NCBI RefSeq assembly: GCF_013019105.1
Contig: NZ_BLTE01000008.1
Location: forward strand, 62,001-126,000
Length of the DNA: 64,000 nucleotides
Reading direction: 5' to 3'
Source of the DNA: Fundidesulfovibrio magnetotacticus
Lineage (GTDB): Bacteria > Desulfobacterota > Desulfovibrionia > Desulfovibrionales > Desulfovibrionaceae
Shown here: positions 1 to 64,000 of the stretch, piece by piece
Position numbering within the stretch: position 1 is the first letter of the stretch
How the letters are laid out: every line of letters begins with the position of its first letter
Notes under the pieces: model-generated
Told to the model about the DNA's origin: nothing
Seen by the model: the letters and a program-made list of their open reading frames with translations, nothing else
Database searches by the model: none
Position numbers and translations under genes: made by a program

Positions 1-1347
1 GGGCAGCACCAGCAGGTCGGCCTCGATCTCCACGGCCTCGCCCAGCAGGGTGTCGGTCATGGAGAGGATCACCGTGTCGGCGGGGCCGGCTTTCACGGAC
101 TCGATCTGAGCCTTGGAAAGCATGATCCCGGGGTTGTCCTGGGCGGCCTTGTAGTAGCGCTCGTTGATGCCGGGGACCATCATGTGGTCGTAGAAGATGT
201 AGGCGGCAGCCTCGGGGTTCTTCTCGACGACGTAGTTGGCCTGCTTGAGCGCCACCAGCGACGACAGCTCTGAGGACAGGGCCAGGTGGCGCTGGCTTTC
301 CAGGTCGCAGAAGGTCGGCTCGGCCGGGGCTTCCTCGCCCTCGGCGGGTTTGGTCTCGGCGGGGGCCTCGCACTCGACAGTCACGTCGGCAGGGCAAGCC
401 TGGGTGGTGCACTTGTTGGTGTTGAGCAGGAAGGCCACGCGGCCGGGGGTCTGGCCGTCGCTGGGGCGGGCGATGGAGCCGACCTTGGCCATGGCTTCCA
501 GCTCGGCCGTGGTGACCACGTTCTTGAGCTGGCCGTAGCCCAGGGGGGCCAGGTACTTGGTGTCGCCCTTGTCCCAGCCGGTGGCCAGCACCACCGCGCC
601 GATCTCCAGGGTCTGCCCGTTGGAGAGCAGGGCCTTGTACTGGGCCGGGGCTCCCGAGAGCTTCTCCAGGGTGGTGGAGGTGAACACCGTGACCTTGCCC
701 GTGTCGTTCATCTGCTTGATGAGCTTGTCCAGGCCGGGATCGACGGATTCGGTGTAGGGGTAGCTCAGGGGGAAGGACTTCCACATCCCGGCGACCTTGC
801 CGCCGAGGGTGTCGGCCTTTTCCACCAGCACCACGTCGTAGCCCAGGGAGGCCGCGGCGGTGGCGGCCTGGATGCCGGTCCAACCGCCGCCCAGGACCAT
901 GATGGTCTTGAAGGCCTCGATGGCCTCGGGCGCGGGGATCTTGGACTTGGTCATCTTGGCCACGCCCATGAGCGTGTACTCGTTGCAGATGATCTGCATG
1001 TCGTCGATGCCCTTGGCCTTTTCAAGCGCCCCGGTGGCCTTGTCGAAGCTCCAGACGGCCTGCTCGCGCAGGTTGACGCGCTCCACCTGGACCGCGTCGC
1101 CGAACTGGAGGACATCCCACTTGGACCTGGGGGTGCAGGCAGCCAGGACCACGCCGTCCAGTCCTGCCACGGCGACAGCTTTCTTCACTGCCTCGACGCC
1201 CTCGGGCGAGCAGAGCACGGGGGTTTTTTCGATGACCGGGCACTGCGGCTGGTACTTGTTCTTCACCGCGGCGCACACGGCGTCCAGATCGACGGACTCG
1301 CCGATACCGCAGCCGCCGCAGACGTAAACGCCTATTTTCTCGGCCAT
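1..1347 (-). CDS. qmoB: Quinone-interacting membrane-bound oxidoreductase subunit QmoB (3' end outside the window)
   Basis: Partial gene: 449 codons are visible and the C-terminal part lies beyond the left edge (QmoB is usually about 750 residues). QmoB is a cytoplasmic HdrA-like flavoprotein of the Qmo complex, which links the menaquinone pool to APS reductase. Visible marks are an N-terminal VCGGCGIG segment (C10, C13), an ACTPRSK segment typical of HdrA-like proteins, and an FAD/NAD-binding GGGWTGIQAA motif near residue 151. A Glu/Pro/Ala-rich stretch around residues 320-340 is flanked by cysteines. The start is the ATG at 1347, six bases after the qmoA stop, so the two are co-transcribed. 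qmoC and the MvhD-like C-terminus of QmoB should follow to the left. The identification is firm because of the order aprB-aprA-qmoA-qmoB. Confidence 0.93.
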   Translation of the reverse strand, partial: MAEKIGVYVCGGCGIGESVDLDAVCAAVKNKYQPQCPVIEKTPVLCSPEGVEAVKKAVAVAGLDGVVLAACTPRSKWDVLQFGDAVQVERVNLREQAVWSFDKATGALEKAKGIDDMQIICNEYTLMGVAKMTKSKIPAPEAIEAFKTIMVLGGGWTGIQAATAAASLGYDVVLVEKADTLGGKVAGMWKSFPLSYPYTESVDPGLDKLIKQMNDTGKVTVFTSTTLEKLSGAPAQYKALLSNGQTLEIGAVVLATGWDKGDTKYLAPLGYGQLKNVVTTAELEAMAKVGSIARPSDGQTPGRVAFLLNTNKCTTQACPADVTVECEAPAETKPAEGEEAPAEPTFCDLESQRHLALSSELSSLVALKQANYVVEKNPEAAAYIFYDHMMVPGINERYYKAAQDNPGIMLSKAQIESVKAGPADTVILSMTDTLLGEAVEIEADLLVLP

Positions 1348-1353
1348 GAATCT

Positions 1354-2601
1354 CTACCTCCCCGCAACCGTTTGAATGGCCTTGAGCGCCGCGCCTGTGG
1401 CCGACTGGGCCGAGCGCATGACGTCCAAGGGCAGCTTGGCGCAGCCCGTGGCGATGACGCCCGAGCCGTCCGAGCCGATGAAAAAGCCTTCCTCGTCCCG
1501 GGGCGCGTTCACGGCCACGTTCTCGCCGCTGGTGGAAGGCTGCATGCCGGTGGCCAGGACCACCAGGTCGAACTCTTCCACGTTCTTGATGCCGGTCTCA
1601 ACGTTCTCGACCGTGCAGAGCACCTTGCCGCCGGGGGTCTCGGTGATGGCGGCAACCTTGCCCTTGACCAGGGAGAGCTTGGGATCGGCGGAGACTTTCT
1701 CCAGGAACTTCTGGTAGCGGCCGGGGGTGCGCAGGTCGATGTAGAAGATGGAAACCAGCGCTTCGGGCACGCGCTCGCGCACGTAGGTGGCCTGCTTGAG
1801 GCTGGCCATGCAGCAGATGTAAGAGCAGTAGTTCAGATGGTTCTCGTCGCGCGAACCGGCGCACTGGACGAACGCCACCCGCTTGGGAGCGGCCTTGTCG
1901 CTGGGGCGCAGCAGCAGACCGCCGGTGGGGCCGTTGGGCGCGCAGAGACGTTCCATCTGCATGTTGGAGATGACGTTCTTGAGCTTGCCCGCGCCGAGGT
2001 TCTCCAGCTTGGACATGTCGTAGGGCTTCCAGCCGGTGGCCTCGACGATGGCGCCCACCTTGAAGGTGACGGTGCGCTCCTTGTCGGCCAGGTCGATCGC
2101 GCCGTACTTGCAGGAAGCTTCAATCTTCTTGCCCTCGGCTTCGGAGCAACGGTTCTTCTCGAACACGTAGCGCATGGGAAAGGCGAAGATGTTGGGACGG
2201 AAGGCCACCTTGCGCTGACCCATGCCCAGGTCGAACTCGCAGGGAACCTTGGTCTCGGCGGCCTCGGCGCAGTCGCCGCAGGCGGTGCACTTCTCGTTGA
2301 CGTAGCGCGGCCGCACGGTGACGGTCACGTCGAAGTCGCCGGTCTTGCCGGAGACTTTCACCACCTCGGCCATGGTGAGCACCTTGACCTTGGGGTTGTT
2401 GCGGATGCGCTGGAATTGGATTTCAAGACCGCACGAGGGCGGGCAGAGTTTGGGGAAATACTGGTTGAGCTGAGCAACCCTTCCCCCCAGGTACGGGTTC
2501 TTCTCCACGAGGATGACCTCGTAGCCCATTTCGGCGGCCTCGAGGGCAGCGGTGATGCCGCTGAAGCCCCCTCCGGCCACCAGAATCGCGTTGCCAGACA
2601 T
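1354..2601 (-). CDS. qmoA: Quinone-interacting membrane-bound oxidoreductase subunit QmoA
   Basis: HdrA-like flavoprotein of 415 residues, the usual size of QmoA, in the Qmo complex that passes electrons between menaquinone and AprBA. The N-terminal dinucleotide-binding motif GGGFSG (residues 10-15) is followed by KLCPPSCGLE (C53, C57) and a KCTACGDC segment (C105, C108, C111). A CSYICC segment lies in the second half. I place the start at the ATG at 2601, with a GGGAGG Shine-Dalgarno at 2607-2612. A GTG two codons upstream (2607) is open but would overlap that ribosome site, so it is unlikely. The gene follows aprA with a 161-bp gap that contains a terminator and competing hairpins, so qmoAB may be regulated separately from aprBA. 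Confidence 0.95.
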   Translation of the reverse strand: MSGNAILVAGGGFSGITAALEAAEMGYEVILVEKNPYLGGRVAQLNQYFPKLCPPSCGLEIQFQRIRNNPKVKVLTMAEVVKVSGKTGDFDVTVTVRPRYVNEKCTACGDCAEAAETKVPCEFDLGMGQRKVAFRPNIFAFPMRYVFEKNRCSEAEGKKIEASCKYGAIDLADKERTVTFKVGAIVEATGWKPYDMSKLENLGAGKLKNVISNMQMERLCAPNGPTGGLLLRPSDKAAPKRVAFVQCAGSRDENHLNYCSYICCMASLKQATYVRERVPEALVSIFYIDLRTPGRYQKFLEKVSADPKLSLVKGKVAAITETPGGKVLCTVENVETGIKNVEEFDLVVLATGMQPSTSGENVAVNAPRDEEGFFIGSDGSGVIATGCAKLPLDVMRSAQSATGAALKAIQTVAGR

Positions 2602-2620
2602 TGACACCTCCCTGCTCGGA

Positions 2621-2702
2621 TTTGACCTCTCACGGTCAAACGGCCTGATCCGGGACGCCTAGCCCCGGCGCGCCCCGGATCAGACCGTTTGCTGACAAAC
2701 GG
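2621..2702 (-). promoter_or_regulatory. qmoA leader with three overlapping inverted repeats
   Basis: Seen directly: TTTGACC (2621-2627) and GGTCAAA (2634-2640) form a perfect 7-bp inverted repeat with a 6-base spacer, just upstream of the qmoA ribosome site. An 18-bp repeat with one mismatch pairs 2637-2654 with 2674-2691. A third, CCGTTTG/CAAACGG, pairs 2685-2691 with 2696-2702. The middle hairpin shares bases with both outer ones, so they cannot all form together. The first palindrome could instead be a protein operator: its TTGACC/GGTCAA half-sites resemble the motif I recall being proposed for HcpR of the CRP/FNR family, but with a longer spacer. Function is inferred. Confidence 0.5.
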
Positions 2703-2720
2703 CCGGCTTCCGGCTGGAAA

Positions 2721-2748
2721 ACGGCCGCGGGCTTTCGCCCGCGGCCGT
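2721..2748 (-). terminator. Rho-independent-type terminator after aprA
   Basis: A perfect 12-bp stem (2721-2732 with 2737-2748) closes a 4-base loop that reads GAAA on the minus strand. TTTTCC follows. It lies 14 bases past the aprA stop, so much aprBA transcription should end here, with read-through feeding qmoAB. Confidence 0.75.
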
Positions 2749-2762
2749 GCTTGGTCCGAAGC

Positions 2763-4763
2763 CTACTGGGCGTCGGGGATGATCTGGATGTAGGGACGCT
2801 TGAAGATCTTGGTCTCCCTGGTGGCAGGGTCGTACTTCGAGTTGACGAAGCACTTCCACTTGCTGTCGTCCAGGCCGGGGAAGTCGCCGCGGTAGTAGAA
2901 GCCGGGGTAGCGGGACTCCTCGCGGAAGGCGATGTGCTGCATGTGCAGGCGCACGGTCCACAGGCGGTGGAACTGCTCCCAGCAGCGCATCAGTTCGTGC
3001 AGGTCGCGGGCGGCCAGCTTCTTGGAGTCCTCTTCCAGCATGGCCAGCAGCTTGAAGCCGGTGCCCAGCAGGGAAGCGGAGGTGGTGTACAGGGTGCCAA
3101 CGCCACCGCCGTATTCATCGGTGCACTTGATGAGGCGCATCATGAAGTTCTTGGGCGAGATGAAGTTGGGGTTGATGACGGGGTCGGTGGACACGCCCTT
3201 GTACTGTTCGAAGGTATACCAGGGCTGGTAGATTTCCTTCTTCAGTTCGTCGGCCTTGGCGGCGATGGAGGGCTTGTAGTCCTTGTGGTCCACGCACCAG
3301 CGCACCATCTGCTTGCCGACGATGCGGCCTTCAGCGTGCGAACCGGACGAGAACTTGTGGCCGGAGGCGCCCACGCCGTCGGCGCAGGTCCAGAGGCCGT
3401 TCACGGTGGTCATGCGGTTGTAGACCTTGCCGTTGTCGGCGCGGACCTTGTACTCCTCGGGAACCCAGTCCTCGTCGGGACCGGAGGCCCAGATGCCGCA
3501 GCAGCCGGAGTGCGAACCGAGCAGGTAGGGCTCGGTGGGCATGATCTCGGAGCCGGACTTCTCGGGCTCGATGTTCATGGCGGCCCACAGGTTGGCCTGG
3601 CCCACGCACATGTCGAGGAAGTCTTCCCAGGCCTCGCTCTCGAGGTGCTTCTGCTGCTCGGGAGTCATGGTGGCGAAGGTAGCCTGCAGGGCGCCCGCGG
3701 TGTCCATGTAAATGGGGCCGCGGCCGGCGCGCATTTCGGCGAGCATCATGTGGTTACGCAGGCAGGTCGGGATGATGTGACCCTTGGCGTAGCCGCGATC
3801 CTCGTAGGGCTTCAGCATGGCGCGGTTGGTGGAGCAGTAGTCCTCGCCCTTGGAGTTGGTCGCCTTGGCCTTGAAGAGCAGGAACCAGGCGCCGACCGGT
3901 CCGTAGCCGTCCTTGAAGCGGGCGGGCACGAAGCGGTTTTCCATCATGGTCATCTCAGCGCCGGCCTGAGCGCACATGGTGTAGGTGGAACCGGCGTTCC
4001 ACACGGGGTACCAGGCGCGGCCGAGGCCTTCACCGGTGGAGCGGGGCTTGTACACGTTCACCGCGCCGCCGCAGGCCACGACCATGGCGTTGCAGGTGAA
4101 GATGGTCACCTTGTTTTCGCGGGTGGAGAAGCCAACGGCGCCGGCGACGCGGTTGGGCTCCTTGGTGTCGTTGAGCAGCTTCACGATGAAGAGGCGCTCG
4201 ATGTAGCGGTCCTGGCCCAGGGCGTTCTTGGCCGCTTCGGCCACGATGCACTTGTAGGACTCGCCGTTGATCATGATCTGCCAGCGGCCGGAGCGGACGG
4301 GGTCGGCGCCGGTGCGCAGGGAGACGCCGGCGGCCTTGGACTGGGCGCCGTCGAGGTTGTGGCCGTGGGCGTCCTTGGTCCAGCAGGGCAGGCCCCACTC
4401 TTCGAACAGGTGGACGGAGTCGTCGACGTGGCGGCCCAGGTCGAAGATCAGGTCTTCGCGGACGAGGCCCATCAGGTCGGTGCGGACCATGCGGACGTAG
4501 TCGTCGGCGTTGTTCTTGCCCAGGTAGGTGTTGATGGCGGAGAGGCCCTGGGCCACGGCGCCGGAACGCTCCATGGAGGCCTTGTCCACCAGCATGATGG
4601 ACAGGTTGCCGCCGACCTTGTCGGCCCAGCGCACGGCCTCGAAGGCCGCGCCGCAGTTGCCCATGCCGCCGCCGACCATCAGGATGTCGACGTACTTTTC
4701 TTCAACGACAGGTTCGGCGAGAGCGACGCCCTTCGCCTCTTCTTTCATCGGAATACGGGGCAT
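2763..4763 (-). CDS. aprA: Adenylylsulfate (APS) reductase subunit alpha
   Basis: The 666-residue FAD subunit of dissimilatory APS reductase, which reduces adenosine 5'-phosphosulfate to sulfite and AMP in the cytoplasm as the second step of sulfate respiration. The FAD-binding motif VGGGMGNCGAAFEA starts at about residue 30, and the fumarate-reductase-type flavoprotein fold continues through the sequence. Length matches the family. It is 42 bases downstream of aprB, the partner iron-sulfur subunit, and shares its promoter. The sequence is intact. Electrons are expected from the Qmo complex encoded next. Confidence 0.98.
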   Translation of the reverse strand: MPRIPMKEEAKGVALAEPVVEEKYVDILMVGGGMGNCGAAFEAVRWADKVGGNLSIMLVDKASMERSGAVAQGLSAINTYLGKNNADDYVRMVRTDLMGLVREDLIFDLGRHVDDSVHLFEEWGLPCWTKDAHGHNLDGAQSKAAGVSLRTGADPVRSGRWQIMINGESYKCIVAEAAKNALGQDRYIERLFIVKLLNDTKEPNRVAGAVGFSTRENKVTIFTCNAMVVACGGAVNVYKPRSTGEGLGRAWYPVWNAGSTYTMCAQAGAEMTMMENRFVPARFKDGYGPVGAWFLLFKAKATNSKGEDYCSTNRAMLKPYEDRGYAKGHIIPTCLRNHMMLAEMRAGRGPIYMDTAGALQATFATMTPEQQKHLESEAWEDFLDMCVGQANLWAAMNIEPEKSGSEIMPTEPYLLGSHSGCCGIWASGPDEDWVPEEYKVRADNGKVYNRMTTVNGLWTCADGVGASGHKFSSGSHAEGRIVGKQMVRWCVDHKDYKPSIAAKADELKKEIYQPWYTFEQYKGVSTDPVINPNFISPKNFMMRLIKCTDEYGGGVGTLYTTSASLLGTGFKLLAMLEEDSKKLAARDLHELMRCWEQFHRLWTVRLHMQHIAFREESRYPGFYYRGDFPGLDDSKWKCFVNSKYDPATRETKIFKRPYIQIIPDAQ

Positions 4764-4805
4764 TGATGTGCTCCTTATATTCTGTGGTTTCGCGCGAAGT
4801 GCCGC

Positions 4806-5300
4806 TTATTTGCAGAAGCCGTCCAGCCAGCACTGCTCGGTGCCCGCCTCGGTGATCTCGAACTTCTTGCCGAGCACGGCCTGGGGCTTGGCCAGAGGGC
4901 CGGCTTCGGTGAAGAGCAGTTCGTCATCCAGGTTGCCGGGCTCGGGCTTGCCCTCGTAGGGCTTGATCGAACCTTCGGGGGTGGTGCGGATGGGGAACTT
5001 GAAGCGCTTCACGTTGCCGTTGCGGAACTTCACGGTCCACATGATGGAGTCGGCCGAACGCATGGGGATGGACGTGCCGCCCATGGGAGCGAAGTCGGCG
5101 TAGGGCCTGGCCTCGATGGCGCCCTGGGGGCAGATCTTCACGCAGGAGTAGCACTCCCAGCAGGCCTCGGGCTCCTGGTTGTAAGCCCGCATTTCGGCCG
5201 GATCGAGGATCATCAGGTCGTTGGGGCAAATGTACATGCAGGCGGTCTTCTCGCCGCCCTTGCATCCGTCACATTTGCTAGGATCGACAAAGGTAGGCAT
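4806..5300 (-). CDS. aprB: Adenylylsulfate (APS) reductase subunit beta
   Basis: The 164-residue iron-sulfur subunit that carries electrons to the FAD of AprA. Two ferredoxin-type [4Fe-4S] motifs are visible: C10, C13, C21, C25 and C47, C50, C53, C57, each ending in CP. A long C-terminal tail, typical of AprB, wraps the alpha subunit in known structures and here ends with QCWLDGFCK. The ATG at 5300 has a GGAGG ribosome site seven bases upstream. It is the first gene of aprBA and is preceded by a leader of roughly 255 bases with a small ORF and a terminator-like hairpin. Confidence 0.98.
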   Translation of the reverse strand: MPTFVDPSKCDGCKGGEKTACMYICPNDLMILDPAEMRAYNQEPEACWECYSCVKICPQGAIEARPYADFAPMGGTSIPMRSADSIMWTVKFRNGNVKRFKFPIRTTPEGSIKPYEGKPEPGNLDDELLFTEAGPLAKPQAVLGKKFEITEAGTEQCWLDGFCK

Positions 5301-5382
5301 ACCACGTCCTCCACGCTAGTTGATGGTTGATTCCCTGTTCGCTGCCAACAAAAACGCTGTCGCCTGCCGAACCCCGAAGGGG

Positions 5383-5421
5383 AAAAAGACGCCCGGCCGG
5401 ACGGTATCGTCAAGGCCGGGC
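5383..5421 (-). terminator. Terminator-like attenuator in the aprBA leader
   Basis: On the minus strand GCCCGGCC (5421-5414) pairs perfectly with GGCCGGGC (5398-5391). An inner GACG/CGTC pair closes a GTAT loop, and the hairpin is followed by GTC and five T (5387-5383). No minus-strand gene other than the proposed 29-residue leader ORF ends upstream, and there is no T run on the plus strand, so the only transcript it could stop is the aprBA leader. aprB starts 82 bases further on. A second small hairpin, CCCC-TTC-GGGG, follows at 5372-5382. Confidence 0.6.
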
Positions 5422-5427
5422 AGAACT

Positions 5428-5517
5428 TCAAACCGGATCAGGCGCGGACACGGAGGACGCGGGACAAGCGCGCAAGCGAACGATTTCACGAACTCTCATG
5501 CTGCTTCCCCCACCCAC
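5428..5517 (-). CDS. Putative 29-residue leader peptide upstream of aprB
   Basis: A GTG at 5517 is preceded by a consensus AGGAGG at ideal spacing (six bases) and opens 29 codons to a TGA at 5428-5430. An in-frame ATG lies at 5499. The peptide is Arg/Ser/Val-rich with one Cys and resembles no family I know. Its stop codon lies six bases before the left arm of the terminator-like hairpin at 5391-5421, so a ribosome at the stop would cover that arm. I infer a leader peptide for attenuation. It could also be a chance ORF; the main evidence is the unusually good ribosome site in an otherwise non-coding leader. Confidence 0.35.
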   Translation of the reverse strand: MGGGSSMRVREIVRLRACPASSVSAPDPV

Positions 5518-5562
5518 CGTTAACCTCCTGGTTCAAACCGCCCGGACGGGCGGCTTGTGAGG

Positions 5563-5591
5563 AATGTAACGAGACACCCAGCCGCCGTCAA
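5563..5591 (-). promoter_or_regulatory. Candidate sigma70-type promoter of aprBA
   Basis: On the minus strand TTGACG (5591-5586) and TACATT (5568-5563) are separated by exactly 17 bases. Transcription would start near 5556, giving a leader of about 255 bases. A CCGCCCG/CGGGCGG hairpin at 5538-5553 would lie at the very 5' end of the mRNA. Confidence 0.55.
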
Positions 5592-5596
5592 GCCGA

Positions 5597-5614
5597 AAGT
5601 GAAATATATTACAA
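5597..5614. promoter_or_regulatory. Possible CRP/FNR-family binding site upstream of the aprBA promoter
   Basis: On the minus strand the site reads TTGTAA-N6-TCACTT, matching 9 of 12 positions of the TTGTGA-N6-TCACAA pattern used by many CRP/FNR-family regulators. It ends five bases upstream of the proposed -35. HcpR-type regulators of this family have been proposed to control apr and sat in Desulfovibrio by comparative genomics. That recollection is the only support beyond the match. Confidence 0.3.
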
Positions 5615-5784
5615 AAGGCCTAAGTTACTGATTATGCTGTGAAAATCGCCTAGCCGGATCGCCGGAATTCTCGTCGGAAGGATTGCCCGACTCCGATACC
5701 ATCCCCCAGAACCCATGGCAAGAGGCAAGGCGAAACTTTCCACGAATCCTTGCTTTCCGCCACGTTTGACGCCATAAAAACCCC

Positions 5785-7323
5785 GTGGAACTTCCCTCGC
5801 GCGACGCACCCCCGGGCCAGGCCAGGCTCCAGGCCCTCCTGGACGCCGCCGTGGACGCCATCGTCATCGTCGGCGAAGACCACCTCATACAAGACTTCTC
5901 CCAAGCGGCCTCCAAGCTCTTCGGCTACGACAGGCGCGAAATCCTGGGCCAACCAGTTGACATGCTCATGCCCGAGCCCTTCCGCTCGGCCCATGCCGGA
6001 TACCTGCGGCGCTACCTGGATTCCGGCGAACCGCGCATCATCGGCCTGGGCCGCGAGGTGCCCGCACTGCGCAAGGACGGCACGACCTTCCCCGCCTACC
6101 TCTCCGTGGGCGTGGGTCAAGAGGACGGCAGGCGCTTTTTCGTGGGCATCCTTCACGATCTCTCCCGAGAAAAGGAGGCCTTCCGGCGCGTGCGCGACCT
6201 GGCCTCCCTGGTGGACTCCACCGGCGACGCCGTGACGGGCGAAAACAACGCGGGGGTGGTCACCTACTGGAACAAGGGCGCGGCCGAACTCTTCGGCTAC
6301 ACCGCCGCCGAGGCCCTGGGCCGCGACCTGGCCGAACTGCTCGTCCCCCCCGAACGCAGGGCCGAGTTCTCCACCCTGCGCGAACGCCTGCAAAAAGGCG
6401 AGGGGCCGCTGCGCGTGGAGACCGAACGCCTGGACAAGACCGGCAAGCGGCTCATCGTCTCCCAGACCGTCTCCCCCATCCGGGACGCCGAGGGCCGCGT
6501 GGCGGGGGCCTCCACCATCGCCCGCGACGTGACGGCCCGGCGCACGGCCGAACGCGCCGAGGCCTTGGCCAGGCGCGCCGCCGAGGAGGCCAACCGCGTC
6601 AAGGGCGATTTCCTCTCCATCGTCTCCCACGAGCTGCGCACGCCCCTCACCGTGATCCTGGGCAACATCGCCCTGCTCACCGACGGCGGCAACATGCCCG
6701 GGCCCGAGGTGGCGGCCTCCATCGCCCAGGACATCGAGGACAGCGCCAACCGGCTCCTTGGCCTGATCAACGACCTCCTGGACATCTCCGACATGGAGGC
6801 CGGGCAGGCAAAACTGCGCGTCTCCCCCGTCCAGGCCGACGAACTGGTGCGCGAGGCCGTGCTCGCCGCCCTGGACAAGGCTGACGAAAAGGGTCTGGCC
6901 ATCACTTTCGAGGCGGCCCCCCTGGAGATCACCGCCGACCCGCTGCGCCTGAAGCAGGCCCTGGCCAACCTGGTGGACAACGCCATCAAGTTCACGCCCT
7001 CGGGCTCCGTGTTCGTGGGGGTTTCGCGCGCGGGAAACTGCGCCCTCTTCGAGGTGACGGACACCGGGCCGGGCATTCCCGACGACCAGACCGCACGCAT
7101 CTTCGACGCCTTCCACCAGGCCGACACCTCGCACACCCGCGCGGCACAGGGCGCCGGCCTGGGCCTGACCATCGTGCGCCGCATCGTGGAACTGCACGGC
7201 GGCGTGGTGAACGTGCAGAGCGAGCCCGGAACGGGGAGCAGCTTCTTCATGGCCATCCCCCTAACCCCGCCGCCCGGTGCGGTGGCCTGCACACCGGCCG
7301 GACTGGATGACCCGCGAGACTAG
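5785..7323 (+). CDS. PAS-PAS sensor histidine kinase
   Basis: A 512-residue protein without clear membrane segments, so probably cytosolic. Two PAS domains (about 12-130 and 140-252) precede a HisKA domain with the phosphoacceptor in IVSHELRTP (H282). A HATPase_c domain carries the N box (NLVDNAIKF) and glycine boxes (DTGPGIP and GAGLGLTI). The start is GTG at 5785, the only reasonable initiator before an in-frame TGA at 5767. It diverges from aprB and sits 84 bp upstream of bcsA with no partner response regulator. It may control exopolysaccharide, but only position suggests that. Confidence 0.9.
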   Translation: MELPSRDAPPGQARLQALLDAAVDAIVIVGEDHLIQDFSQAASKLFGYDRREILGQPVDMLMPEPFRSAHAGYLRRYLDSGEPRIIGLGREVPALRKDGTTFPAYLSVGVGQEDGRRFFVGILHDLSREKEAFRRVRDLASLVDSTGDAVTGENNAGVVTYWNKGAAELFGYTAAEALGRDLAELLVPPERRAEFSTLRERLQKGEGPLRVETERLDKTGKRLIVSQTVSPIRDAEGRVAGASTIARDVTARRTAERAEALARRAAEEANRVKGDFLSIVSHELRTPLTVILGNIALLTDGGNMPGPEVAASIAQDIEDSANRLLGLINDLLDISDMEAGQAKLRVSPVQADELVREAVLAALDKADEKGLAITFEAAPLEITADPLRLKQALANLVDNAIKFTPSGSVFVGVSRAGNCALFEVTDTGPGIPDDQTARIFDAFHQADTSHTRAAQGAGLGLTIVRRIVELHGGVVNVQSEPGTGSSFFMAIPLTPPPGAVACTPAGLDDPRD

Positions 7324-7407
7324 CCTGGCACGCGAGACCGCTTCCCCTCGGGGCGCGACTCGTCTATCCATGGCGGGAATCACCCGAGGAGCCTGATCCT
7401 GCCGCCT

Positions 7408-9726
7408 ATGCGAAACGCCCCCCTGGACGCCCCATCCCACGCCCTGCCCACGGCCATGCTCTGGGTCATGGGGCTTTCGACCGTGGGCGTCTGCGTGGCC
7501 TCGGGCCTGTACCTCACCCTGGACCACCAGCGCGTCCTGGGCTGGAGCCTGGCGGGTTCTCTTTACCTCATGAGCCTGGTGGAGCCGCGCCTGGGCATGG
7601 TCTTCCGGGTGTTCTTCCTGGCCCTGGGGGTGTTCATCTCCCTGCGCTACATGGTGTTTCGCACCACCGAGACGCTCATCTTCACCGGCCCCGCGGATTT
7701 CGCGTTCATGATGCTGCTCTACCTCTCGGAACTCTACGGAGTGATCATCCATTTCCTGGGGATGTTCGTCAACGTCTGGAGGCTGGACCGCAAACCCGCC
7801 CCTCTGCCTGAGGACCAGTCCCTCTGGCCCACCGTGGACATCTTCATCCCCACCTACAACGAGCCCGACGACGTGATCTTCCTCACGGCCCAGGCCTGCG
7901 CCCTCATCGATTACCCCCGCGAAAAGCTCGCCATCTACATCCTCGACGACGGCGGCACCCTGGCCAAACAGAACAACCCCGACCCCGCCGCCGCCTGGGA
8001 GGCGCGCGACCGCTCCGAACGCCTGCGCCACATGTGCGACGACCTGGGCATCCGCTACCTCACCCGCGAGCGCAACCTCAAGGCCAAGGCCGGCAACATC
8101 AACTCGGCCTTCATGGGCCACTCCTACGAGAGCGCCGCCCCGGGGCCGGACGGCGCGCTCGTGCCCTGCGCACCCCTGCGCACCACCGGGGAACTGATCC
8201 TCATCCTCGACTGCGACCACGTGCCCACACGCGACATCCTGCGCAACACCGTGGGGTTCTTCCTCAAGGACCCCAAGCTCTTCCTGGTGCAGACCCCCCA
8301 CTACTTCCTCAACCCCACCCCCGTGGAGAAAAACCTCCAGACCGCCCAGGACTCGCCCGGCGAGAACGAGATGTTCTACGGCGCCGTGCAACTGGGGCTG
8401 GACTTCTGGAACGCCTCCTTCTTCTGCGGGTCGGCCGCCGTGCTGCGCCGGTCCATCCTGGAACCCCAGGGGGGCATTTCGGGGGAGACCATCACCGAGG
8501 ACGCCGAGACCGCCCTGGGGCTGCACGCCAAGGGCTACAACTCCGTCTACATCAACAAGCCCATGATCTCAGGGCTCTCGCCAGAAACTTTCGCGGACTT
8601 CATCCTCCAGCGCTCCCGCTGGGCGCAGGGCATGACGCAGATCTTCCTGCTCAAGAATCCCCTGATGCAGAAGGGGCTCACCTTCGAGCAGAAGCTCTGC
8701 TACTTCAACTCCTGCTTCTTCTGGTTTTTCGGCGTGGCGCGCTTCTTTTTCTTCATATCGCCCTTTCTCTACCTCTGCCTGGGCCTGCGCGTGTACAACG
8801 CCTCCATGAGCCAGATCGTGGCCTACGCCCTGCCCCACCTGCTGGCCAGCTACGTGATCTCCAACAACCTCTTCGGGCAGGTGCGCCACCCCTTCTTCTC
8901 CGAACTCTTCGAGACCATCCAGAGCTTCTACCTGCTCCCGGCCATCCTGGCCGTGGCGCTCAACCCCCGCAAGCCCAGCTTCAAGGTGACTCCAAAGGGC
9001 GTCGCCCTGGAGACGGACTTCCTCTCGCACCTCTCCGCGCCCTTCTATTTCATGCTCCTGGTGTGCCTCTTCTCCTTCCTTTTCGGCGTTTACCGATGGA
9101 CCGCCTACCCCATGGAGCGCGACGCCATCATCGTCACCGTGGCCTGGAACTTCTTCAACCTCATGATGCTCATGCTCTGCCTGGGAGTGGTCTGGGAGAA
9201 GCGCCAGATCAGGCGCTTCCACCGTTTTCGCGCCAAGGGGCTCGTCATGCTGGGAGACCCCGACTCCACGGACTGGACCCCCACCGCACTCTACGACCTC
9301 TCCCTCCTGGGCATGGGCATGCTCCTGGCCGACGCCTCGCCCTACGCCATCGGAGACAAACTCAACGCCCAGGCCACCGACTCCTACGGGCACACCTACA
9401 CCTTCCGCCTGCGCATCGAACGCATCTTCCCCTGGGGCGGCATGCACTACGTGGGCACGCAGTTCATCATCCCCGACGACGAGGCCATGGCCTCCGTGGT
9501 GGCCTACGTCCACGGCGACTCGGCGCGCTTCGCCCATTTCGCCCGCAGCCTCTTCAACAAGCGCGTGGGGCTCCTCACGGGCTTCTACTATCTCATCGCC
9601 AAGAGCTTCCTGGGAACCGTCCAGAACATCCAGGGCATCCGCCGCATGATGGGCCGCCTGGCCAGGAACCTGGCCACGCGCGCCCTAGGCGTCGTCCTGC
9701 CCCAGACCGCACGGAGAGAACCATGA
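7408..9726 (+). CDS. bcsA: Cellulose synthase catalytic subunit (UDP-forming), PilZ-containing
   Basis: Inner-membrane family 2 glycosyltransferase of 772 residues that polymerises glucose from UDP-glucose and extrudes the chain. Hydrophobic helices at the N-terminus precede the transferase domain, with FIPTYNEP (about 145), a DDGG segment, DCD (about 267), TED (about 362) and QRSRW (about 401-405). These are the processive-synthase signature residues. A second set of membrane helices follows. A C-terminal PilZ domain is suggested by arginines around residue 594 and DASPYAIG near 640, implying activation by c-di-GMP. Its stop overlaps the bcsB start (ATGA). No good ribosome site precedes the chosen ATG, so the true start could differ slightly. 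Confidence 0.95.
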   Translation: MRNAPLDAPSHALPTAMLWVMGLSTVGVCVASGLYLTLDHQRVLGWSLAGSLYLMSLVEPRLGMVFRVFFLALGVFISLRYMVFRTTETLIFTGPADFAFMMLLYLSELYGVIIHFLGMFVNVWRLDRKPAPLPEDQSLWPTVDIFIPTYNEPDDVIFLTAQACALIDYPREKLAIYILDDGGTLAKQNNPDPAAAWEARDRSERLRHMCDDLGIRYLTRERNLKAKAGNINSAFMGHSYESAAPGPDGALVPCAPLRTTGELILILDCDHVPTRDILRNTVGFFLKDPKLFLVQTPHYFLNPTPVEKNLQTAQDSPGENEMFYGAVQLGLDFWNASFFCGSAAVLRRSILEPQGGISGETITEDAETALGLHAKGYNSVYINKPMISGLSPETFADFILQRSRWAQGMTQIFLLKNPLMQKGLTFEQKLCYFNSCFFWFFGVARFFFFISPFLYLCLGLRVYNASMSQIVAYALPHLLASYVISNNLFGQVRHPFFSELFETIQSFYLLPAILAVALNPRKPSFKVTPKGVALETDFLSHLSAPFYFMLLVCLFSFLFGVYRWTAYPMERDAIIVTVAWNFFNLMMLMLCLGVVWEKRQIRRFHRFRAKGLVMLGDPDSTDWTPTALYDLSLLGMGMLLADASPYAIGDKLNAQATDSYGHTYTFRLRIERIFPWGGMHYVGTQFIIPDDEAMASVVAYVHGDSARFAHFARSLFNKRVGLLTGFYYLIAKSFLGTVQNIQGIRRMMGRLARNLATRALGVVLPQTARREP

Positions 9727-12011
9727 TACGCCCCCTCTTGCTGGCCCTGGCGCTCTTAGCCATCGCGCCCCTCCAGGCATCCGCCGCGCAGAGCGAAGCC
9801 CCCGCGCCCGTCGCCTCCGCCGCCGTGCCCGAACCCGTGCGCAACACCGACGGCTCCTTCACCGTGAAGCTCCCCCTCACGAGCCTTTCGCCCGTGCGCA
9901 ACGTCACCCTGCGGGGCGTCTCGGCGGCCTTCTCCTTCACACTGCCCGTACCCGAACGCTGGGAGGTGAAGCGCGCCGCGCTCACCTTCGGCTACGTGAA
10001 CTCCTCTTCGCTCCTGCCCCGGCTCTCCCGGCTCACCTTCGCCGTTTCCGGCAAGACCCTGGCCCAGATCGAGCTGCGCCCCGAATCGCCCAAGGGCCGC
10101 GTGGAAATCCCCATCCCCGGTTCGCTCCTGCCCGTCGGCTACAACGAATGCACCTTCCTGGCCGTGCAGAGCTACACCGAAGAGTTCTGCGAATACCCCC
10201 AGCACCAGTCCCTGTGGACCACCCTGGAATTGGACCAGGCCTCCGTGGAGGTCACCTACGCCCTCAAACCCGTTCCCCAGCGCCTCTCGGCCGTGGCCGA
10301 CTTCCTTTTCGACCCCCGTTCCTTCCTGGGCGCGGAGGTCCACGTGGCCGTGCCCGAAATCTCCGAGCAGACCGTGAAACAGGCCGCCCTGGCCGCCTCG
10401 GGCGTGGCCCTGCGCCTGGACTATCAGGCCGCGCGCCTCACGGTGTCCGACCGCCTCCGCCCAGGATGCGACAACATCGTCATCGGAGACGCCACCTTCG
10501 CCCAGCGCCTGCTGGGCCCCACCGCCCCCAGGCCCGGCGAATCGGCCATGGCCATCCTGCCCGGACCGCCCAGGCCCGGAACCAACGTCCCGGACCCGGA
10601 CACCGCCGTGATCCTGCTTACCGGCAATCCCGAGGGCGTTCAGAAGGCCGTGCGCGCCTTCAGCTACCTCTCCTTCCCCTTCCCCGACACCCCGACGGTC
10701 GACATCTCCAAGGTGTCGGACCCCGCGCCCGCCATGCTCGAGGCCGCCCGCAACGTGAGCCCGGACAAGGAATACAGCCTGCGCGCCCTGGGCTTCGCCA
10801 CGCGCACCTTCCGCACCGACCAGGCCCGCGCCACGCCCGTGGACATCCCCTTCACCCTGTCCTCCGGGCTGGACCTCAACCCCAACTCCTACGTGGCCCT
10901 CTCCCTGCACATGGCCTACGCCCCGGGCATGCGCGAAGACTCCGTGCTCACCATCCACATCAACGGCATCTACGTGGGCGGCGTGCACCTGGCCGACGTG
11001 AAGGGCGGCACCTTCCTGGACTACCGCGTCAACCTGCCCGTGTTCGCCATGCACAAGGGGTCCAACACGCTCACCCTCACACCGGTGCTCAACCCCCTCA
11101 AGACCAATCTCTGCGAGTTCTACCAGTCCGAGAACCTGCTGCTCACCCTCTTCGACGACTCCACCCTCACCTTCCCGGACCTGCCCCTCTTCGTGAGGCT
11201 GCCCGACCTCGCCCTTCTCTACCAGGACGCCTTCCCCTACGCCCGCTGGGCCGACCTGCGCGGCTCCACCCTGCTCCTGGGCGACAAGTCCCCCGAGACG
11301 GTGCGCGCCGCCGTGAACCTGGCCGCACAGGCCGCACAGCGCACCGGCCTGCCACCACTGGGCCTGGACGTGAGCTTCGGCCCCGAGGCCAAGGGCAACG
11401 TGCTCGCCGTCGGGCCCGTTGACGCCCTGCCCAAGCCCCTCGTGAGCGCCGCGCCCTTCTCGCTGCTCCCCCAGGGGCCGCGACCCTATCCCCAGATGCC
11501 CCGGCCCAAGGCCCGCGCGGACGACGCCGCCTCCCACAAGGCGCCCCTCTGGGCCAAGTATCTGCCCTTCCTCTGGGAATCCGGGCGCAAACACATGGAA
11601 GTGACCAGCTCCCTCTGGGCCGACGTGCGCAACGGCGCGTCCCTCACCCCCGGCAAGGGCGTGGTGACCCAGTTCAAGGCCCCCGGCTCCACCGAAGACA
11701 CCGTGACCCTCTTCACCGGCGCGACCCCCGCCGACGTGGCAGCCCTGGCCGCCAGGCTCTGGGAACCCGCCGTGCGCTCCAAGCTCGACGGCGACATGGC
11801 CATGGTGGACCTCGCCTCGCCACAGCCCAGGGCCGTGACCCTGGACGTGGGCGAGAGCTACTACATCGGCCGGATCGGCGTGTCGCCCAAGCTCACCATC
11901 CTGGTGAACACCTATCCCTGGATCTCGCTGGGCGTGGTGGCCGGACTTCTCGCACTGTTCGCCTACGCCTCTTGGCGCGTGCTCAAGGTCTTCCGCGCCC
12001 GGCGCGGATGA
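9723..12011 (+). CDS. bcsB: Cellulose synthase periplasmic regulatory subunit BcsB
   Basis: A 762-residue protein with a signal peptide (about 1-22, ending ASA) and a large periplasmic region with the alternating carbohydrate-binding and flavodoxin-like pattern of BcsB. A single C-terminal transmembrane helix (about 735-757) packs against BcsA in known structures. The gene starts at the ATG overlapping the bcsA stop codon, indicating translational coupling. BcsB guides the nascent glucan across the periplasm and is needed for BcsA activity. The length is normal and the reading frame intact. Confidence 0.93.
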   Translation: MIRPLLLALALLAIAPLQASAAQSEAPAPVASAAVPEPVRNTDGSFTVKLPLTSLSPVRNVTLRGVSAAFSFTLPVPERWEVKRAALTFGYVNSSSLLPRLSRLTFAVSGKTLAQIELRPESPKGRVEIPIPGSLLPVGYNECTFLAVQSYTEEFCEYPQHQSLWTTLELDQASVEVTYALKPVPQRLSAVADFLFDPRSFLGAEVHVAVPEISEQTVKQAALAASGVALRLDYQAARLTVSDRLRPGCDNIVIGDATFAQRLLGPTAPRPGESAMAILPGPPRPGTNVPDPDTAVILLTGNPEGVQKAVRAFSYLSFPFPDTPTVDISKVSDPAPAMLEAARNVSPDKEYSLRALGFATRTFRTDQARATPVDIPFTLSSGLDLNPNSYVALSLHMAYAPGMREDSVLTIHINGIYVGGVHLADVKGGTFLDYRVNLPVFAMHKGSNTLTLTPVLNPLKTNLCEFYQSENLLLTLFDDSTLTFPDLPLFVRLPDLALLYQDAFPYARWADLRGSTLLLGDKSPETVRAAVNLAAQAAQRTGLPPLGLDVSFGPEAKGNVLAVGPVDALPKPLVSAAPFSLLPQGPRPYPQMPRPKARADDAASHKAPLWAKYLPFLWESGRKHMEVTSSLWADVRNGASLTPGKGVVTQFKAPGSTEDTVTLFTGATPADVAALAARLWEPAVRSKLDGDMAMVDLASPQPRAVTLDVGESYYIGRIGVSPKLTILVNTYPWISLGVVAGLLALFAYASWRVLKVFRARRG

Positions 12012-12027
12012 ACCGCCCTGAACGACG

Positions 12028-12723
12028 ATGACTGATCCCAACGACCGCCGCCCGTCGCCGCCACCCCTCCAAACCGTGCGGACGACCGTCGACCCTGTCG
12101 GCCACGTCTCGAGCGCGAAGGACCTGTCGCCCATGTGGCGTCGCCTCCTCTCGGCTTTCCCCATGGCGGCGCTCCTCGGCCTGGCGGCCGCCATCGCCCT
12201 CGCCCAGCCCACCGTGACCCGGGACCCGTCACCCGACCACGCCGTCCGCGCCCCCCTGAATCAACTCGTAACGCCCGCCCCCGCCCAACCCGATGCCACC
12301 GTCCAGCGTGACGACTCCGGCACGCTCGTCTCGCCCTACCAGCCAGCCCCCCCGGGCCTCGCCATGGGACGCAACCAGGGACGCGCCTCCATCCCGCTGG
12401 ACATGGAAAACATCAACCAAGGCTGGGATCACCTCAACGCCGGACAACCCGCCGACGCCCTGGCGCACTTCGAGAAAGCACAACGCTCCAAGGAACAGGG
12501 CCTGGCCGCTGAAGCTACCCTGGGCTCAGCTTACGCCCTCTGGCGGCTCGGACGCGAAACCCAGGCCGCGGAGAGCTTCAAAACCCTCGTGGATGCCGGC
12601 TTCCGCCTCCCCGAAACACTCCCCAACCTGCTCTTCCTCCTGCACAAACGCGGCGGCCCCAAAGCCGTGGAACCCTACCTGCAACTCCTGCCGGAAGAGG
12701 ATCGCGCCCGCTGGCGCAAATAA
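12028..12723 (+). CDS. TPR-repeat protein downstream of bcsAB
   Basis: A 231-residue protein with one membrane segment (about 40-60) after a Pro/Arg-rich N-terminus, then a Pro/Ala-rich linker and tetratricopeptide-like helices (about 130-225). It starts 16 bases after bcsB, so it is part of the same operon. It may take the place of the TPR part of BcsC in organising the synthase or the export route, but it has no outer-membrane barrel. The role is inferred from position and repeats only. Confidence 0.75.
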   Translation: MTDPNDRRPSPPPLQTVRTTVDPVGHVSSAKDLSPMWRRLLSAFPMAALLGLAAAIALAQPTVTRDPSPDHAVRAPLNQLVTPAPAQPDATVQRDDSGTLVSPYQPAPPGLAMGRNQGRASIPLDMENINQGWDHLNAGQPADALAHFEKAQRSKEQGLAAEATLGSAYALWRLGRETQAAESFKTLVDAGFRLPETLPNLLFLLHKRGGPKAVEPYLQLLPEEDRARWRK

Positions 12724-12834
12724 AGCGGTCGAGCAGACCGAGTGGCGCCGGGTGAAGGTGGATCGCCCCCCCTGACGCAAGTGAAGCCTAGGCTCGGCAG
12801 GATCAGGCGAATCGGCCTGGCGGCAGACGGAGAA

Positions 12835-13271
12835 GCCCCCGGCGGCCAGGGCTCCGCCCTGGACCCGGCAATTGCTTCGCGGGCTTCACCGGGAAGGACT
12901 GTGTTGCCGACGCCTGGCCTCTGCACGGGGAGAGGCCCGGCTCCGGCCTGCAAGACCTTTGCGGCTGCGCCGCCTTTCGCGCGGGAATTCGCGCAAAACC
13001 GCGAATCCCCGCCCGGGGGGCCGTGGCGCTGCGCGTCAGATTGTCGAGCAAGATCCATTTCTTGGAATTTTGAGGATAATTCCTTGTTCATCGTCGCTTG
13101 CGACGATGGCAGTCCGCCGGGATAAGCGCTGCTTTAAGCGCGTTCCCGGCGGGTGTCTGCTGCTGTCCGGGCATCCGGGGTCTGTCCGCCCCCTCCCACA
13201 CAGGCATACCCGGTGAAACCCGCGAAGCAACTAGGGATTCCAAAGGGCGTAGCCCTTTGGCCGCCGGAGGC
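12835..13271 (+). repeat. Intergenic element with inverted-repeat ends, full copy 1
   Basis: The 717-bp gap 12724-13440 holds no convincing gene but a 437-bp element. Its left arm (12835-12893) and right arm (13209-13271) are imperfect inverted repeats about 60 bases long. Each begins with GCCTCCGGCGGCC or a close variant, has an internal hairpin (such as CCAGGGC-tcc-GCCCTGG) and ends with GCTTCGCGGGCTTCACCGG or a variant. The core includes GCGGCTGCGCCGCCTTTCGC and the hairpin CATCGTCGC-tt-GCGACGATG near 13090. The same arms and core recur at 31473-31919, reversed and decayed at about 21445-21727, and as one arm at 59728-59799. It resembles a MITE or an expanded REP-type repeat; no transposase is present. 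Confidence 0.75.
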
Positions 13272-13383
13272 TATTCCTCCTCCTTCTCCTTTTTCTCCTC
13301 TCTCTCCCTCCACCGCCGCAACGCCACCGGACGCCCACGCGAAGCGGCGCCCGGGCATGACTTCGTTGCGATTCAGGACAAAA

Positions 13384-13411
13384 AGCCCCCCGGCCGCGGG
13401 GCCGGGGGGCT
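13384..13411 (-). terminator. Rho-independent terminator of the ppiD-like gene
   Basis: A perfect 12-bp GC-rich stem (13384-13395 with 13400-13411) around a 4-base loop is followed on the minus strand by TTTTTGTCC. It lies 29 bases past the gene's stop. Confidence 0.88.
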
Positions 13412-13440
13412 CTTCTCATACATGGCGGATCGGGTCGTGT

Positions 13441-15378
13441 TCAGCCGCCGACTTTCATGCCGCCGCCCTGGATACCCACGGGGCCGAGGATTTCGGGGGC
13501 GACGATCTTTTCGGGGGTCTTCTCGTTAAGATAGGCCAGGTAGGCGCGCAGGAGCTGTTCGCGCTGGAAGGAGAGGGCCTGGTTCATGACCTTGGCCTTG
13601 TCGCGCTGCCAGTCGGCGTCCGGGGGGGCGGCGCGATCCTTGAGTTTGGCGATCACGAAAGCGCCGGGCACGGCGTAGGTTCCGGGCAGCCAGCCGGGTT
13701 CCTTGGCGGTGAAGGCGGCTTCGAGGATGGCGGTGGACTGTCCCAGGCCCTGGGCCGGGCCGGAGCGCGGGAAGGGGGGGGTGGTGGAGAAGGCGCTCTT
13801 GTACTGGTCGGCCACCTTGGCCTGTCCTTCGGGGGTGGCCAGCAGGGCGGCGGTTTCCTTGGCCTTGGCTTCGGCCAGCTTGAGGGCTTCCTGCTCCACG
13901 AGGTCGGCCTTCACGGCGTCGGCCACTTCATCCAGGGGCGGGATGTTCTCGGGCTTGGCTTCCAGCACCTTGGCGAGCACGTAGCCTTCGCCGGCGGCCA
14001 GGGCCTGGGGCACGGCCTTTCCGGCCTGCTGGGCGAAGAGGGCGTTGAGCGATTCGGTGGAGAGGTTCAGGTCCAGGGGTGGGCGCTGGCGGTTGAAGAA
14101 CTCGGAGGTTTTGGCCTCGAGTCCCTTGGCCTGGGCCAGTTTGGAGGGGGCGGCGCCGCCGATGAGCTCTTCGAGCATGGCGTCCACGGTCTTGCCGATG
14201 GTTTCAGCGGCCTTGTCCTCGGCGAGTTCGCGGCGGATGTCGTCGGAGGCTTCCTCGAGGGAAGTGACGCCTTCGGCCTTCTTGTCCATGACCTGGATGA
14301 CGTGCAGGCCGAACTGGGTGCGCACGAGGCCGGAGATGTCGCCCTTCTTGAGGGCGAAGGCGGCCTGTTCGAATTCGGGCACCATGGCGCCTTTGGGGAA
14401 CCAGCCCAGGTCGTCGCCGTTGACGGCGGGGTCGCCCTTCACGGCGAGCACCTTGTCGAAGGCTTCGCCCTTCTTGAGCCGGGCGGCCAGGTCGAGCAGG
14501 CGTTTTTCGGCGGCTTTGACTTGGGCTTCGGGGGCGTCCGGGGCCAGGAGCACGAGGAGGTGGTTGGCCTTGACCATCTCTGGGTGTTTGAACTTGTCGG
14601 GGTTGGCGTCGTAGTAGGCTTTCACTTCTTCGACGGTGACGGCCTTGGGGTCTGCCAGGGACGCGGGGGTGATCTCCACGTATTCGATCTTCACCTCGGC
14701 GGGGCGCTTGTACTTTTCACGGGTGGCCTCGTAGGCCGCCTTCACCTGCTCGGGGGTGACGGTCACCTGGGCGGCGAAGTCCTTGGCCGGGAAGGCCAAG
14801 TAGTCGAGCACGGCCTTTTCCTGGCTGAAGTTGTAGAGCGCGCGGATCTCGGGTTCGGCCACGTAGACGGGCTGGGTCACGTAGACCATCATCTTTTCGA
14901 GGAGCAGATCGCGGCGCTGTTCGGCCTCGAACATCTCGGGGTTGACGCCGATGGACTTGAGCTTCTCTTTATAGAGATCGTAGTCGAATTTGCCCTGGTC
15001 GTTCTGGAAGGCGGGCACGCGGGCGATTTCGGCCTGGAGCTCCGCGGGCGAGACGTTCACGCCCAGCACGCCGGCCTGATTGAACAGGAGCTGGCGGAGC
15101 ACCATCTGCGAAAACACCTGGCGCTTGAAGCCCAGGCGTTCCAGGTCATCCTTGCCCATGCCCGGATTCTGGGCCTGCACCTGGCGCACGAAGCCCTCGT
15201 ATTCTTCGAAAAATTCCTTGGTCAGGATGGGTGTGTCGCCCACGTAGGCCAGCACGCCGCCTCCGGGCTGTTTGGCCTGGAAGGTGTAGACGCCGAAGAA
15301 GACGAACACGGCGATGATCAGGCCGAAAATGACCTTGATGACCCACGATTGCGAATGCTGCCGGAGAAAATCCAACAT
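13441..15378 (-). CDS. PpiD-like periplasmic chaperone / peptidyl-prolyl isomerase
   Basis: A 645-residue protein anchored in the inner membrane by one N-terminal helix (about 12-31) with the bulk in the periplasm. The order matches the PpiD/SurA family: a SurA_N-like helical domain (about 35-200), a parvulin-type rotamase domain around 255-370 (VKANHLLVLL, FGLHVIQV) and a second helical or rotamase-like segment towards the C-terminus. It would assist folding of exported proteins. The ATG at 15378 has AAGGAG nine bases upstream. It lies downstream of aconitase on the same strand but is separated by a terminator. Confidence 0.87.
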   Translation of the reverse strand: MLDFLRQHSQSWVIKVIFGLIIAVFVFFGVYTFQAKQPGGGVLAYVGDTPILTKEFFEEYEGFVRQVQAQNPGMGKDDLERLGFKRQVFSQMVLRQLLFNQAGVLGVNVSPAELQAEIARVPAFQNDQGKFDYDLYKEKLKSIGVNPEMFEAEQRRDLLLEKMMVYVTQPVYVAEPEIRALYNFSQEKAVLDYLAFPAKDFAAQVTVTPEQVKAAYEATREKYKRPAEVKIEYVEITPASLADPKAVTVEEVKAYYDANPDKFKHPEMVKANHLLVLLAPDAPEAQVKAAEKRLLDLAARLKKGEAFDKVLAVKGDPAVNGDDLGWFPKGAMVPEFEQAAFALKKGDISGLVRTQFGLHVIQVMDKKAEGVTSLEEASDDIRRELAEDKAAETIGKTVDAMLEELIGGAAPSKLAQAKGLEAKTSEFFNRQRPPLDLNLSTESLNALFAQQAGKAVPQALAAGEGYVLAKVLEAKPENIPPLDEVADAVKADLVEQEALKLAEAKAKETAALLATPEGQAKVADQYKSAFSTTPPFPRSGPAQGLGQSTAILEAAFTAKEPGWLPGTYAVPGAFVIAKLKDRAAPPDADWQRDKAKVMNQALSFQREQLLRAYLAYLNEKTPEKIVAPEILGPVGIQGGGMKVGG

Positions 15379-15421
15379 GTGAGGGGGCTCCTTGGGAAAC
15401 TTGGCCTGCCGGGAAGAAAAA

Positions 15422-15452
15422 CGGCGGCCGAGGCGCGAGGCCCCGGCCGCCG
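15422..15452 (-). terminator. Rho-independent-type terminator after aconitase
   Basis: CGGCGGCCG (15422-15430) pairs with CGGCCGCCG (15444-15452). On the minus strand the hairpin is followed by TTTTTCTTC. It lies 19 bases past the aconitase stop. Confidence 0.8.
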
Positions 15453-15470
15453 GAAACGCGTCGCGGGGGG

Positions 15471-17390
15471 CTAGCGGCTCGCGCCCACGGCGTTGAGCAG
15501 GCCGCCGGACAAAATAATGTCCAGTTCCTTGGCGGTCAAATCATTTGTGAGCTTCACCTTGAGCTTGCCGTCCACCACGGCCTCCACGGCCTTGCCGGGC
15601 TTGATCTTCCCGGCGGGAATGGCCACCTGCGCGCCCTGGGCCACCTTGTCGTAATCGGCCTTGTCCACGAAGAGCAGCGGAAGGATGCCGAAGTTCACCA
15701 GGTTTGCCCGGTGGATGCGCGCCAGGCTCTTGACGATCACGGCCTTCACGCCCAGATGGCGGGGCCCCAGGGCCGCGTGCTCGCGGGAGGAGCCCTGCCC
15801 GTAGTTTTCGCCGCCCACGATCACGCCGCCGTCCATCTGCTTGATGCGGCCCACGAACTCCTTGTCCACGTTGGTGAACAGGTACTCCGAGATGGCTGGG
15901 ATGTTGGAGCGCAGGCTCATGATGTGCGTGCCGCCGGGCAGGATGTGGTCGGTGGTGATGTCGTCGCCCACTTTGAGGGCCACGCCCGCTTCCACCACGT
16001 CCGGGGTGCGCCCGAAGCGCGAAAGGGGCGCGATGTTGGGGCCGCGCAGCACCTCCACTCCGGAGCCGTCCTCGGGCGGGAACACGAAGAGATGCCGGAT
16101 GGACGGCACTTTTTTGGGCATCACCGGCTTGGCCGGGGCCTCGCCCCAGGTGGCGGGGTCGGTGAACGCGCCGTTCAGGGCCGCCATGGCCGCCGTCTGG
16201 GGGCTCACCAGGTAGACCTGGGCGTCCTGGGTGCCGCTGCGGCCTTCGAAGTTGCGGTTGAAGGTGCGCGCGCTCACGCCTGCGGACATGGGCGAGCCGC
16301 CGTAGCCCAGGCAGGGGCCGCAGGTGCACTCCAGGATGCGCGCGCCCGCGTCCAGGTAGATCTGCAGCAGGTTCTCGTCGGCCAGCATCTTGAGCACCTG
16401 CTTGGAGCCCGGGGAGATGAAGAGGTCGGTCTCGGGCTTCACGCGCTTGCCCTTGAGCATCAGCGCCACGGCCTTGAGGTCGGCGTAGGAGGAGTTGGTG
16501 CACGAGCCGATGGCCGACTGGTTCACCTTGAGCCCGGCCAGGCTCTTGATGGTGGCCATGCGGTCGGGCATGTGCGGCTTGGCCGCCAGGGGCTCGAGCT
16601 TGGCGAGGTCGATGACGATCTCCTCGTCGTAGGCGGCCGAGGGGTCGGCCTTGAGCTGCACGTAGTCCTCGGGGCGGCCCATGGCGGCCAGGAATTTCTT
16701 GGTCACCGCGTCGGAGGGGAAGAGCGAGCCCGTGGCCCCCAGTTCCGCGCCCATGTTGGTGATGGTGGCGCGTTCGGGCACGGAGAGCGTGGCCACGCCC
16801 GGCCCCGCGTACTCGAACACCTTGCCCACGCCGCCCTTCACCGTGAGCAGCCCCAGCAGGTGCAGGATGATGTCCTTGGCCGTGGCCCAGCCGGTCAGTT
16901 CGCCTTCGAGCTGCACTTTCACCACTTTGGGCATGGTGATGTAGTAGGGCTCGCCCGCCATGGCCAGGGCCACCGACAGGCCGCCCGCGCCCATGGAGAG
17001 GCTGCCCACGCCGCCCGCGGTGGGGGTGTGGGAGTCCGACCCGATAAGCGTCTTGCCGGGCTTGGCGAAGTTCTCCAGGTGCAGCTGGTGGCAGATGCCC
17101 GTGCCCGGAGGCGAGAACACCGCGCCATACTTGGCCGCCACCGTGCGCAGGAACTGGTGGTCGTCCGGGTTGCGGAAGCCCTGCTGCAGCGTGTTGTGGT
17201 CCACGTAGCTCACGGAGAGCTCGGTCTTCACGCGCGGCACGCCGATGGCCTCGAACTGAAGCCAGGCCATGGTGCCCGTGGCGTCCTGGGTGAGGGTCTG
17301 GTCGATGCGCAGCCCGATCTCGGAACCGGCCTTCATCTTGCCGCTCACCAGGTGAGAGGCGATGATCTTCTGGGTGATGTTCTTGCCCAT
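15471..17390 (-). CDS. acnA: Aconitate hydratase
   Basis: A 639-residue [4Fe-4S] hydratase that interconverts citrate and isocitrate. The cluster ligands are visible as C297 in IGSCTNSS and C357/C360 in CTCGPCLG, and substrate-loop segments such as GSDSHTPTAGG (about 117-127) are intact. The last 180 residues form the swivelling C-terminal domain with YGQGSSREHAA. It is shorter than the 900-residue AcnA of enteric bacteria and corresponds to the compact aconitase seen in many Desulfobacterota. It diverges from the PhnD-type gene, and the gene symbol is used generically. Confidence 0.95.
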   Translation of the reverse strand: MGKNITQKIIASHLVSGKMKAGSEIGLRIDQTLTQDATGTMAWLQFEAIGVPRVKTELSVSYVDHNTLQQGFRNPDDHQFLRTVAAKYGAVFSPPGTGICHQLHLENFAKPGKTLIGSDSHTPTAGGVGSLSMGAGGLSVALAMAGEPYYITMPKVVKVQLEGELTGWATAKDIILHLLGLLTVKGGVGKVFEYAGPGVATLSVPERATITNMGAELGATGSLFPSDAVTKKFLAAMGRPEDYVQLKADPSAAYDEEIVIDLAKLEPLAAKPHMPDRMATIKSLAGLKVNQSAIGSCTNSSYADLKAVALMLKGKRVKPETDLFISPGSKQVLKMLADENLLQIYLDAGARILECTCGPCLGYGGSPMSAGVSARTFNRNFEGRSGTQDAQVYLVSPQTAAMAALNGAFTDPATWGEAPAKPVMPKKVPSIRHLFVFPPEDGSGVEVLRGPNIAPLSRFGRTPDVVEAGVALKVGDDITTDHILPGGTHIMSLRSNIPAISEYLFTNVDKEFVGRIKQMDGGVIVGGENYGQGSSREHAALGPRHLGVKAVIVKSLARIHRANLVNFGILPLLFVDKADYDKVAQGAQVAIPAGKIKPGKAVEAVVDGKLKVKLTNDLTAKELDIILSGGLLNAVGASR

Positions 17391-17422
17391 TGTCGTCCTC
17401 GCATGTTCGTGAAAGTTGGGTC

Positions 17423-17451
17423 ATGTGCCCCGGGATTCACGGCAATGTCAA
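17423..17451 (-). promoter_or_regulatory. Candidate promoter of aconitase
   Basis: A perfect TTGACA (minus, 17451-17446) with a poor -10 (GCACAT, 17428-17423) at 17-base spacing would give a leader of about 26 bases. The -35 and position are good; the -10 is weak. Confidence 0.35.
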
Positions 17452-17473
17452 GGCGGCCGACCGTCATGAGCCT

Positions 17474-17499
17474 GTAACCTGCCAGTTGTAGCTGGTTAC
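17474..17499. promoter_or_regulatory. Inverted repeat in the aconitase / PhnD-type divergent gap
   Basis: GTAACC (17474-17479) and GGTTAC (17494-17499) are separated by 14 bases, with CCAG/CTGG arms nested inside. It lies between divergent genes, upstream of the candidate aconitase -35, and could be an operator. The binding factor is unknown. Confidence 0.3.
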
Positions 17500-17534
17500 C
17501 GAAACGCTCGCCGGTCCTTCGCCTCCTGAACAGT

Positions 17535-18533
17535 ATGAAGCACATTCTCTTCGCCCTGGCGACACTCGCCTGGTTCCTCGCGCCATCGCATGGCCATGCC
17601 GCCGACGAGCTCGTCTTCGGACTGATCGGTACGGAAAGGCACGAGACCCTCCTCAAAAGCTTCGCCCCGCTGAGCGAGGCCCTCGCCAGATGCCTGGGCA
17701 TTCCCGTGCGCGTCACCGTGCACCAGGACTACGCCGGCGCCATCTGGGACATGCGCTCGGGCCGGACGCACTTCGCCTGGATGGGCAACAAGGCCGCGCT
17801 GGAGGCCGTGGACAGCGCAGGGGCCGAGGTGGGCCTCATGGCCCTCTCCCGGAACGACGGGGCGGGCTATTTCTCCCACCTCATCGTCCGCAAGGACTCC
17901 GGGCTCATCTCCCCGCAGGACGTTCTCGCCCGGGCCGCCGACCTGACCCTCGCCCTGGGCGACCCAAACTCGACTTCCGGCTCCCTCGTGCCCGGCTATT
18001 ACCTTTTCGCGACACGCAACCTGGACCCGGAGACGCTCTTCAAGCGCACCATCCGCGCCCAGCACGAGGAAAACTTCCTGGCCGTCGCCCAGGGCAGGGC
18101 CGACGTGGCCGCCACGAACTCCGTGGACCTTCAGCGTTTCAAAAGCCGCTACCCTTCGGAATGGGCCGGAATCCGCATAATCTGGACATCTCCCCGCATC
18201 CCTTCCGATCCGATCGTCTGGAAATCCTCCCTGCCCGACCCCCTCAAGAAAGCCATCCGGGAGTGCTTCATCTCCTTCGGGAAACCCGCGCCCGGCAAGG
18301 GACGCGCGGAACTGCAAGCGGAAGCCGACACCCTGGCCGACCTCCAATGGACCGGATTCGTCCCCTCGGACAACAGCCAGCTCGCCCCCGTACGCCGGAT
18401 CGAACTCTACCGGCGCATGCGCACGCTCGAGGCGGACGACACCATGCCAGCCGACGTGCGCACGGCAAGAATCAAAGCCATCGACGAGGCGTTGCTGTTG
18501 CTGGGCGCTCCCGAAGACGTCCCGGCCCCATGA
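17535..18533 (+). CDS. PhnD-type periplasmic substrate-binding protein
   Basis: A 332-residue protein with a signal peptide (cleavage after about residue 22, ...GHAAD) and the phosphate/phosphonate-binding PhnD fold: FGLIGTERHETLL, SGRTHFAWMGNKAALEA, GDPNSTSGSLVPGYYLF and QGRADVAATNSVDLQRF. No ABC permease or ATPase gene is nearby. The stop overlaps the start of the membrane GGDEF-EAL gene (ATGA). It is therefore more likely to be a ligand-sensing subunit for that enzyme than a transport component, comparable to NspS with MbaA in Vibrio. The ligand is unknown. Confidence 0.88.
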   Translation: MKHILFALATLAWFLAPSHGHAADELVFGLIGTERHETLLKSFAPLSEALARCLGIPVRVTVHQDYAGAIWDMRSGRTHFAWMGNKAALEAVDSAGAEVGLMALSRNDGAGYFSHLIVRKDSGLISPQDVLARAADLTLALGDPNSTSGSLVPGYYLFATRNLDPETLFKRTIRAQHEENFLAVAQGRADVAATNSVDLQRFKSRYPSEWAGIRIIWTSPRIPSDPIVWKSSLPDPLKKAIRECFISFGKPAPGKGRAELQAEADTLADLQWTGFVPSDNSQLAPVRRIELYRRMRTLEADDTMPADVRTARIKAIDEALLLLGAPEDVPAP

Positions 18534-20986
18534 ACGGAGCGTTTGATCGCATCTTCCCTGCGCGCGCGCTTCAGACCGGGTTCAGACGTCTCCCCGGCCT
18601 GGTCCTCAAGGTGCTTCTGCCCGTCCTGCTGACCTGGCTGATCAGTTCCCTGGCCCTCTTCGCCATCTTCTCCAGGCAGGCCGAACGCCAGGGCTACGAC
18701 GACCTGCGCGCCAGGCTCGAAGCCTACGCCTCCGACAAGGCGAACGAACTCTCCAGCCCCCTGTGGAACTTCCAGCACGATCTCGTGGCCAGGCTCATGC
18801 AGAGCTACCGGCACAACGACGACCTGCTCGTCGTCAGCCTGCACGACGCTGCCGGGAAGCTCCTCCACGAAGCGCTCGGGACCGGCCCGCCGCCGAAGGG
18901 CAACATCTTCGAGACCAAAAGGGAGATCGTCCACAAGAACGCGGACCGCGCCGAAACGTTGGGAACGCTCACCGTGGTCTTTCACGACGGCAGGCTCCTG
19001 AACTCCCTGGCCGAATACCGCGCACGGGACGCGTTGAACCTGGGCCTCGTGCTGGCCGTGCTCGCCCTTTCCCTCTGGTGGACGGTGCACCGCATCGTGG
19101 GCAGACCCCTGGCGCGCCTGGAGAAGTCGCTCCTGCGCAACGCGCGCGAACCCAGTCGCGAGCCCATCGTCTGGGCCGGGCAGGACGAACTGGCCCGCGT
19201 GGCCGCCGCGTACAACGGACTCCTGGAGGAGGTGGACCGCAGGACCGGCGAACTGGTGGAAGCCAACGCCGCTCTCGCCGGGGAAATAGTCCGGCGCAAC
19301 CAGGCGGAGGAGAAACTCCTGCTCGCAGCCAAGGTCTTCGAGGTCGCCGTCGAGGGCGTGGCCGTCACCGACGTCGGCGGCGTCATCCGCTCCGTCAATT
19401 CCAGCTTCGAGCGCATCACGGGATACCGGCAGGACGAGGCCGTGGGCCGCCGCCTGGACATCCTCGGGTCTGGCCGACACACGCCCGCCTTTTTCGCGGG
19501 CATCCTCTTGAGCCTGCGCAGGCATGGCGCCTGGGAGGGCGAAATCTGGAACAGGCGCAAGAACGGCGAGGTGTACCCCCAGCGGACCACCGCCAGCGCC
19601 GTGCTCGACGCGGCCGGGCGCATATCGCACTACGTCTGCGTTTTCCAGGACATCACCGAGGCGAAACGCCAGCAGCAGGCCATGGAGCGCATGGCCTTCC
19701 ACGACACCCTCACCGGGCTGCCCAACCGCGCCAACCTCGACGAGCGGCTGCGCCAGACCCTGGGCCACGCGGCACGGCACGGGGGGGCCTTTTCACTGCT
19801 GTTTCTGGACCTGGACAACTTCAAGGCCGTCAACGACAGCCTCGGGCACGACGTGGGGGACGCCCTGCTCGCCATCCTCGCCGCCCGCCTGCGCAACGTG
19901 CTGCGCGCCGAGGACACCCTCGCCCGGCAGGGTGGGGATGAATTCATCATTCTCGCACCGGACGCCGACACGCCGGACAAGGCCGCCAACCTCGCCCAGC
20001 GCGTCGCCAGCGCCATGCGCAAGAGCGTCCCGCTGCAAGGCTACGACATTCCCTGCTCCGCCAGCGTCGGCATCGCCATGTACCCCCAGGACGGCGTGAC
20101 GCCCCAGGACCTGATCAAACACGCCGACATGGCCATGTACCGCGCGAAAAGCCAGGGCGGCGGCGCCAGCAGGTTTTTCGCCACCGGCATGGACCTCCAG
20201 GCGCGAAAACGCCTCTCCCTGGAGACGAGGCTCCACAAGGCCCTGGAACGCGACGAGTTCAGCCTGCAATACCAACCCGTGCTCCAGGCCGACACCATGA
20301 CCGTCTCGGGCGCGGAAGCGCTGCTGCGCTGGAATTGCGGGGGGCAATCCATACCGCCCGCCGAGTTCATCCCCGTCGCCGAGAGCAACAACGCCATCAT
20401 CCCCATCGGCGCATGGGTTCTCGAGAGAGCATCCCTGCAGGCGGCCGCGCTCGCCCGGGGGCCTCGCACCCCCTTCACGCTCTCGGTCAACGTGTCCGCG
20501 CGGCAGTTCCACCATGAAGGGTTCCTCAACGACGTCACCGCTGCCGCCGAACGGCTCGCGGGCACAAACACCAGGCTTCATCTTGAGCTCACCGAGTCGG
20601 CGCTCATCATCGACCCCGATGCCGCCACGCGCACCATCCACCTGCTCAAGGAAATGGGCGTCGGAATCGTCCTCGACGACTTCGGCACGGGCTACTCCTC
20701 GCTGAAGCACCTCCTGGACCTGCCCATCGACGGGTTCAAGATCGACCGCGGTTTCGTCAGCGCCATCCACTCCTGCGCTCGAAGCCGCGCCATCATAACG
20801 GCCCTGGTCAACCTGAGCCTGGGCCTGAGCGTTTCCGTGGTGGCCGAAGGAGTGGAAAACACGGGCCAGCTGGACTTTCTGCGCGGCACGGGCTGCCCGG
20901 AATTCCAGGGGTTCCTGGCCTGGCCCGCCTTGCCCCTCGAAAGCTTTCCCGCGCCCGGCTCTACCCCCCGAAACGCAGCCGGTTGA
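18530..20986 (+). CDS. Membrane PAS-GGDEF-EAL c-di-GMP turnover protein
   Basis: An 818-residue protein starting at the ATG that overlaps the upstream stop. An N-terminal helix (about 25-48) and a second one (about 165-185) flank a periplasmic sensor region, followed by a HAMP-like linker and a PAS domain (about 265-380). The GGDEF domain keeps an intact GGDEF (about 467-471). The EAL domain keeps EALLRW, DDFGTGYSSL and VVAEGVEN. Both active sites look complete, so synthesis, hydrolysis or both are possible. Coupling to the PhnD-type gene suggests periplasmic ligand control. The 3' end overlaps the convergent coiled-coil gene by 26 bases. c-di-GMP from here could act on BcsA and the PilZ protein of this window. 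Confidence 0.93.
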   Translation: MNGAFDRIFPARALQTGFRRLPGLVLKVLLPVLLTWLISSLALFAIFSRQAERQGYDDLRARLEAYASDKANELSSPLWNFQHDLVARLMQSYRHNDDLLVVSLHDAAGKLLHEALGTGPPPKGNIFETKREIVHKNADRAETLGTLTVVFHDGRLLNSLAEYRARDALNLGLVLAVLALSLWWTVHRIVGRPLARLEKSLLRNAREPSREPIVWAGQDELARVAAAYNGLLEEVDRRTGELVEANAALAGEIVRRNQAEEKLLLAAKVFEVAVEGVAVTDVGGVIRSVNSSFERITGYRQDEAVGRRLDILGSGRHTPAFFAGILLSLRRHGAWEGEIWNRRKNGEVYPQRTTASAVLDAAGRISHYVCVFQDITEAKRQQQAMERMAFHDTLTGLPNRANLDERLRQTLGHAARHGGAFSLLFLDLDNFKAVNDSLGHDVGDALLAILAARLRNVLRAEDTLARQGGDEFIILAPDADTPDKAANLAQRVASAMRKSVPLQGYDIPCSASVGIAMYPQDGVTPQDLIKHADMAMYRAKSQGGGASRFFATGMDLQARKRLSLETRLHKALERDEFSLQYQPVLQADTMTVSGAEALLRWNCGGQSIPPAEFIPVAESNNAIIPIGAWVLERASLQAAALARGPRTPFTLSVNVSARQFHHEGFLNDVTAAAERLAGTNTRLHLELTESALIIDPDAATRTIHLLKEMGVGIVLDDFGTGYSSLKHLLDLPIDGFKIDRGFVSAIHSCARSRAIITALVNLSLGLSVSVVAEGVENTGQLDFLRGTGCPEFQGFLAWPALPLESFPAPGSTPRNAAG

Positions 20987-21182
20987 TCCGCGCCCGCCGG
21001 TACTGGATTTCGAAGTCCAGACGCAGCTTCTCCTGCTTGGCGGCATGGATTTCCTCGTGCCGGAACACCCCTGCAAGGGGGTCCTCCTCGGCCGAAAGCG
21101 CCTTGATGCGCGCCAGAACCCCTGACCGCTCGGCCTCGAACTGCGCGATTTCCTGCTCGATCGCGGCGATGTCGTCACTCAT
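20961..21182 (-). CDS. Small coiled-coil protein of unknown function
   Basis: 73 residues, almost entirely helical and charged, with a heptad-like pattern (about 5-30 and 45-70). The ATG at 21182 has a strong GGAGGGGG ribosome site, which is the main reason to believe the gene. It overlaps the 3' end of the convergent GGDEF-EAL gene by 26 bases. I recognise no family. Confidence 0.6.
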   Translation of the reverse strand: MSDDIAAIEQEIAQFEAERSGVLARIKALSAEEDPLAGVFRHEEIHAAKQEKLRLDFEIQYRRARINRLRFGG

Positions 21183-21444
21183 CAGGAACCCCCTCCGGGT
21201 TTGGTGGATTGAATGTCGGGCCGGTAGGACGCCAGGCGTTGAGCAATGCCTCCGGCGTGCAAAGCGGGGTTGGTAAGAACCGCTAACGGGCGGCAAAGCC
21301 GCCCTGCTCCAGGCTGCGGTACGCGCAGGACTGCCGAAAAGCCGTAAAGCCGACTTTTTCAGCAGCCTCCGGGCCTTGCCCTCTCCGTAATCTCCCGACA
21401 GGGACCTGCCCCGCGCCCGCCAGGAGGGATCACCCCGTACCAGG

Positions 21445-21727
21445 ACACCGCGCGGCAGCGGATACCCGCCGGGAACGCGCTCAAAACAGCTTCTCGCCGG
21501 ATCACAGCCGTCGCCAGCTCGCGGCGATGCACAAGGACGCATCCTCGGATAACCAAAGAGAGCGCTGTTGCTCACACCCCCCTGGCGCGGAGCGACACGG
21601 TCCCCCACGCGACAGGCGGCGCAAACGCAAAGGTTTTGCCGAACCCGTCAATGCCGTCCTTCCCGGTGAAGCCCGCGAAGCGGAGCGGGAGTGCGGAGGG
21701 CGTGGCCCTTTGCCCGCCAGAGGCTTC
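21445..21727 (-). repeat. Intergenic element, decayed copy 3 (reverse orientation)
   Basis: The 665-bp gap 21183-21847 holds no gene. Read on the minus strand, 21727-21655 matches the left arm of the element (GAAGCCTCTGGCGGGC..., ending GCTTCGCGGGCTTCACCGGG and AAGGAC). The core follows, with TTTGCG/GCGCCGCC, a CATCGCC/GGCGACG hairpin near 21510-21530, and TTTTGAGCGCGTTCCCGGCG before 21465. The right arm is missing or unrecognisable. A perfect GGGCGGC-AAA-GCCGCCC hairpin at 21288-21304 also lies in this gap. Confidence 0.6.
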
Positions 21728-21798
21728 ACTCCGTGCGTCTTGCCATGTTCCGCCGGGGCTGTCCGCGAGGCCCTTGCCGGGTCGCCCGGGTAAAAAAA

Positions 21799-21822
21799 GG
21801 GAGGCGCCTTGCGGCGCCTCCC
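21799..21822 (-). terminator. Rho-independent terminator of sat
   Basis: A perfect 10-bp stem GGGAGGCGCC/GGCGCCTCCC (21799-21808 with 21813-21822) is followed on the minus strand by seven T. It lies 25 bases past the sat stop. Confidence 0.93.
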
Positions 21823-21847
21823 GGATACCGGCGCGAGCCGGGATCAA

Positions 21848-23161
21848 CTACTTCTTCTGGGCGGCGTGCTCGCCGGAGGCGGCGCGCTGCATCTTCACTT
21901 CGACCTTCTCGGTCAGGCCTTCGTAGTACTCGCGCAGGATGGCGAGGCACTCGTCGCGGCCGAAGTGGTCGGGGATGGCTTCGCCTTCGGAGAGCATCTT
22001 GCGCAGCTTGGTGCCGGACAGGATGACGCGGTCTTCCTTGGCGTGGGGGCAGGTGCGCAGGGAGGCCATGCCGTCGCACTTGAAGCAGTAGAAGGTCCAG
22101 TCGATGTTCATGTTTTCGCAGAGCAGGGCCTTGCCGGGCTCGACGGCGCAAGCGGCCTCGGGGGTCGCGTAGGGGATGCGCTTGAAGATCTCCTGGGCCT
22201 CGAACATGCCGTAGAAGTCGCCGACGCCGGCGTGGTCACGGCCGATGATCATCTGGTTGATGCCGAAGTTCTGGCGGAAGGTGGCGTGCAGCAGGCCTTC
22301 GCGGGGACCGGCGTAACGCATGTCCAGGGGGTAGCCGGCCTGGATCACGTGGTCCTTCACGAAGTAGTGCTCGACCAGGGTGTCGATGGCGCGCACACGC
22401 ACTTCGGCCGGGATGTCGCCGGGCTTCAGGTTGCCGATGAGGGAGTGGATGACCACGCCGTCACAGACTTCCACGGCGATCTTGGCCAGGAACTCGTGGG
22501 AGCGGTGCATGGGGTTGCGCAGCTGCAGAGCGGCGACCTTGCCCCAGCCCTTGGCGTCCATTTCGGCGCGCAGCTCGGCGGGACGCTTGTAGACGCCCTT
22601 GTACTTGGTGGGGTACTCGGCCTCGGAGAGCACCTTCACGGGGCCGGCCAGGGACACGGGCTTCTGGCCCATGACCATCTGGACGCCGGGGTGATCCTTC
22701 AGGGCGGTCTCCCAGAAGACGTCGTCGGCAGAGTCGGGGCCGGCGCCCTTGAACACCTGGTAGCACTCCCACTTCTTCTCGTCTTCGGTGAGGGTGTACT
22801 TTTCGGTGACGGTCATGATGGCCATCATTTCGCCTTCAACGGACTCCAGGGCGATTTCCTGGCCCACGTTGATGGCGGCGGCGTCTTCGGCGGACACGGA
22901 GCAGGTGACGGGAACGGGCCAGAAGGTGCCGTCGGTGAGGGTCATCTTTTCGCAGACGCTCTTCCAGTCGGCCTTGCCCATGAAGTAGGTGATGGGCGAG
23001 AAGCCGCCGATGCCCATCATGATCAGGTCGCCCTTTTCACGGGGGGAGATCACGACTTTCTTCAGCGTGGCAGCCTTCTTGAGGGCCTCGGCGCGCTCGG
23101 CGCCTTCCAGCAGACAGATGGTGAGGCCTTTGCCGCCATGCGGGGGAACCAGTCTGGACAT
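21848..23161 (-). CDS. sat: Sulfate adenylyltransferase (ATP sulfurylase)
   Basis: A 437-residue enzyme that activates sulfate with ATP to APS and pyrophosphate, the first step of sulfate respiration. The nucleotide-binding RNPMHRSH motif is at 215-222 and [12 protein letters not shown] at about 307-318. C359, C362, C371 and H373 form a likely metal site, consistent with the Zn/Co reported for ATP sulfurylases of sulfate reducers. The start is the ATG at 23161 with GGAGAGG upstream; the frame is open further upstream, but that extension has no conserved character. It is monocistronic between its own promoter and a strong terminator. Confidence 0.98.
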
Positions 23162-23283
23162 GTTCGTTTCCTCTCCTTTACGGATGTGTGGTTGCCTTGA
23201 TGATGCCGCCCTGGCCGCGAGGCGCGGCCCCCGAACGTCCGACCCGGTGGGCTGGACGCCTATGATAAAAAATTCACGTGCAT

Positions 23284-23313
23284 CTTCTAGGGAGAAATCC
23301 ACCCCCTTGTCAA
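23284..23313 (-). promoter_or_regulatory. Candidate promoter of sat
   Basis: A perfect TTGACA (minus, 23313-23308) and TAGAAG (23289-23284) are 18 bases apart, leaving a leader of about 115 bases to the sat ATG. The gap 23162-23391 separates sat from the divergent STAS gene; I see no clear regulator site in it. Confidence 0.4.
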
Positions 23314-23391
23314 GCGCTCTCGCCCAAGCTTGACGCCCTTCTCCGACGCGGGCATCCTCGGCTTCTGGAAACGCCCGGGAGGCCTTGCATT

Positions 23392-23829
23392 ATGCTCATC
23401 GACACCCGCGAAAAAAACGGCGTGACACTGGCGCTCATCAACACCAGGCGCATCGAGGCGCGCATCGCCGATCCCCTCGCGGCGGGACTGCTGGAGGCCA
23501 TCGGCAAGGCGCGGGGCGTCGTGCTGGATTTCGCTCAGGTGGGGTTCATCGACTCCACGGGCATGAAGGCGCTCATGACGGTGCTCCTGCACTGCCGCAA
23601 ATCCGAGACGCCCTGCGCGCTCATGGGGGTCTCGGAGGACATCATGAGCGTTTTCGTGATCACGCGGCTCAACCGCCTGCTGCCCATCACGGGGAGCGAG
23701 GACGAGGCGGTGGACAAGGTGCGCGAACTGCTTGCGCAGGCCCGGGAGCGCAGGGAAGGGACGGCGGCGGCCACGGAGGCCAGCTGCCCCGTGCCCGGCG
23801 CACCGGAACAGGGCAAGGCCGGGGGATGA
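23392..23829 (+). CDS. STAS-domain protein (anti-sigma-factor antagonist type)
   Basis: 145 residues. A STAS domain (about 1-108) carries the phosphorylatable serine in GFIDSTGMKA (S55), followed by an Ala/Glu/Pro-rich tail. The ATG at 23392 with a GGGAGG ribosome site is preferred over an earlier in-frame start that lacks STAS character. No kinase or phosphatase gene is adjacent; the full partner switch of this window is 28 kb away. It is divergent from sat. Confidence 0.85.
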   Translation: MLIDTREKNGVTLALINTRRIEARIADPLAAGLLEAIGKARGVVLDFAQVGFIDSTGMKALMTVLLHCRKSETPCALMGVSEDIMSVFVITRLNRLLPITGSEDEAVDKVRELLAQARERREGTAAATEASCPVPGAPEQGKAGG

Positions 23830-24000
23830 GCCGGCGGACGCCCGTCCGGGAGTGACGCGGCCGGACCGGCGCGGCAGAATTTCGAGGGAGCGGCCCGGCG
23901 ACGGTCGGGCTTCACGGATCGCCAGACAACCCCGCCGGAACGCGCCGACGCCCCCCGTTTCAAGGGCTCTCGTGTTGCGTCCTCAAAATCCGTCCCTACG

Positions 24001-24066
24001 GGTTGTCAAGACAACCAACTCAATCCTTTGATTTTCGTTTTGAAAAACATCTTCATGTTTTCAAAA
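24001..24066. other. Palindrome and AT-rich hairpin in a convergent gap
   Basis: The gap 23830-24074 contains GGTTGTC-AA-GACAACC (24001-24016), and further on an AT-rich hairpin pairing 24038-24050 with 24055-24066 (TTTTGAAAAACAT and ATGTTTTCAAAA, one bulged base). It stands out in this GC-rich window. It may be a bidirectional terminator for the two converging genes or a protein site. Confidence 0.4.
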
Positions 24067-24074
24067 TCGTGACA

Positions 24075-24548
24075 CTAGCGCACGAAGCGCACGGCGACGC
24101 CCTCTTCGCCAAGGTCCACGTAGGCCATGCGCGGTGTTTCAGCGCAGAGGCACCCGGGGTTCACCACCAGGGTGTCGCCGAAGCGCAGCTCCATCTGGCG
24201 GTGCAGGTGGCCGAAGAGAATCAGGTCGAAGCCCGGCCCGAAGGCCTCGGGGAGGCGCGCGGGCAGGGTGGTCCGCTCGCCCCAGCCGTGGGTGACGCCC
24301 ACCGTGCGCCCGGCCAGGTTGAGCCGGAGCATGGCGGGCAGTTCCTGGGCCACGCGCCAGTCGCAGCAGTTGCCCGCCACGGCGTGGAAGTTGGGATGGC
24401 TGGTCTCCAGGAATTCCAGCATGGCCGGGCCGGTGATGTCGCCGCAGTGGATGAGGGCGTCGGCGTCGCGCAGGTGGCTGTCGAACCAGCGGCGGAACCA
24501 GTCGCTGGGGGCTTCCAGGTGCGTGTCGGAAATGACGGCGAGCCGCAT
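24075..24548 (-). CDS. Metallophosphoesterase, YfcE/MJ0936-like
   Basis: 157 residues with the two-metal phosphoesterase motifs in order: D8 and H10 in ISDTH, GD in HCGDITG (about 36-37), a GN motif in AGNCCDW (about 60), TH in GVTHGWG, and GHLH in LFGHLHR. It probably hydrolyses small phosphodiesters; the substrate is unknown. I chose the ATG at 24548, with AGGA five bases before it. An ATG at 24554 overlaps the stop of the upstream HD gene and is an alternative. It is co-transcribed with that gene. Confidence 0.85.
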   Translation of the reverse strand: MRLAVISDTHLEAPSDWFRRWFDSHLRDADALIHCGDITGPAMLEFLETSHPNFHAVAGNCCDWRVAQELPAMLRLNLAGRTVGVTHGWGERTTLPARLPEAFGPGFDLILFGHLHRQMELRFGDTLVVNPGCLCAETPRMAYVDLGEEGVAVRFVR

Positions 24549-24550
24549 GT

Positions 24551-25177
24551 TCATCCTTTCCCGTTCTTGCGTTCCCACCAGCAGGCCTCGGGGCCGAGGA
24601 ACCACCAGTCGGTGTGGTCGGTGCTCATGACGGCCCGGGCCAGCTCGCGGCCCTCTTCCGTGCGCAGGCGCTCCAGGGCGCAGTCGAGCCACTTGCCCGC
24701 GTAGGGGTTGCCCAGGTCCTTGAGCTCCTTGAGGTTGACCATGAGGTCCAGCTGGTCGGCGTCCTGGGCGAGGCGCGCCTCGAGGCTCGCCGCTTCCTCC
24801 AACTCGTCGTGCAGGGCCATCACGTCGGCGCGCAGGCCGGTGCCGCGCAGGCCGTCTTCCAGGGCGCGCCGGGCGTCGTGGGTGTCGTAGAGCTTGTTGA
24901 CGTAGTTGAAGTCCCCGGTGCGGGCCTCGTGGATGTCGTGAAACAGGCAGAGGAGCGCGGTCCGGGGCCGGTCCGCCCCGGCCATGGCGGCCAGCACGTA
25001 GCCGATGACGGCCGCGCCGAAGCTGTGCTCGGCCACGTTCTCCGCGCCCGAGCCCAGGAACTGGTAGCCGGTGCGCGGGGTGCGCCGGAGCATGCTCACC
25101 TCGAAAAGAAAGTCGGCCAGCCGGGTGCGCCGGTCGCGGCCGGACATGTCCACAATGCGGGAAGAAGCTTCGGTCAT
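24551..25177 (-). CDS. HD-domain phosphohydrolase, YfbR/HDDC2-like
   Basis: A 208-residue member of the HD metal-dependent phosphohydrolases. The histidine of AEHSFGAA (about 49-56), the HD pair in LCLFHDIHEARTGD and a later DADQLD provide the metal ligands. Relatives act on deoxynucleoside monophosphates. The stop overlaps a possible start of the phosphoesterase gene, so the two form an operon. Nothing in the sequence indicates the precise substrate. Confidence 0.82.
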   Translation of the reverse strand: MTEASSRIVDMSGRDRRTRLADFLFEVSMLRRTPRTGYQFLGSGAENVAEHSFGAAVIGYVLAAMAGADRPRTALLCLFHDIHEARTGDFNYVNKLYDTHDARRALEDGLRGTGLRADVMALHDELEEAASLEARLAQDADQLDLMVNLKELKDLGNPYAGKWLDCALERLRTEEGRELARAVMSTDHTDWWFLGPEACWWERKNGKG

Positions 25178-25226
25178 GGTCTGGTGTCCTGTGGTGGGAA
25201 ACGTTGGGGGCTCTTGCCGAGCCGCG

Positions 25227-25610
25227 CTAGCGCATAGCCGTTTCGGGGTCGGTTGGCGAGTGCCGATGCAGGCCCCGGCGGGCGAAGTGGTCCGCCAGGA
25301 GCTTGTAGGCCCCGCCGTACACGTCGCGGCTGGCCACGATGTGGTCGCCGGGCTTGAACAGCAGGAGCGCGGCGGAAATGGCCGCCAGGCCCGAGGCGAA
25401 GGCCAGGCCCCGCGCCCCGCCCTCCAGCCCGGCCGCGGCCTTCTCCAGGGCCTCGCGGGTGGGGTTGGAGAAGCGCGAAGAGACGTAAGCCCGGATGTGT
25501 TCGGGGCCGTCCTGGGCGAAGGTGGTGGCGTGATAGACCAGGACGCTGGCGGCGCGGTGGTGTCCCTTGCCTTCCAGGCCCGCGTGGACGAGGTGGGTCT
25601 GGCGGTCCAT
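25227..25610 (-). pseudogene. Truncated Cys/Met-metabolism PLP-dependent enzyme
   Basis: Only about 115 residues of the N-terminal part of a cystathionine gamma-synthase/lyase-type enzyme remain: THLVHAG, the SRFSNPTREALE segment, LAFASGLAAISA and VYGGAYKLLADHFARRGL. Twelve unrelated residues and a stop follow. The full family length is 380-420 residues, and the catalytic lysine and C-terminal domain are absent from the window. The break lies near 25260, between this fragment and the start of the HD gene. It is a deletion remnant, perhaps of a metB/megL-like gene. Confidence 0.8.
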
Positions 25611-25643
25611 GGGAACTCCGTGGGTGGGGCTTTCTACGCGAAA

Positions 25644-25672
25644 CGCCCCCTGCGGCGCTGCCGGAGGGGGCG
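25644..25672 (-). terminator. Terminator-like hairpin after the TolC-type gene
   Basis: CGCCCCCT (25644-25651) pairs with AGGGGGCG (25665-25672), and inner CGGC/GCCG pairing extends the stem with one G-G mismatch. On the minus strand GTTTCGCG follows, so the U tract is short. It is 38 bases past the gene's stop. Confidence 0.55.
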
Positions 25673-25709
25673 TGTGATGCACTTGGTCGCGGCGCGTTCC
25701 GGCGTCCGG

Positions 25710-27095
25710 CTAGCTGTCGAGCTTCATGTTCTTGCGGCCGATGGAATAGTAGAGGTTGGCAATGGCGATCTGGTAGTCGGTGAGGGCCTGGGTCATCTGG
25801 AACTCGGCGCGCGAGACGCGGGCCTGGGCGTCGAGCACGTCGGTGTTGGTGCCCACCTGGGCCTGGTAGCGGGCCACGGCCATGCGGTAGCCTTCGTTGG
25901 CCGCCGTGAGGCCGGTCTTGGCCACGTTGATGCGCTTGGCGGCGTCCTGGATGTTCAGGAACTGGGTCTTCACTTCGGCGCCCACGTCGAGACGGAGCTT
26001 GGCCAGGTCGGCCTGGAGCTTCTTGGTCACGTCGCTGTACTGGCGGTAGGTGAAGATGGTGTTGCCCCAGTCCCAGGCTTTCCAGGTGAAGGTGAGCTGG
26101 AACTGATGGCGTTCGCTGAAGGTGACGTTCTCGGGGCGCAGCCAGGGTTTGTCGCCCTGGCGGATGAAGTCGTAGTCGGCGCGCAGCTGGGGCAGGCCGC
26201 CGCTCAGGGCGATGGAGGCGTCCTTTTCGGACATCTCCACGGACTTCACGGCGATGGCGATGTCCGGGCGCTGCTTGTAGGCCTCGTCCAGGGCGTCGCG
26301 CAGGGTGAGGGCGAAGGGGTTCTGGGTGAGCTGGCCCACGTAGTCCACCGGCTGGTCCAGGGGGATGTTCAGGAGCGCGTTGAGCTGGGCCAGCTGGGTG
26401 TCCACCGAGTTCTGGGCGGCCAGGAGCGACTGCTCGGCGCTGGCCAGGTCGGACTCGGCCTGGAGCACGTCCAGGCGCGGGCGCAGGCCCACGTCGTAGA
26501 AGGCGCGGGTGACCTTGAGCTGGGAGTCGAGCCGGGCCACGGAGTCCTGGTTGGACTTCACGTCGGAGCGGGCCTTGAGCAGGGTGAGGAAGGCCGTCTG
26601 CACGCTGCGGATGAGCGTGAGTTCCGTGCGCTTGTAGAGGGATTCGGCCTGGTCCCTGGCCAGCTTGGACTTCTGGTAGCTGGAGAGCAGCCTGAAGCCG
26701 GTGAAGAGGGGCTGGCTGACGTTGAGGTCCAGGTTGGCCACGTAGGCGTCGCCCACCACGTAGGTCTTGCCCTGGAGGGTGGCAGCCCCCTGGCCGGGGT
26801 TGACGCCCGCGGCGGTGTAGAGCGCCGTCAAATCCTGGGCGGTGGTGACGGGGGTGGTGGTGTTGGTGGCGCGCGAATAGTAGGTGACGGTGCCCGTGGG
26901 CGCGAAGGCCGCGGTGGCGGCGCGCACGCCTTCCTGCGTGCTGAAGATCTGCTGCTTGGCGGACTGCATGCTGGGGTTGGCGTCGATGGCGCGCTTCACG
27001 GATTTTTCAAGATCCATGCTCTGGCCCGGCTGGGCAAGGGCCGGAGCGCCGACCAGGGCGAGACACGCAGCCAACACGAGAGCTTGTAACGTCAT
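25710..27095 (-). CDS. TolC-family outer-membrane efflux channel
   Basis: A 461-residue protein with a signal peptide (about 1-21, ending ALA) and two tandem outer-membrane-efflux-protein repeats of long amphipathic helices. Segments such as NLDLNVSQPLFTGFRLLSSYQKSK and its second-half counterpart FTWKAWDWGNTIFTYRQYS mark the beta-barrel strands. It would form the outer-membrane channel of an efflux or type I secretion system. No inner-membrane pump or adaptor gene is adjacent. The start at 27095 has GGAGG at good spacing; an earlier in-frame ATG contains that ribosome site and is rejected. Confidence 0.92.
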   Translation of the reverse strand: MTLQALVLAACLALVGAPALAQPGQSMDLEKSVKRAIDANPSMQSAKQQIFSTQEGVRAATAAFAPTGTVTYYSRATNTTTPVTTAQDLTALYTAAGVNPGQGAATLQGKTYVVGDAYVANLDLNVSQPLFTGFRLLSSYQKSKLARDQAESLYKRTELTLIRSVQTAFLTLLKARSDVKSNQDSVARLDSQLKVTRAFYDVGLRPRLDVLQAESDLASAEQSLLAAQNSVDTQLAQLNALLNIPLDQPVDYVGQLTQNPFALTLRDALDEAYKQRPDIAIAVKSVEMSEKDASIALSGGLPQLRADYDFIRQGDKPWLRPENVTFSERHQFQLTFTWKAWDWGNTIFTYRQYSDVTKKLQADLAKLRLDVGAEVKTQFLNIQDAAKRINVAKTGLTAANEGYRMAVARYQAQVGTNTDVLDAQARVSRAEFQMTQALTDYQIAIANLYYSIGRKNMKLDS

Positions 27096-27137
27096 GTAAA
27101 CCTCCATGGGGGAGCCCGCGGCTCCCTTCCGATCCGC

Positions 27138-27166
27138 CCTATAGCCAACTTCGAATCTCTTGAAAA
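27138..27166 (-). promoter_or_regulatory. Candidate promoter of the TolC-type gene
   Basis: On the minus strand TTTTCA (27166-27161) and TATAGG (27143-27138) are 17 bases apart, immediately downstream of the T tract of the preceding gene's terminator. That placement fits an independent promoter. Confidence 0.4.
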
Positions 27167-27178
27167 GAGCAAAAAAAA

Positions 27179-27198
27179 TCAGGGGCCGTGGCCCCTGA
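27179..27198 (-). terminator. Rho-independent terminator of the 3D-domain gene
   Basis: A perfect inverted repeat TCAGGGGCC/GGCCCCTGA is followed on the minus strand by eight T. It is 25 bases past the gene's stop. Confidence 0.9.
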
Positions 27199-27223
27199 CG
27201 ACGAAGGCTTTACGTTAGCCCCC

Positions 27224-27736
27224 CTAAACGTCGAGCAGCACCACCTCGATCTGACGCTTACCGAATTGCAGCGCTCTGCCGTAGTCGTTCATGAAGATGT
27301 CCACGCTGCGGGTCTTGCTGTTGCCCATCAGGTCCGTAATGACGAAGACGCCGTGGTTCTTGATGTAGACTTTCTTGCCGAACACCCATCCGTTATTGAA
27401 CAGATCGCGCGAAACGGCCACGTGCCCCTCCCGGGGCTTGTTCAGGGACGCCGTGAGCAGTTCCTGATCGGGGAACTCCTTGAGTTCCGTGACGGTGTAG
27501 GCCGTCACCGTGAGCATCTTGTTGGGGATGGGGTCCGCGATCCGGGCGAGATTGGCCAGGACCACGCCGCGCAGCAGGTTCGACTCGTCGCGCACCTTTT
27601 CGATCTCAAGACGCAATTCTGTTTTTTCGATCTCCACATTGGCCAGGGCGGATTCCAGATTCAACGCTTCCTGACGATAGTGGTGTACACCAAAAGCAAA
27701 ACATGCAAGCAAAATGATAGAGATGCATTTGAACAT
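27224..27736 (-). CDS. 3D-domain (double-psi beta-barrel) exported protein
   Basis: 170 residues. An N-terminal membrane anchor or signal (about 4-20) is followed by a coiled coil (about 23-60), then a 3D-type double-psi barrel (about 80-168) with LTVTAYTVT, AVSRDLF, GKKVYIKNHGVFVITDLMG and SVDIFMNDYGRALQFG. The last carries the Asp residues that name the domain. Such domains occur in lytic transglycosylases and cell-wall proteins, so a peptidoglycan role is likely but unproven. The ATG at 27736 has GGAGG six bases upstream. It has its own terminator and diverges from polA. Confidence 0.83.
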   Translation of the reverse strand: MFKCISIILLACFAFGVHHYRQEALNLESALANVEIEKTELRLEIEKVRDESNLLRGVVLANLARIADPIPNKMLTVTAYTVTELKEFPDQELLTASLNKPREGHVAVSRDLFNNGWVFGKKVYIKNHGVFVITDLMGNSKTRSVDIFMNDYGRALQFGKRQIEVVLLDV

Positions 27737-27921
27737 TGTAACCTCCAACAACAAGCCTTTGCAGCTTCAGGATTTCCGGCCTTACCCCCATGAACGCGGC
27801 CGGGGTCATGATGATTGCCCGACTAGCAGAAGCCCTGTGGGCGCGCAACCACTTTTTTCCGCTTAAGCCCGGTTGCCTCGCCACCCCCTCCGGGCTAAGA
27901 AACCGAGAGAGGAATCAACCC

Positions 27922-30534
27922 ATGCCCATCAGGGACCGTTTCGCCCCAGGCCAGGAGCCGCTCTACCTCATCGACGGCACCTCCTACATTTATAGAGGTT
28001 TTCACGCCCTCAAGGAACTTTCCCGCTCCGACGGCTTCCCCACCAACGCCCTCCACGTGGTGCTGCGCCTCGTGCTGCGCATCCTGCGCGAGGAACGACC
28101 ACGCCACGCCCTCTTCGTGGTGGATGGACGCGCGCCCTCGTTCCGTGCGGACATATTCCCGGCCTACAAGGCCCAGCGCGAAAAGATGCCCGAGGATTTG
28201 GCCCGCCAGATCGACCCCGTAATCCAGGGCGTCGGACTCCTGGGCCTGCCGGTGCTGCGCGAGGAAGGCGTGGAGGCGGACGACACCATCGCCAGCCTCG
28301 TCGCGCGCTTCAAAAACGAACGCCCCGTGGTCATCGTGGGCTCCGACAAGGACCTGCGCCAGTGTCTCGACCGCCAGGTCGTGCTTTGGGACCCCTCCGG
28401 CAAACAGGAAAAGCTCGTCACCTACGACGATTTCCTTGTCGAATTCCCTCCGGGGCCGTCCCACTGGCCAGACTTCCAGGCCCTTACCGGCGACGCCTCC
28501 GACAACATCCCCGGCGTGCCCGGCATCGGCCCCAAGACCGCAGCCGAGATCACCGCCCTTTTTCCGAGCCTCGAAGGCGTCACCGCCAATCTGGACCGGC
28601 TCAAGCCCGCGTGGCGCGCCAAGATCGAACCCCTCCGGGAGCAGCTCTTCGTCTACCGGGAGCTCACCCGGCTGCGCACGGACGCCGCGCCGGGCGTCAC
28701 ACTGGAAACGCTGGCCGTGCGCCCCGCGCCCCGCGACGAAGCCGCAAGGTTCCTGAACTCCTACGAACTGCGCTCCCTGGCCCGCGAGCTGCCAGCGGAC
28801 GCCCCCGCAGCCTCTGCCCAGCAGCCCGCCCGGCCCGACGCTCCGGCGCAGCTCTCGCTCTTCGGCGAGGCCGCCGCCGCGCCCCCCGCAGCCGCGCTGC
28901 CTGATCCCACTCCTTTCGAACTGTTGCCTTCCCTGGTCGGACGCGAGACCTCGCTCGTGCCCGTGAACGGCGGCTTCCTGATCGCCTTCGACGCCGTGCA
29001 GCACCTCTGCCCCGGCGACCCCGCGCGCCTCGCGCCGTTGCTGGCCCTGGCGGCCTGCGTGGCCACGCCGTCCCTCAAGGACCTCCTCGCGTCCGATCCG
29101 GCCTGGGAAGCCGTTCCCCTGGAGCGCTGGTTCGACCTCTCACTGGCCGCCTACCTCCTGGCCCCCGAGGACCGCATCTATTCCTGGGAACGGCTCAAGG
29201 ATTCACTCTGGAGCGACCCCACCTTCGCCCCCGCGGAAGCCCCCGGCGGCGCGGAAGGCCTGGCGTGTCTGGCCCTTGCCCGCAGGCTCAAGGCCCGCGC
29301 GGCCCAGGCAGGGCTTGCCCCGCTCCTGGACACCCTCGAGATGCCCCTCATCCCCGTGCTCGTGGGCATGGAGCGCGCGGGCATCCGCATCGACCGGGAG
29401 GCCTTCGCCACGTTCGGCCAGGAGGTCGCGGAAAAGCTCGAAAAACTCACGACCCTCATGCACGAACAGGCAGGGGCGCGTTTCAACGTGCGGTCCAGCC
29501 AGCAACTGGCCAATGTGCTCTATCAGGGCCTCGGCCTCAAAGCGCCCGGCAAGACTCCCGGCGGCGCGGCCTCAACATCCGCCGAGGTGCTTGAACGCCT
29601 TGCGGGGCAACACCCTCTGGTGGACACGGTGCTTGAGTTCCGCAAACTGGAGAAACTCCGCTCCACCTACCTGGACCCCCTGCCCGCGCTCGCCGACGGG
29701 CAAGGCCGCATCCACACCACCTTCAACCAGCTGGCCACCGCCACCGGACGGCTTTCTTCCAGCGCGCCCAACCTCCAGAACATTCCTGTGCGCGGCGAAC
29801 TGGGCAAGCGCATGCGCGCCCTCTTCACCGCCGCTCCCGGGCGCCTGCTCGCCAGCGCCGACTACTCCCAGATCGAATTGCGCGTGCTGGCGCACTTCTC
29901 CAAGGACCCCGCCCTCCTGGAGGCCTTCCGCCAGGGCCAGGACATCCACGCCCGCACGGCCGCCCTGCTCTTCGACAAAACCCAGGCAGCAGTGACACCC
30001 GAAGAACGACGCCAGGCGAAAACCATCAACTTCGGCCTGCTCTACGGCATGGGTCCCCAGAAGCTCGGCCGCGAACTGGGCCTGACCCTCGCCGCCGCCA
30101 AGGATTTCATAACCCGGTACTTCGAACGCATGAGCGTGCTCAAAGACTACTACCAGTCCGTGGTGGACCAGGCCAAAGAGACCGGCTCCGTGACCACGCT
30201 GGCCGGCCGCCGCCGCAGGCTCCCGGACATCGATTCCCGCAACGCCCAGCTGGAATCCCAGGCCCGCCGCCAGGCCGTGAACACCGTCATCCAGGGCAGC
30301 GCCGCCGACATCATCAAGATGGCCATGTTGGCCGCCTGGAAGGACGACGCCTTGCGCTCCTTGAATGCCCGGCTCATTCTCCAGGTGCACGACGAGCTGG
30401 TCATCGAGGCTCCCGAATCCAGCGCCCACGCCGCCGGAGAACGACTGCGCGAACTCATGTCCGGGGTGGTCTCCCTGGATGTGCCCGTGGCTGCTGACAT
30501 GGGCGTAGGCAAGGATTGGAGTCTCGCCCACTAA
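27922..30534 (+). CDS. polA: DNA polymerase I
   Basis: 870 residues in three parts. The 5'-3' exonuclease domain (about 1-290) has LIDGTSYIYRGFHA, VVDGRAPSFR and DNIPGVPGIGPKTA. The middle domain (about 325-500) is of the 3'-5' exonuclease fold but lacks the usual acidic motif (FDTET-type), reading FLIAFDAVQ instead, so proofreading is probably absent. The polymerase domain (about 500-870) has motif A DYSQIELRVLAHFS, the O-helix RRQAKTINFGLLYGM and motif C QVHDELVIE. It repairs DNA and processes Okazaki fragments. The ATG at 27922 follows GAGAGGA; the longer upstream frame has no PolA character. Confidence 0.97.
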   Translation: MPIRDRFAPGQEPLYLIDGTSYIYRGFHALKELSRSDGFPTNALHVVLRLVLRILREERPRHALFVVDGRAPSFRADIFPAYKAQREKMPEDLARQIDPVIQGVGLLGLPVLREEGVEADDTIASLVARFKNERPVVIVGSDKDLRQCLDRQVVLWDPSGKQEKLVTYDDFLVEFPPGPSHWPDFQALTGDASDNIPGVPGIGPKTAAEITALFPSLEGVTANLDRLKPAWRAKIEPLREQLFVYRELTRLRTDAAPGVTLETLAVRPAPRDEAARFLNSYELRSLARELPADAPAASAQQPARPDAPAQLSLFGEAAAAPPAAALPDPTPFELLPSLVGRETSLVPVNGGFLIAFDAVQHLCPGDPARLAPLLALAACVATPSLKDLLASDPAWEAVPLERWFDLSLAAYLLAPEDRIYSWERLKDSLWSDPTFAPAEAPGGAEGLACLALARRLKARAAQAGLAPLLDTLEMPLIPVLVGMERAGIRIDREAFATFGQEVAEKLEKLTTLMHEQAGARFNVRSSQQLANVLYQGLGLKAPGKTPGGAASTSAEVLERLAGQHPLVDTVLEFRKLEKLRSTYLDPLPALADGQGRIHTTFNQLATATGRLSSSAPNLQNIPVRGELGKRMRALFTAAPGRLLASADYSQIELRVLAHFSKDPALLEAFRQGQDIHARTAALLFDKTQAAVTPEERRQAKTINFGLLYGMGPQKLGRELGLTLAAAKDFITRYFERMSVLKDYYQSVVDQAKETGSVTTLAGRRRRLPDIDSRNAQLESQARRQAVNTVIQGSAADIIKMAMLAAWKDDALRSLNARLILQVHDELVIEAPESSAHAAGERLRELMSGVVSLDVPVAADMGVGKDWSLAH

Positions 30535-30548
30535 CCCCTGAGGATTCC

Positions 30549-31346
30549 ATGCAGATCACCGCCAAGACCATCAAGGAAGACCTCGCCCGCTGCAAGGCGG
30601 CCTATCTCAAGAACGAGGACCTGCGCTCACTGGCCACCCTGGCCTCGGCGCTCAAGGCCTTCGTTGCTGTCAAACTCCCCGGCACCGATCGCGCCGAGAT
30701 CGAAAGCCTTCTGCGCGAGGCCTTTTCCAACATCAACAAGATGCAGCGCATCCAGAAACTGGTCCCCAAGGGGCTCCCCTACGTCAAAGGACAGGAGCCC
30801 AAGCTTTTCCAGTTCGTGGCCGCCGTCTACAAAAAGGTCCAGGAAGACCTCGAACGCGAAAGCCTGGCGCAGATGCGCGAACGAAAGCTTAAGATCGATC
30901 AGCTCATCATCAAAGGCCAGAAATACCTTGAGGAAAACAACCTCCTGGAAGCCCAGCGCAGCTTCCGCGAAGCCGTGTCCCTGCGCGTGGACGAGGACGG
31001 GCTTTTCCCCATGCTCGCCGTGAAGCTCCAGGACAAAGGCCATCACAAGGCTTCCATAGAATACCTGCGCGGGGCCATGGAAACCAGCCCGGAAAACCCT
31101 CGCGCCTACGACCTGCTCGCCACCGCCGCCCTCAAATCCGGCGAACCCGACGCTTGCCTTAAAGCCATTGCCGACGCCCGCAAGAAAGCCGGCGACCGCC
31201 CCCTCATGATGGCTGCCTCCGCCTATCTGAAAGCCCGCGCCGGACGCCGGGATGAAGCCATGGCCGAAGCTCGTGCAGCCCTGGATGCCTCACCAGGCCT
31301 CGAACTCGCGTCCAGGACGATGAAATTGCTCCAGAAGCATGGCTAA
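30549..31346 (+). CDS. TPR-like helical repeat protein
   Basis: 265 residues, helical throughout. A charged N-terminal half (about 1-120) is followed by tetratricopeptide-like pairs (about 125-260), for example YLEENNLLEAQRSFREAVSL and GHHKASIEYLRGAMETSPENPRAYDLLATAAL. No signal peptide, so cytoplasmic. It starts 14 bases after polA and is co-transcribed with it; the function is unknown. Similar proteins follow polA in other sulfate reducers as far as I recall, but I cannot check that here. Confidence 0.8.
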   Translation: MQITAKTIKEDLARCKAAYLKNEDLRSLATLASALKAFVAVKLPGTDRAEIESLLREAFSNINKMQRIQKLVPKGLPYVKGQEPKLFQFVAAVYKKVQEDLERESLAQMRERKLKIDQLIIKGQKYLEENNLLEAQRSFREAVSLRVDEDGLFPMLAVKLQDKGHHKASIEYLRGAMETSPENPRAYDLLATAALKSGEPDACLKAIADARKKAGDRPLMMAASAYLKARAGRRDEAMAEARAALDASPGLELASRTMKLLQKHG

Positions 31347-31472
31347 AACCGGGAACGCACTGCGTCCGGATCGATCTCTCCGCCGCTAGTGGCGCCTACG
31401 ACATTGAGACTCCTGCGACTTCGCGACTGCGTGCGATTCGGCAGTGATGACCGGCCGGTCAGACGTGAAGAA

Positions 31473-31919
31473 GCCTCCGGCGGCCAAAGGGCTAGGCCTT
31501 TGGAATCCCATTCCGCTTCGCGGGCTTCACCGGCTACGACCGTCTTGCCGGACCCTTGCGGCTGCGCCGCCTTTCGCGCGGGAATGCGCGCAAAGCCGCG
31601 AATCCCCGCGCGGGGGGCCGCGGCGCTTCGCGCCAAATATTCGAACGAGATCCGATTCCTGGATTTTAAATGATAATGCCTTGTTCATCGTCGCTTACGA
31701 CGATGGCAGTCCGCTGGGATAAGGGCTGCTTTGAGCGCGTTCCCGGCGGGTGTCTGCTGCTGTCCGGGCGTCTGGAGACTGGCCGCCCCCGGTCACACAG
31801 GCCTCCCCGGTGAAGCCCGCGAAGCAATTGCGGGGTCTGGGGGGATCATCCCCCCAGCGGGTCCAGGGCGGAGCCCTGGCGGGAGAGTCCAGAGAGGGCG
31901 GCGCCCTCTCTGGCCGCCT
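31473..31919 (+). repeat. Intergenic element with inverted-repeat ends, full copy 2
   Basis: The gap between the TPR gene and cbiA (31347-31845) holds no gene, but a second copy of the element. Its left arm (31473-31533) carries the hairpin CCAAAGGGC-ta-GGCCTTTGG. The core (31560-31780) matches copy 1 closely, including CATCGTCG-ctta-CGACGATG and GCGCGTTCCCGGCGGGTG. The right arm (from about 31806) is expanded into three successive hairpins: GGGGGGATCATCCCCCC, CCAGGGC-gga-GCCCTGG and AGAGAGGGC-ggc-GCCCTCTCT. The outer part of that arm lies inside the cbiA reading frame and supplies its stop. Confidence 0.75.
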
Positions 31920-33297
31920 GCGCGGCGCGCACGAAGTTGACGGCCCAATGCGGCGCGCCCAGGGCGTGGATGTGGGTGTAGGCGGCGAAGGTGTTTCCCA
32001 TGACCGCGCCGTCCATGCCATGGAGCATCCCAGCGCCGCGTTCCATGCGCAGGGCCATGACGGGCGGATCGCCGTGCCCGGTGTAGCTGGAGCGGGGAAT
32101 ACAGCGCGAGTAATGGAATTCGTGGCCGCGAAGGGTCGTTCCGACGGGGTGGAAGGGATTGGGCGCGCTCACCACGGCCTCGGCGTAGCCCAGGCCTTGG
32201 GGCCTGTCGCAGAGGGTGGTGGCCAGGGGGAAGACGCCTGCCATGGGGTAGATGGAGCCTCCGGCGTGAAGCTCCTCGCAAAGCACCATAAACCCCCCGC
32301 ACTCGGCATAAACGGGCGCTCCGGAGAGGGCCAGGGCGCGCACGTGTTCGCGCACGGCGATGTTGTCGGCCAGGGCGCGGGCCTGCGTCTCCGGGAAACC
32401 TCCACCCAGATAAAGGCCGTGCAGTTCGGGCCAGGGATCCGTGGCGAGGAGGCTGACGGGCGTGAGTTCCGCCCCGGCGCGGCGCAGCGCCTCCAGGTTC
32501 TCCTGGTAGTAGAACCAGAGAGCGGCATCGAGCACGTAGCCGATGCGCGGCTTGGGGCCTGGAAGTGTCGGCGGCCAGAGGGCTTCGGTTGCCGGAGCCA
32601 TGTCGGGGGCCTGGCGCGCGATGTCCAGGAGCCTGTCCAGGTCGCAGTGGTCGGCCACGGTGCGGGCGATGCCGGAGAGGATGTCTTCCAGTCCTTCCTG
32701 CTCCCAGTTGGACATGAGCCCCATGTGCCGTTCGCTGATGGGGTTCTGGCGCAGCTTGGGGAGCATGCCCAGCACGGGCACCCCGGTGTATTCCTCGATG
32801 GTCTGGCGAAGGATGGAGCGGTGCCGATCGCCGGCGGTGCGATTGCAGATGACGCCCGCGAGCTTGAAACCCGGTTCGAAGGAATTGCAACCGAGCACCA
32901 CGGCTGCGGCCGTACGGGTCATCTTGGTGGCGTCCAGGACGAGCACGAGGGGTGCGTCGAGGGTGCGTGCCAGTTGGGAGGTGGCCACGCTGCCCTTGGC
33001 GTCTCCGCCGTCGAAGAGCCCCCTGTTGCCTTCCACCACGGCGAGGTCTAGGCCCTTTGCGCGCTCAACGAAGAGCGCCCGCACGGCATCGGGTTCCATG
33101 AGGAAGGGATCGAGATTGCATGCCGGGCGATTTGCGGCGAGGCCCAGCCAGGCGGCGTCGATGTAGTCGGGCCCTTTCTTGAAGGGCGCTACGGCGAGTC
33201 CCTTTCTGGCCCAAGCGCCCGCGAGGCCCAGCGAGACGATGGTCTTGCCGGAACCGCCGGAGAGGCCGGCCAGGACGAGGCGGGGGATACGGATCAT
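31846..33297 (-). CDS. cbiA: Cobyrinate a,c-diamide synthase (CbiA/CobB family)
   Basis: 483 residues. It amidates the a and c side chains of cobyrinate or hydrogenobyrinate using ATP and glutamine. The N-terminal P-loop domain has GLSGGSGKT (about 11-19), KKGPDYIDAAW and VVEGNRGLFDG. The C-terminal type I glutamine amidotransferase domain has AECGGFMVL with the catalytic Cys and GHEFHYSR with the His. A cbiA gene after dsrABD is common in Desulfovibrio; amidated sirohaem in sulfite reductases has been one proposed reason. The ATG at 33297 starts the conserved region. The last 20 or so residues are encoded by the arm of the intergenic repeat, and the stop lies in one of its palindromes. Confidence 0.94.
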   Translation of the reverse strand: MIRIPRLVLAGLSGGSGKTIVSLGLAGAWARKGLAVAPFKKGPDYIDAAWLGLAANRPACNLDPFLMEPDAVRALFVERAKGLDLAVVEGNRGLFDGGDAKGSVATSQLARTLDAPLVLVLDATKMTRTAAAVVLGCNSFEPGFKLAGVICNRTAGDRHRSILRQTIEEYTGVPVLGMLPKLRQNPISERHMGLMSNWEQEGLEDILSGIARTVADHCDLDRLLDIARQAPDMAPATEALWPPTLPGPKPRIGYVLDAALWFYYQENLEALRRAGAELTPVSLLATDPWPELHGLYLGGGFPETQARALADNIAVREHVRALALSGAPVYAECGGFMVLCEELHAGGSIYPMAGVFPLATTLCDRPQGLGYAEAVVSAPNPFHPVGTTLRGHEFHYSRCIPRSSYTGHGDPPVMALRMERGAGMLHGMDGAVMGNTFAAYTHIHALGAPHWAVNFVRAAQAAREGAALSGLSRQGSALDPLGG

Positions 33298-33408
33298 GTG
33301 GTGCGGCCCGGGGGCCGGACGCAAGTCCACGCCCCGCGCCCTTCATTCCGCGGCGTTGGCCGCCGGCATGCGGGAGCGGGACGCGGGAAAGCTTTCAGGC
33401 GTTGCGGC

Positions 33409-33648
33409 CTACTCGCCTTCTTCGGTGGCGTGCTGCTTGCCGGCGCCCTTGAGGCCGATCATGGTGGTGGAACCGGAGGACCAGTATTCCAGGGTGCCCT
33501 CGGCGACCATCTTGTTGACCAGCTTGGAGACTTCCATCTTCTTCATGTCGGGCAGGAAGGCGTAGAAGTCCTTCAGGTAGAACTTGGACTTGTTGGTCTT
33601 GGACTTCAAGGTGTCGACAACGGTCTGCCTGGCTTGTGCTTCGTCCAT
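33409..33648 (-). CDS. dsrD: Dissimilatory sulfite reductase-associated protein DsrD
   Basis: 79 residues, the usual size of DsrD. It is a small winged-helix protein with KFYLKDFYAFLPDMKKMEVSK (about 23-43) and EGTLEYWSSGSTTMIGLKG (about 51-69). DsrD has been reported to stimulate DsrAB activity rather than act as a DNA-binding protein. The start at 33648 is chosen by homology; an upstream extension of 12 codons is not conserved. It follows dsrB with a strong hairpin in the 63-bp gap and precedes cbiA by 111 bp. Confidence 0.96.
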   Translation of the reverse strand: MDEAQARQTVVDTLKSKTNKSKFYLKDFYAFLPDMKKMEVSKLVNKMVAEGTLEYWSSGSTTMIGLKGAGKQHATEEGE

Positions 33649-33668
33649 TCTTAACCTCGCTTGTGTTG

Positions 33669-33700
33669 CCGGGGGCGCGGGCATGAGCCCGCGCCCCCGG
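33669..33700 (-). other. Perfect 14-bp hairpin between dsrB and dsrD
   Basis: 33669-33682 pairs with 33687-33700 without mismatch around a 4-base loop. No T tract follows on either strand, so it is not a standard terminator. It could protect the 3' end of dsrAB mRNA or reduce read-through into dsrD. Confidence 0.7.
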
Positions 33701-33711
33701 TGGTTACGCTC

Positions 33712-34860
33712 TTAGAACTTGAAGTTGGTGGACTGACGCCAGGTGAAGTAGGCGGGGTCGCGGAAGTCGTCGATCAGGTGGTGGGTGAACTCCAGCTCGG
33801 TCTTCTTGAAGAAGCTTTCCCAGCCGATGCGTTCAGCCCAGTCGCCCAGACGCTCGTACTTGTTGGCCTCGGCGGCGTAAACCTCGATGATCTTCTTGCA
33901 GACCTTGGCGAGGGTCGGCCAGCGGGGCGGCTCGTTGGGGATGAAGGCCACGGCGACCTTGGAGAACTTGGGCATGGAGATGCGGTTGGACACCTTGCCG
34001 CCGACCATGATGATCACGCCGTCGCCTTCCTTGTCGGAAAGGGGCAGCGAGGGGCACATGGTGTAGCAGTTGCCGCAGTACATGCAGCGGTCGTTGTTCA
34101 CCAGGATGGTGTTGACCTTCTTGCCGCCTTCCAGCTCGGTCTTGCCGGGCTTCAGGGCGCCGGTGGGGCAGGACGCGATGGCGAGGGGGATCTCGCACAT
34201 GTTGTCCAGGTACTCGTGGTCGATGATGGGGGGCTTGCGGTGGAAGCCCACGACGGCCAGGTCGGAGCAGTGGCAGGCGCCGCACATGTTCAGGCAGCAG
34301 GCCACGGCCACGCGCACGATGGCGGGCATGCGCATGTTGGTGAACTCTTCAAAGAGTTCGTCCATGATGATCTTCACGGTGCCCGAGGCGTCGGTGGCCG
34401 GGGTGTGGCAGTGGATCCAGCCCTGGGTGTGGACGATGTTGGACACGGAGGCGCCGGTGCCGCCGACGGGGAACTTGTAGGAACCCTTGTCGAACTTGCG
34501 GGAGTTCAGGTCGGCCTTGAGCGCCTTGGCGGACTCGAGGCTGGTGGTCATGAACTCGATGTTGTTGCGGGTGGTCCAGCGCAGGTAGCCGTCGCAGTAC
34601 TGCTTGGCCACGGCGCAGGCTTCACGGATGAGTTCCGTGGAGATCAGGCGGGCGGAGCCCACGCGGACGGTGTAGACCTTGTCGCCGGATTCGGCTTCGT
34701 GCACCAGGAGGCCGGGCTCCAGGATCTCGTGGGAAACCCACTTGCCGTAGTTCTTTTCCAGAACCGGGGGCAGGAATTCTTTATAAAACCGCGGTCCGAT
34801 GTCGGAGATGCGGTCTTCCATGGGCTTGTCGGGATTGTACCCGGAAGAAACGAACGCCAT
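33712..34860 (-). CDS. dsrB: Dissimilatory sulfite reductase subunit beta
   Basis: 382 residues, full length. DsrAB reduces sulfite with sirohaem-[4Fe-4S] centres in the cytoplasm, the terminal step of sulfate respiration. C151, C188, C189 and C193 (in [14 protein letters not shown]) provide the sirohaem-linked cluster ligands. The inserted ferredoxin domain has C231 and then C259, C262, C265 and C269 ([12 protein letters not shown]). It starts 15 bases after dsrA, in the same operon. Confidence 0.98.
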
Positions 34861-34875
34861 ATCTTGTTCCCCCTT

Positions 34876-36189
34876 TTAGCGCTGGTGCAGTTTGCGGTAT
34901 TCGTTGATGTCGCGGGACCAGCCGCCGGGCACCTCGTCTTCCTTCCAGAAGATGTAGGGGTTGGTGCGGGGCTCGCGGACGTGCTGGGCCATGGGCTTGA
35001 TATTGGTGACTTCGAGCAGCTTCTGGAAGCCCAGGCGCTTGATGGTCTCGCCGAGGCGTTCGCGGTTCTTGCCTTCTTCCATCCACCAATCCCACACGAG
35101 CTCGACCACTTCCTTGATCTCGTCGTAGGGGTCTTCGCAGGGGATGAAGGGAACGAGCAGCGAGGACATCTGCGCGCCGTCCAGGATGGGGGCCTTGGCG
35201 CCCAGCAGGATCGAAGCGCCGCGCTCGTCGCCCACGCGAAGGGCCTTGGGCATGACGTTGATGCAGTGCATGCAGCGGTAGCACTCAGCGGTTTCGATGG
35301 TCAGCTTGCCGCCTTCATACTTCATGCACTTGGTGGGGCACAGGTCGATGACTTCCTTCTGGATGTCGAACTTGCCCCAGTCGCGACCGGCGTGGGCGCC
35401 GGCGTTGGGCGGGATCTCGCCACCGACGTAGGCCTTCACGGCGGCCTGGTCGATCTTGATGTCGTCCTTCCAGGTGCCGATGATGGAGAAGTCGGAGCGG
35501 GCGATGGAGGCCACGCAGCCGTTGGGGCAGCCGTCGAACTTGAACTTGAACTTGTAGGGGAACTGCGGGCGGTGCAGCATGTCCTGGTATTCGTTCGTGA
35601 ACGTATGGCAGATGTGCTGGGCGTCCATGCAGGCGAACTCGCAACGGCTCATGCCGATGCAGCAGGCCGGGGTGCGCAGGTTGGAGCCCGAACCGCCGAG
35701 GTCCTGGTTGTGCTTGTGGGTCAGCTCGTAGAAGATTTCTTCCAGCTGGGGGGTGGTGGTGCCCAGCCAGATGATGTCGCCCGTGGAGCCGTGCATGTTG
35801 GTCATGCCGGAGCCGCGGAAGTCCCACAGGTCGCACAGCTCTTCCATGTACTCGGCCTTGTAGAACAGGCCGGAGGGCTGGGCGACGCGCACGGTGTGGA
35901 AGTGGGCCACGCCGGGGAACTTTTCGGGCTGGTCGCAGTAGCGGCCGATGACGCCGCCGCCGTAGCCGAACACGCCCACGATGCCGCCGTGCTTCCAGTG
36001 GGTGGTGCCGTCCTCGTAGGACATTTCCAGCAGGCCCAGCAGGTCGTCGATGACGTCTTCGGGGATCTGCAGTTCAATGCCCTTCGGGTTCTTGTGGCGC
36101 ACTTCCGCGGCATGCTTCAGATCGGAGACGAAGCTGGGCCACGGACCGCTCTCAAGCTGGTCCAGCAACGGGGTCGGGTGTTTCGCCAT
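34876..36189 (-). CDS. dsrA: Dissimilatory sulfite reductase subunit alpha
   Basis: 437 residues, full length. C177-x5-C183 and C221-x3-C225 form the sirohaem-cluster motif of the alpha subunit. The ferredoxin insert carries C284, C288, C303, C306 and C309 (DLCPTKC and ECYRCMHC). The ATG at 36189 has GGAGG six bases upstream; a TTG four codons earlier overlaps that ribosome site. It is the first gene of dsrABD-cbiA and diverges from a YkgJ-type gene across a 404-bp gap rich in inverted repeats. Confidence 0.98.
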   Translation of the reverse strand: MAKHPTPLLDQLESGPWPSFVSDLKHAAEVRHKNPKGIELQIPEDVIDDLLGLLEMSYEDGTTHWKHGGIVGVFGYGGGVIGRYCDQPEKFPGVAHFHTVRVAQPSGLFYKAEYMEELCDLWDFRGSGMTNMHGSTGDIIWLGTTTPQLEEIFYELTHKHNQDLGGSGSNLRTPACCIGMSRCEFACMDAQHICHTFTNEYQDMLHRPQFPYKFKFKFDGCPNGCVASIARSDFSIIGTWKDDIKIDQAAVKAYVGGEIPPNAGAHAGRDWGKFDIQKEVIDLCPTKCMKYEGGKLTIETAECYRCMHCINVMPKALRVGDERGASILLGAKAPILDGAQMSSLLVPFIPCEDPYDEIKEVVELVWDWWMEEGKNRERLGETIKRLGFQKLLEVTNIKPMAQHVREPRTNPYIFWKEDEVPGGWSRDINEYRKLHQR

Positions 36190-36386
36190 GTGTTCCTCCA
36201 AAAGAGTTGTAAGAGTTACAGCCCTGTTTACGAAAATCGCGCCCCGCCCTCGCGGAGGCGACGTTTTCCCGACAACAGCCCAGGAGCCTCGCTATCGGGG
36301 CCCTGACGCGGACATCCTCAGGACAGACCTGAAAGAGAAGTATCAGGGATTGCAGCCAATCCACTCAAAATACCACGCGCGTGAAG

Positions 36387-36440
36387 TTTCTAACATGGAA
36401 TGTTCCGGGCTGCAAAGGAAATTCAATCCCGGAACATCCC
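36387..36440 (-). promoter_or_regulatory. Candidate dsrA promoter with an inverted repeat
   Basis: The gap 36190-36593 has no gene. On the minus strand TTGCAG (36415-36410) and TAGAAA (36392-36387) are 17 bases apart. The spacer contains one arm of a 13-bp inverted repeat with one mismatch (36397-36409 with 36428-36440, core ATGTTCCGGG/CCCGGAACAT). A perfect palindrome CACGCGCGTG lies at 36374-36383. A predicted leader of about 190 bases then holds hairpins at 36347-36362 (GGATTG/CAATCC) and 36318-36332 (TCAGG/CCTGA). Operator function is inferred. Confidence 0.4.
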
Positions 36441-36593
36441 TACCTTTCAGGGCAATTTTCACCCGCCGGAAGGCCTGCCAAAAGGCTTGCGCGCCGTTCC
36501 CGGGACGCGTACGCACACTGCGCGGGCACGGTCGGCGCGCCCGAAGGCCGCCTCCGTTACCAATTTCACAAGACCTCGCGGACAAAACACCCC

Positions 36594-37226
36594 ATGGATC
36601 ACGCGCCCGGCGCTCTTACCTGCCGACGCTGCGGCCGCTGCTGCCAGGCCGGGCCGCCCGCCCTGCACAAAGACGACCTCGAACTCCTGGCCGCCGGGGC
36701 CATCACCCGCGACCGCCTCGTCACCCTGCGCGCCGGGGAACTCGCCCGGGACAACGTCCGGGGCGGGCTGGCCCCGCTTGCGCGCGAACTTGTGCGCCTG
36801 GCCTCCGCCGAAACGGGCCACGCCTGCGTATTCCACGAGCCGGATGCGGCGCGCTGCGCCATCCACCACGCCCGTCCAGCGGAGTGCCGACTGCTTTTCT
36901 GCCGGGACCCGCGAACTTTGGTAGACTACTACAGCAGGGACCGCCTGACCAGAGCTGATATCGTCCCTCAAGAAGGCGCGCTGGCGGAACTGGCGCGCTT
37001 CCACGACAAGACCTTTCCGGCGGCGCGGATCATGGCCCTGGCCAGGCGGGCGGCCGAGGGATCGGCCGCGGCCAACGCGGAGCTCTCCGAACTGGCGAGC
37101 GCCGAGGACCGCTTCCGGCGCGCCTTCCTGGAACGCACCGGGACCCCCGGCGGCGAACTCGACTTCCTCTTCGGGCGAGCCCTGCCCCGCCTGTGCGCTC
37201 CGTTCGGCGTAAGCATCCCCTTTTAA
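36594..37226 (+). CDS. YkgJ-family cysteine-cluster protein
   Basis: 210 residues. The N-terminal CRRCGRCC motif (C10, C13, C16, C17) and later cysteines in HACVF, RCAIH and ECRLLFC fit the CxxC-type zinc or iron-sulfur cluster family (YkgJ, UPF0153). The C-terminal half is helical. The biochemical role of the family is not established. It diverges from dsrA, and no clear ribosome site precedes the ATG at 36594. Confidence 0.8.
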   Translation: MDHAPGALTCRRCGRCCQAGPPALHKDDLELLAAGAITRDRLVTLRAGELARDNVRGGLAPLARELVRLASAETGHACVFHEPDAARCAIHHARPAECRLLFCRDPRTLVDYYSRDRLTRADIVPQEGALAELARFHDKTFPAARIMALARRAAEGSAAANAELSELASAEDRFRRAFLERTGTPGGELDFLFGRALPRLCAPFGVSIPF

Positions 37227-37239
37227 ACCGCCGAACGGA

Positions 37240-37280
37240 CCGCCTGCGGACTTGCGTCCCGCCGTGGACACCGCAGGCGG
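37240..37280 (+). terminator. Terminator-like hairpin after the YkgJ-type gene
   Basis: CCGCCTGCGG (37240-37249) pairs perfectly with CCGCAGGCGG (37271-37280) across a 21-base loop and is followed by AATTGTTTAATG. The U tract is imperfect. Confidence 0.5.
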
Positions 37281-37359
37281 AATTGTTTAATGTTGTTATC
37301 CGCGTCCCAGCTGCCGTATCGAGCTTTCCATCCCACGCGGGAAGCGGGAGGCCACTGGC

Positions 37360-40311
37360 TTGAACTACGAACCCAGCGCAGAAGAAAAGCTCCGTCGTGA
37401 ACTGGATGAAGCGCGCCTGCGCATCGCCCAGCTCGAGGCGCGTCTGGAGGGGGCGTCATCCGGCGTGGTCGACCCGCTCGAACGCGCCCCAAGCAACCCT
37501 ACGGACAGCGAATTCGCGCACATCCTCCTGGACACCCTCCACGAGGCCGTGGTTGCCTGCGACGCCCGGGGGCGACTGATCCTCTTCAACCGCACGGCGC
37601 GCGAATGGCACGGCAGGGACGCCGCCCCGCTCGGGCCGGACGAATGGGCCGAAGGCTACGGGCTCTTCGAGGCCGACGGCGTAACGCCTCTTGCCAGGGA
37701 CCGCATCCCCCTCGCCATGGCTCTCTCCGGCTTGCGCGTGCGCGACGCCGCCATGAGCGTACGCGCCCCAGGCCAGCCCCTGCGCCACATGGAAGCAGAC
37801 GCTGCGCCCTTCCACGACGCCCGGGGGAACCTCCTTGGCGCGGTGACCACCCTGCGCGACGTGACGACGCGCAAAACCCTGCAGCGCGCCCTCGAGACGG
37901 ACCGCGCCCAGCTGGCCCTGGCCATGAACATGGCCAAGCTGGTCCGCTGGGAGCGCGACCTCGCCACCGACGTCTACACGCTCAATCCGGCCTTTTACGC
38001 CCTCTACGGCACCACTGCGGAACAAGAGGGCGGCATGGACATGCCCATGGACGTGTACCTGCGGGAGTTCGTTCACCCGGATGACCGCGACGCGGTGTTG
38101 TCCGCAATCATGAAGGGCCGCACCGAAGCATCCTCCGGGATCTCCTCGGCCGACCACAGGATCATCCGGCGCGACGGTGAGATTCGCCACATCACCGTCC
38201 GCCACACCACCCTGCTCGACGAGTCGGGGCGTTCGGTCAAGCGCGTGGGGGCCAACCAGGACATCACCGAACGCAAGGAGCTGGAGAGCTCCCTGGAGAC
38301 GCGCTCCGCGCAGCTGGCCCTGGCCATGGACATGGCCAGGCTGGTCCGTTGGGAGGCGGACCCGGCCAGCGGAACACTCCATCTGAACGACCAGTTCTAC
38401 GCCCTCTACGGCACCACTGCCGAGCGCGAGGGCGGCTACAGCATGAGCTACGAGCGCTACGTCCGGGAATTCTTCCACCCCGACGACATCCCGCTCTTCA
38501 CCCAGGCCGCCATGGCTCAGCTGAACAACTCGGACCCCAGGGCCGTGCACACCCTGGTGCACCGCATCATCCGCCGCGACGGCGAGATGCGCCACATCCG
38601 CGTACGCTTCTTCACCATGTCCGACCCGGGTCCCCGGCGGGTGGTCGGGGCCAACCAGGACATCACCGAGCAACGCCTGGCCGAGGAACGGCTGATGCAG
38701 ACCACCGAACGCCTCCAGGAGGCCCAGCGCATCGCACAGGTGGGCGACTGGGACTGGGAGCCGGAGACCGGCCAATCCTTCTGGTCCGACCAGACCTACC
38801 ACATCCTCGGCCTGGACCCGGTCGGCCCGACCGGAACGTACGACACGGTTCTCAGGCTGATACACCCCGAGGACCGGCTGCCCTACATCGACACGGTGAA
38901 CCGGGCGCTGGCCACGGGCCAGCCCTACGAACGGGAACTCCGCCTCGTCCGGCCCGACGGCGCCCATGTCCACCTGCTGGTCAGGGGGCGGCCCATCCTG
39001 GACGAGTCGGGTAAAGTGGAACGCCTCCACGGCACCGTACAGGACATCACCGCCCGCAAACAGGCCGAAGAGGCCCTGCTGGAGAGCCGGGAGCGCCTGA
39101 GACGGTTCACCGAGCGGGTGGAGGAGTCGCTGCGCAGGACGCGCACCGTGCTGGACCAGATCCTCGAATGCATGCCCTCGGCCCTCATCGCCGTGGACAC
39201 CCGGGGCGTGGTGACCCACTGGAACAAGTGCGCCCAGGAGCTCTCCGGCATGTCCCCGGCCGAGGCCCTGGGCGCGCCCCTGGCCGAGGCCTTCCCCTGG
39301 CTGTCCGGGCAGATGGCTTCGGTGCACCAGGCCATGCAAACCGGGAGCCCCACTGGCCAGGAGCGCGCGCACTTCGCGCGCGAGGGCGAAACGCGACTGC
39401 TCGACATCATGGTCTATCCCTACGGCGAAGGCGCGACGGAAGGGGCCGTGCTGCGCCTGGACGACGTGACCGTGCGCGCCGCCATCGAGAACAGGATGGT
39501 CCAGACCGAAAAGATGCTCTCCGTGGGCAGCCTCGCGGGGGGCATGGCCCACGAGATCAACAACCCCCTCTCGGGCATCCTGCAATCGGCGCAGATCATC
39601 CGGCGCAGGCTCGCCCCCGGGACCCTGGCCAACACCCAGGCCGCGCAGCGGGCCGGTTGCTCCATGGAGGCCATCCTGGGCTACCTGGAGGAACGGGGGG
39701 TCCTCACGTTCCTGAACGCCATCGAGCAGTCGGGCAGACGGGCCAACGCCATCGTCCGGAACATGCTCGGCTTCATCCGCAAGAGCCCCACGCTCAAGGC
39801 CCCCGCCGCGCTGGAAGACATCCTGGAGCGCGCCCTGGAGCTGGCTTCCACCGACTACGACCTGAAAAGGAACTTCGATTTCCGCCGCATACGCATCGAG
39901 CGGCACTACCAGGCGGACATGCCGGACGTCCCCTGCGCGGCCATTGAGATAGAGCAGGTGGTCTTGAACCTGCTGACCAACGCCGCACACGCACTGGCCT
40001 GCCATGACTTCGGGGATCGCGAACCGGCGATCGCATTGCGCCTGCTGCGCGGGGAGGGCTGCGCGGTGCTGGAGGTGGAGGACAACGGACCGGGCATGGA
40101 CGAGGCCACCCGCAAGAAGATCTTCGAGCCCTTCTTCACCACGAAGAAGCCCGGCGAGGGCACGGGATTGGGGCTGTCGGTGTCCTACTTCATCATCACG
40201 CGCAACCACGGAGGTTCCTTCTCCGTGGAATCGCGGCCGGGCGCGGGGACGCGCTTCACCATCGCCCTGCCCCTGGCGGACAGCCAGGCCTCCTGCATCG
40301 CCGCCCCCTGA
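37360..40311 (+). CDS. Multi-PAS sensor histidine kinase
   Basis: 983 residues, no clear membrane helix, so likely cytosolic. An N-terminal coiled coil (about 5-35) precedes five PAS/PAC units (about 45-165, 180-300, 310-440, 445-570, 585-700). HisKA has H731 in [11 protein letters not shown], and HATPase_c has [16 protein letters not shown] and [12 protein letters not shown] units 2 and 3 are near-duplicates of each other ([14 protein letters not shown] and [24 protein letters not shown] in both). Initiation is at TTG 37360, with GGGAGG eight bases upstream. There is no receiver domain and no adjacent response regulator. Confidence 0.92.
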
Positions 40312-40430
40312 GACGCCTCTCGAACAGGGCCTGGCCGCGCGGCCTGCTCCTGGAGCGCGCCGGGGCACGCGGACCACGGACCGCGAACGCAGCCTGTGCC
40401 AAGGGATTGAAGGGCGGGGACTCCCGGCAA

Positions 40431-40518
40431 TGCGGGCTGCGCTGCGTTTGCGGGCTGCGCTGCGTTTGCGGGCTGCGCTGCGTTTGCGGGCTGCGCTGCG
40501 TTTGCGGGCTGCGCTGCG
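40431..40518 (+). repeat. 18-bp tandem repeat, 4.9 copies
   Basis: Unit TGCGGGCTGCGCTGCGTT repeats without mismatch from 40431. It lies in the 228-bp gap between the stops of the converging kinase (40311) and lipoprotein (40540) genes. There are no spacers, so it is not a CRISPR. Confidence 0.95.
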
Positions 40519-40539
40519 CCCGGGTCGGCCGCCCCCCGC

Positions 40540-40878
40540 CTACTCGGCCTGGGCCGGATTGCCGTAGTCGAAGAGGCGGCGGCAGTACTTTTCGCACCAG
40601 TCCGTGGCGTTGCGGATGGAGCCGTCGCAGCCACGCAGGGCGTTCTGGCGCCACTCCATGGTCTCTATCTCGTTGCACCCCTTGATGCACTCGGCCTTGC
40701 TGGTCTGTTCCTGCTGCAAGAAGCCCCTGTAGTCCTCGCAGAGATTGTCGTCCCAGCAGCCGGACCCCTGTTGCATGGGCCAGCAGAATCCGTAGAATTC
40801 GCTCAGGGTCAGGGGCCGGTCGGCCCCGGCGCAACCGGCCAGCGAGAACAGCAACAACGCGGTCAGGACGTGGCGCAT
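40540..40878 (-). CDS. Small cysteine-rich lipoprotein
   Basis: 112 residues with a lipoprotein signal (LFSLAGC, lipidated C16) and ten further cysteines in FCWP, GCWDD, LCED, ECIKGC, GCDG and WCEKYC. The spacing suggests disulfide bonding or metal binding in the periplasm. It starts eight bases after the yajQ stop and uses a ribosome site that overlaps it, so the two are translated from one message. I recognise no named family. Confidence 0.75.
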   Translation of the reverse strand: MRHVLTALLLFSLAGCAGADRPLTLSEFYGFCWPMQQGSGCWDDNLCEDYRGFLQQEQTSKAECIKGCNEIETMEWRQNALRGCDGSIRNATDWCEKYCRRLFDYGNPAQAE

Positions 40879-40886
40879 GCCCACCT

Positions 40887-41378
40887 CTAGCTTTTCATGT
40901 TGACGTATTGCAGGGGAACTTCCAGGTCCGACCCGCCCAGCAGGCGCATCACGGCCTGGAGATCGTCGATCTTCTTGCCGGTCACACGGACCATGTCGTC
41001 CATGATCTGGGTCTGCACCTTGATCTTGGAGTCCTTCACCAGGGCCACGATCTTGCGCGCCGTGTCCTTGTCCACCCCTTCCTTGATCTTGGCTTCCAGG
41101 CGCATGAGCGAGCCGCCCGCAGGCTTGGCCTCGCCGAACTCCACGCTTTTCACGTCCACCTTGCGCTTCACCAGGTTGCCGATGAGCATCTCGCGCACGG
41201 CCTTGGCGCGCATCTCGCTTTCGGTGATCACCACCAGATTCTTGTCCTTCTTGTCCAGGCGGACCTCGGTCTTGGAGCCCCGGAAATCGAAGCGCGTGGC
41301 GATCTCCTTCACCGTATTGTTCACGGCGTTGTCCACTTCCTGCAGGTCCACCTTGCTCACGGCGTCGAACGAGGGCAT
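40887..41378 (-). CDS. yajQ: YajQ-family nucleotide-binding protein
   Basis: 163 residues, the exact usual length of YajQ (DUF520/UPF0234). MPSFDAVSKVDLQEVDNAVN, RFDFRGSKTEVRLDKKDKN and IKVQTQIMDDMVRVTGKKIDDLQ mark the two ferredoxin-like domains. Members bind c-di-GMP in some bacteria and can modulate transcription factors. That fits the c-di-GMP components elsewhere in this window, but binding is not shown by sequence alone. The ATG at 41378 follows GGAGGAAAG. Confidence 0.95.
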   Translation of the reverse strand: MPSFDAVSKVDLQEVDNAVNNTVKEIATRFDFRGSKTEVRLDKKDKNLVVITESEMRAKAVREMLIGNLVKRKVDVKSVEFGEAKPAGGSLMRLEAKIKEGVDKDTARKIVALVKDSKIKVQTQIMDDMVRVTGKKIDDLQAVMRLLGGSDLEVPLQYVNMKS

Positions 41379-41456
41379 CTTTCCTCCGGGTTGGGTTCTT
41401 GTTCCCGATCCTAGCGGCTGGCCCGTCCAAAGGCAAGCGCACCGCACGGAGGCCCC

Positions 41457-42803
41457 ATGAACGAACACCGGACCAGACTCCTCTCCCCGGGCACGGAAGG
41501 CGCAGGCCCCGTGCTCTACTGGATGCACCGCGACCACCGCGCCCGCGACAACTGGGGCCTGGCCCAGGCTTTCCTGCTGGCCCGGCGCGCCGGGTGCTCC
41601 GTGGCCGCCTTCCACTGCCTGGACCCGGACTACCCCGCCCCCAACCCGGCCCACGTGCGCTTCCTCCTGGGCGGCCTGGAGGAGACCGCCCGGGGCCTGG
41701 AGGCCCTGGGCGTGCCCTTCGCGCGCCTGCTGGGCGACCCGCCCGTCCAGGCCGCGCGCCTGGCCCGCGCCGTGGACGCCCGCGCCGTGGTGGCAGACTT
41801 CGACCCGCTGCGCCACAAGCGCCGCTGGCTCCGGGACGCCGCCCGGGCCATGCCCTGCCCTCTTTACGAGACCGACTCGCGCAACACGGTCCCCTGCATC
41901 GCGGCCTCCGACAAACGCGAGACGGCCGCGCGCACCCTCCGACCCAAGATCCGCAGGCTCCTGCCGGAATTCCTGGAGGAGTTCCCCGCCCTGCCCGTGC
42001 AGGAGCGCCCCCCTCTTCTGCCGCCCCATCCCGGGCTCCAAGGCCTGGAGCAGGCCCTGCCGCGCCTTGCCGGAGCGCGCGCCCCCCAGGGCTTCGCGCC
42101 CGGGGAGGACGCCGCAGCGGCGGCCCTGGAGCGCTTCGTCCGGCACGGGCTCGCAGGCTACGCCCAGGCCCGCAACAACCCCTCCCGGGACGCCCAGTCC
42201 GGGCTCTCGCCCTGGCTGCACTTCGGCATGCTCTCGGGCCAGCGCGCGGCCCTCTCGGCCGCCTCGGCCGAGGCCCCGGAGGAGGACCGCCAGGCCTTCC
42301 TGGAGGAACTCGTGGTCCGGCGCGAACTGGCCGACAACTTCTGCCTCCACGCCCAGGACTACGACCAGACCTCCTGCTATCCCGCCTGGGCCAGGGCCTC
42401 CCTGGAGAAGCACCGGGGCGACCCGCGCCCGGCCCTCTACCCCCGCGACCGGCTGGAGGCCGCCCGCACCGACGATCCCGCCTGGAATGCGGCCCAGACC
42501 GAACTGGTCCGCACGGGCAAGATGCACGGCTACATGCGCATGTACTGGTGCAAGAAGCTCCTGGAATGGACCCCCTGCGTGGAGGAGGCCCAGGCCCTGG
42601 CCGTGGATTTCAACGACCGCCTCTCCCTGGACGGGCGCGACCCCAACGGCTACGCGGGCATCGCCTGGTCCCTGGGCGGCGTGCACGACAGGCCCTGGGG
42701 CGATCGCCCCGTGTTCGGCGTGGTGCGCTCCATGACCCTGGCCGGCCTGCACCGCAAGTTCGACGTGGAGGCCTACGCCGTCCGGGTCCGCAACCCTGGC
42801 TGA
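41457..42803 (+). CDS. phrB: Class II deoxyribodipyrimidine photo-lyase
   Basis: 448 residues. It uses FADH- and blue light to split cyclobutane pyrimidine dimers. The N-terminal photolyase domain starts with VLYWMHRDHRARDNWGL. The C-terminal FAD-binding domain shows the class II signatures HGYMRMYWCKKLLEW and DPNGYAGIAWSLGGVHDRPWG. The ATG at 41457 has GGAGG at good spacing. Divergent from yajQ. It suggests that this otherwise anaerobic bacterium meets light. Confidence 0.95.
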   Translation: MNEHRTRLLSPGTEGAGPVLYWMHRDHRARDNWGLAQAFLLARRAGCSVAAFHCLDPDYPAPNPAHVRFLLGGLEETARGLEALGVPFARLLGDPPVQAARLARAVDARAVVADFDPLRHKRRWLRDAARAMPCPLYETDSRNTVPCIAASDKRETAARTLRPKIRRLLPEFLEEFPALPVQERPPLLPPHPGLQGLEQALPRLAGARAPQGFAPGEDAAAAALERFVRHGLAGYAQARNNPSRDAQSGLSPWLHFGMLSGQRAALSAASAEAPEEDRQAFLEELVVRRELADNFCLHAQDYDQTSCYPAWARASLEKHRGDPRPALYPRDRLEAARTDDPAWNAAQTELVRTGKMHGYMRMYWCKKLLEWTPCVEEAQALAVDFNDRLSLDGRDPNGYAGIAWSLGGVHDRPWGDRPVFGVVRSMTLAGLHRKFDVEAYAVRVRNPG

Positions 42804-42895
42804 ACGGGGCGCGCCGCGAAAATTCCTCGACATCCCGCAAGCAGGGTGTATTAAGAAGGATAGATTTGCATGTCCCACCCCTACAGGACCACGCC

Positions 42896-45154
42896 ATGTC
42901 TTCTGACCAGGCTATTCTCCGGGAGGTGTTGGCGTTCCTCCCCCTTTGGCTCGTTCTCTTCGCCGCCCTGGCCTCGGGCGCGGCGGTCTTCCTGGGGCTC
43001 AGGCTGCGCGCGGCCCGGATGGACTTCGCGGCCCGCCAGCGCGACTGCCGCGAACTGGAACAGCTCTTCACCTTCAGCCTGGACATGCTCTGCTCCCTGG
43101 GGCCGGACGGTCGCTTCGTGCGCCTCAACCCCGCCTGGGAGCACACCCTGGGCTACCGCCAGGAGGACCTGGCGGGCAGGCGCTACGACGAACTGATCCA
43201 CCCCGACGATCTTTCCGCGGTGCGCCGGGCCGCCGACAGGCTGCGCGGGGAGCTCTCCGTGGCGGTGTTCGTCTGCCGCATGCGGCGCAAGGACGGCGCC
43301 TGGCGCTGGATCGAATGGAACGCCCAGCCCCGCGACGGCGTGGTGGTGGCCGCCGCCCGCGACGCCACGGACCGCCTGGAATCCCTGGCAGCCCTGCGCG
43401 AGAGCGAGGAGCGCTTCCGCTCGCTCCTGGACAACGTGGAGGCCGTCTCGGTGCAGGGCTACGGCCCCGACGGCACGGTGGAATACTGGAACAAGGCCTC
43501 GGAGGTCATCTACGGTTACACCCGCCAGGAGGCGCTGGGACGCAACCTGACCGACCTGATCATCCCCCCCGCCATGCGCGACGAGGTGCGCGCGGCCGTG
43601 GCCCACATGGCCTCCACGGGCCAGCCCATTCCGGCCTCGGAGCTGGACCTCGTGCGCAAGGACGGCTCCACGGCCCAGGTTTTCTCCAGCCACGCCGTGG
43701 TGCAAACGGCGCGCGGAAACACGGCGCTTTTCTGCATCGACGTGGACCTGGGGCCCCTCAAGGACGCCCAGGCCGCGCTGCGCGAGAGCGAGGAGCGCTT
43801 CCGGCAGCTGGTGGAGTGCGCGGGCGACGCCTTGTACCTCACGGACATGGAGGGCAGGCTCGTGGAGGTGAACTCCGAGGCCGAGCGCCAGACGGGTCGC
43901 CCGCGCGAGGAGCTTCTTGGGATGTCCATCACAGACCTGGACCTGGGCCGCGACGACGAAAACCTGGCCCAGTTCACGCGCGACATCCGCGAAAACCGCC
44001 TGGCCGTCTTCGAGACGCGCATGCGCCACCGCCAGGGGCACGACTTCCCCGTGGAAGTGCGCGTGGTCCACATGGAGCGCGGGGGCCAGGGATACATGCT
44101 GGGCAGCGCCCGCGACATCACCCGGCGCAAGCGCGCGGAGGAGGTGCTCACCGAGGCCAACCGCACCCTCACCGCCATCCTGGAGAGCGTGCCCTCCGAG
44201 GTGAACGTGGTGGACGTGCGCACGCGCGAGATCCTGTTCATGAACCAGGCCATGAAGGAGGCCTTCGGCCGCGACCACACGGGCGAGGTCTGCCACAAGG
44301 CCTTCCGCTCCTGCGAGGCCCCCTGCGCGAAGTGCGACATGGACATCCTCGTGGCCCAGGACGGCGCGGCCTCGGCCCCCAGGCTCTGGGAAGACTACAA
44401 CCCCGTCTCGGGCCGCTGGTACCTCAACCACGACCGCGTGGTGCGCTGGTTCGACGGACGCCTCGTGCGCGTGCAGATGTCGCTGGACGTCACGGCCCGC
44501 AAGGCCGTGGAGGAGCGCATGGCCGCCTCGCTCAAGGAGAAGGAGGTGCTGCTCGCGGAGGTACACCACCGGGTGAAGAACAACCTCCAGATCATCTCGA
44601 GCCTGTTGAGCCTCCAGGCCGAGAGCCTGGAGCACCCCCAGGCCCTGGACGTGCTCGCCGAAAGCCAGGGCCGCGTGGCCTCCATGGCCATGATCCACGA
44701 GCAACTCTACAGCACCCACGACTTCGGGCGCATCGAGGCGGGAGACTACCTGGAGCGCCTGCTGCCCCGCCTGGCCCAGTCCTACCGCCAGGGGCGCGAC
44801 ATCCGCCTGGACACCGCGCTGGACACCGTGCCCCTCACCCTGGACCAGGCCATACCCTTCGGGCTCATCGTCAACGAACTGGCCACCAACGCCTTCAAGC
44901 ACGGCCTGCGCGACGCGGCGCGGGGCAGGCTGCGCGTCTCCCTGACCAGGAGGGACGGCGAGGCGGAACTGACGGTGGAGGACGACGGCGCGGGCCTGCC
45001 CGGGGGGTTCACGCTGGACGGGGCTTCCACGCTGGGGCTCAGGCTGGTGGCCAGCCTGGCGGACCAGTTGCGAGGCACGGTGAGCGCGCGCGGCGGCGAC
45101 GGGAGCACGGTCTTCACCCTGCGCTTCCCCCTGGCGGAGGAGGATGGACGCTAG
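42896..45154 (+). CDS. Membrane PAS sensor histidine kinase (HisKA_2 type)
   Basis: 752 residues with one N-terminal membrane helix (about 14-36). Four PAS units follow (about 48-165, 168-290, 295-415, 420-540). The fourth has a CHKAFRSCEAPCAKC cluster that may bind a metal or sense redox. The kinase core is of the HisKA_2 type (EVHHRVKNNLQ, H557/H558), with HATPase_c motifs NELATNAFKH, DDGAG and TLGLRLV. Kinases of this type often signal to unusual response regulators; none is adjacent. The ATG at 42896 follows AGGA. Confidence 0.92.
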   Translation: MSSDQAILREVLAFLPLWLVLFAALASGAAVFLGLRLRAARMDFAARQRDCRELEQLFTFSLDMLCSLGPDGRFVRLNPAWEHTLGYRQEDLAGRRYDELIHPDDLSAVRRAADRLRGELSVAVFVCRMRRKDGAWRWIEWNAQPRDGVVVAAARDATDRLESLAALRESEERFRSLLDNVEAVSVQGYGPDGTVEYWNKASEVIYGYTRQEALGRNLTDLIIPPAMRDEVRAAVAHMASTGQPIPASELDLVRKDGSTAQVFSSHAVVQTARGNTALFCIDVDLGPLKDAQAALRESEERFRQLVECAGDALYLTDMEGRLVEVNSEAERQTGRPREELLGMSITDLDLGRDDENLAQFTRDIRENRLAVFETRMRHRQGHDFPVEVRVVHMERGGQGYMLGSARDITRRKRAEEVLTEANRTLTAILESVPSEVNVVDVRTREILFMNQAMKEAFGRDHTGEVCHKAFRSCEAPCAKCDMDILVAQDGAASAPRLWEDYNPVSGRWYLNHDRVVRWFDGRLVRVQMSLDVTARKAVEERMAASLKEKEVLLAEVHHRVKNNLQIISSLLSLQAESLEHPQALDVLAESQGRVASMAMIHEQLYSTHDFGRIEAGDYLERLLPRLAQSYRQGRDIRLDTALDTVPLTLDQAIPFGLIVNELATNAFKHGLRDAARGRLRVSLTRRDGEAELTVEDDGAGLPGGFTLDGASTLGLRLVASLADQLRGTVSARGGDGSTVFTLRFPLAEEDGR

Positions 45155-45255
45155 GCGCGCGCGCCCGGAATCCGCGCGGACGAATCTTCAAGGCTTGCAG
45201 CGGGAACCATCACTTCTTCCGTTGAGGAACGGCTCCTGCTCCCCGACAGGGCGGC

Positions 45256-45735
45256 CTAGAAGCCCTTGTTGCGCTTGCGCTCCTCGAAACGGCCCACCAC
45301 GAAGCCCAGGAAAATGCCAAGCACGCACGAGGTGATGCACATGATCCCGGAAAAACCCACCAGGGCGTTGATTTCGCCCACCTCGCGCATGCCGAAGAGC
45401 ATGCGGAAGAAGGCGTAGACGATCCAGAGGATCATGCCCCCGTGGAAGCCGTAGAAAAGCCCGTCCATGATGCGGTCGTGCACGTCGGAGGACTCGATGT
45501 AGCGGTAGCACAAGAGCTGGCTGATCACGCCGAAGAGCGTGATGGAGCCGAACGAGGCCAGAAACTGGATGAGGATGGTGATGAACGAGGCGTAGAGCGG
45601 GTCCTTCTTGAACACCGAAATGAGGAACGCGGGCACCAGACTGACGACCCAGATGCACACCACGAAGAGGTCGCCTCGGTGGGGGGAGAAGAAGGAGGTG
45701 GATTTGTCGCGCTTTTGGGTCGGTGGCAGGCTCAT
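45256..45735 (-). CDS. Four-helix integral membrane protein, unknown function
   Basis: 159 residues. A basic cytosolic N-terminus precedes four hydrophobic helices (about 23-42, 50-75, 92-112, 125-147), ending with a charged tail (RFEERKRNKGF). The start at 45735 gives a compact membrane protein; the frame is open further upstream, but that part lies antisense to the next gene. No family recognised. It converges with the upstream kinase. Confidence 0.65.
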   Translation of the reverse strand: MSLPPTQKRDKSTSFFSPHRGDLFVVCIWVVSLVPAFLISVFKKDPLYASFITILIQFLASFGSITLFGVISQLLCYRYIESSDVHDRIMDGLFYGFHGGMILWIVYAFFRMLFGMREVGEINALVGFSGIMCITSCVLGIFLGFVVGRFEERKRNKGF

Positions 45736-45859
45736 GACGGTGGAGGCTCCCGGATTCGCGGGCAGTGCCGCGTCGGGGGAAGCTAATGCCAACTTCCCTG
45801 GAAAGCAAGCGGGGCTTGGCCCTTGCCAGCCATTTCGTCTTGAGGGTATCAAGGCTTCG

Positions 45860-46375
45860 ATGCGCGTCCTTTTCCTCCTCCTGCTTCTGGCCTTCACCGC
45901 CGTGCCGGCCCGGTCCATGGACCAGCCTTCCGTCTCCCCGGAGGAGATGGAGGAGCGCGGCGGGCTCATCCACAAGGCCGGGGACAACGCCCCCTTCACG
46001 GGCCTCGTGCGCGACCTGCACGCCTCCGGCAAGCCCCGCCTGGAGGCCCGCTACGAGGCTGGAAGGCTGGCCTGGAGCAGGCTCTGGTACGAATCCGGCC
46101 AATTGGCCGAAGAGGTGGCGGTGGCCCAGGACACCTGGACCATCAAGCGCTACGCCGAAAACGGGCGCATCGAGGAGGAAACCGTGGCCCGCTTCCGCGA
46201 CGGCCGCAAATTCTCCGAGCAGTCCAGGCTGTGGGACGAATCCGGCGTTCTGCGCACGGAGGCCGGGTTCCAGGGCGGCAAGCTGCAAGGCCCCCTCAAG
46301 GAATACGCCCCGGACGGCGCCCTCGTGCGCGACGAAGTCTACGAACAGGGCAAACTGGTCCGCAAAAACAAGTAG
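45860..46375 (+). CDS. Exported MORN-repeat protein
   Basis: 171 residues with a signal peptide (about 1-18). At least five MORN/YwqK-like repeats follow, with units such as GKPRLEARYEAGRLAWSRLWY, NGRIEEETVARFRDGRKFSE and SGVLRTEAGFQGGKLQGPLKEY. Such repeats often occur in envelope proteins; the function is unknown. It starts a plus-strand cluster with a lipoprotein and a glycosyltransferase (gaps of 8 and 4 bases). Confidence 0.8.
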   Translation: MRVLFLLLLLAFTAVPARSMDQPSVSPEEMEERGGLIHKAGDNAPFTGLVRDLHASGKPRLEARYEAGRLAWSRLWYESGQLAEEVAVAQDTWTIKRYAENGRIEEETVARFRDGRKFSEQSRLWDESGVLRTEAGFQGGKLQGPLKEYAPDGALVRDEVYEQGKLVRKNK

Positions 46376-46383
46376 GGACGCCC

Positions 46384-46737
46384 ATGCACGCCACATCCAA
46401 AACCCTCGCCACCCCTCTGGCCCTCGTCCTGATCCTGGCCCTGCTGCCTCCCGTCCTGGGGGGCTGCTCCGGCGAAGACCTGAAAAAGCAGCTCGAGCAG
46501 AAGAACCAGCTCCTGGCCGCACAGGAAGGCGAGATCAAGAAGCTCAAGGAAGACATGGCCGCCCGCGACCTGGACCTCAAGAACCAGTGCGAGCAGCGCA
46601 TCCAGAAGCTCACCGCCCAGCAGAAGCATCAGGTCGACGCCCTCAACGCCAAGGTGGCCGAACTCTCCCGCAAGAAGGAGCAGGACCGCTCCCAGAAGGC
46701 CGACCCCGACAAGTCCAAGTCGAAATCGAGGCGCTAG
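46384..46737 (+). CDS. Coiled-coil lipoprotein
   Basis: 117 residues with a lipoprotein signal (VLGGC, lipidated C28). A continuous coiled coil runs from about 31 to 95, and the tail is Lys/Ser-rich. It is located between the MORN and glycosyltransferase genes with gaps of 8 and 4 bases. It resembles small envelope spacer lipoproteins, without a specific family match. Confidence 0.75.
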   Translation: MHATSKTLATPLALVLILALLPPVLGGCSGEDLKKQLEQKNQLLAAQEGEIKKLKEDMAARDLDLKNQCEQRIQKLTAQQKHQVDALNAKVAELSRKKEQDRSQKADPDKSKSKSRR

Positions 46738-46741
46738 GCCC

Positions 46742-47971
46742 GTGGCCCGCCGCACCGCGAGCGGCTTCTGGGAGGCCGTGCGCAGGCCGCGCTTCCGTTC
46801 GCCCCAGCCCCGCGCCCTGGTGCTCACCAGCGGCTACTTCCTCCAGCGCGAGGCCCTCTCGGCCATGGAACGCCTGGGCTGGCACGCCCTGGCGCTGAGC
46901 CTCCCCAAGGGGGAACGCGCCAGCGGTGCCTACGTGGAAGCCCTGCTGGAAGCCGCTTTCACCTTCCAGCCAGACTTCGCGCTCACCGTGAACCACCTGG
47001 GGCTCGACCGCCAGGGCGAGATCATGGCCCTGTTCGAGAAGATGGCCCTGCCCCTGGCCACCTGGTTCGTGGACAGCCCCCGGCTCATCCTGCACGACTT
47101 CCCCGGCCAGGCGAGCCCCTGGTGCCAGGCCTTCAGCTGGGACCGCGACACCCTGCCCTTCCTGACCGGGGCCGGATTCACCGATGCCCGCTGGCTGCCC
47201 CTGGGCTGCGACACGGGGCTCTTCGCCCCCGGCGCTCCCGGCAAAGCGGCCTGGGAGCGCGACGCGAGCTTCGTGGGCGATTCCATGGCCCAACCCTCGA
47301 CCCGCCTGGTCAAACGGCTCTCCCGACACTCCGGCGCGGCCCGGGCCGCCCGCGCCGCCGCGCCTGACTACGCCCAGGCCCCAGAGCGCGACGCCATCTC
47401 CTTCTTCCGCGCCGGACGCCCCGACCTGCTTGCCCTCTGGGAATCCCTGGACGACACCCTGGCCCGGCTGGACCTGGAGCAGCTTGTCACCTGGGAAGCC
47501 ACGCGGCTCTACCGTCTGGACTGCGTGAAGCGGCTCGCGCCCTTCGCGCCTCTGGTGGCCGGCGACGACGGCTGGCGCAAGCTCCTGCCGGGGGGCGGCT
47601 TCAGCTTCCACCCGCCCCTGAACTACCGGGAAGAGCTGCCGGGCTTCTATCCACGCAGCAAGGTGAACTTCAACGCCACCAGCCTCCAGATGAAGGGCGC
47701 GGTGAACCAGCGGGTCTTCGACGTTCCCGCGTGCGGGGGGTTCCTGCTCACCGACCGCCGCGAGCAGATGGACGAACTCTTCGAGCCGGGAAAGGAATCG
47801 GCCACCTACGCCGACCCGGGGGAGATCGAGGACCTGGCGCGCCACTTCCTGGCCCACCCGGCCGAGCGCGAGCGCGTGGCCCAGGCCGCCAGGGCCCGGG
47901 TGCTGGCCGGGCACGACTACACCCACCGCCTGCGTACGATGCTCAAGGTTCTGCGGCGGCGCTACGCCTGA
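46742..47971 (+). CDS. CgeB-type glycosyltransferase
   Basis: 409 residues. The N-terminal DUF3880-like half (RALVLTSGYFLQREALSAM, FALTVNHLGLDRQGEI, LATWFVDSPR) and a C-terminal transferase half with KVNFNATSLQMKGAVNQRVFDVPACGGFLLTD match the spore-maturation/CgeB glycosyltransferase family. In Desulfovibrionaceae such proteins often modify flagellin or surface polysaccharides. The acceptor is unknown here. It starts with GTG four bases after the lipoprotein stop. Confidence 0.85.
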   Translation: MARRTASGFWEAVRRPRFRSPQPRALVLTSGYFLQREALSAMERLGWHALALSLPKGERASGAYVEALLEAAFTFQPDFALTVNHLGLDRQGEIMALFEKMALPLATWFVDSPRLILHDFPGQASPWCQAFSWDRDTLPFLTGAGFTDARWLPLGCDTGLFAPGAPGKAAWERDASFVGDSMAQPSTRLVKRLSRHSGAARAARAAAPDYAQAPERDAISFFRAGRPDLLALWESLDDTLARLDLEQLVTWEATRLYRLDCVKRLAPFAPLVAGDDGWRKLLPGGGFSFHPPLNYREELPGFYPRSKVNFNATSLQMKGAVNQRVFDVPACGGFLLTDRREQMDELFEPGKESATYADPGEIEDLARHFLAHPAERERVAQAARARVLAGHDYTHRLRTMLKVLRRRYA

Positions 47972-48112
47972 AGCGTGAGGAGCGGCCGCGCGGGCGGCTC
48001 CGGCGAATGCCGACCGGAAGGAACCGGCCGGAGCGACCGCCCGGGCCGGACGAGCCGCGCCCGCAACGCGGACGGACCCGCCCGGAACGGCGAAGGGCAG
48101 GTCGCGCGGCGG

Positions 48113-48409
48113 CTACCAGGTGCGGTTGCGCCGCCTGTCTTCCGAGGTGATGGAGCGCTGCTTGGACTGCATGTCCTTCAGACGATCGCGGGCTTCCTTG
48201 ATGCGCTGAGGGTCGCCGGAGGCCTCCGCCTGGGCGAACTGGGCCTGGGCGACGTCAAGGTCGCGGGCCACGGCTTCCTTTTCCATCTGGTAGATGGTGG
48301 GGTTCATGTACTGCAGATTGCGGTCGTAGACTTCCAGTTTGCTGCACGCGCCCAGGCCGAATGCCGAGAGGAGCAGCAGCGCCGAAACGAGGCGAAGGGA
48401 TTTCGTCAT
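48113..48409 (-). CDS. Small putative lipoprotein
   Basis: 98 residues with a lipoprotein signal (FGLGAC, C21), then a charged helical region containing YQMEKEAVARDLDVAQAQFAQAEASGD (split by turns) and a basic C-terminus. The start at 48409 matches the signal peptide; the longer upstream frame lacks one. No family recognised. It converges with the glycosyltransferase gene across 141 bp without other features. Confidence 0.7.
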   Translation of the reverse strand: MTKSLRLVSALLLLSAFGLGACSKLEVYDRNLQYMNPTIYQMEKEAVARDLDVAQAQFAQAEASGDPQRIKEARDRLKDMQSKQRSITSEDRRRNRTW

Positions 48410-48505
48410 GGTTCTTGGACCTTTGGACTTAGAGCTTCCAGGGATGGGGCTGCATACGCGTTTGCACGTCCAGCGTAAAGCCGTACGGCCCAACCTGAAC
48501 AAAGC

Positions 48506-49390
48506 TTAATTGACCATGAAGGGCATGGGATCCACGGGCTGCCCGTTCACGCGCACCTCGTAGTGCAGGTGCGAGCCTGTGGTGCGTCCGCTCATTCCCG
48601 AGTGGGCGATGCGCGCGCCGCGCCGGATTTCCTCGCCCGGGGCCACCTCTGCCGAGCGCAGGTGGGCGTAGGCGGTGCTCACCCCGCTACGGTGTTCGAT
48701 GACCACCATGAGCCCGTAGCCGGACTCGTACCCCACGAAGGACACCGTGCCGTCGGCCGGGGCCGACACGGGCGTGCCCACGGGCACGCCGATGTCCACG
48801 CCGTTGTGGAAATCGCGCGCGCGGCCCATGAAGCGGTAGCCGAAATCGGAGTTGAGCGCGCCGCGCACGGGCCACAGGGAGGGCCGACCGGCCAGTTCCG
48901 TGGCGCGCTCGCGCAGGATGGAGGCCAGCAGGCGCTGGCGGGCCTCCTGGAAGGCAACCTCCTCCAGCAGGGCGCGCGAGGTGGCGGCCAGCTGGCGGCT
49001 CAGGCGCACCTCGTCGGCGAAGCCGCCCTCCACCTGACCTGCGGAACCAATGGAGCGCTCCGGGCCGCGCGTCGGGGGCAGCTTGACCACGGAGGCGAGG
49101 CCCGCGTTGAACCCGGCGGAGGCGTCGAGCGCGCGGGAGAGGGCGGCAAGGCGGCCGTGCTGTGCGATGAGCGCCTCGCGCCAAGCCTGGCGCGAGCCCT
49201 CCTCGCCGCGCTCCAGCACGTCCAGCCCGGCGAGCCCGGCCAGGTCGGGCAGCCTCCAGACCAGATGGCCCGTCCCCGCCACGGCTGCCAGGAGCACCAC
49301 GCCCAAAACCCACGCGGGCAGGCGCAGGCCGCGCCGCAGGCTGCCGTCGCGGCGGCGCACGTAGAGCACCCAGGCGGTGGAACGTCTCAT
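48506..49390 (-). CDS. M23 (LytM) peptidoglycan endopeptidase-type protein
   Basis: 294 residues. A basic cytosolic start, one membrane helix (about 22-45), a coiled-coil region (about 60-165) and a C-terminal LytM domain. The zinc site appears as HNGVD (about 194-198) and HLHYEV (about 272), with the HxH pattern intact, so it may be catalytically active. It would act on periplasmic peptidoglycan. The start codon overlaps the stop of the diadenylate-cyclase-like gene (ATGA), so it is translationally coupled to it. Confidence 0.9.
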   Translation of the reverse strand: MRRSTAWVLYVRRRDGSLRRGLRLPAWVLGVVLLAAVAGTGHLVWRLPDLAGLAGLDVLERGEEGSRQAWREALIAQHGRLAALSRALDASAGFNAGLASVVKLPPTRGPERSIGSAGQVEGGFADEVRLSRQLAATSRALLEEVAFQEARQRLLASILRERATELAGRPSLWPVRGALNSDFGYRFMGRARDFHNGVDIGVPVGTPVSAPADGTVSFVGYESGYGLMVVIEHRSGVSTAYAHLRSAEVAPGEEIRRGARIAHSGMSGRTTGSHLHYEVRVNGQPVDPMPFMVN

Positions 49391-50826
49391 TGGCCCTCCA
49401 GCCAGTCGGCCAGGGCGGGTGGGGTCAGGTCCAGGACGTCCTCGTGGCCCAGGTCGCACATGGCGTTGAGCTGCACGCCGCCCTGGAAGATGAACACCGG
49501 CGCGTCGGCCGAAACCACCACGGCGATGATGCCCTGGTGCATGGCCGTGAAGCGCAGGGCCGAGTTGAAGCGCGCCCCGCGCGAACGGTCTTCGGATTCC
49601 ACGCCCTTGCCGTCGAGCAGGCAGGCGAAGGCGGCCAGGTTCGAGCCCCCGATGAGGTGGAGCGCCCCGTCGAGCTTGGCCAGGGACTTGGCCAGGTCCA
49701 GGTTCTGGGGGTCGTCCAGGTCCAGGGGAGGGTCCACGTGCTGTCCGGCCATGGGCGGGAGCGTGCCCTCGGGGTCGAGCACGAGGGAGCAGCCGAAGCC
49801 GCGCCGTCGGGCCTCGTCCACCACGGCGGTCACGATGTGGAAGAGGCGGCTGGCGTCGTCGGGAGAGAGGTTCGATTCGAGCAGGGCCTCTTCCAGGAGC
49901 ACCAGGTTGGGCTTGCGCGTGCTGGACTGGTAGGCCCCGTCCACGAAGCTGCACACGGGACGCCCGCCCAGGCGCAGGAAGCCGAAGCGGTCCTGGAAGT
50001 CGGCGGTGAGGCGCGCCGCCAGGTGCCCGGCCGGGGCGCTGATGCCCAGCACCCGCTCGCCGTCGCTGACCAGGCGGCGGGTGGAGTCCTCCACGGCCAA
50101 CAGGAGCTTGCGCACGTGCTTGGCGTTGGAGAGCGAAGGGCGCTCCGTGGCCGGGAAGCGCACCAGCCAGGGGATGTCCTGGGCGTCGCGCGGCTCCACG
50201 AAGATGATGCGCCCCGAGGGGGCCTGGCCCTCCTCGCGGGTGGAGGAAACGGCCAGCACGGCCTCCAGGATGGGATAGAGGGGCACCTGGGGCGGGCGGC
50301 CCAGAGTGCGCGACATCTCGGTGAAGAGGTGGTTGCGCACGGCGTGCTGCTCGAAGGCCTCCAGGGCGTGCTTGGAGGCCGAGGTGAAGAACGCGCCCTC
50401 GGAGGCGTAGTCGTGGGCCAGCAGCCAGGAGGCGTGTTCGAGCCAGCGCTCGGTGGGGCCGGTGGAGCACATGTTGGGATGGAGTTCGGTGAACCACATC
50501 TGGTAGAAGAGGGGCTGGGAATAGCCGCCCGAGCAGATGAGCCCGGTGAGGTGCAGCTTGGGCGCCCACACCGCCTGGCCGAAAGGCTTCATGGACAGGG
50601 TGTCCGGGGCCTGGGAGCGCCACTCGTCGGATTCCAGGAAGACTTTGGCCAGCTTGGGCTCGTGGCCGCGCAGGAGCCTGCGGGGGTCGTGCACGGTAAG
50701 GGGCGACGCCGGGCTTTCGGCCATGATGAGCGCCGCCCGGCAGATGCCGGAGAAACGCGTGAGCCCCTTGCGCAGCCCTTCCAGGACGTTTCGCGCGCTC
50801 AGCTGTTTGGCGGTGTTCTGGATCAT
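49387..50826 (-). CDS. DisA_N (diadenylate cyclase)-like protein with altered catalytic motif
   Basis: 479 residues. The C-terminal part (about 375-460) matches the DisA nucleotide-binding domain: DGALHLIGGSNLAAF with the DGA motif at 386-388, then ARFNSALRFTAMHQGIIAVVVS and a following beta strand. The second catalytic motif, normally RHR in GTRHRAA, reads RFN in GARFNSA (417-423), so c-di-AMP synthesis is uncertain. The N-terminal 370 residues show no membrane helix and may be a sensor region like those named DACNx in computational surveys. It is coupled by stop-start overlap to the M23 peptidase gene. Confidence 0.7.
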   Translation of the reverse strand: MIQNTAKQLSARNVLEGLRKGLTRFSGICRAALIMAESPASPLTVHDPRRLLRGHEPKLAKVFLESDEWRSQAPDTLSMKPFGQAVWAPKLHLTGLICSGGYSQPLFYQMWFTELHPNMCSTGPTERWLEHASWLLAHDYASEGAFFTSASKHALEAFEQHAVRNHLFTEMSRTLGRPPQVPLYPILEAVLAVSSTREEGQAPSGRIIFVEPRDAQDIPWLVRFPATERPSLSNAKHVRKLLLAVEDSTRRLVSDGERVLGISAPAGHLAARLTADFQDRFGFLRLGGRPVCSFVDGAYQSSTRKPNLVLLEEALLESNLSPDDASRLFHIVTAVVDEARRRGFGCSLVLDPEGTLPPMAGQHVDPPLDLDDPQNLDLAKSLAKLDGALHLIGGSNLAAFACLLDGKGVESEDRSRGARFNSALRFTAMHQGIIAVVVSADAPVFIFQGGVQLNAMCDLGHEDVLDLTPPALADWLEGQ

Positions 50827-51014
50827 TCCCGGCGGACGCGGCGGCGAGGGGAATCCCTCCCGGCGGGAGGGACGGTTCGTTGGGTAATGGTTCGGGAAGA
50901 GGCTGCGTCAGGTCCCCGACGGGCGTCCGTTTTCCGTGTATGCCATGGCCGTCCCTTTGGCAACCGCCCCCCCGCAAGCCGCTTGCGTCCCCGCGCGTGG
51001 ACCGCGCGCGCCCT

Positions 51015-51464
51015 TCAGGCCTGCCCGGTCCCGACCCCGTTCCAGGGCCGGGACATGGTGAGGGTGTTTCGCCCCTCCTCGCTGCGGTAGTCCACGTGCT
51101 CCATCGCCTGACCGATGATGCGCAGGCCCCAGCCGCCCAGGGGCACGTCGTCCAGCTCCCCGGCATCGGGCATGCCCGGGAGCGTTTCCGGGAAGGCTTC
51201 GAAGGGCCTGCCCCTGTCGGCCACGCGCACCTCCAGGCGGCCCGCGCCCAGCGTGAGCGACACCTCCACGGGCTGGCCCGGCCTGCGCCCGTAGGCGTGG
51301 ATCACGGCGTTGTTCACGGCCTCGCACACGGCCAGCTCCACCAGGGCGGCGTCCTCCGCGGGGCCTTCCTCGCGCTCCAGGAGCCCGCGCAGGGCGTTGC
51401 CCACCAGGGAGACGTTCTCCAGGGAGCTGTCGATGGTCAGGGTCACGGTTCTCAGCGGTTTCAC
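51015..51464 (-). CDS. RsbW-type serine kinase / anti-sigma ATPase
   Basis: 149 residues with a GHKL ATPase fold: ELAVCEAVNNAVIHAYG (N box), RVADRGRPF and LGGWGLRIIGQAMEHVDY. It starts at GTG 51464, with GGAGG seven bases upstream, and the start overlaps the STAS stop. It should phosphorylate the adjacent STAS protein and sequester an unknown target. No sigma-factor gene is nearby. A CCCTCCC-ggc-GGGAGGG hairpin lies downstream at 50855-50871, before the diadenylate-cyclase-like gene. Confidence 0.9.
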   Translation of the reverse strand: MKPLRTVTLTIDSSLENVSLVGNALRGLLEREEGPAEDAALVELAVCEAVNNAVIHAYGRRPGQPVEVSLTLGAGRLEVRVADRGRPFEAFPETLPGMPDAGELDDVPLGGWGLRIIGQAMEHVDYRSEEGRNTLTMSRPWNGVGTGQA

Positions 51465-51820
51465 GGCCTGGCCTCCCGTCCTTGCGCCAGGGCCCTGGCG
51501 GCCGTTTCGGCGTCCGGGTGGATGTCCAGGAGGCCCTGGTCGAGCTTGGTCACTTCCAGGAGTTTGCGCACGCCCGCGCGCACGCCCGCACAGGCCAGGC
51601 GGCCGCGCCCGGCCAGGGCGCGCAGGGCGCGCAGGATGGCCGAAAGCCCCGTGGAATCCATGAATTCCACGGCCGAGAGGTCCACCACCACCAGCTCGTG
51701 CCCCCTGTCCAGCACCTGCTCGAGGCGGTCCCGGAAGGCGGCGCACGAGGCCGCGTCCAGTCGGGGGTTCAGGGGGGTCACCACGGCCACGGGGCCGAAC
51801 ATGTTCTCCATGACGTTCAT
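51461..51820 (-). CDS. STAS-domain anti-sigma-factor antagonist (RsbV-like)
   Basis: 119 residues covering one STAS domain, with the phosphorylatable serine in EFMDSTGLSAI (S56). It lies between the phosphatase and kinase genes with stop-start overlaps on both sides, so the three form a stoichiometric partner-switching module. Confidence 0.92.
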   Translation of the reverse strand: MNVMENMFGPVAVVTPLNPRLDAASCAAFRDRLEQVLDRGHELVVVDLSAVEFMDSTGLSAILRALRALAGRGRLACAGVRAGVRKLLEVTKLDQGLLDIHPDAETAARALAQGREARP

Positions 51821-54018
51821 CCGGTCTCCTTGCGGGGCAATCCCTCCCCGTGGAAGGTGATGAGCAGCACCGAGAGGTCGTCCTGGGGACCGGCGGGGCC
51901 GCCGAACGCCACGATCTCGTCGGACAGGAGCTCCAGGGCCTCGGCCGCCGCCATGCCCCGGGCGCGGCCAAGCCAGGCGCGCACGCGCTCCATCCCGAAG
52001 GGGCGGCCCTTGCGGTCCTCCAGCTCAGTGAGCCCGTCGGTATAGATGAGGAGCGTGTCCCCCGCTTCCAGGGCGACCTCGCCGGTGGTGAAGGGCAGCA
52101 GGCCGCCCAGGCCCACCACGGTGCCGCCCTCGTCCAGCTCCTGGACCTCTCCGCTCCTGGCCAGCAGGGCGGGCGGGTGTCCGCCGTTGCAGTGGCGCAG
52201 GCGGCCCCGGGCCAGGTCCACGCTGCAATAGAAGAGCGAGAAGTAGCGGTCGAAGCGTTCCAGGGGGAACTCGCCGTCCAGCGCCGCGAGCACCCGGTCC
52301 GGGGCCGGGGGCAGGCCCGAGGCCGCGTCCTCGCGCGAGTGCAGGAGGATGGCCTGGGCGGCGGCCGCCGCCACCAGGGCCGAGGGCACGCCGTGGCCGC
52401 TCACGTCGAGCATGTAGGCGTCCATGCGGTCCGGGGCGGGCGCGAGGATGTTGAAGATGTCGCCCCCGATGGCGGCGCTGGGCCGGAAGAGCCAGCCCGC
52501 CTCGTAGCGCGGGTCCGGGGCCAAGCGCACGGGGAGCAGGCTCTTCTGGATCTCGGCGGCGGCCTTCAGGTCGCGCTCCAGGGCGGCCTGCTGCTCGGCC
52601 AGGCGGCGGGTGTAGAGCCGCTGGGCCTCCTGGGCCTTCACCCGGACGGTGATGTCGCGGGCGAGGCAGATGCACAGCCGCCGGGAGGGCAGGTCCACGG
52701 CCGAGACCGTGAGTTCCATGGGAAAAGTCGCGCCGTCCAGGCGGCGGCCGGTCATCACGCGGGTTTTCACGGCGCAGGACGGAGCGGGCTTGCGCGCGCG
52801 CCGCGCGGGCCGCTCGGCGGGAAGGGCGCAGAGGCCCTCCAGCCGAACCTTGGGGGCCACCTCCGTCAGGGGGCGTCCCGACAGGTCCCCGGGAGCGGCT
52901 CCGAACATCTCCTCGGCGGCGCGGTTGGCCGATTCGATGCGCCCGTTCTGATCCACGGCCAGGATGCCGTCGCCCGCGCCGTCCAGGACCGCGCGCAGCC
53001 TGGCCTCGCGTTCGGCCATGGCCTCTTCGGCGGCCTTGCGGCCGGAGATGTCCACGGCCACCAGCAGATAGCCCTCGGCCCCCTGCGCCCCCTCGATGGC
53101 CGAGAGCACCACCTCGGCGGCAAAGCGCGAACCGTCCTTGCGCACGAGGGTCCACTCGCCCAGGTCGCGCCTGCCGGAGCGGGCCAGGGCCATGAGCACG
53201 GCGAGACCGGCCGGGCGTTCTCCCCCGGCGGCCGCCAGCTCCCGGCCGCGCCGGGCGATCTCGTCGGGGTCCAGAAAGGCCAGGGGGGTCTCCAGGCCCA
53301 CCATGGCGGCGGGCTCGTGGCCTAGAAGATTGGCCGCGCCGGGGTTGAATACGCTGATCACCCCGGCGGGACTGGTGGCCACGATGGCCACCCGCGAGGC
53401 GGCCTCCAGCACGCCGCGCAAGCGCCCGGAGAGCTCCTCCAGGGCCTGGAGCGCCGCCTGCCTGGCGGCGGACTCCCGGCGCAGGTCCGCGTTGAGGCGG
53501 ATCACGTCCAGCGCGCCCCGGCGCAGCTTCTCCACCTCGCGGCGCTCTTCGGTCACGTCGCGAGCGAGCACGGCCACGGCAGGCCCCCCGGGGTCGGCCC
53601 CGGGAACCGGATGCGTCGACAACGCCACCGAGCGCGTCCCTCCCCCCCCGGGCGGCTCGAAGGACACCGCCTCGGCGCCCTCCAGCCCGGGCGAGACGGC
53701 CTGGGCCGCAAGCTCCTGGAAGCGCTCCCCGGCGACGCCCGTGAGCATCCGGGCGGCGCGCAGGCCCTTGTCCGGCGGGGCGTCCAGGCCGAAGACTCCG
53801 ACCGTGGCGGGGCTTGCCTCCAGCACGCGGCCCTGGGAATCCAGGAGGAGGCTGGCCAGCTGGCTGGCGGAGAACAGGGCCGACGCCAGCGCCTCGCGGC
53901 CTCCGGCCGGGGAAGCGGACGCGCCCCGCGCGGGGGCGTCGCCGGAATCGGCGTCCGGTCGGGAAGGTCTGGGCGGGGCGTCGTGTGGGTGCGTCATGGC
54001 GGTTTCCGGCTCGACCAT
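51817..54018 (-). CDS. PAS-containing PP2C-type phosphatase (RsbU/SpoIIE-like)
   Basis: 733 residues. A Pro/Asp/Gly-rich N-terminus, then three PAS-like units (about 45-165, 200-330, 335-460), a coiled-coil linker (AALERDLKAAAEIQKSLLP) and a SpoIIE phosphatase domain with GGDIFN (about 517), LDVSGHG (about 533), NGGHPPALL and PQDDLSVLLI. It dephosphorylates the STAS protein and so switches the module. Start 54018 is used because the frame opens there, but GGAGG is only two bases away; the in-frame ATG at 53997 is a reasonable alternative. Confidence 0.9.
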   Translation of the reverse strand: MVEPETAMTHPHDAPPRPSRPDADSGDAPARGASASPAGGREALASALFSASQLASLLLDSQGRVLEASPATVGVFGLDAPPDKGLRAARMLTGVAGERFQELAAQAVSPGLEGAEAVSFEPPGGGGTRSVALSTHPVPGADPGGPAVAVLARDVTEERREVEKLRRGALDVIRLNADLRRESAARQAALQALEELSGRLRGVLEAASRVAIVATSPAGVISVFNPGAANLLGHEPAAMVGLETPLAFLDPDEIARRGRELAAAGGERPAGLAVLMALARSGRRDLGEWTLVRKDGSRFAAEVVLSAIEGAQGAEGYLLVAVDISGRKAAEEAMAEREARLRAVLDGAGDGILAVDQNGRIESANRAAEEMFGAAPGDLSGRPLTEVAPKVRLEGLCALPAERPARRARKPAPSCAVKTRVMTGRRLDGATFPMELTVSAVDLPSRRLCICLARDITVRVKAQEAQRLYTRRLAEQQAALERDLKAAAEIQKSLLPVRLAPDPRYEAGWLFRPSAAIGGDIFNILAPAPDRMDAYMLDVSGHGVPSALVAAAAAQAILLHSREDAASGLPPAPDRVLAALDGEFPLERFDRYFSLFYCSVDLARGRLRHCNGGHPPALLARSGEVQELDEGGTVVGLGGLLPFTTGEVALEAGDTLLIYTDGLTELEDRKGRPFGMERVRAWLGRARGMAAAEALELLSDEIVAFGGPAGPQDDLSVLLITFHGEGLPRKETG

Positions 54019-54103
54019 AGCCTCCGGCGTCCGTTGTTACAACACCTCGTGCGTCGCCGCGCGCGGCCTTGCGCGTCAAGCTGCCGCGTGGTAGTCTTCA
54101 AGG

Positions 54104-54742
54104 ATGGAGCAACCCGGCGAGCCTTCCAGCGCGGGAGATGCCTCCAACCGGCGCGCCGACTACCGGGTGGAGGTGCCTGCCTCCCACCTGCGGGAACTGG
54201 CCCTGTGGCCCGGTCCCGCCGAAGAGCACGTGCGCGTCACCCCCGCCTGCCTGGGCAGGCCGAGGCTGACCCTCTCGCGCCTGGGCCACGGCCGCCTGCT
54301 GCTGACGGACCTCTCCATCAGAGGGCTCGGCATGCTCCTCCATCTCCGGCCCGAGGACGCCGAATGGCTCCGGCAGGCCCGCAAGGTCTACATCTACCTC
54401 CAGCTCTGGGACCCGACCCATGACGACCCCTTCGGCGTGCTCTCGGTGTTCACCAGCTGCCATCTGGTGCGCGTGGCCGACACGCCGCGCGGGCTTTTCG
54501 CCGGGGCGCGCTTCCTGCGCTTCGCCGTGGGTTCGCGTCTGGAGAAGGCCCTGGAGTTCCTGGACGCGCGCATGGCGGGCGTGACCGCCCTGGCCCGCTG
54601 GTGCGACAACATCGCCCGGGGCGAACAGCCCGTGGCCGAGCGCCGGTACCCCGGCCTGGACCTGGACAACCTCCTGGCGGAGATCGAAAACGCCCTGACG
54701 GAACGTTCCCCCTGCGTTCCCGAGGGCGGGGAGACGCAATGA
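54104..54742 (+). CDS. PilZ-domain-like protein preceding motA
   Basis: 212 residues. NRRADYRVEVP (about 15-25) and LLTDLSIRGLGMLL (about 65-78) give the RxxxR and DxSxxG c-di-GMP-binding pattern of PilZ domains. The rest is helical. Its stop overlaps the motA start (ATGA), pointing to a stator brake comparable to YcgR, though without a clear YcgR N-terminal domain. The ATG has only a weak ribosome site. Confidence 0.7.
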   Translation: MEQPGEPSSAGDASNRRADYRVEVPASHLRELALWPGPAEEHVRVTPACLGRPRLTLSRLGHGRLLLTDLSIRGLGMLLHLRPEDAEWLRQARKVYIYLQLWDPTHDDPFGVLSVFTSCHLVRVADTPRGLFAGARFLRFAVGSRLEKALEFLDARMAGVTALARWCDNIARGEQPVAERRYPGLDLDNLLAEIENALTERSPCVPEGGETQ

Positions 54743-55584
54743 TCGCTCTTTTTGGCATTCTCGTCGTGGTGGCCTGCGTCGCGGGGGGCTACTGGGTGGC
54801 GGGCGGCAAGTTCGGCGTGCTCTTCCAGCCCGCCGAGATCCTGGTGATCGGAGGCGCGGCCCTGGGCTCGCTCTTCATCGGCTCCACCCGCACAACCCTC
54901 ACGCTCATCGGCCGCAACCTCCTGGACGTGTTCTCCTCCAAGCACTACGCCCAGGAGGACTACCTGGAGCTGCTGAGCCTCCTGGCGCGGCTGCTCATCA
55001 AGGTCCGGCGCGAGGGACTCTCCAGCGTGGAGCAGGACATCGAGCACCCCGAGTCGAGCATCATCTTCAGCCAGCACCGCCGCATCCGCGAGGACGCTTC
55101 CGTGACGCGCTTCATCTGCGACACCTTCCGGGTCTACCTGGTCACGGGGGAGCCCGCCGAGATCGAGGGCATCATGCACGCGGACATGGAGTCCATGCAC
55201 GCGCTTTCCCATCTGCCGGCGCACAACCTCTCCAAGGTGGCCGAGTCGCTGCCGGGCCTGGGCATCGTGGCCGCGGTGCTGGGCGTGGTGCTCACCATGC
55301 AGAAGATCACGGCCCCGCCCGACGAGCTGGGGCACTCCATCGGCGCGGCCCTGGTGGGCACCTTCCTGGGCGTGCTGCTCTGCTACGGCTTCGTGGGCCC
55401 CATGGCCACCAAGCTCGAGAATCGCGCCCAGGAACGCGACGCCTTCTTCGGTGTGATCCGCTCCACCATCTCCGGCACGGCCCACGGGGCCACGCCCATG
55501 ATCGCCCTGGAGTTCGGGCGGCGCTCCGTTCCCGAGGTCTACCGCCCCACCTTCGAGGAGCTGGAGCGCATCATCCGAGGCTAG
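54739..55584 (+). CDS. motA: Flagellar stator protein MotA (copy 1)
   Basis: 281 residues with four membrane helices (about 2-22, 30-50, 170-190, 200-222) and a large cytosolic loop containing RREGLSSVEQDIEHPE. LPGLGIVAAVLGVV and GAALVGTFLGVLLCYGFVGP are the conserved third and fourth helices. With MotB it forms the ion channel that drives flagellar rotation. Overlapped by the upstream PilZ gene; motB follows after three bases. Confidence 0.95.
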   Translation: MIALFGILVVVACVAGGYWVAGGKFGVLFQPAEILVIGGAALGSLFIGSTRTTLTLIGRNLLDVFSSKHYAQEDYLELLSLLARLLIKVRREGLSSVEQDIEHPESSIIFSQHRRIREDASVTRFICDTFRVYLVTGEPAEIEGIMHADMESMHALSHLPAHNLSKVAESLPGLGIVAAVLGVVLTMQKITAPPDELGHSIGAALVGTFLGVLLCYGFVGPMATKLENRAQERDAFFGVIRSTISGTAHGATPMIALEFGRRSVPEVYRPTFEELERIIRG

Positions 55585-55587
55585 ACC

Positions 55588-56346
55588 ATGAAGCCCAAAT
55601 CCGCAGCCCCCCGGGTGTTCCGGTCCCGCAGGAGCCTGCCGTCGCACCACGGCGGCAGCTGGAAGGTGGCCTACGCCGACTTCGTGACGGCCATGATGGC
55701 CTTCTTCCTGCTCATGTGGATCCTCAACATCGTGCCCAAGGACGTGCAGAAGGCCATCGAGACCTACTTCAAGGCCGACACGAAACTCGGCAAGGTGGTG
55801 GAAGACCCCAACTCCGCCCTCACCGGCGACCCGGACCAGGTCCGCAAGGAACTCACCGAGGACCAGGCCGCGCGCTTCGCCATCGCCATGCGCTTCAAGA
55901 AGATCATCACCGACGACCCCTTCCTCAAGCAGAGTTCCGGCGTCAGCTCCGACGACTCCGGCGTGCTCCTGCGCATCAACAACGACGTCATGTTCAAGCC
56001 CGGCTCCGCCGAGCTGGCCCCCCAGGCCGACAAGGTGATCAAAGAGGTGCGCGAGGTGCTCAAGAGCTTCAACCTCAACCTCATGGTGCGCGGCCACAGC
56101 CTGCCCGGCGAACAGGCCGGAGGCCCTTTCCCCTCGGTGTGGGAGCTCTCCGGCGCCAGGGCCGGGGCCGTGGTGCGCGCCCTGCTCCAGGACCGGGCCA
56201 TCGCCCCCGGCCGGGTGCGCGCCGTGTCCCTGGGCGACACCCTCCCCCTCACCCCCGCCTTCGACGCGGCCAGCGCCGCCCAGAACCGCCGGGTGGAATT
56301 CTACTTCCACCGGCCCGACGTCTCTTTCCAGCGCGTGGTGAACTAG
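55588..56346 (+). CDS. motB: Flagellar stator protein MotB (copy 1)
   Basis: 252 residues. SWKVAYADFVTAMMAFFLLMW forms the single membrane helix with the channel aspartate (D31). A plug region and an OmpA-like peptidoglycan-binding domain (about 130-245) with NRRVEFYF near the end follow. The usual GHTD motif reads GHSLPGE, a divergence from the second MotB of this window. The stop abuts the GTG start of the hybrid kinase. Confidence 0.93.
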   Translation: MKPKSAAPRVFRSRRSLPSHHGGSWKVAYADFVTAMMAFFLLMWILNIVPKDVQKAIETYFKADTKLGKVVEDPNSALTGDPDQVRKELTEDQAARFAIAMRFKKIITDDPFLKQSSGVSSDDSGVLLRINNDVMFKPGSAELAPQADKVIKEVREVLKSFNLNLMVRGHSLPGEQAGGPFPSVWELSGARAGAVVRALLQDRAIAPGRVRAVSLGDTLPLTPAFDAASAAQNRRVEFYFHRPDVSFQRVVN

Positions 56347-59300
56347 GTGGACCTGCCGCGAGGCCTCTCCCTGCAGGCCCGGACCATCCTTCTCGTCACC
56401 CTGCTCTCCGGCGCCGCCGCGCTGACCGCCCTGGGCGTCGCCCGTCACGAGACGGCCCAGATTCTCTCCGCCCAGAGCGCCGAGCGCGCCGTGCAGGCCC
56501 TCTCCCAGGCCTCCCTGCTCGTCAACGAGCGCAACGAGGACATCCTGGACCAGCGCCGGGATGCCGTGGACAACCTGCGCTCGCTGCACAGGACCTTCCT
56601 GAAGCTCTTCACGGGCTTCATCGACCAGGAGCGCGAACGCGGCGTCCAGCGGGAGCGAGCCGCCGACGCCGCGCTCCAGTCCCTGTCCGGGGCGGCCCGG
56701 GAGGCGGGAGTCAGCCTTTTCGTCCTGGACTCCGCAGGCGTCTTCACGGTCCACACCACGCCCGGTCTGGCCGGATCCTCCTGGTCCCGCCTCTGGCCCT
56801 CCGGCGCGCGACCCGGCCCCGGGGCCGCGCCGCAGCCCATGGAATCCATGGTGGTCTGGTGGCCGGACGGGGAGGCCGCGCAAAACTCCAAGCAACTGGC
56901 CAGCCTCGTCCGCTACGAGCCATGGGGCTGGACCCTGGGCGTCAGCACCGCCTTCGAACGCATCGAGAACCGCTCCCTGGAGCTCGCTGCCCAGATGGAC
57001 CAGGAGATACAAGGGGCCCTCTCCGACGTGCGCTTCGGCCGCGACGGACGCCTCTTCCTCCTGGCCCGCGAAGGCCAGGAGACCCTGCTCGTCCCGCCCC
57101 GCTTCAAGGCCCTGCTGGATGCCCACGCCCGGGAGATCGCCCAGGCGGCGTCTCCGGCCGGAGCCCCCGCGCGTCTTCGTTTCATCGGCCCCTGGGGCGA
57201 CGCCACCGTTTTCACCTCCTACCTGCCCCACGCCGACCGGACCCTGGGCCTTGTCCTGGACACAGCCGAACTCCGGGGAGACACCAACGGCCTGGACGGG
57301 GGGTTCCACGCCGCGCTGGCCGCCCTGGTGACCGCCGGGGCGTTCCTGGCATGGCGCTTCACCCGGCGCGTGGCCGGGCCTCTCGGCGAACTGTCCCGGC
57401 TGGCCGAACGAGCCTCGCCCGCCCACCCCTCGAACGCCGCCCAGGCCGGCGCCCGACGCCATGAGCTGGACCGGCTGGCCGGAGCCCCCCGCGAAGCGGG
57501 TGCGCTGGCCAGAACCCTGCGCGATGCCCTGCACGCCCAGGAGAACGCCGCGCTCGGGCGCGAACAGGCCCAAACCGAGGCCCGGACCGCCGCAGAACGC
57601 CTCGCGGCCGTCACCAAGGACCTGGACACCCTCAAGCAGGACCTGGAGCATCGCGTCGCCCTGCGCACCGCCGCCCTGGAAGCGGCCAACCATCGCCTTC
57701 ACCGCAGCGAAGCGCGCTTCCGCAGCCTCTTCGTGGCCTCGCCCGTGCCTTTCCTTGAACTCGACGCGAGGCCTCTGATCCAGTTTCTGGGCTCCCCCGA
57801 AGCCGCGCGGGCCAGGGGATCGCTGGATTTGGTCGGCCCGGAGCTCCTGCTCGACTGCCTGCGCCTGCTGCGCATCCAGGACGCGAACCCCGCCGCCCTG
57901 GCCTTCTTCGGCGCATCGGGCATGGACGGACTGACCCGCACTCTTCCGGAGGTCCTCGCGCCCGTGGCGGACATCTCCCTGGACAGACTGCGCGACGTCC
58001 TGCTCATCGGTCCGATCCCCCAGGTGATGTGCCGCATACGCACCCCTTCCGGCCTCCTGCGCCACGCAGTGGCGGGCGTGCGCCCCATGCCCGGCCACGA
58101 GCAGTCCCGGGACAGGCTTCTCGTCTCGCTGCAGGACGTCACCCGGCTTTACGAGAGTGAAGAGCGCCTGCGTGCCGCCCACGACCGCCTCCAGGCCGCC
58201 AACCGCGCCAAAAGCGAGTTCCTGGCCAACATGAGCCACGAAATCCGCACGCCCCTCACGGCCATCCTGGGCCTTGCGGAGCTTTCCACCCGGCAGACCG
58301 GCCAGGAACGCACCGCGCAACACATGCGCATGATCGCCGACTCGGCCCAGACCCTCCTGGACATCGTCGGGGACGTGTTGGATCTCTCGCGCGTGGAGGC
58401 CGGAAAACTCGTGCTGGACCGCAAACTCCTGCGGCCCCGCGACGTGCTGGACAAGGCCATGGCCCCCCACCTGCTCCGCGCCGGAGCCAAGGGCCTGGAG
58501 TTCTCGGCCCAGGTCGCGCCCGACGTGCCCGACACCCTCCTTGGAGACCCGTTGCGCCTGGGCCAGGTGCTCTCCAACCTGATGGACAACGCCGTGAAGT
58601 TCACCCCGAAGGGCGCAGTGCGCGTGAACCTCGTCGTGGCGGACCGAAGGGCGACGGACGTGACCCTGGGCTTCTCGGTACAGGACACGGGCATCGGCAT
58701 CGCCCCGGAGTCCATGGACACCATCTTCGACAACTTCCGCCAGGCGGACTCCTCCTTCTCCAAGGCCTACCAGGGGGCCGGACTCGGCCTGGCCATCTGC
58801 CGCGAGCTCACGCTGCTCATGGGCGGCGACATCTCGGTGGAAAGCGTCCAGGGCCAGGGCAGCACCTTCCGTTTCACGGCCGTTCTGGAGCAGACCGACC
58901 GGAAAACCTCGGAAACGGCGGTAGCCAGCCCCCCCACGGAGGCCCGCACGACAGGCCTCCGTGTCCTCGTGGCCGAGGACAACCCGCACAATCGCCACGT
59001 CTACCGCGAGTTCCTGGCCTCCCAAGGGCACCGCGTGGAGACGGCGGCAGACGGAGAACAGGCCCTGGACCTCCTGCGAAAGCAACCATTCGACCTGGTG
59101 CTCATGGACGTGCAGATGCCGCGCATGGACGGCCTGGAGGCCGTGCGCAGCCTGCGCGACGGCGCGTGCGGCGAGGAGGCCTCCCGGACCCCCGTGCTGG
59201 CCCTGACCGCCTACGCCATGCGCGGCGATCGCGAGCGATTCCTCCTGGCCGGCATGACCGACTACCTGCCAAAGCCCGTCTCCCTGGACGACCTGGCCAA

Positions 59301-59649
59301 GGCCGTGGACCGCTTGGGCGGCGCCCCCCCCGCACCCGAAGCTGCCCGGTCCGAGCAGGCCGTCTTCGACAGGAACACCCTGGAACAAACCGCTCTCTTC
59401 CTGGCCGAACGCTGCGCCCAGGCCCGGGCGCACCTGAACCAGGGCGACCTGGAAGGCGTCGCCAAAGCCGCCCACGACGTGAAAGGCACGGCCATGCTCT
59501 TCCGCTTCGCCGCAGTGAACGAGGCCGGGGCGCGCCTCCACGAAGCCGCCCGCGACGGAAACCCGGAGCTGGCCCGGGAGGCCATGGACGGACTGGACGA
59601 GGCCCTGGCGGACTTCCGGCGGGAACTCGGCTGGCGACCCGTCGGCTGA
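56347..59649 (+). CDS. Hybrid sensor kinase with receiver and Hpt domains
   Basis: 1100 residues. A membrane helix (about 12-34), a periplasmic Cache-like sensor (about 35-315, ending near WGWTLGVSTAFE and a second half) and a second helix (about 320-337). A HAMP/coiled-coil region and a PAS-like unit (about 455-600) follow. HisKA has H631 in NMSHEIRTPL, and HATPase_c has NLMDNAVKF and GAGLGLAIC. The receiver has D878 and phosphoacceptor D921 (LMDVQMP). A C-terminal Hpt carries H1043 in AAHDVKGTAM. It starts with GTG directly after the motB stop, so it is coupled to the stator operon. Confidence 0.9.
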   Translation: MDLPRGLSLQARTILLVTLLSGAAALTALGVARHETAQILSAQSAERAVQALSQASLLVNERNEDILDQRRDAVDNLRSLHRTFLKLFTGFIDQERERGVQRERAADAALQSLSGAAREAGVSLFVLDSAGVFTVHTTPGLAGSSWSRLWPSGARPGPGAAPQPMESMVVWWPDGEAAQNSKQLASLVRYEPWGWTLGVSTAFERIENRSLELAAQMDQEIQGALSDVRFGRDGRLFLLAREGQETLLVPPRFKALLDAHAREIAQAASPAGAPARLRFIGPWGDATVFTSYLPHADRTLGLVLDTAELRGDTNGLDGGFHAALAALVTAGAFLAWRFTRRVAGPLGELSRLAERASPAHPSNAAQAGARRHELDRLAGAPREAGALARTLRDALHAQENAALGREQAQTEARTAAERLAAVTKDLDTLKQDLEHRVALRTAALEAANHRLHRSEARFRSLFVASPVPFLELDARPLIQFLGSPEAARARGSLDLVGPELLLDCLRLLRIQDANPAALAFFGASGMDGLTRTLPEVLAPVADISLDRLRDVLLIGPIPQVMCRIRTPSGLLRHAVAGVRPMPGHEQSRDRLLVSLQDVTRLYESEERLRAAHDRLQAANRAKSEFLANMSHEIRTPLTAILGLAELSTRQTGQERTAQHMRMIADSAQTLLDIVGDVLDLSRVEAGKLVLDRKLLRPRDVLDKAMAPHLLRAGAKGLEFSAQVAPDVPDTLLGDPLRLGQVLSNLMDNAVKFTPKGAVRVNLVVADRRATDVTLGFSVQDTGIGIAPESMDTIFDNFRQADSSFSKAYQGAGLGLAICRELTLLMGGDISVESVQGQGSTFRFTAVLEQTDRKTSETAVASPPTEARTTGLRVLVAEDNPHNRHVYREFLASQGHRVETAADGEQALDLLRKQPFDLVLMDVQMPRMDGLEAVRSLRDGACGEEASRTPVLALTAYAMRGDRERFLLAGMTDYLPKPVSLDDLAKAVDRLGGAPPAPEAARSEQAVFDRNTLEQTALFLAERCAQARAHLNQGDLEGVAKAAHDVKGTAMLFRFAAVNEAGARLHEAARDGNPELAREAMDGLDEALADFRRELGWRPVG

Positions 59650-59670
59650 AGCGGTTCGCGACAGGGCGGG

Positions 59671-59727
59671 GACAGCGGAGACAGCGGAGACAGCGGAGAC
59701 AGCGGAGACAGCGGAGACAGCGGAGAC
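59671..59727 (+). repeat. 9-bp tandem repeat, six copies
   Basis: Unit GACAGCGGA repeats exactly six times, followed by a partial GAC. It abuts a solitary arm of the intergenic element. No spacers, so not a CRISPR. Confidence 0.95.
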
Positions 59728-59799
59728 GCCTCCGGCGGCCAGGGCTTCGCCCTGGACCCACCAGGGGGAGAGCTTCCCCCTGGACCCGGCGATTGCTTC
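59728..59799 (+). repeat. Single arm of the intergenic element
   Basis: The sequence begins GCCTCCGGCGGCC, carries the hairpins CCAGGGC-ttc-GCCCTGG and CCAGGGGG-agagctt-CCCCCTGG, and ends CGATTGCTTCGCG, as in the arms at 12835 and 31920. No core and no second arm are present. It lies between convergent genes and could also act as a terminator. Confidence 0.7.
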
Positions 59800-59907
59800 G
59801 CGTCAACGTGAGTTTCGTCGCAGCAGGACGGGATAAGGCGCGCCGCTCGGCGGCGGGAGGGTCGTCGGGGCTGGACGGGGGCGAGGCGTGCGCCAGCCCG
59901 GGGCCGG

Positions 59908-60333
59908 TCAGCCGCCTTGCAGCCGGGCCGCAAGGCGCTGGGGCACGAAGCGCTGTCCCCTGGCCACGGCGCGCACGCCCTGGGCCAACTCCTGGGGCTG
60001 GGCGTCCTTGAGCAGGAAACCGTGCGCCCCGGCCTCCAGTGCCGCGCGGACCAGGGCGGGGTCCTCGTGGCCGGTCAGCGCCAGGATGCCCGTGCCGGGC
60101 AGCAGGGGGCGGATCAGGGCGATGGCCTCCAGCCCGTCCAGAACGGGCATGGAGAGGTCCATGATCACGGCGTCGGGCTTGAGTTCCAGGGCCTTGTCCA
60201 CGGCTTCGCGGCCGTCGGCGGCCTCGCCCGCCACCACGATGTCCGGGAAGCCCGCCAGGAGCATGCGGATGCCCAGGCGAAGCACCGGCACATCCTCGGC
60301 CAGAAGCACCCGGAGAAGCGGCTCCCGGCCCAT
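59908..60333 (-). CDS. Single-domain response regulator (NarL-type receiver only)
   Basis: 141 residues. The receiver has E13/D14, phosphoacceptor D59 (IMDLSMPVLDGLE), the T of ALTG and the K of FLLKDA. It resembles NarL-family receivers, but the helix-turn-helix output domain is absent. It follows motA copy 2 after three bases and might act on the motor or accept phosphate from the hybrid kinase across the gap. The target is unknown. Confidence 0.88.
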   Translation of the reverse strand: MGREPLLRVLLAEDVPVLRLGIRMLLAGFPDIVVAGEAADGREAVDKALELKPDAVIMDLSMPVLDGLEAIALIRPLLPGTGILALTGHEDPALVRAALEAGAHGFLLKDAQPQELAQGVRAVARGQRFVPQRLAARLQGG

Positions 60334-60336
60334 GCG

Positions 60337-61197
60337 CTACTTGCCCTTGGAGGCCTTCACCGCCTCTTCCAGTTCGGCGAACGAGGGACGGTGGTGGTTT
60401 GGGATGGCCCTGCGCCCGGCCTCCAGGGCCACGGGGGGCGGATTGCCGCCCACGAAGGCCCCCAACGCGCATTTGATCACGACGAGGCAGTGCTCGCCCT
60501 CGCGCGCCTTGGACTCCATGTTGGCCGCGATGGGGCCGATGACGCCGTAGCACATGAGCACGCCCAGGAACGTGCCCACCAGCGCCGCGCCGATGTGGTG
60601 GCCGATCACCTCGGGGGGCTCCGAGATGTAGCCCATGGTGATGACGACGCCCAGCACCGCGGCCACGATGCCCAGGCCCGGCAGGGCGTCGGCCATCTTG
60701 TTCACGGCCTGGGCCGGAGCCACGGCCTCGTGGGAGTAGGCCTCGATGTCGGCCTCCATGATGTTCTCGAACTCGTGCTGTTCGATGTTCACGGTGGAGA
60801 ACACGCGCATGGTGTCGCAGACGAAATCCACGATGAACTTGTTGGATTTGTTTTTGAGGAAGGCCGAGAAGATCTGGCTCGATTCCGGGGCCTCGATGTC
60901 CTTTTCGATGGCCACCAGGCCCTCGCGGCGGATTTTCATGAAGAGCATGGAGAGCATGATGAGCATGTCCAGAAAGAAGGCCTTGCTCGTCTTGGAAGCC
61001 CCGAAGGCGCCGCCAAGGCCCTTGAGCGCGCCGATCACCACTTCCTTGGGCGAACCCAGGATCAGGGACCCGAAGGCCGCCCCGAAAATGATCACCAGCT
61101 CCGCGGGCTGCCAGAGCACCGCGAAGTTGCCCTTCTCCAGGGTGTAGCCCAGGATGACCGCACCCAGGACCGTGACGATGCCGATGATGGCGAACAT
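60337..61197 (-). CDS. motA: Flagellar stator protein MotA (copy 2)
   Basis: 286 residues with the four-helix MotA topology. RREGLVAIEKDIEAPE marks the cytosolic loop and LPGLGIVAAVLGVV the third helix, nearly identical in pattern to copy 1. It follows motB on the same transcript with a 21-base gap, the reverse of the usual motA-motB order. Confidence 0.95.
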   Translation of the reverse strand: MFAIIGIVTVLGAVILGYTLEKGNFAVLWQPAELVIIFGAAFGSLILGSPKEVVIGALKGLGGAFGASKTSKAFFLDMLIMLSMLFMKIRREGLVAIEKDIEAPESSQIFSAFLKNKSNKFIVDFVCDTMRVFSTVNIEQHEFENIMEADIEAYSHEAVAPAQAVNKMADALPGLGIVAAVLGVVITMGYISEPPEVIGHHIGAALVGTFLGVLMCYGVIGPIAANMESKAREGEHCLVVIKCALGAFVGGNPPPVALEAGRRAIPNHHRPSFAELEEAVKASKGK

Positions 61198-61218
61198 GCT
61201 CTGTGGTTTCCGTGCCGG

Positions 61219-62193
61219 TTAGGGTTGCTTGCCTTTGATGGTCTCGTCGTAAAGCCTTTCGATCTGACGGTCCAGCAGTTCCCGCTTTTCCTGGGGGATG
61301 GGCGAGGGCGGCGGCGCGGGCGGCTCCTGGGGCTTGGCGAAGATGTTCTCCTTGCCCTTGGGGGGCGCGGGAGCGGGCTTGCCCTGGGCGGGTTCCTGGG
61401 GCTTGGGGGTCTCCATCACCAGGCGGATGCGCCGGTTCTTGGGGTCGAAAGGGTTCTCGGGCACGAAGGGGCGCGTGGCCGCGAACCCGGCCACCTGGCC
61501 CACGGCGTCCTGGGCCACTCCGGCCTTTTCCAGTTCGCGCCGGGCCGCGGCGGCGCGTTCCGTGGAAAGCTCCCAGTTGGTGAAACGCTCGCCCGCGTAG
61601 GAGTAGGCGTCGGTGTGGCCCTCCACGGTCAGGCGGCCCTTGCCCGCTTTGGCGAACTGCGGGGCCACGGCGGCCAGTGCGCGGCGCGCGTCGGGCGTGA
61701 GGTCGGAGCGGCCCAGGGCGAAGAGAGGCTTGCCCTTGGCGTCCTCCACCACCTCGACGATGAGCCTGTCGGCCTCGGTCTTGACGATGATCTGGTCCTT
61801 GAGGTCGGGCACCTTGGCCTCGATGGCCTCTTTGACGGCCTCGGCGGCCTTCTCGGCCTCGGATTTCTCCTTGGCCGGCCCCGAGGGGGTCTCGGAGAGC
61901 GGTTCCACGATGGAGGGCGGGTTCTGGGGCTGGGCGATCTGGGAGAGGTCCGTGGCCGGGATGAGGCCCGGCTTGCCGCCGGTGTCCAGCAGGCTGAAGG
62001 ACTGGAAATACTGCGCGATCTCCTCGCGCTTTTCCTTGGGCAGGGAGTTGACCAGCCACATCACCAGGAAGAAGGCCATCATGGCCGTGACGAAGTCGGC
62101 GTAGGCCACCTTCCAGCTGCCGCCGTGGGCGCCGCCGTGGCCTCCCTTCTTCACCTTCTTGATGATGATTTTCTTGTGTTCCTTGTCCGCCAT
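61219..62193 (-). CDS. motB: Flagellar stator protein MotB (copy 2)
   Basis: 324 residues. The membrane helix with the channel aspartate (D33 in VAYADFVTAMMAFFLVMW) is followed by a long linker and an OmpA-like domain with the canonical VEGHTDAYSYAGERFTNWELS and NPFDPKNRRIRL. A Pro/Lys-rich C-terminal tail follows. A gly/his-rich basic N-terminus precedes the helix. The ATG at 62193 has GGAAGGGAG upstream; earlier in-frame starts lack conservation. The gap 62194-62409 on its 5' side holds only the rpmA terminator. Confidence 0.95.
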   Translation of the reverse strand: MADKEHKKIIIKKVKKGGHGGAHGGSWKVAYADFVTAMMAFFLVMWLVNSLPKEKREEIAQYFQSFSLLDTGGKPGLIPATDLSQIAQPQNPPSIVEPLSETPSGPAKEKSEAEKAAEAVKEAIEAKVPDLKDQIIVKTEADRLIVEVVEDAKGKPLFALGRSDLTPDARRALAAVAPQFAKAGKGRLTVEGHTDAYSYAGERFTNWELSTERAAAARRELEKAGVAQDAVGQVAGFAATRPFVPENPFDPKNRRIRLVMETPKPQEPAQGKPAPAPPKGKENIFAKPQEPPAPPPSPIPQEKRELLDRQIERLYDETIKGKQP

Positions 62194-62367
62194 GGCGCTC
62201 CCTTCCGGGTTGAATGCCATGCAAACGGCGGACCATGCAAGGGATTCCCACCCTCGTGCGACAGGGGGGAACACCAGGCCGGGGCGCGGGGACGGGCTCG
62301 CGGCCGGGCGCGGCAGGCTGCGACCCGGTCAAGCGGCTGGGGGGGCTCCGGACAGAGCGCAAAAAAA

Positions 62368-62390
62368 GGCGGCCCCACGGAGGGGCCGCC
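62368..62390 (-). terminator. Rho-independent terminator of rplU-rpmA
   Basis: GGCGGCCCC pairs with GGGGCCGCC (62368-62376 with 62382-62390), loop of five bases, followed on the minus strand by seven T. It lies 20 bases past the rpmA stop. Confidence 0.93.
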
Positions 62391-62409
62391 TGAATTCCGT
62401 GCCGGCGGA

Positions 62410-62679
62410 CTAGGCCGCGGCGGGAACCACGTGGATGCGGGTCTTCACCTTGCGGTTGCGGGTGTACTTCTCGAAGACCACCGCGCCGTCCACCAGGGCG
62501 AAGAGAGTGAAGTCCCGGCCCAGGCCGACGTTCTCGCCGGGGTGGAACTTGGTGCCCAGCTGGCGCACCAGGATGTTTCCGGCCTTCACGGCCTGACCGC
62601 CGAAGCGCTTCACGCCGCGACGTTGTCCGGCGCTGTCGCGGCCGTTGCGCGAGCTGCCGCCTGCTTTTTTATGAGCCAT
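62410..62679 (-). CDS. rpmA: 50S ribosomal protein L27
   Basis: 89 residues, full length: [20 protein letters not shown] at the N-terminus, then the beta-barrel with GKFHPG-type and FEKYTRNRK segments. AGGAGG six bases upstream of the ATG. It follows rplU after ten bases. The obg gene that often comes next is absent, replaced by a terminator and the stator genes. Confidence 0.98.
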
Positions 62680-62689
62680 GAGAAGCCTC

Positions 62690-63001
62690 CTAGGCCGTGA
62701 TCGCCTTGATCTTCAGGGTGGTGAGATCCTGGCGATGGCCGGTCTTCTTGTGGGAGTCGTTGCGACGCCACTTGTGGAAGACCACCACCTTGGGGCCGCG
62801 CAGATGCTCGACCACTTCGCAGGTCACCTTGGCGCCGCCCACGTAAGGAGCGCCGACCTTCAGGCCGCCTTCGGCTCCCACGAGCAGGACCTTTTCCAGG
62901 GCCACTTCGGCGCCAGCCTCCACCGGGAGCTTCTCCACGGTGATCTTTGCGCCTTCCTCGACACGGTACTGCTTACCGCCGGTTTCAACAATCGCGTACA
63001 T
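62690..63001 (-). CDS. rplU: 50S ribosomal protein L21
   Basis: 103 residues, full length: [20 protein letters not shown], then [19 protein letters not shown] with the conserved C-terminal pattern. The ATG at 63001 has GGAGG seven bases upstream. First gene of rplU-rpmA. Confidence 0.98.
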
Positions 63002-63029
63002 GAATAGACCTCCGCAAACGGGGAAGCCG

Positions 63030-63058
63030 TTCTTACGGAGCCCACGGTTTTTTGTCAA
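63030..63058 (-). promoter_or_regulatory. Candidate promoter of rplU-rpmA
   Basis: A perfect TTGACA (minus, 63058-63053) and TAAGAA (63035-63030) are 17 bases apart, upstream of rplU. The gap 63002-63200 separates it from the divergent carbamoyltransferase. Confidence 0.6.
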
Positions 63059-63200
63059 CCCCGTTCCCGCGCTTTTTCCTCCCGTCCACTCCGTTGACAA
63101 CCCCCGACGCCCCATGACAGACCCGGAACGCGCAGGGACACGAGGCGTCCCGCGCGCGCTCCCACCGCGCGCCCGCCGCGCGCGACCAGAAGGACATTCC

Positions 63201-64000
63201 ATGAACATCCTCGCGATCCAGATAGGCATCGGCGCGTCCGTCTGCCTGCTCAAGGACGGCAAGATCGTCCTGGCGGTGGAGGAAGAGCGCCTCTGCCGCC
63301 AAAAGGGCTTCATGGGCTTCCCCGCCCAGGCCCTGGCATACCTCAAGACGCGCCACCCCCGCGAGCTGGACTCCCTGGCCCTCTGGGGCATCCCCGGGCG
63401 CGACGACGTGCTCCACTCCAAGGCGGAGTTCCAGACCCGCTACGACGCCCGCCTGGAGCCCGCGCGCAAGCCCTCCCTGGCCCAGTCCTGCAAGGGGCTC
63501 GCCTGCCGCGCCCTGCCCGACGAGGTGAAGGCCCTCATCAAGCCCTCCCTCAAGAAGCCCTCGGTGGCCAGCATGGTCCGCGAGGCGCTGGAAGGGTTCG
63601 AGCTGCCCGAGAAAAGCCTGCGTCGGCCCGGCCACCACCTCTGCCACGCGGCGGCCGCCTACTACGGCCTGGGCCGCGACCATGAGCGCCCCTACCTGGT
63701 GCTCACCCTGGACGGCGGCGGCGACGGCCTGTGCGCCACCGTCTCCATCGGCCGCCGTGGACGCCTGGAGACCGTGGCCGCCACGCCCACCGGGCACTCC
63801 GTGGGCAACCTTTATTCCAACATCACGCACCTTCTGGGCTTCACGCCCCACGAGCACGAGTACAAGCTCATGGGCATGGCCCCCTACGTGCCCGAGCGCC
63901 ACACCGCGCGCGTGCGCGACATCCTTGCCGGATACGTGGGCCTGGACCCCGCCAATCCCATGCTTTTCAAGCGCCTGATCCCCGAGAGCACCACCATCTG
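63201..64000 (+). CDS. NodU/CmcH-type carbamoyltransferase (3' end outside the window)
   Basis: About 266 codons are visible; family members have 550-620 residues. MNILAIQIGIGASVCLLKDGKIV, VEEERLCRQKGFMGFP, GHHLCHAAAAYYG (metal-binding histidines), VLTLDGGGDGLCATV and NLYSNITHLLGFTPHEHEYKLMGMAPY match the N-terminal half of O-carbamoyltransferases, which use carbamoyl phosphate and ATP. In related bacteria such genes often modify surface sugars. The ATG at 63201 follows AGGA. Divergent from rplU. Confidence 0.88.
   Translation, partial: MNILAIQIGIGASVCLLKDGKIVLAVEEERLCRQKGFMGFPAQALAYLKTRHPRELDSLALWGIPGRDDVLHSKAEFQTRYDARLEPARKPSLAQSCKGLACRALPDEVKALIKPSLKKPSVASMVREALEGFELPEKSLRRPGHHLCHAAAAYYGLGRDHERPYLVLTLDGGGDGLCATVSIGRRGRLETVAATPTGHSVGNLYSNITHLLGFTPHEHEYKLMGMAPYVPERHTARVRDILAGYVGLDPANPMLFKRLIPESTTI

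Follow-up and report, generated by a model that had tools for sequence, protein, structure and literature searches.

The DNA analysed, hereafter called the window, is a stretch of 64,000 nucleotides of Fundidesulfovibrio magnetotacticus, in which the genes for the two subunits of APS reductase, aprB and aprA, lie on the minus strand behind a leader with several recognizable elements (Table 1). The gene next to this leader is a divergently oriented PAS/histidine kinase gene, and no gene was seen upstream on the minus strand, so that the terminator-like hairpin of the leader has no other gene to end; the initial annotation had reached the same conclusion, that it serves the leader transcript alone. 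A minus-strand open reading frame (ORF) at 5650-7197, which overlaps the histidine kinase gene, gave no Pfam or NCBIfam match. On the 3' side of the kinase gene, the catalytic subunit of cellulose synthase is encoded on the plus strand (7408-9726; TIGR03030, 807 bits).

Table 1. Positions of the aprBA leader elements and neighbouring genes in the window, and of the Solidesulfovibrio-type leader at locus L010
Feature	Position	Strand	Remarks
CRP/FNR-family-like operator TTGTAATATATTTCACTT	5597..5614	-	5' of -35; from sequence; similar block in 7/7 genus genomes
Sigma-70-like promoter TTGACG-17-TACATT	5563..5591	-	-35 and most of -10 invariant in 7/7
5' hairpin H1	5534..5557	-	folds; part of the five-sequence consensus structure
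SD-like AGGAGG	5524..5529	-	GGAGG invariant in 7/7; paired with linker in full leader fold
Leader ORF, 29 codons, GTG to TGA	5428..5517	-	equal length in 5/7 genus genomes, missing in 2
H2 core, long covarying hairpin ACGGYGG...CCGT	5450..5520	-	holds GTG start and most of the ORF
Linker extending H2	5439..5449	-	folds; CC and CCUG pair with SD stretch
Intrinsic-terminator-like hairpin	5383..5421	-	stem 5421-5391, T-tract to 5383; counterpart here in 7/7
Small inverted repeat CCCC TTC GGGG	5372..5382	-	directly 3' of T-tract; by eye, counterparts in the rest of the genus
aprB, APS reductase beta subunit	4806..5300	-	TIGR02060, 249.8 bits (cut-off 135.65)
aprA, APS reductase alpha subunit	2763..4763	-	TIGR02061, 1092.3 bits (cut-off 641.75)
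PAS/histidine kinase gene, divergent from aprBA	5785..7323	+	family profile match
Solidesulfovibrio-type apr leader	L010:1990-2262	-	eleven further loci, L125-L131 and L133-L136

All the elements that had been named in the initial annotation were recovered, that is, the CRP/FNR-like site, the promoter with 17-base spacing, the hairpin at the 5' end (by folding), the 29-codon ORF behind a consensus AGGAGG, and the hairpin with its T-tract, which begins six bases past the ORF stop and ends 82 bases before aprB (5300). The spacing between AGGAGG and the GTG at 5517 is 6 nt. The promoter is one of two sigma-70-like matches in 12 kb, for which 0.9 ± 1.1 are expected. The stem at 5421-5391 is GC-rich, with a dG of -23 kcal/mol and the tail GTCTTTTT, and the element at 5421-5383 has the form of an intrinsic terminator, a GC-rich hairpin closely before a T-tract. 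A second CRP/HcpR-like block, GTTACATTCCTCACAA, lies on the minus strand at 5570-5555, overlapping the -10 and the start, and blocks similar to TTGTTAAnnnnnTCACAAGC were seen by eye at the -10/start position in several other genera.

Taken by itself, the terminator pattern scan of the region did not exceed chance (9 found against 7.3 ± 3.3 expected), and the case therefore rests on comparison; in shuffles of the window's own GC-rich leader, a hairpin with dG <= -16 appeared in 14%. Seven genomes of the genus were compared, G000 being that of the window. The operator, the promoter, a GGAGGTTWACGGYGG block and the region of the aprB ribosome-binding site are conserved in all seven. A terminator-like hairpin is present 141 to 90 nt 5' of aprB, likewise in all seven, with dG between -18.9 and -30.8, and in five of them the GC-rich stem is followed, after 0-3 nt, by 5-6 consecutive T; G002 and G006 have a weaker T-tract with interruptions, TCTTGTT. 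A common absence of both ORF and hairpin from the close relatives was not what the comparison found, and the idea of an attenuator survives.

Two further observations concern the conserved sequences. The GGAGGTTWACGGYGG core was considered as a repeated element and rejected, since only seven of its 12 matches are at aprB and the other five were read and judged to be chance; among these, G002 and G006 each contribute one match at a shared position, next to what looks like the start of a gene. The minus strand at 5464-5383 gave a weak match to the Burkholderia small RNA family anti-hemB (24.5 bits against a gathering score of 49.5), the best of the weak Rfam matches within 5290-5700 (E 0.0011 for 411 bases), and this match probably reflects merely the shared shape of a GC-rich terminator.

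The leader ORF is less widely kept than the terminator. In G000, G002, G004, G005 and G006, it runs from GTG to TGA over exactly 29 codons, stops 3-8 nt before the stem, and is preceded, at good spacing, by an SD in which 6-7 bases match. In the alignment of G001 and G003, the GTG is replaced by GCG, and no ATG, GTG or TTG was found in these two leaders (L006, L007) from the TSS motif to the T-tract, a distance of about 180 nt; both keep the terminator and an otherwise heavily structured leader. The conservation of ORF length, and of the stop-to-hairpin distance that the initial annotation had put forward as a check, was thus found in five genomes and does not extend to the other two, where there is no ORF. 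In a tree of aprB-aprA (15 rows), G001 and G003 are sisters (100/99) within a clade shared with G004 and G005 (100/100), and G000 and G002/G006 fall outside this clade without a resolved order between them. Because G001 and G003 are nested in the tree, the ORF was, on grounds of parsimony, probably ancestral in the genus and lost once, while the terminator was kept.

No selection by codon phase was seen in the ORF among the five genomes, the variable columns being distributed 18, 18 and 16 over the codon positions, and codons that differ in the ORF frame encode amino acids less similar to one another than the mean of the shuffles. Of 20000 column shuffles, 1417 (7%) left the frame open in every one of the five, which makes the open frame by itself only mildly unusual; as another frame likewise has a stop that the five share at a single place, the conserved stop is weak evidence. 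The peptides are identical at 9-22 of 30 positions, the stop included, and at 27 of 30 for the near-identical pair G002 and G006. A cysteine-sensing leader peptide, considered after Cys codons had been noticed by eye in leaders of other genera, was rejected for the inconsistent Cys counts in the genus (1, 3, 3, 0 and 2 in G000, G002, G006, G004 and G005), and no control codons are common to the five ORF-bearing genomes. No selection on the peptide was thus detected, and translation as such may nonetheless be important.

For scoring of SD and ORF, 20 leaders were used, including the seven of the window's genus and one left unscored as no TSS motif was found. Outside the window's genus, 12 leaders were scored; seven of them contain an ORF of 15 codons or more with its end at the stem, where 3.8 ± 1.6 are expected, and an SD match of at least 5 precedes none of these ORFs. 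As these ORFs lack a good SD, the feature of wider occurrence ahead of aprB is the terminator and not the SD-led ORF. Within genus g53, G093 (L149) has an ORF that ends at the stem and G070 (L151) has no such ORF; the unscored leader is that of G109 (L150) in the same genus, in which a TSS motif is visible by eye.

The ORF and its SD may also, although this is somewhat less likely than not, have arisen by chance in a leader rich in GC, an explanation that overlaps the three other alternatives considered below, so that the likelihoods given here do not sum to one. It would account for the lack of a codon signal, for the two genomes without the ORF and for the frequency with which the frame stays open upon shuffling, but it fits less well with the good SD and the identical length and stop in five of seven genomes. 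Dinucleotide shuffling of the window's leader yielded an SD-led ORF of 15 or more codons with its end at the stem in about 1% of cases, and the figure is 1-4% across the five ORF-bearing leaders; that ORFs reaching the stem are mildly more frequent than expected in other genera also speaks against chance.

The stronger conserved signal is an element absent from the initial annotation, an RNA hairpin, H2, which takes up the ORF region and is predicted to mask the ribosome-binding site of the ORF. In all seven leaders, the ORF region folds into this one long hairpin, with a base formed by ACGGYGG and a CGCCGT-like strand (CTCCGT in G000, with one mismatch), and in each leader it is more stable than the majority of dinucleotide shuffles (z -2.0 to -4.3). 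By RNAalifold analysis of the five gapless sequences, H2 gave -20.7 kcal/mol against -9.1 ± 2.5 for column shuffles, none of 500 being as low; for the full leader of the five sequences the values were -60.8 and -37.4 ± 3.9 (0 of 200 shuffles). The structure of 30 pairs had 86% of its cells paired, as against 39-53% for slid versions, a measure on which it is favoured by having been derived from the same five sequences. Two-sided changes were found in eight of the 30 pairs, a number reached by 15 of 500 shuffles, and the covariation score was matched by none of 500; a measure of further pair types was not above the shuffles (406 of 500). The apex of H2 is variable in sequence.

The five sequences were used to build a covariance model of H2, which detected G003 (24.5 bits) and G001 (21.9 bits) at aprB, and the base of the hairpin persists in these two genomes despite the lack of an ORF start. 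In whole genomes of the genus, the clear matches (91.6-102.1 bits) were the five building sequences, all at aprB; G001 contains a match elsewhere that scores slightly above the one at aprB (22.8 against 21.9 bits). A search of 149 family genomes, under stricter filters that lost G001, gave only two weak matches outside the genus at E <= 0.05, in G087 (E 0.025) and G073 (E 0.033). Both were taken as chance, the match in G087 lying about 51 kb from aprB.

The predicted effect of H2 on the ribosome-binding site is the same in all seven leaders. By partition function, the mean unpaired probability of the SD is 0.62-0.78 for the RNA made up to the 3' arm of H2 and falls to 0.09-0.39 at the terminator stage. 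Even without the 3' arm, the stretch of the start codon is in part paired (0.21-0.71 unpaired), and later its unpaired probability drops to 0.25 in G000 and to 0.0 in each of the six others. A pairing of the upstream leader with the left arm of the terminator, as expected for an antiterminator, was not conserved, falling below 5% of shuffles only in G006.

The aprBA leader is probably a real attenuator, and a certain amount of premature termination within it is quite likely. As to how it would work, a transcription attenuator gated by the ribosome is the best explanation, to be held tentatively. RNA polymerase would start near 5557, the inferred start point, and a fraction of the transcripts would end at 5421-5383 before reaching aprB. 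In the ancestral leader, the ribosome-binding site and the 29-codon ORF would be placed inside H2 in such a way that the 3' side of H2 closes over the site, which therefore would leave only a brief time for loading of a ribosome during transcription. A ribosome loaded in time would open H2, reach the TGA just ahead of the stem and block the terminator, so that aprBA is transcribed; with no ribosome in time, H2 would close, the terminator would form and aprBA would remain off. The signal could be the translation capacity of the cell, or whatever alters the closing of H2. That the ORF is translated and that the ribosome decides the outcome we infer, and leader translation as the sensor is put forward with similar reserve: it is plausible in five species and, given ATG, GTG or TTG as starts, impossible in two, so that in the clade of G001 and G003 the step of readthrough would have to be something else. 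The initial annotation had proposed that a ribosome resting at the leader stop covers the left arm of the terminator, so that leader translation promotes aprBA expression; occlusion is permitted by the gap of 3-8 nt, and the control by translation is supported in part.

The main rival to ribosome-gated attenuation is an RNA switch independent of translation, in which H1, H2 and the terminator are read by a protein or a small molecule and the ORF is incidental or a local elaboration. This alternative, which we consider somewhat unlikely, would explain why the H2 base and the terminator persist in G001 and G003, why GGAGGUUUACGG is kept there with no such start codon to serve, and why the covariation of the RNA is accompanied by no codon signal; the sister genus Solidesulfovibrio, too, has a different, covarying apr leader (see below). 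It agrees less well with the variable apex of H2, unlike a typical aptamer core, with the restriction of clear matches of the H2 model to aprB, and with the lack of a conserved antiterminator pairing. Rfam gave no family at gathering score in the window, and the matches to the leader at loose thresholds were weak.

The distribution of leader terminators was then considered over the family, using the regions upstream of aprB in 80 members of 30 genera (32 genera had a good aprB match; g14 and g26 were left out). A strong leader terminator was defined as a terminator-like hairpin with dG <= -16 located 190-30 nt before aprB, and the expectation was taken from dinucleotide shuffles. A total of 21 of the 80 members have such a terminator against 2.3 expected, and the member-averaged sum over the 30 genera is 8.8 against 0.7. 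More than half of the members carry it in eight of the 30 genera: g1 (7/7), g3 (2/2), g10 (2/2), g15 (2/2), g53 (3/3), and g27, g43 and g47 with one member each. It was also found in one of two members of g46 and one of three of g51, and in the other 20 genera no leader terminator was found at dG <= -16. A count of one representative per genus (10 of 30 against 0.95 expected), in which the choice of representatives favoured g46 and g51, is superseded by the count of 80 members.

Other forms of leader were noticed by eye in the same comparison. Leaders of the Nitratidesulfovibrio and Halodesulfovibrio types contain hairpins similar to AAAAGGCAGG..CCTGCTTTTT about 40-60 nt past the TSS motif; some of these are nested in an outer GATGGAG/CTCCATC stem, and they fall below the scan thresholds at that place. 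The long apr leaders of L017 and L156 (g3) and of L172 (g54) share blocks such as TCATTGAAAGyCCnG, with several inverted repeats before a T-tract hairpin, and are possibly another type of structured leader.

The terminators also bear on two further explanations. The hairpin could be a partial terminator without regulation, which either holds aprBA transcription down at a constant level or sets free a small leader RNA with a role elsewhere. The retention of the terminator while its sequence and the ORF change, and the occurrence of leader terminators in several genera behind different upstream leaders, would fit with this explanation, but a fixed level would presumably be set more easily at the promoter, and the elaborate, covarying H2 suggests more than a trim; we regard it as rather improbable. 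It is quite improbable that there is no terminator at all and that the hairpins are a stabilizing or pausing structure at the 5' end of a very abundant mRNA, as could be supposed from the high expression of aprBA in sulfate reducers, the nesting of some hairpins of other genera in an outer stem and the interrupted T-tract of G002 and G006, because the GC-rich stem with 5-6 T in five of the seven genus members, and the A-tract/stem/T-tract hairpins in apr leaders of other genera, have the usual form of intrinsic terminators.

Attenuation is known mostly from the synthesis of amino acids and nucleotides. The apr leader resembles leader-peptide attenuators of the trpL, pheA and his type in having a short SD-led ORF followed by an intrinsic terminator, with the ORF region folded, but differs from them in the lack of shared control codons and of a conserved antiterminator, in the loss of the ORF from two of seven genomes, and in its target, a respiratory enzyme instead of a biosynthetic operon. 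With attenuation of the pyrBI type, which depends on coupling between ribosome and RNA polymerase, ribosome-gated attenuation of aprBA would have in common that a ribosome near the terminator prevents its folding and that the peptide sequence is unimportant; the ORF of pyrBI, however, runs through the attenuator, whereas that of the apr leader stops before the stem. H2 pairs with an SD and a start codon, as do hairpins of riboswitches or thermosensors that sequester a ribosome-binding site, but the site hidden by H2 is that of the leader ORF and not that of aprB, and it is the ORF itself that supplies the 3' strand of H2.

If the leader acts as an attenuator, a respiratory pathway would be under attenuation, and sulfate respiration would be linked to translation or to an unknown signal. 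The excess of leader terminators in the family makes attenuation of apr genes a general question that can be tested. APS reductase is a central enzyme in the dissimilatory reduction of sulfate, and such regulation as we found described acts at the promoter: in the available text of PMC1274295, HcpR is predicted to control apsBA and sat in Desulfovibrio, with down-regulation by nitrite reported as fitting. The operon is the same, and CRP-like sites likewise lie near its promoter, but HcpR is a transcription factor acting on initiation, and leader RNA is not mentioned in that text; the two CRP-like blocks at aprB do not conflict with an attenuator. The words Desulfovibrio and sulfate do not occur in the main text of a genome-wide survey of premature terminators (PMC2965389), nor do "apr" and "adenylylsulfate" in the available text of a survey of non-coding RNA in Oleidesulfovibrio alaskensis G20 (PMC11124144). 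The statement of the initial annotation that it knew of no attenuator described for apr genes agrees with the Rfam result for the window and with the literature matches listed, which covered few subscription papers and among which none was named.

In the sister genus Solidesulfovibrio, a different and strongly conserved apr leader RNA of about 265 nt is present in all 12 genomes examined. It contains invariant TCGGCACCAAGCGACGC and CGCGGATGTCC blocks and two-sided changes in 11 of 58 consensus pairs, and its consensus fold, at -33.6, lies below those of all 150 column shuffles (-15.7 ± 3.6). A CCAAGCG sequence is predicted to pair with CGTTTGG, located directly 5' of the AGGA of aprB, and the seven pairs are invariant. 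No Rfam match to this leader was found upon scanning of L010, and it is a candidate riboswitch. Together with the leader of the window's genus, it raises the prospect, somewhat doubtful at this stage, that sulfate respiration in the Desulfovibrionaceae is controlled by RNA, the aprBA leaders being rapidly changing switches: in the genus of the window, a race between ribosome loading and the closing of a hairpin over the ribosome-binding site of the ORF within it would decide whether APS reductase is made, and in Solidesulfovibrio the leader would pair with the stretch beside the SD of aprB. On the opposite strand of L010, about 670 nt upstream of aprB, a cobalamin riboswitch was identified (2655-2846, plus strand; RF00174, 65.5 bits).
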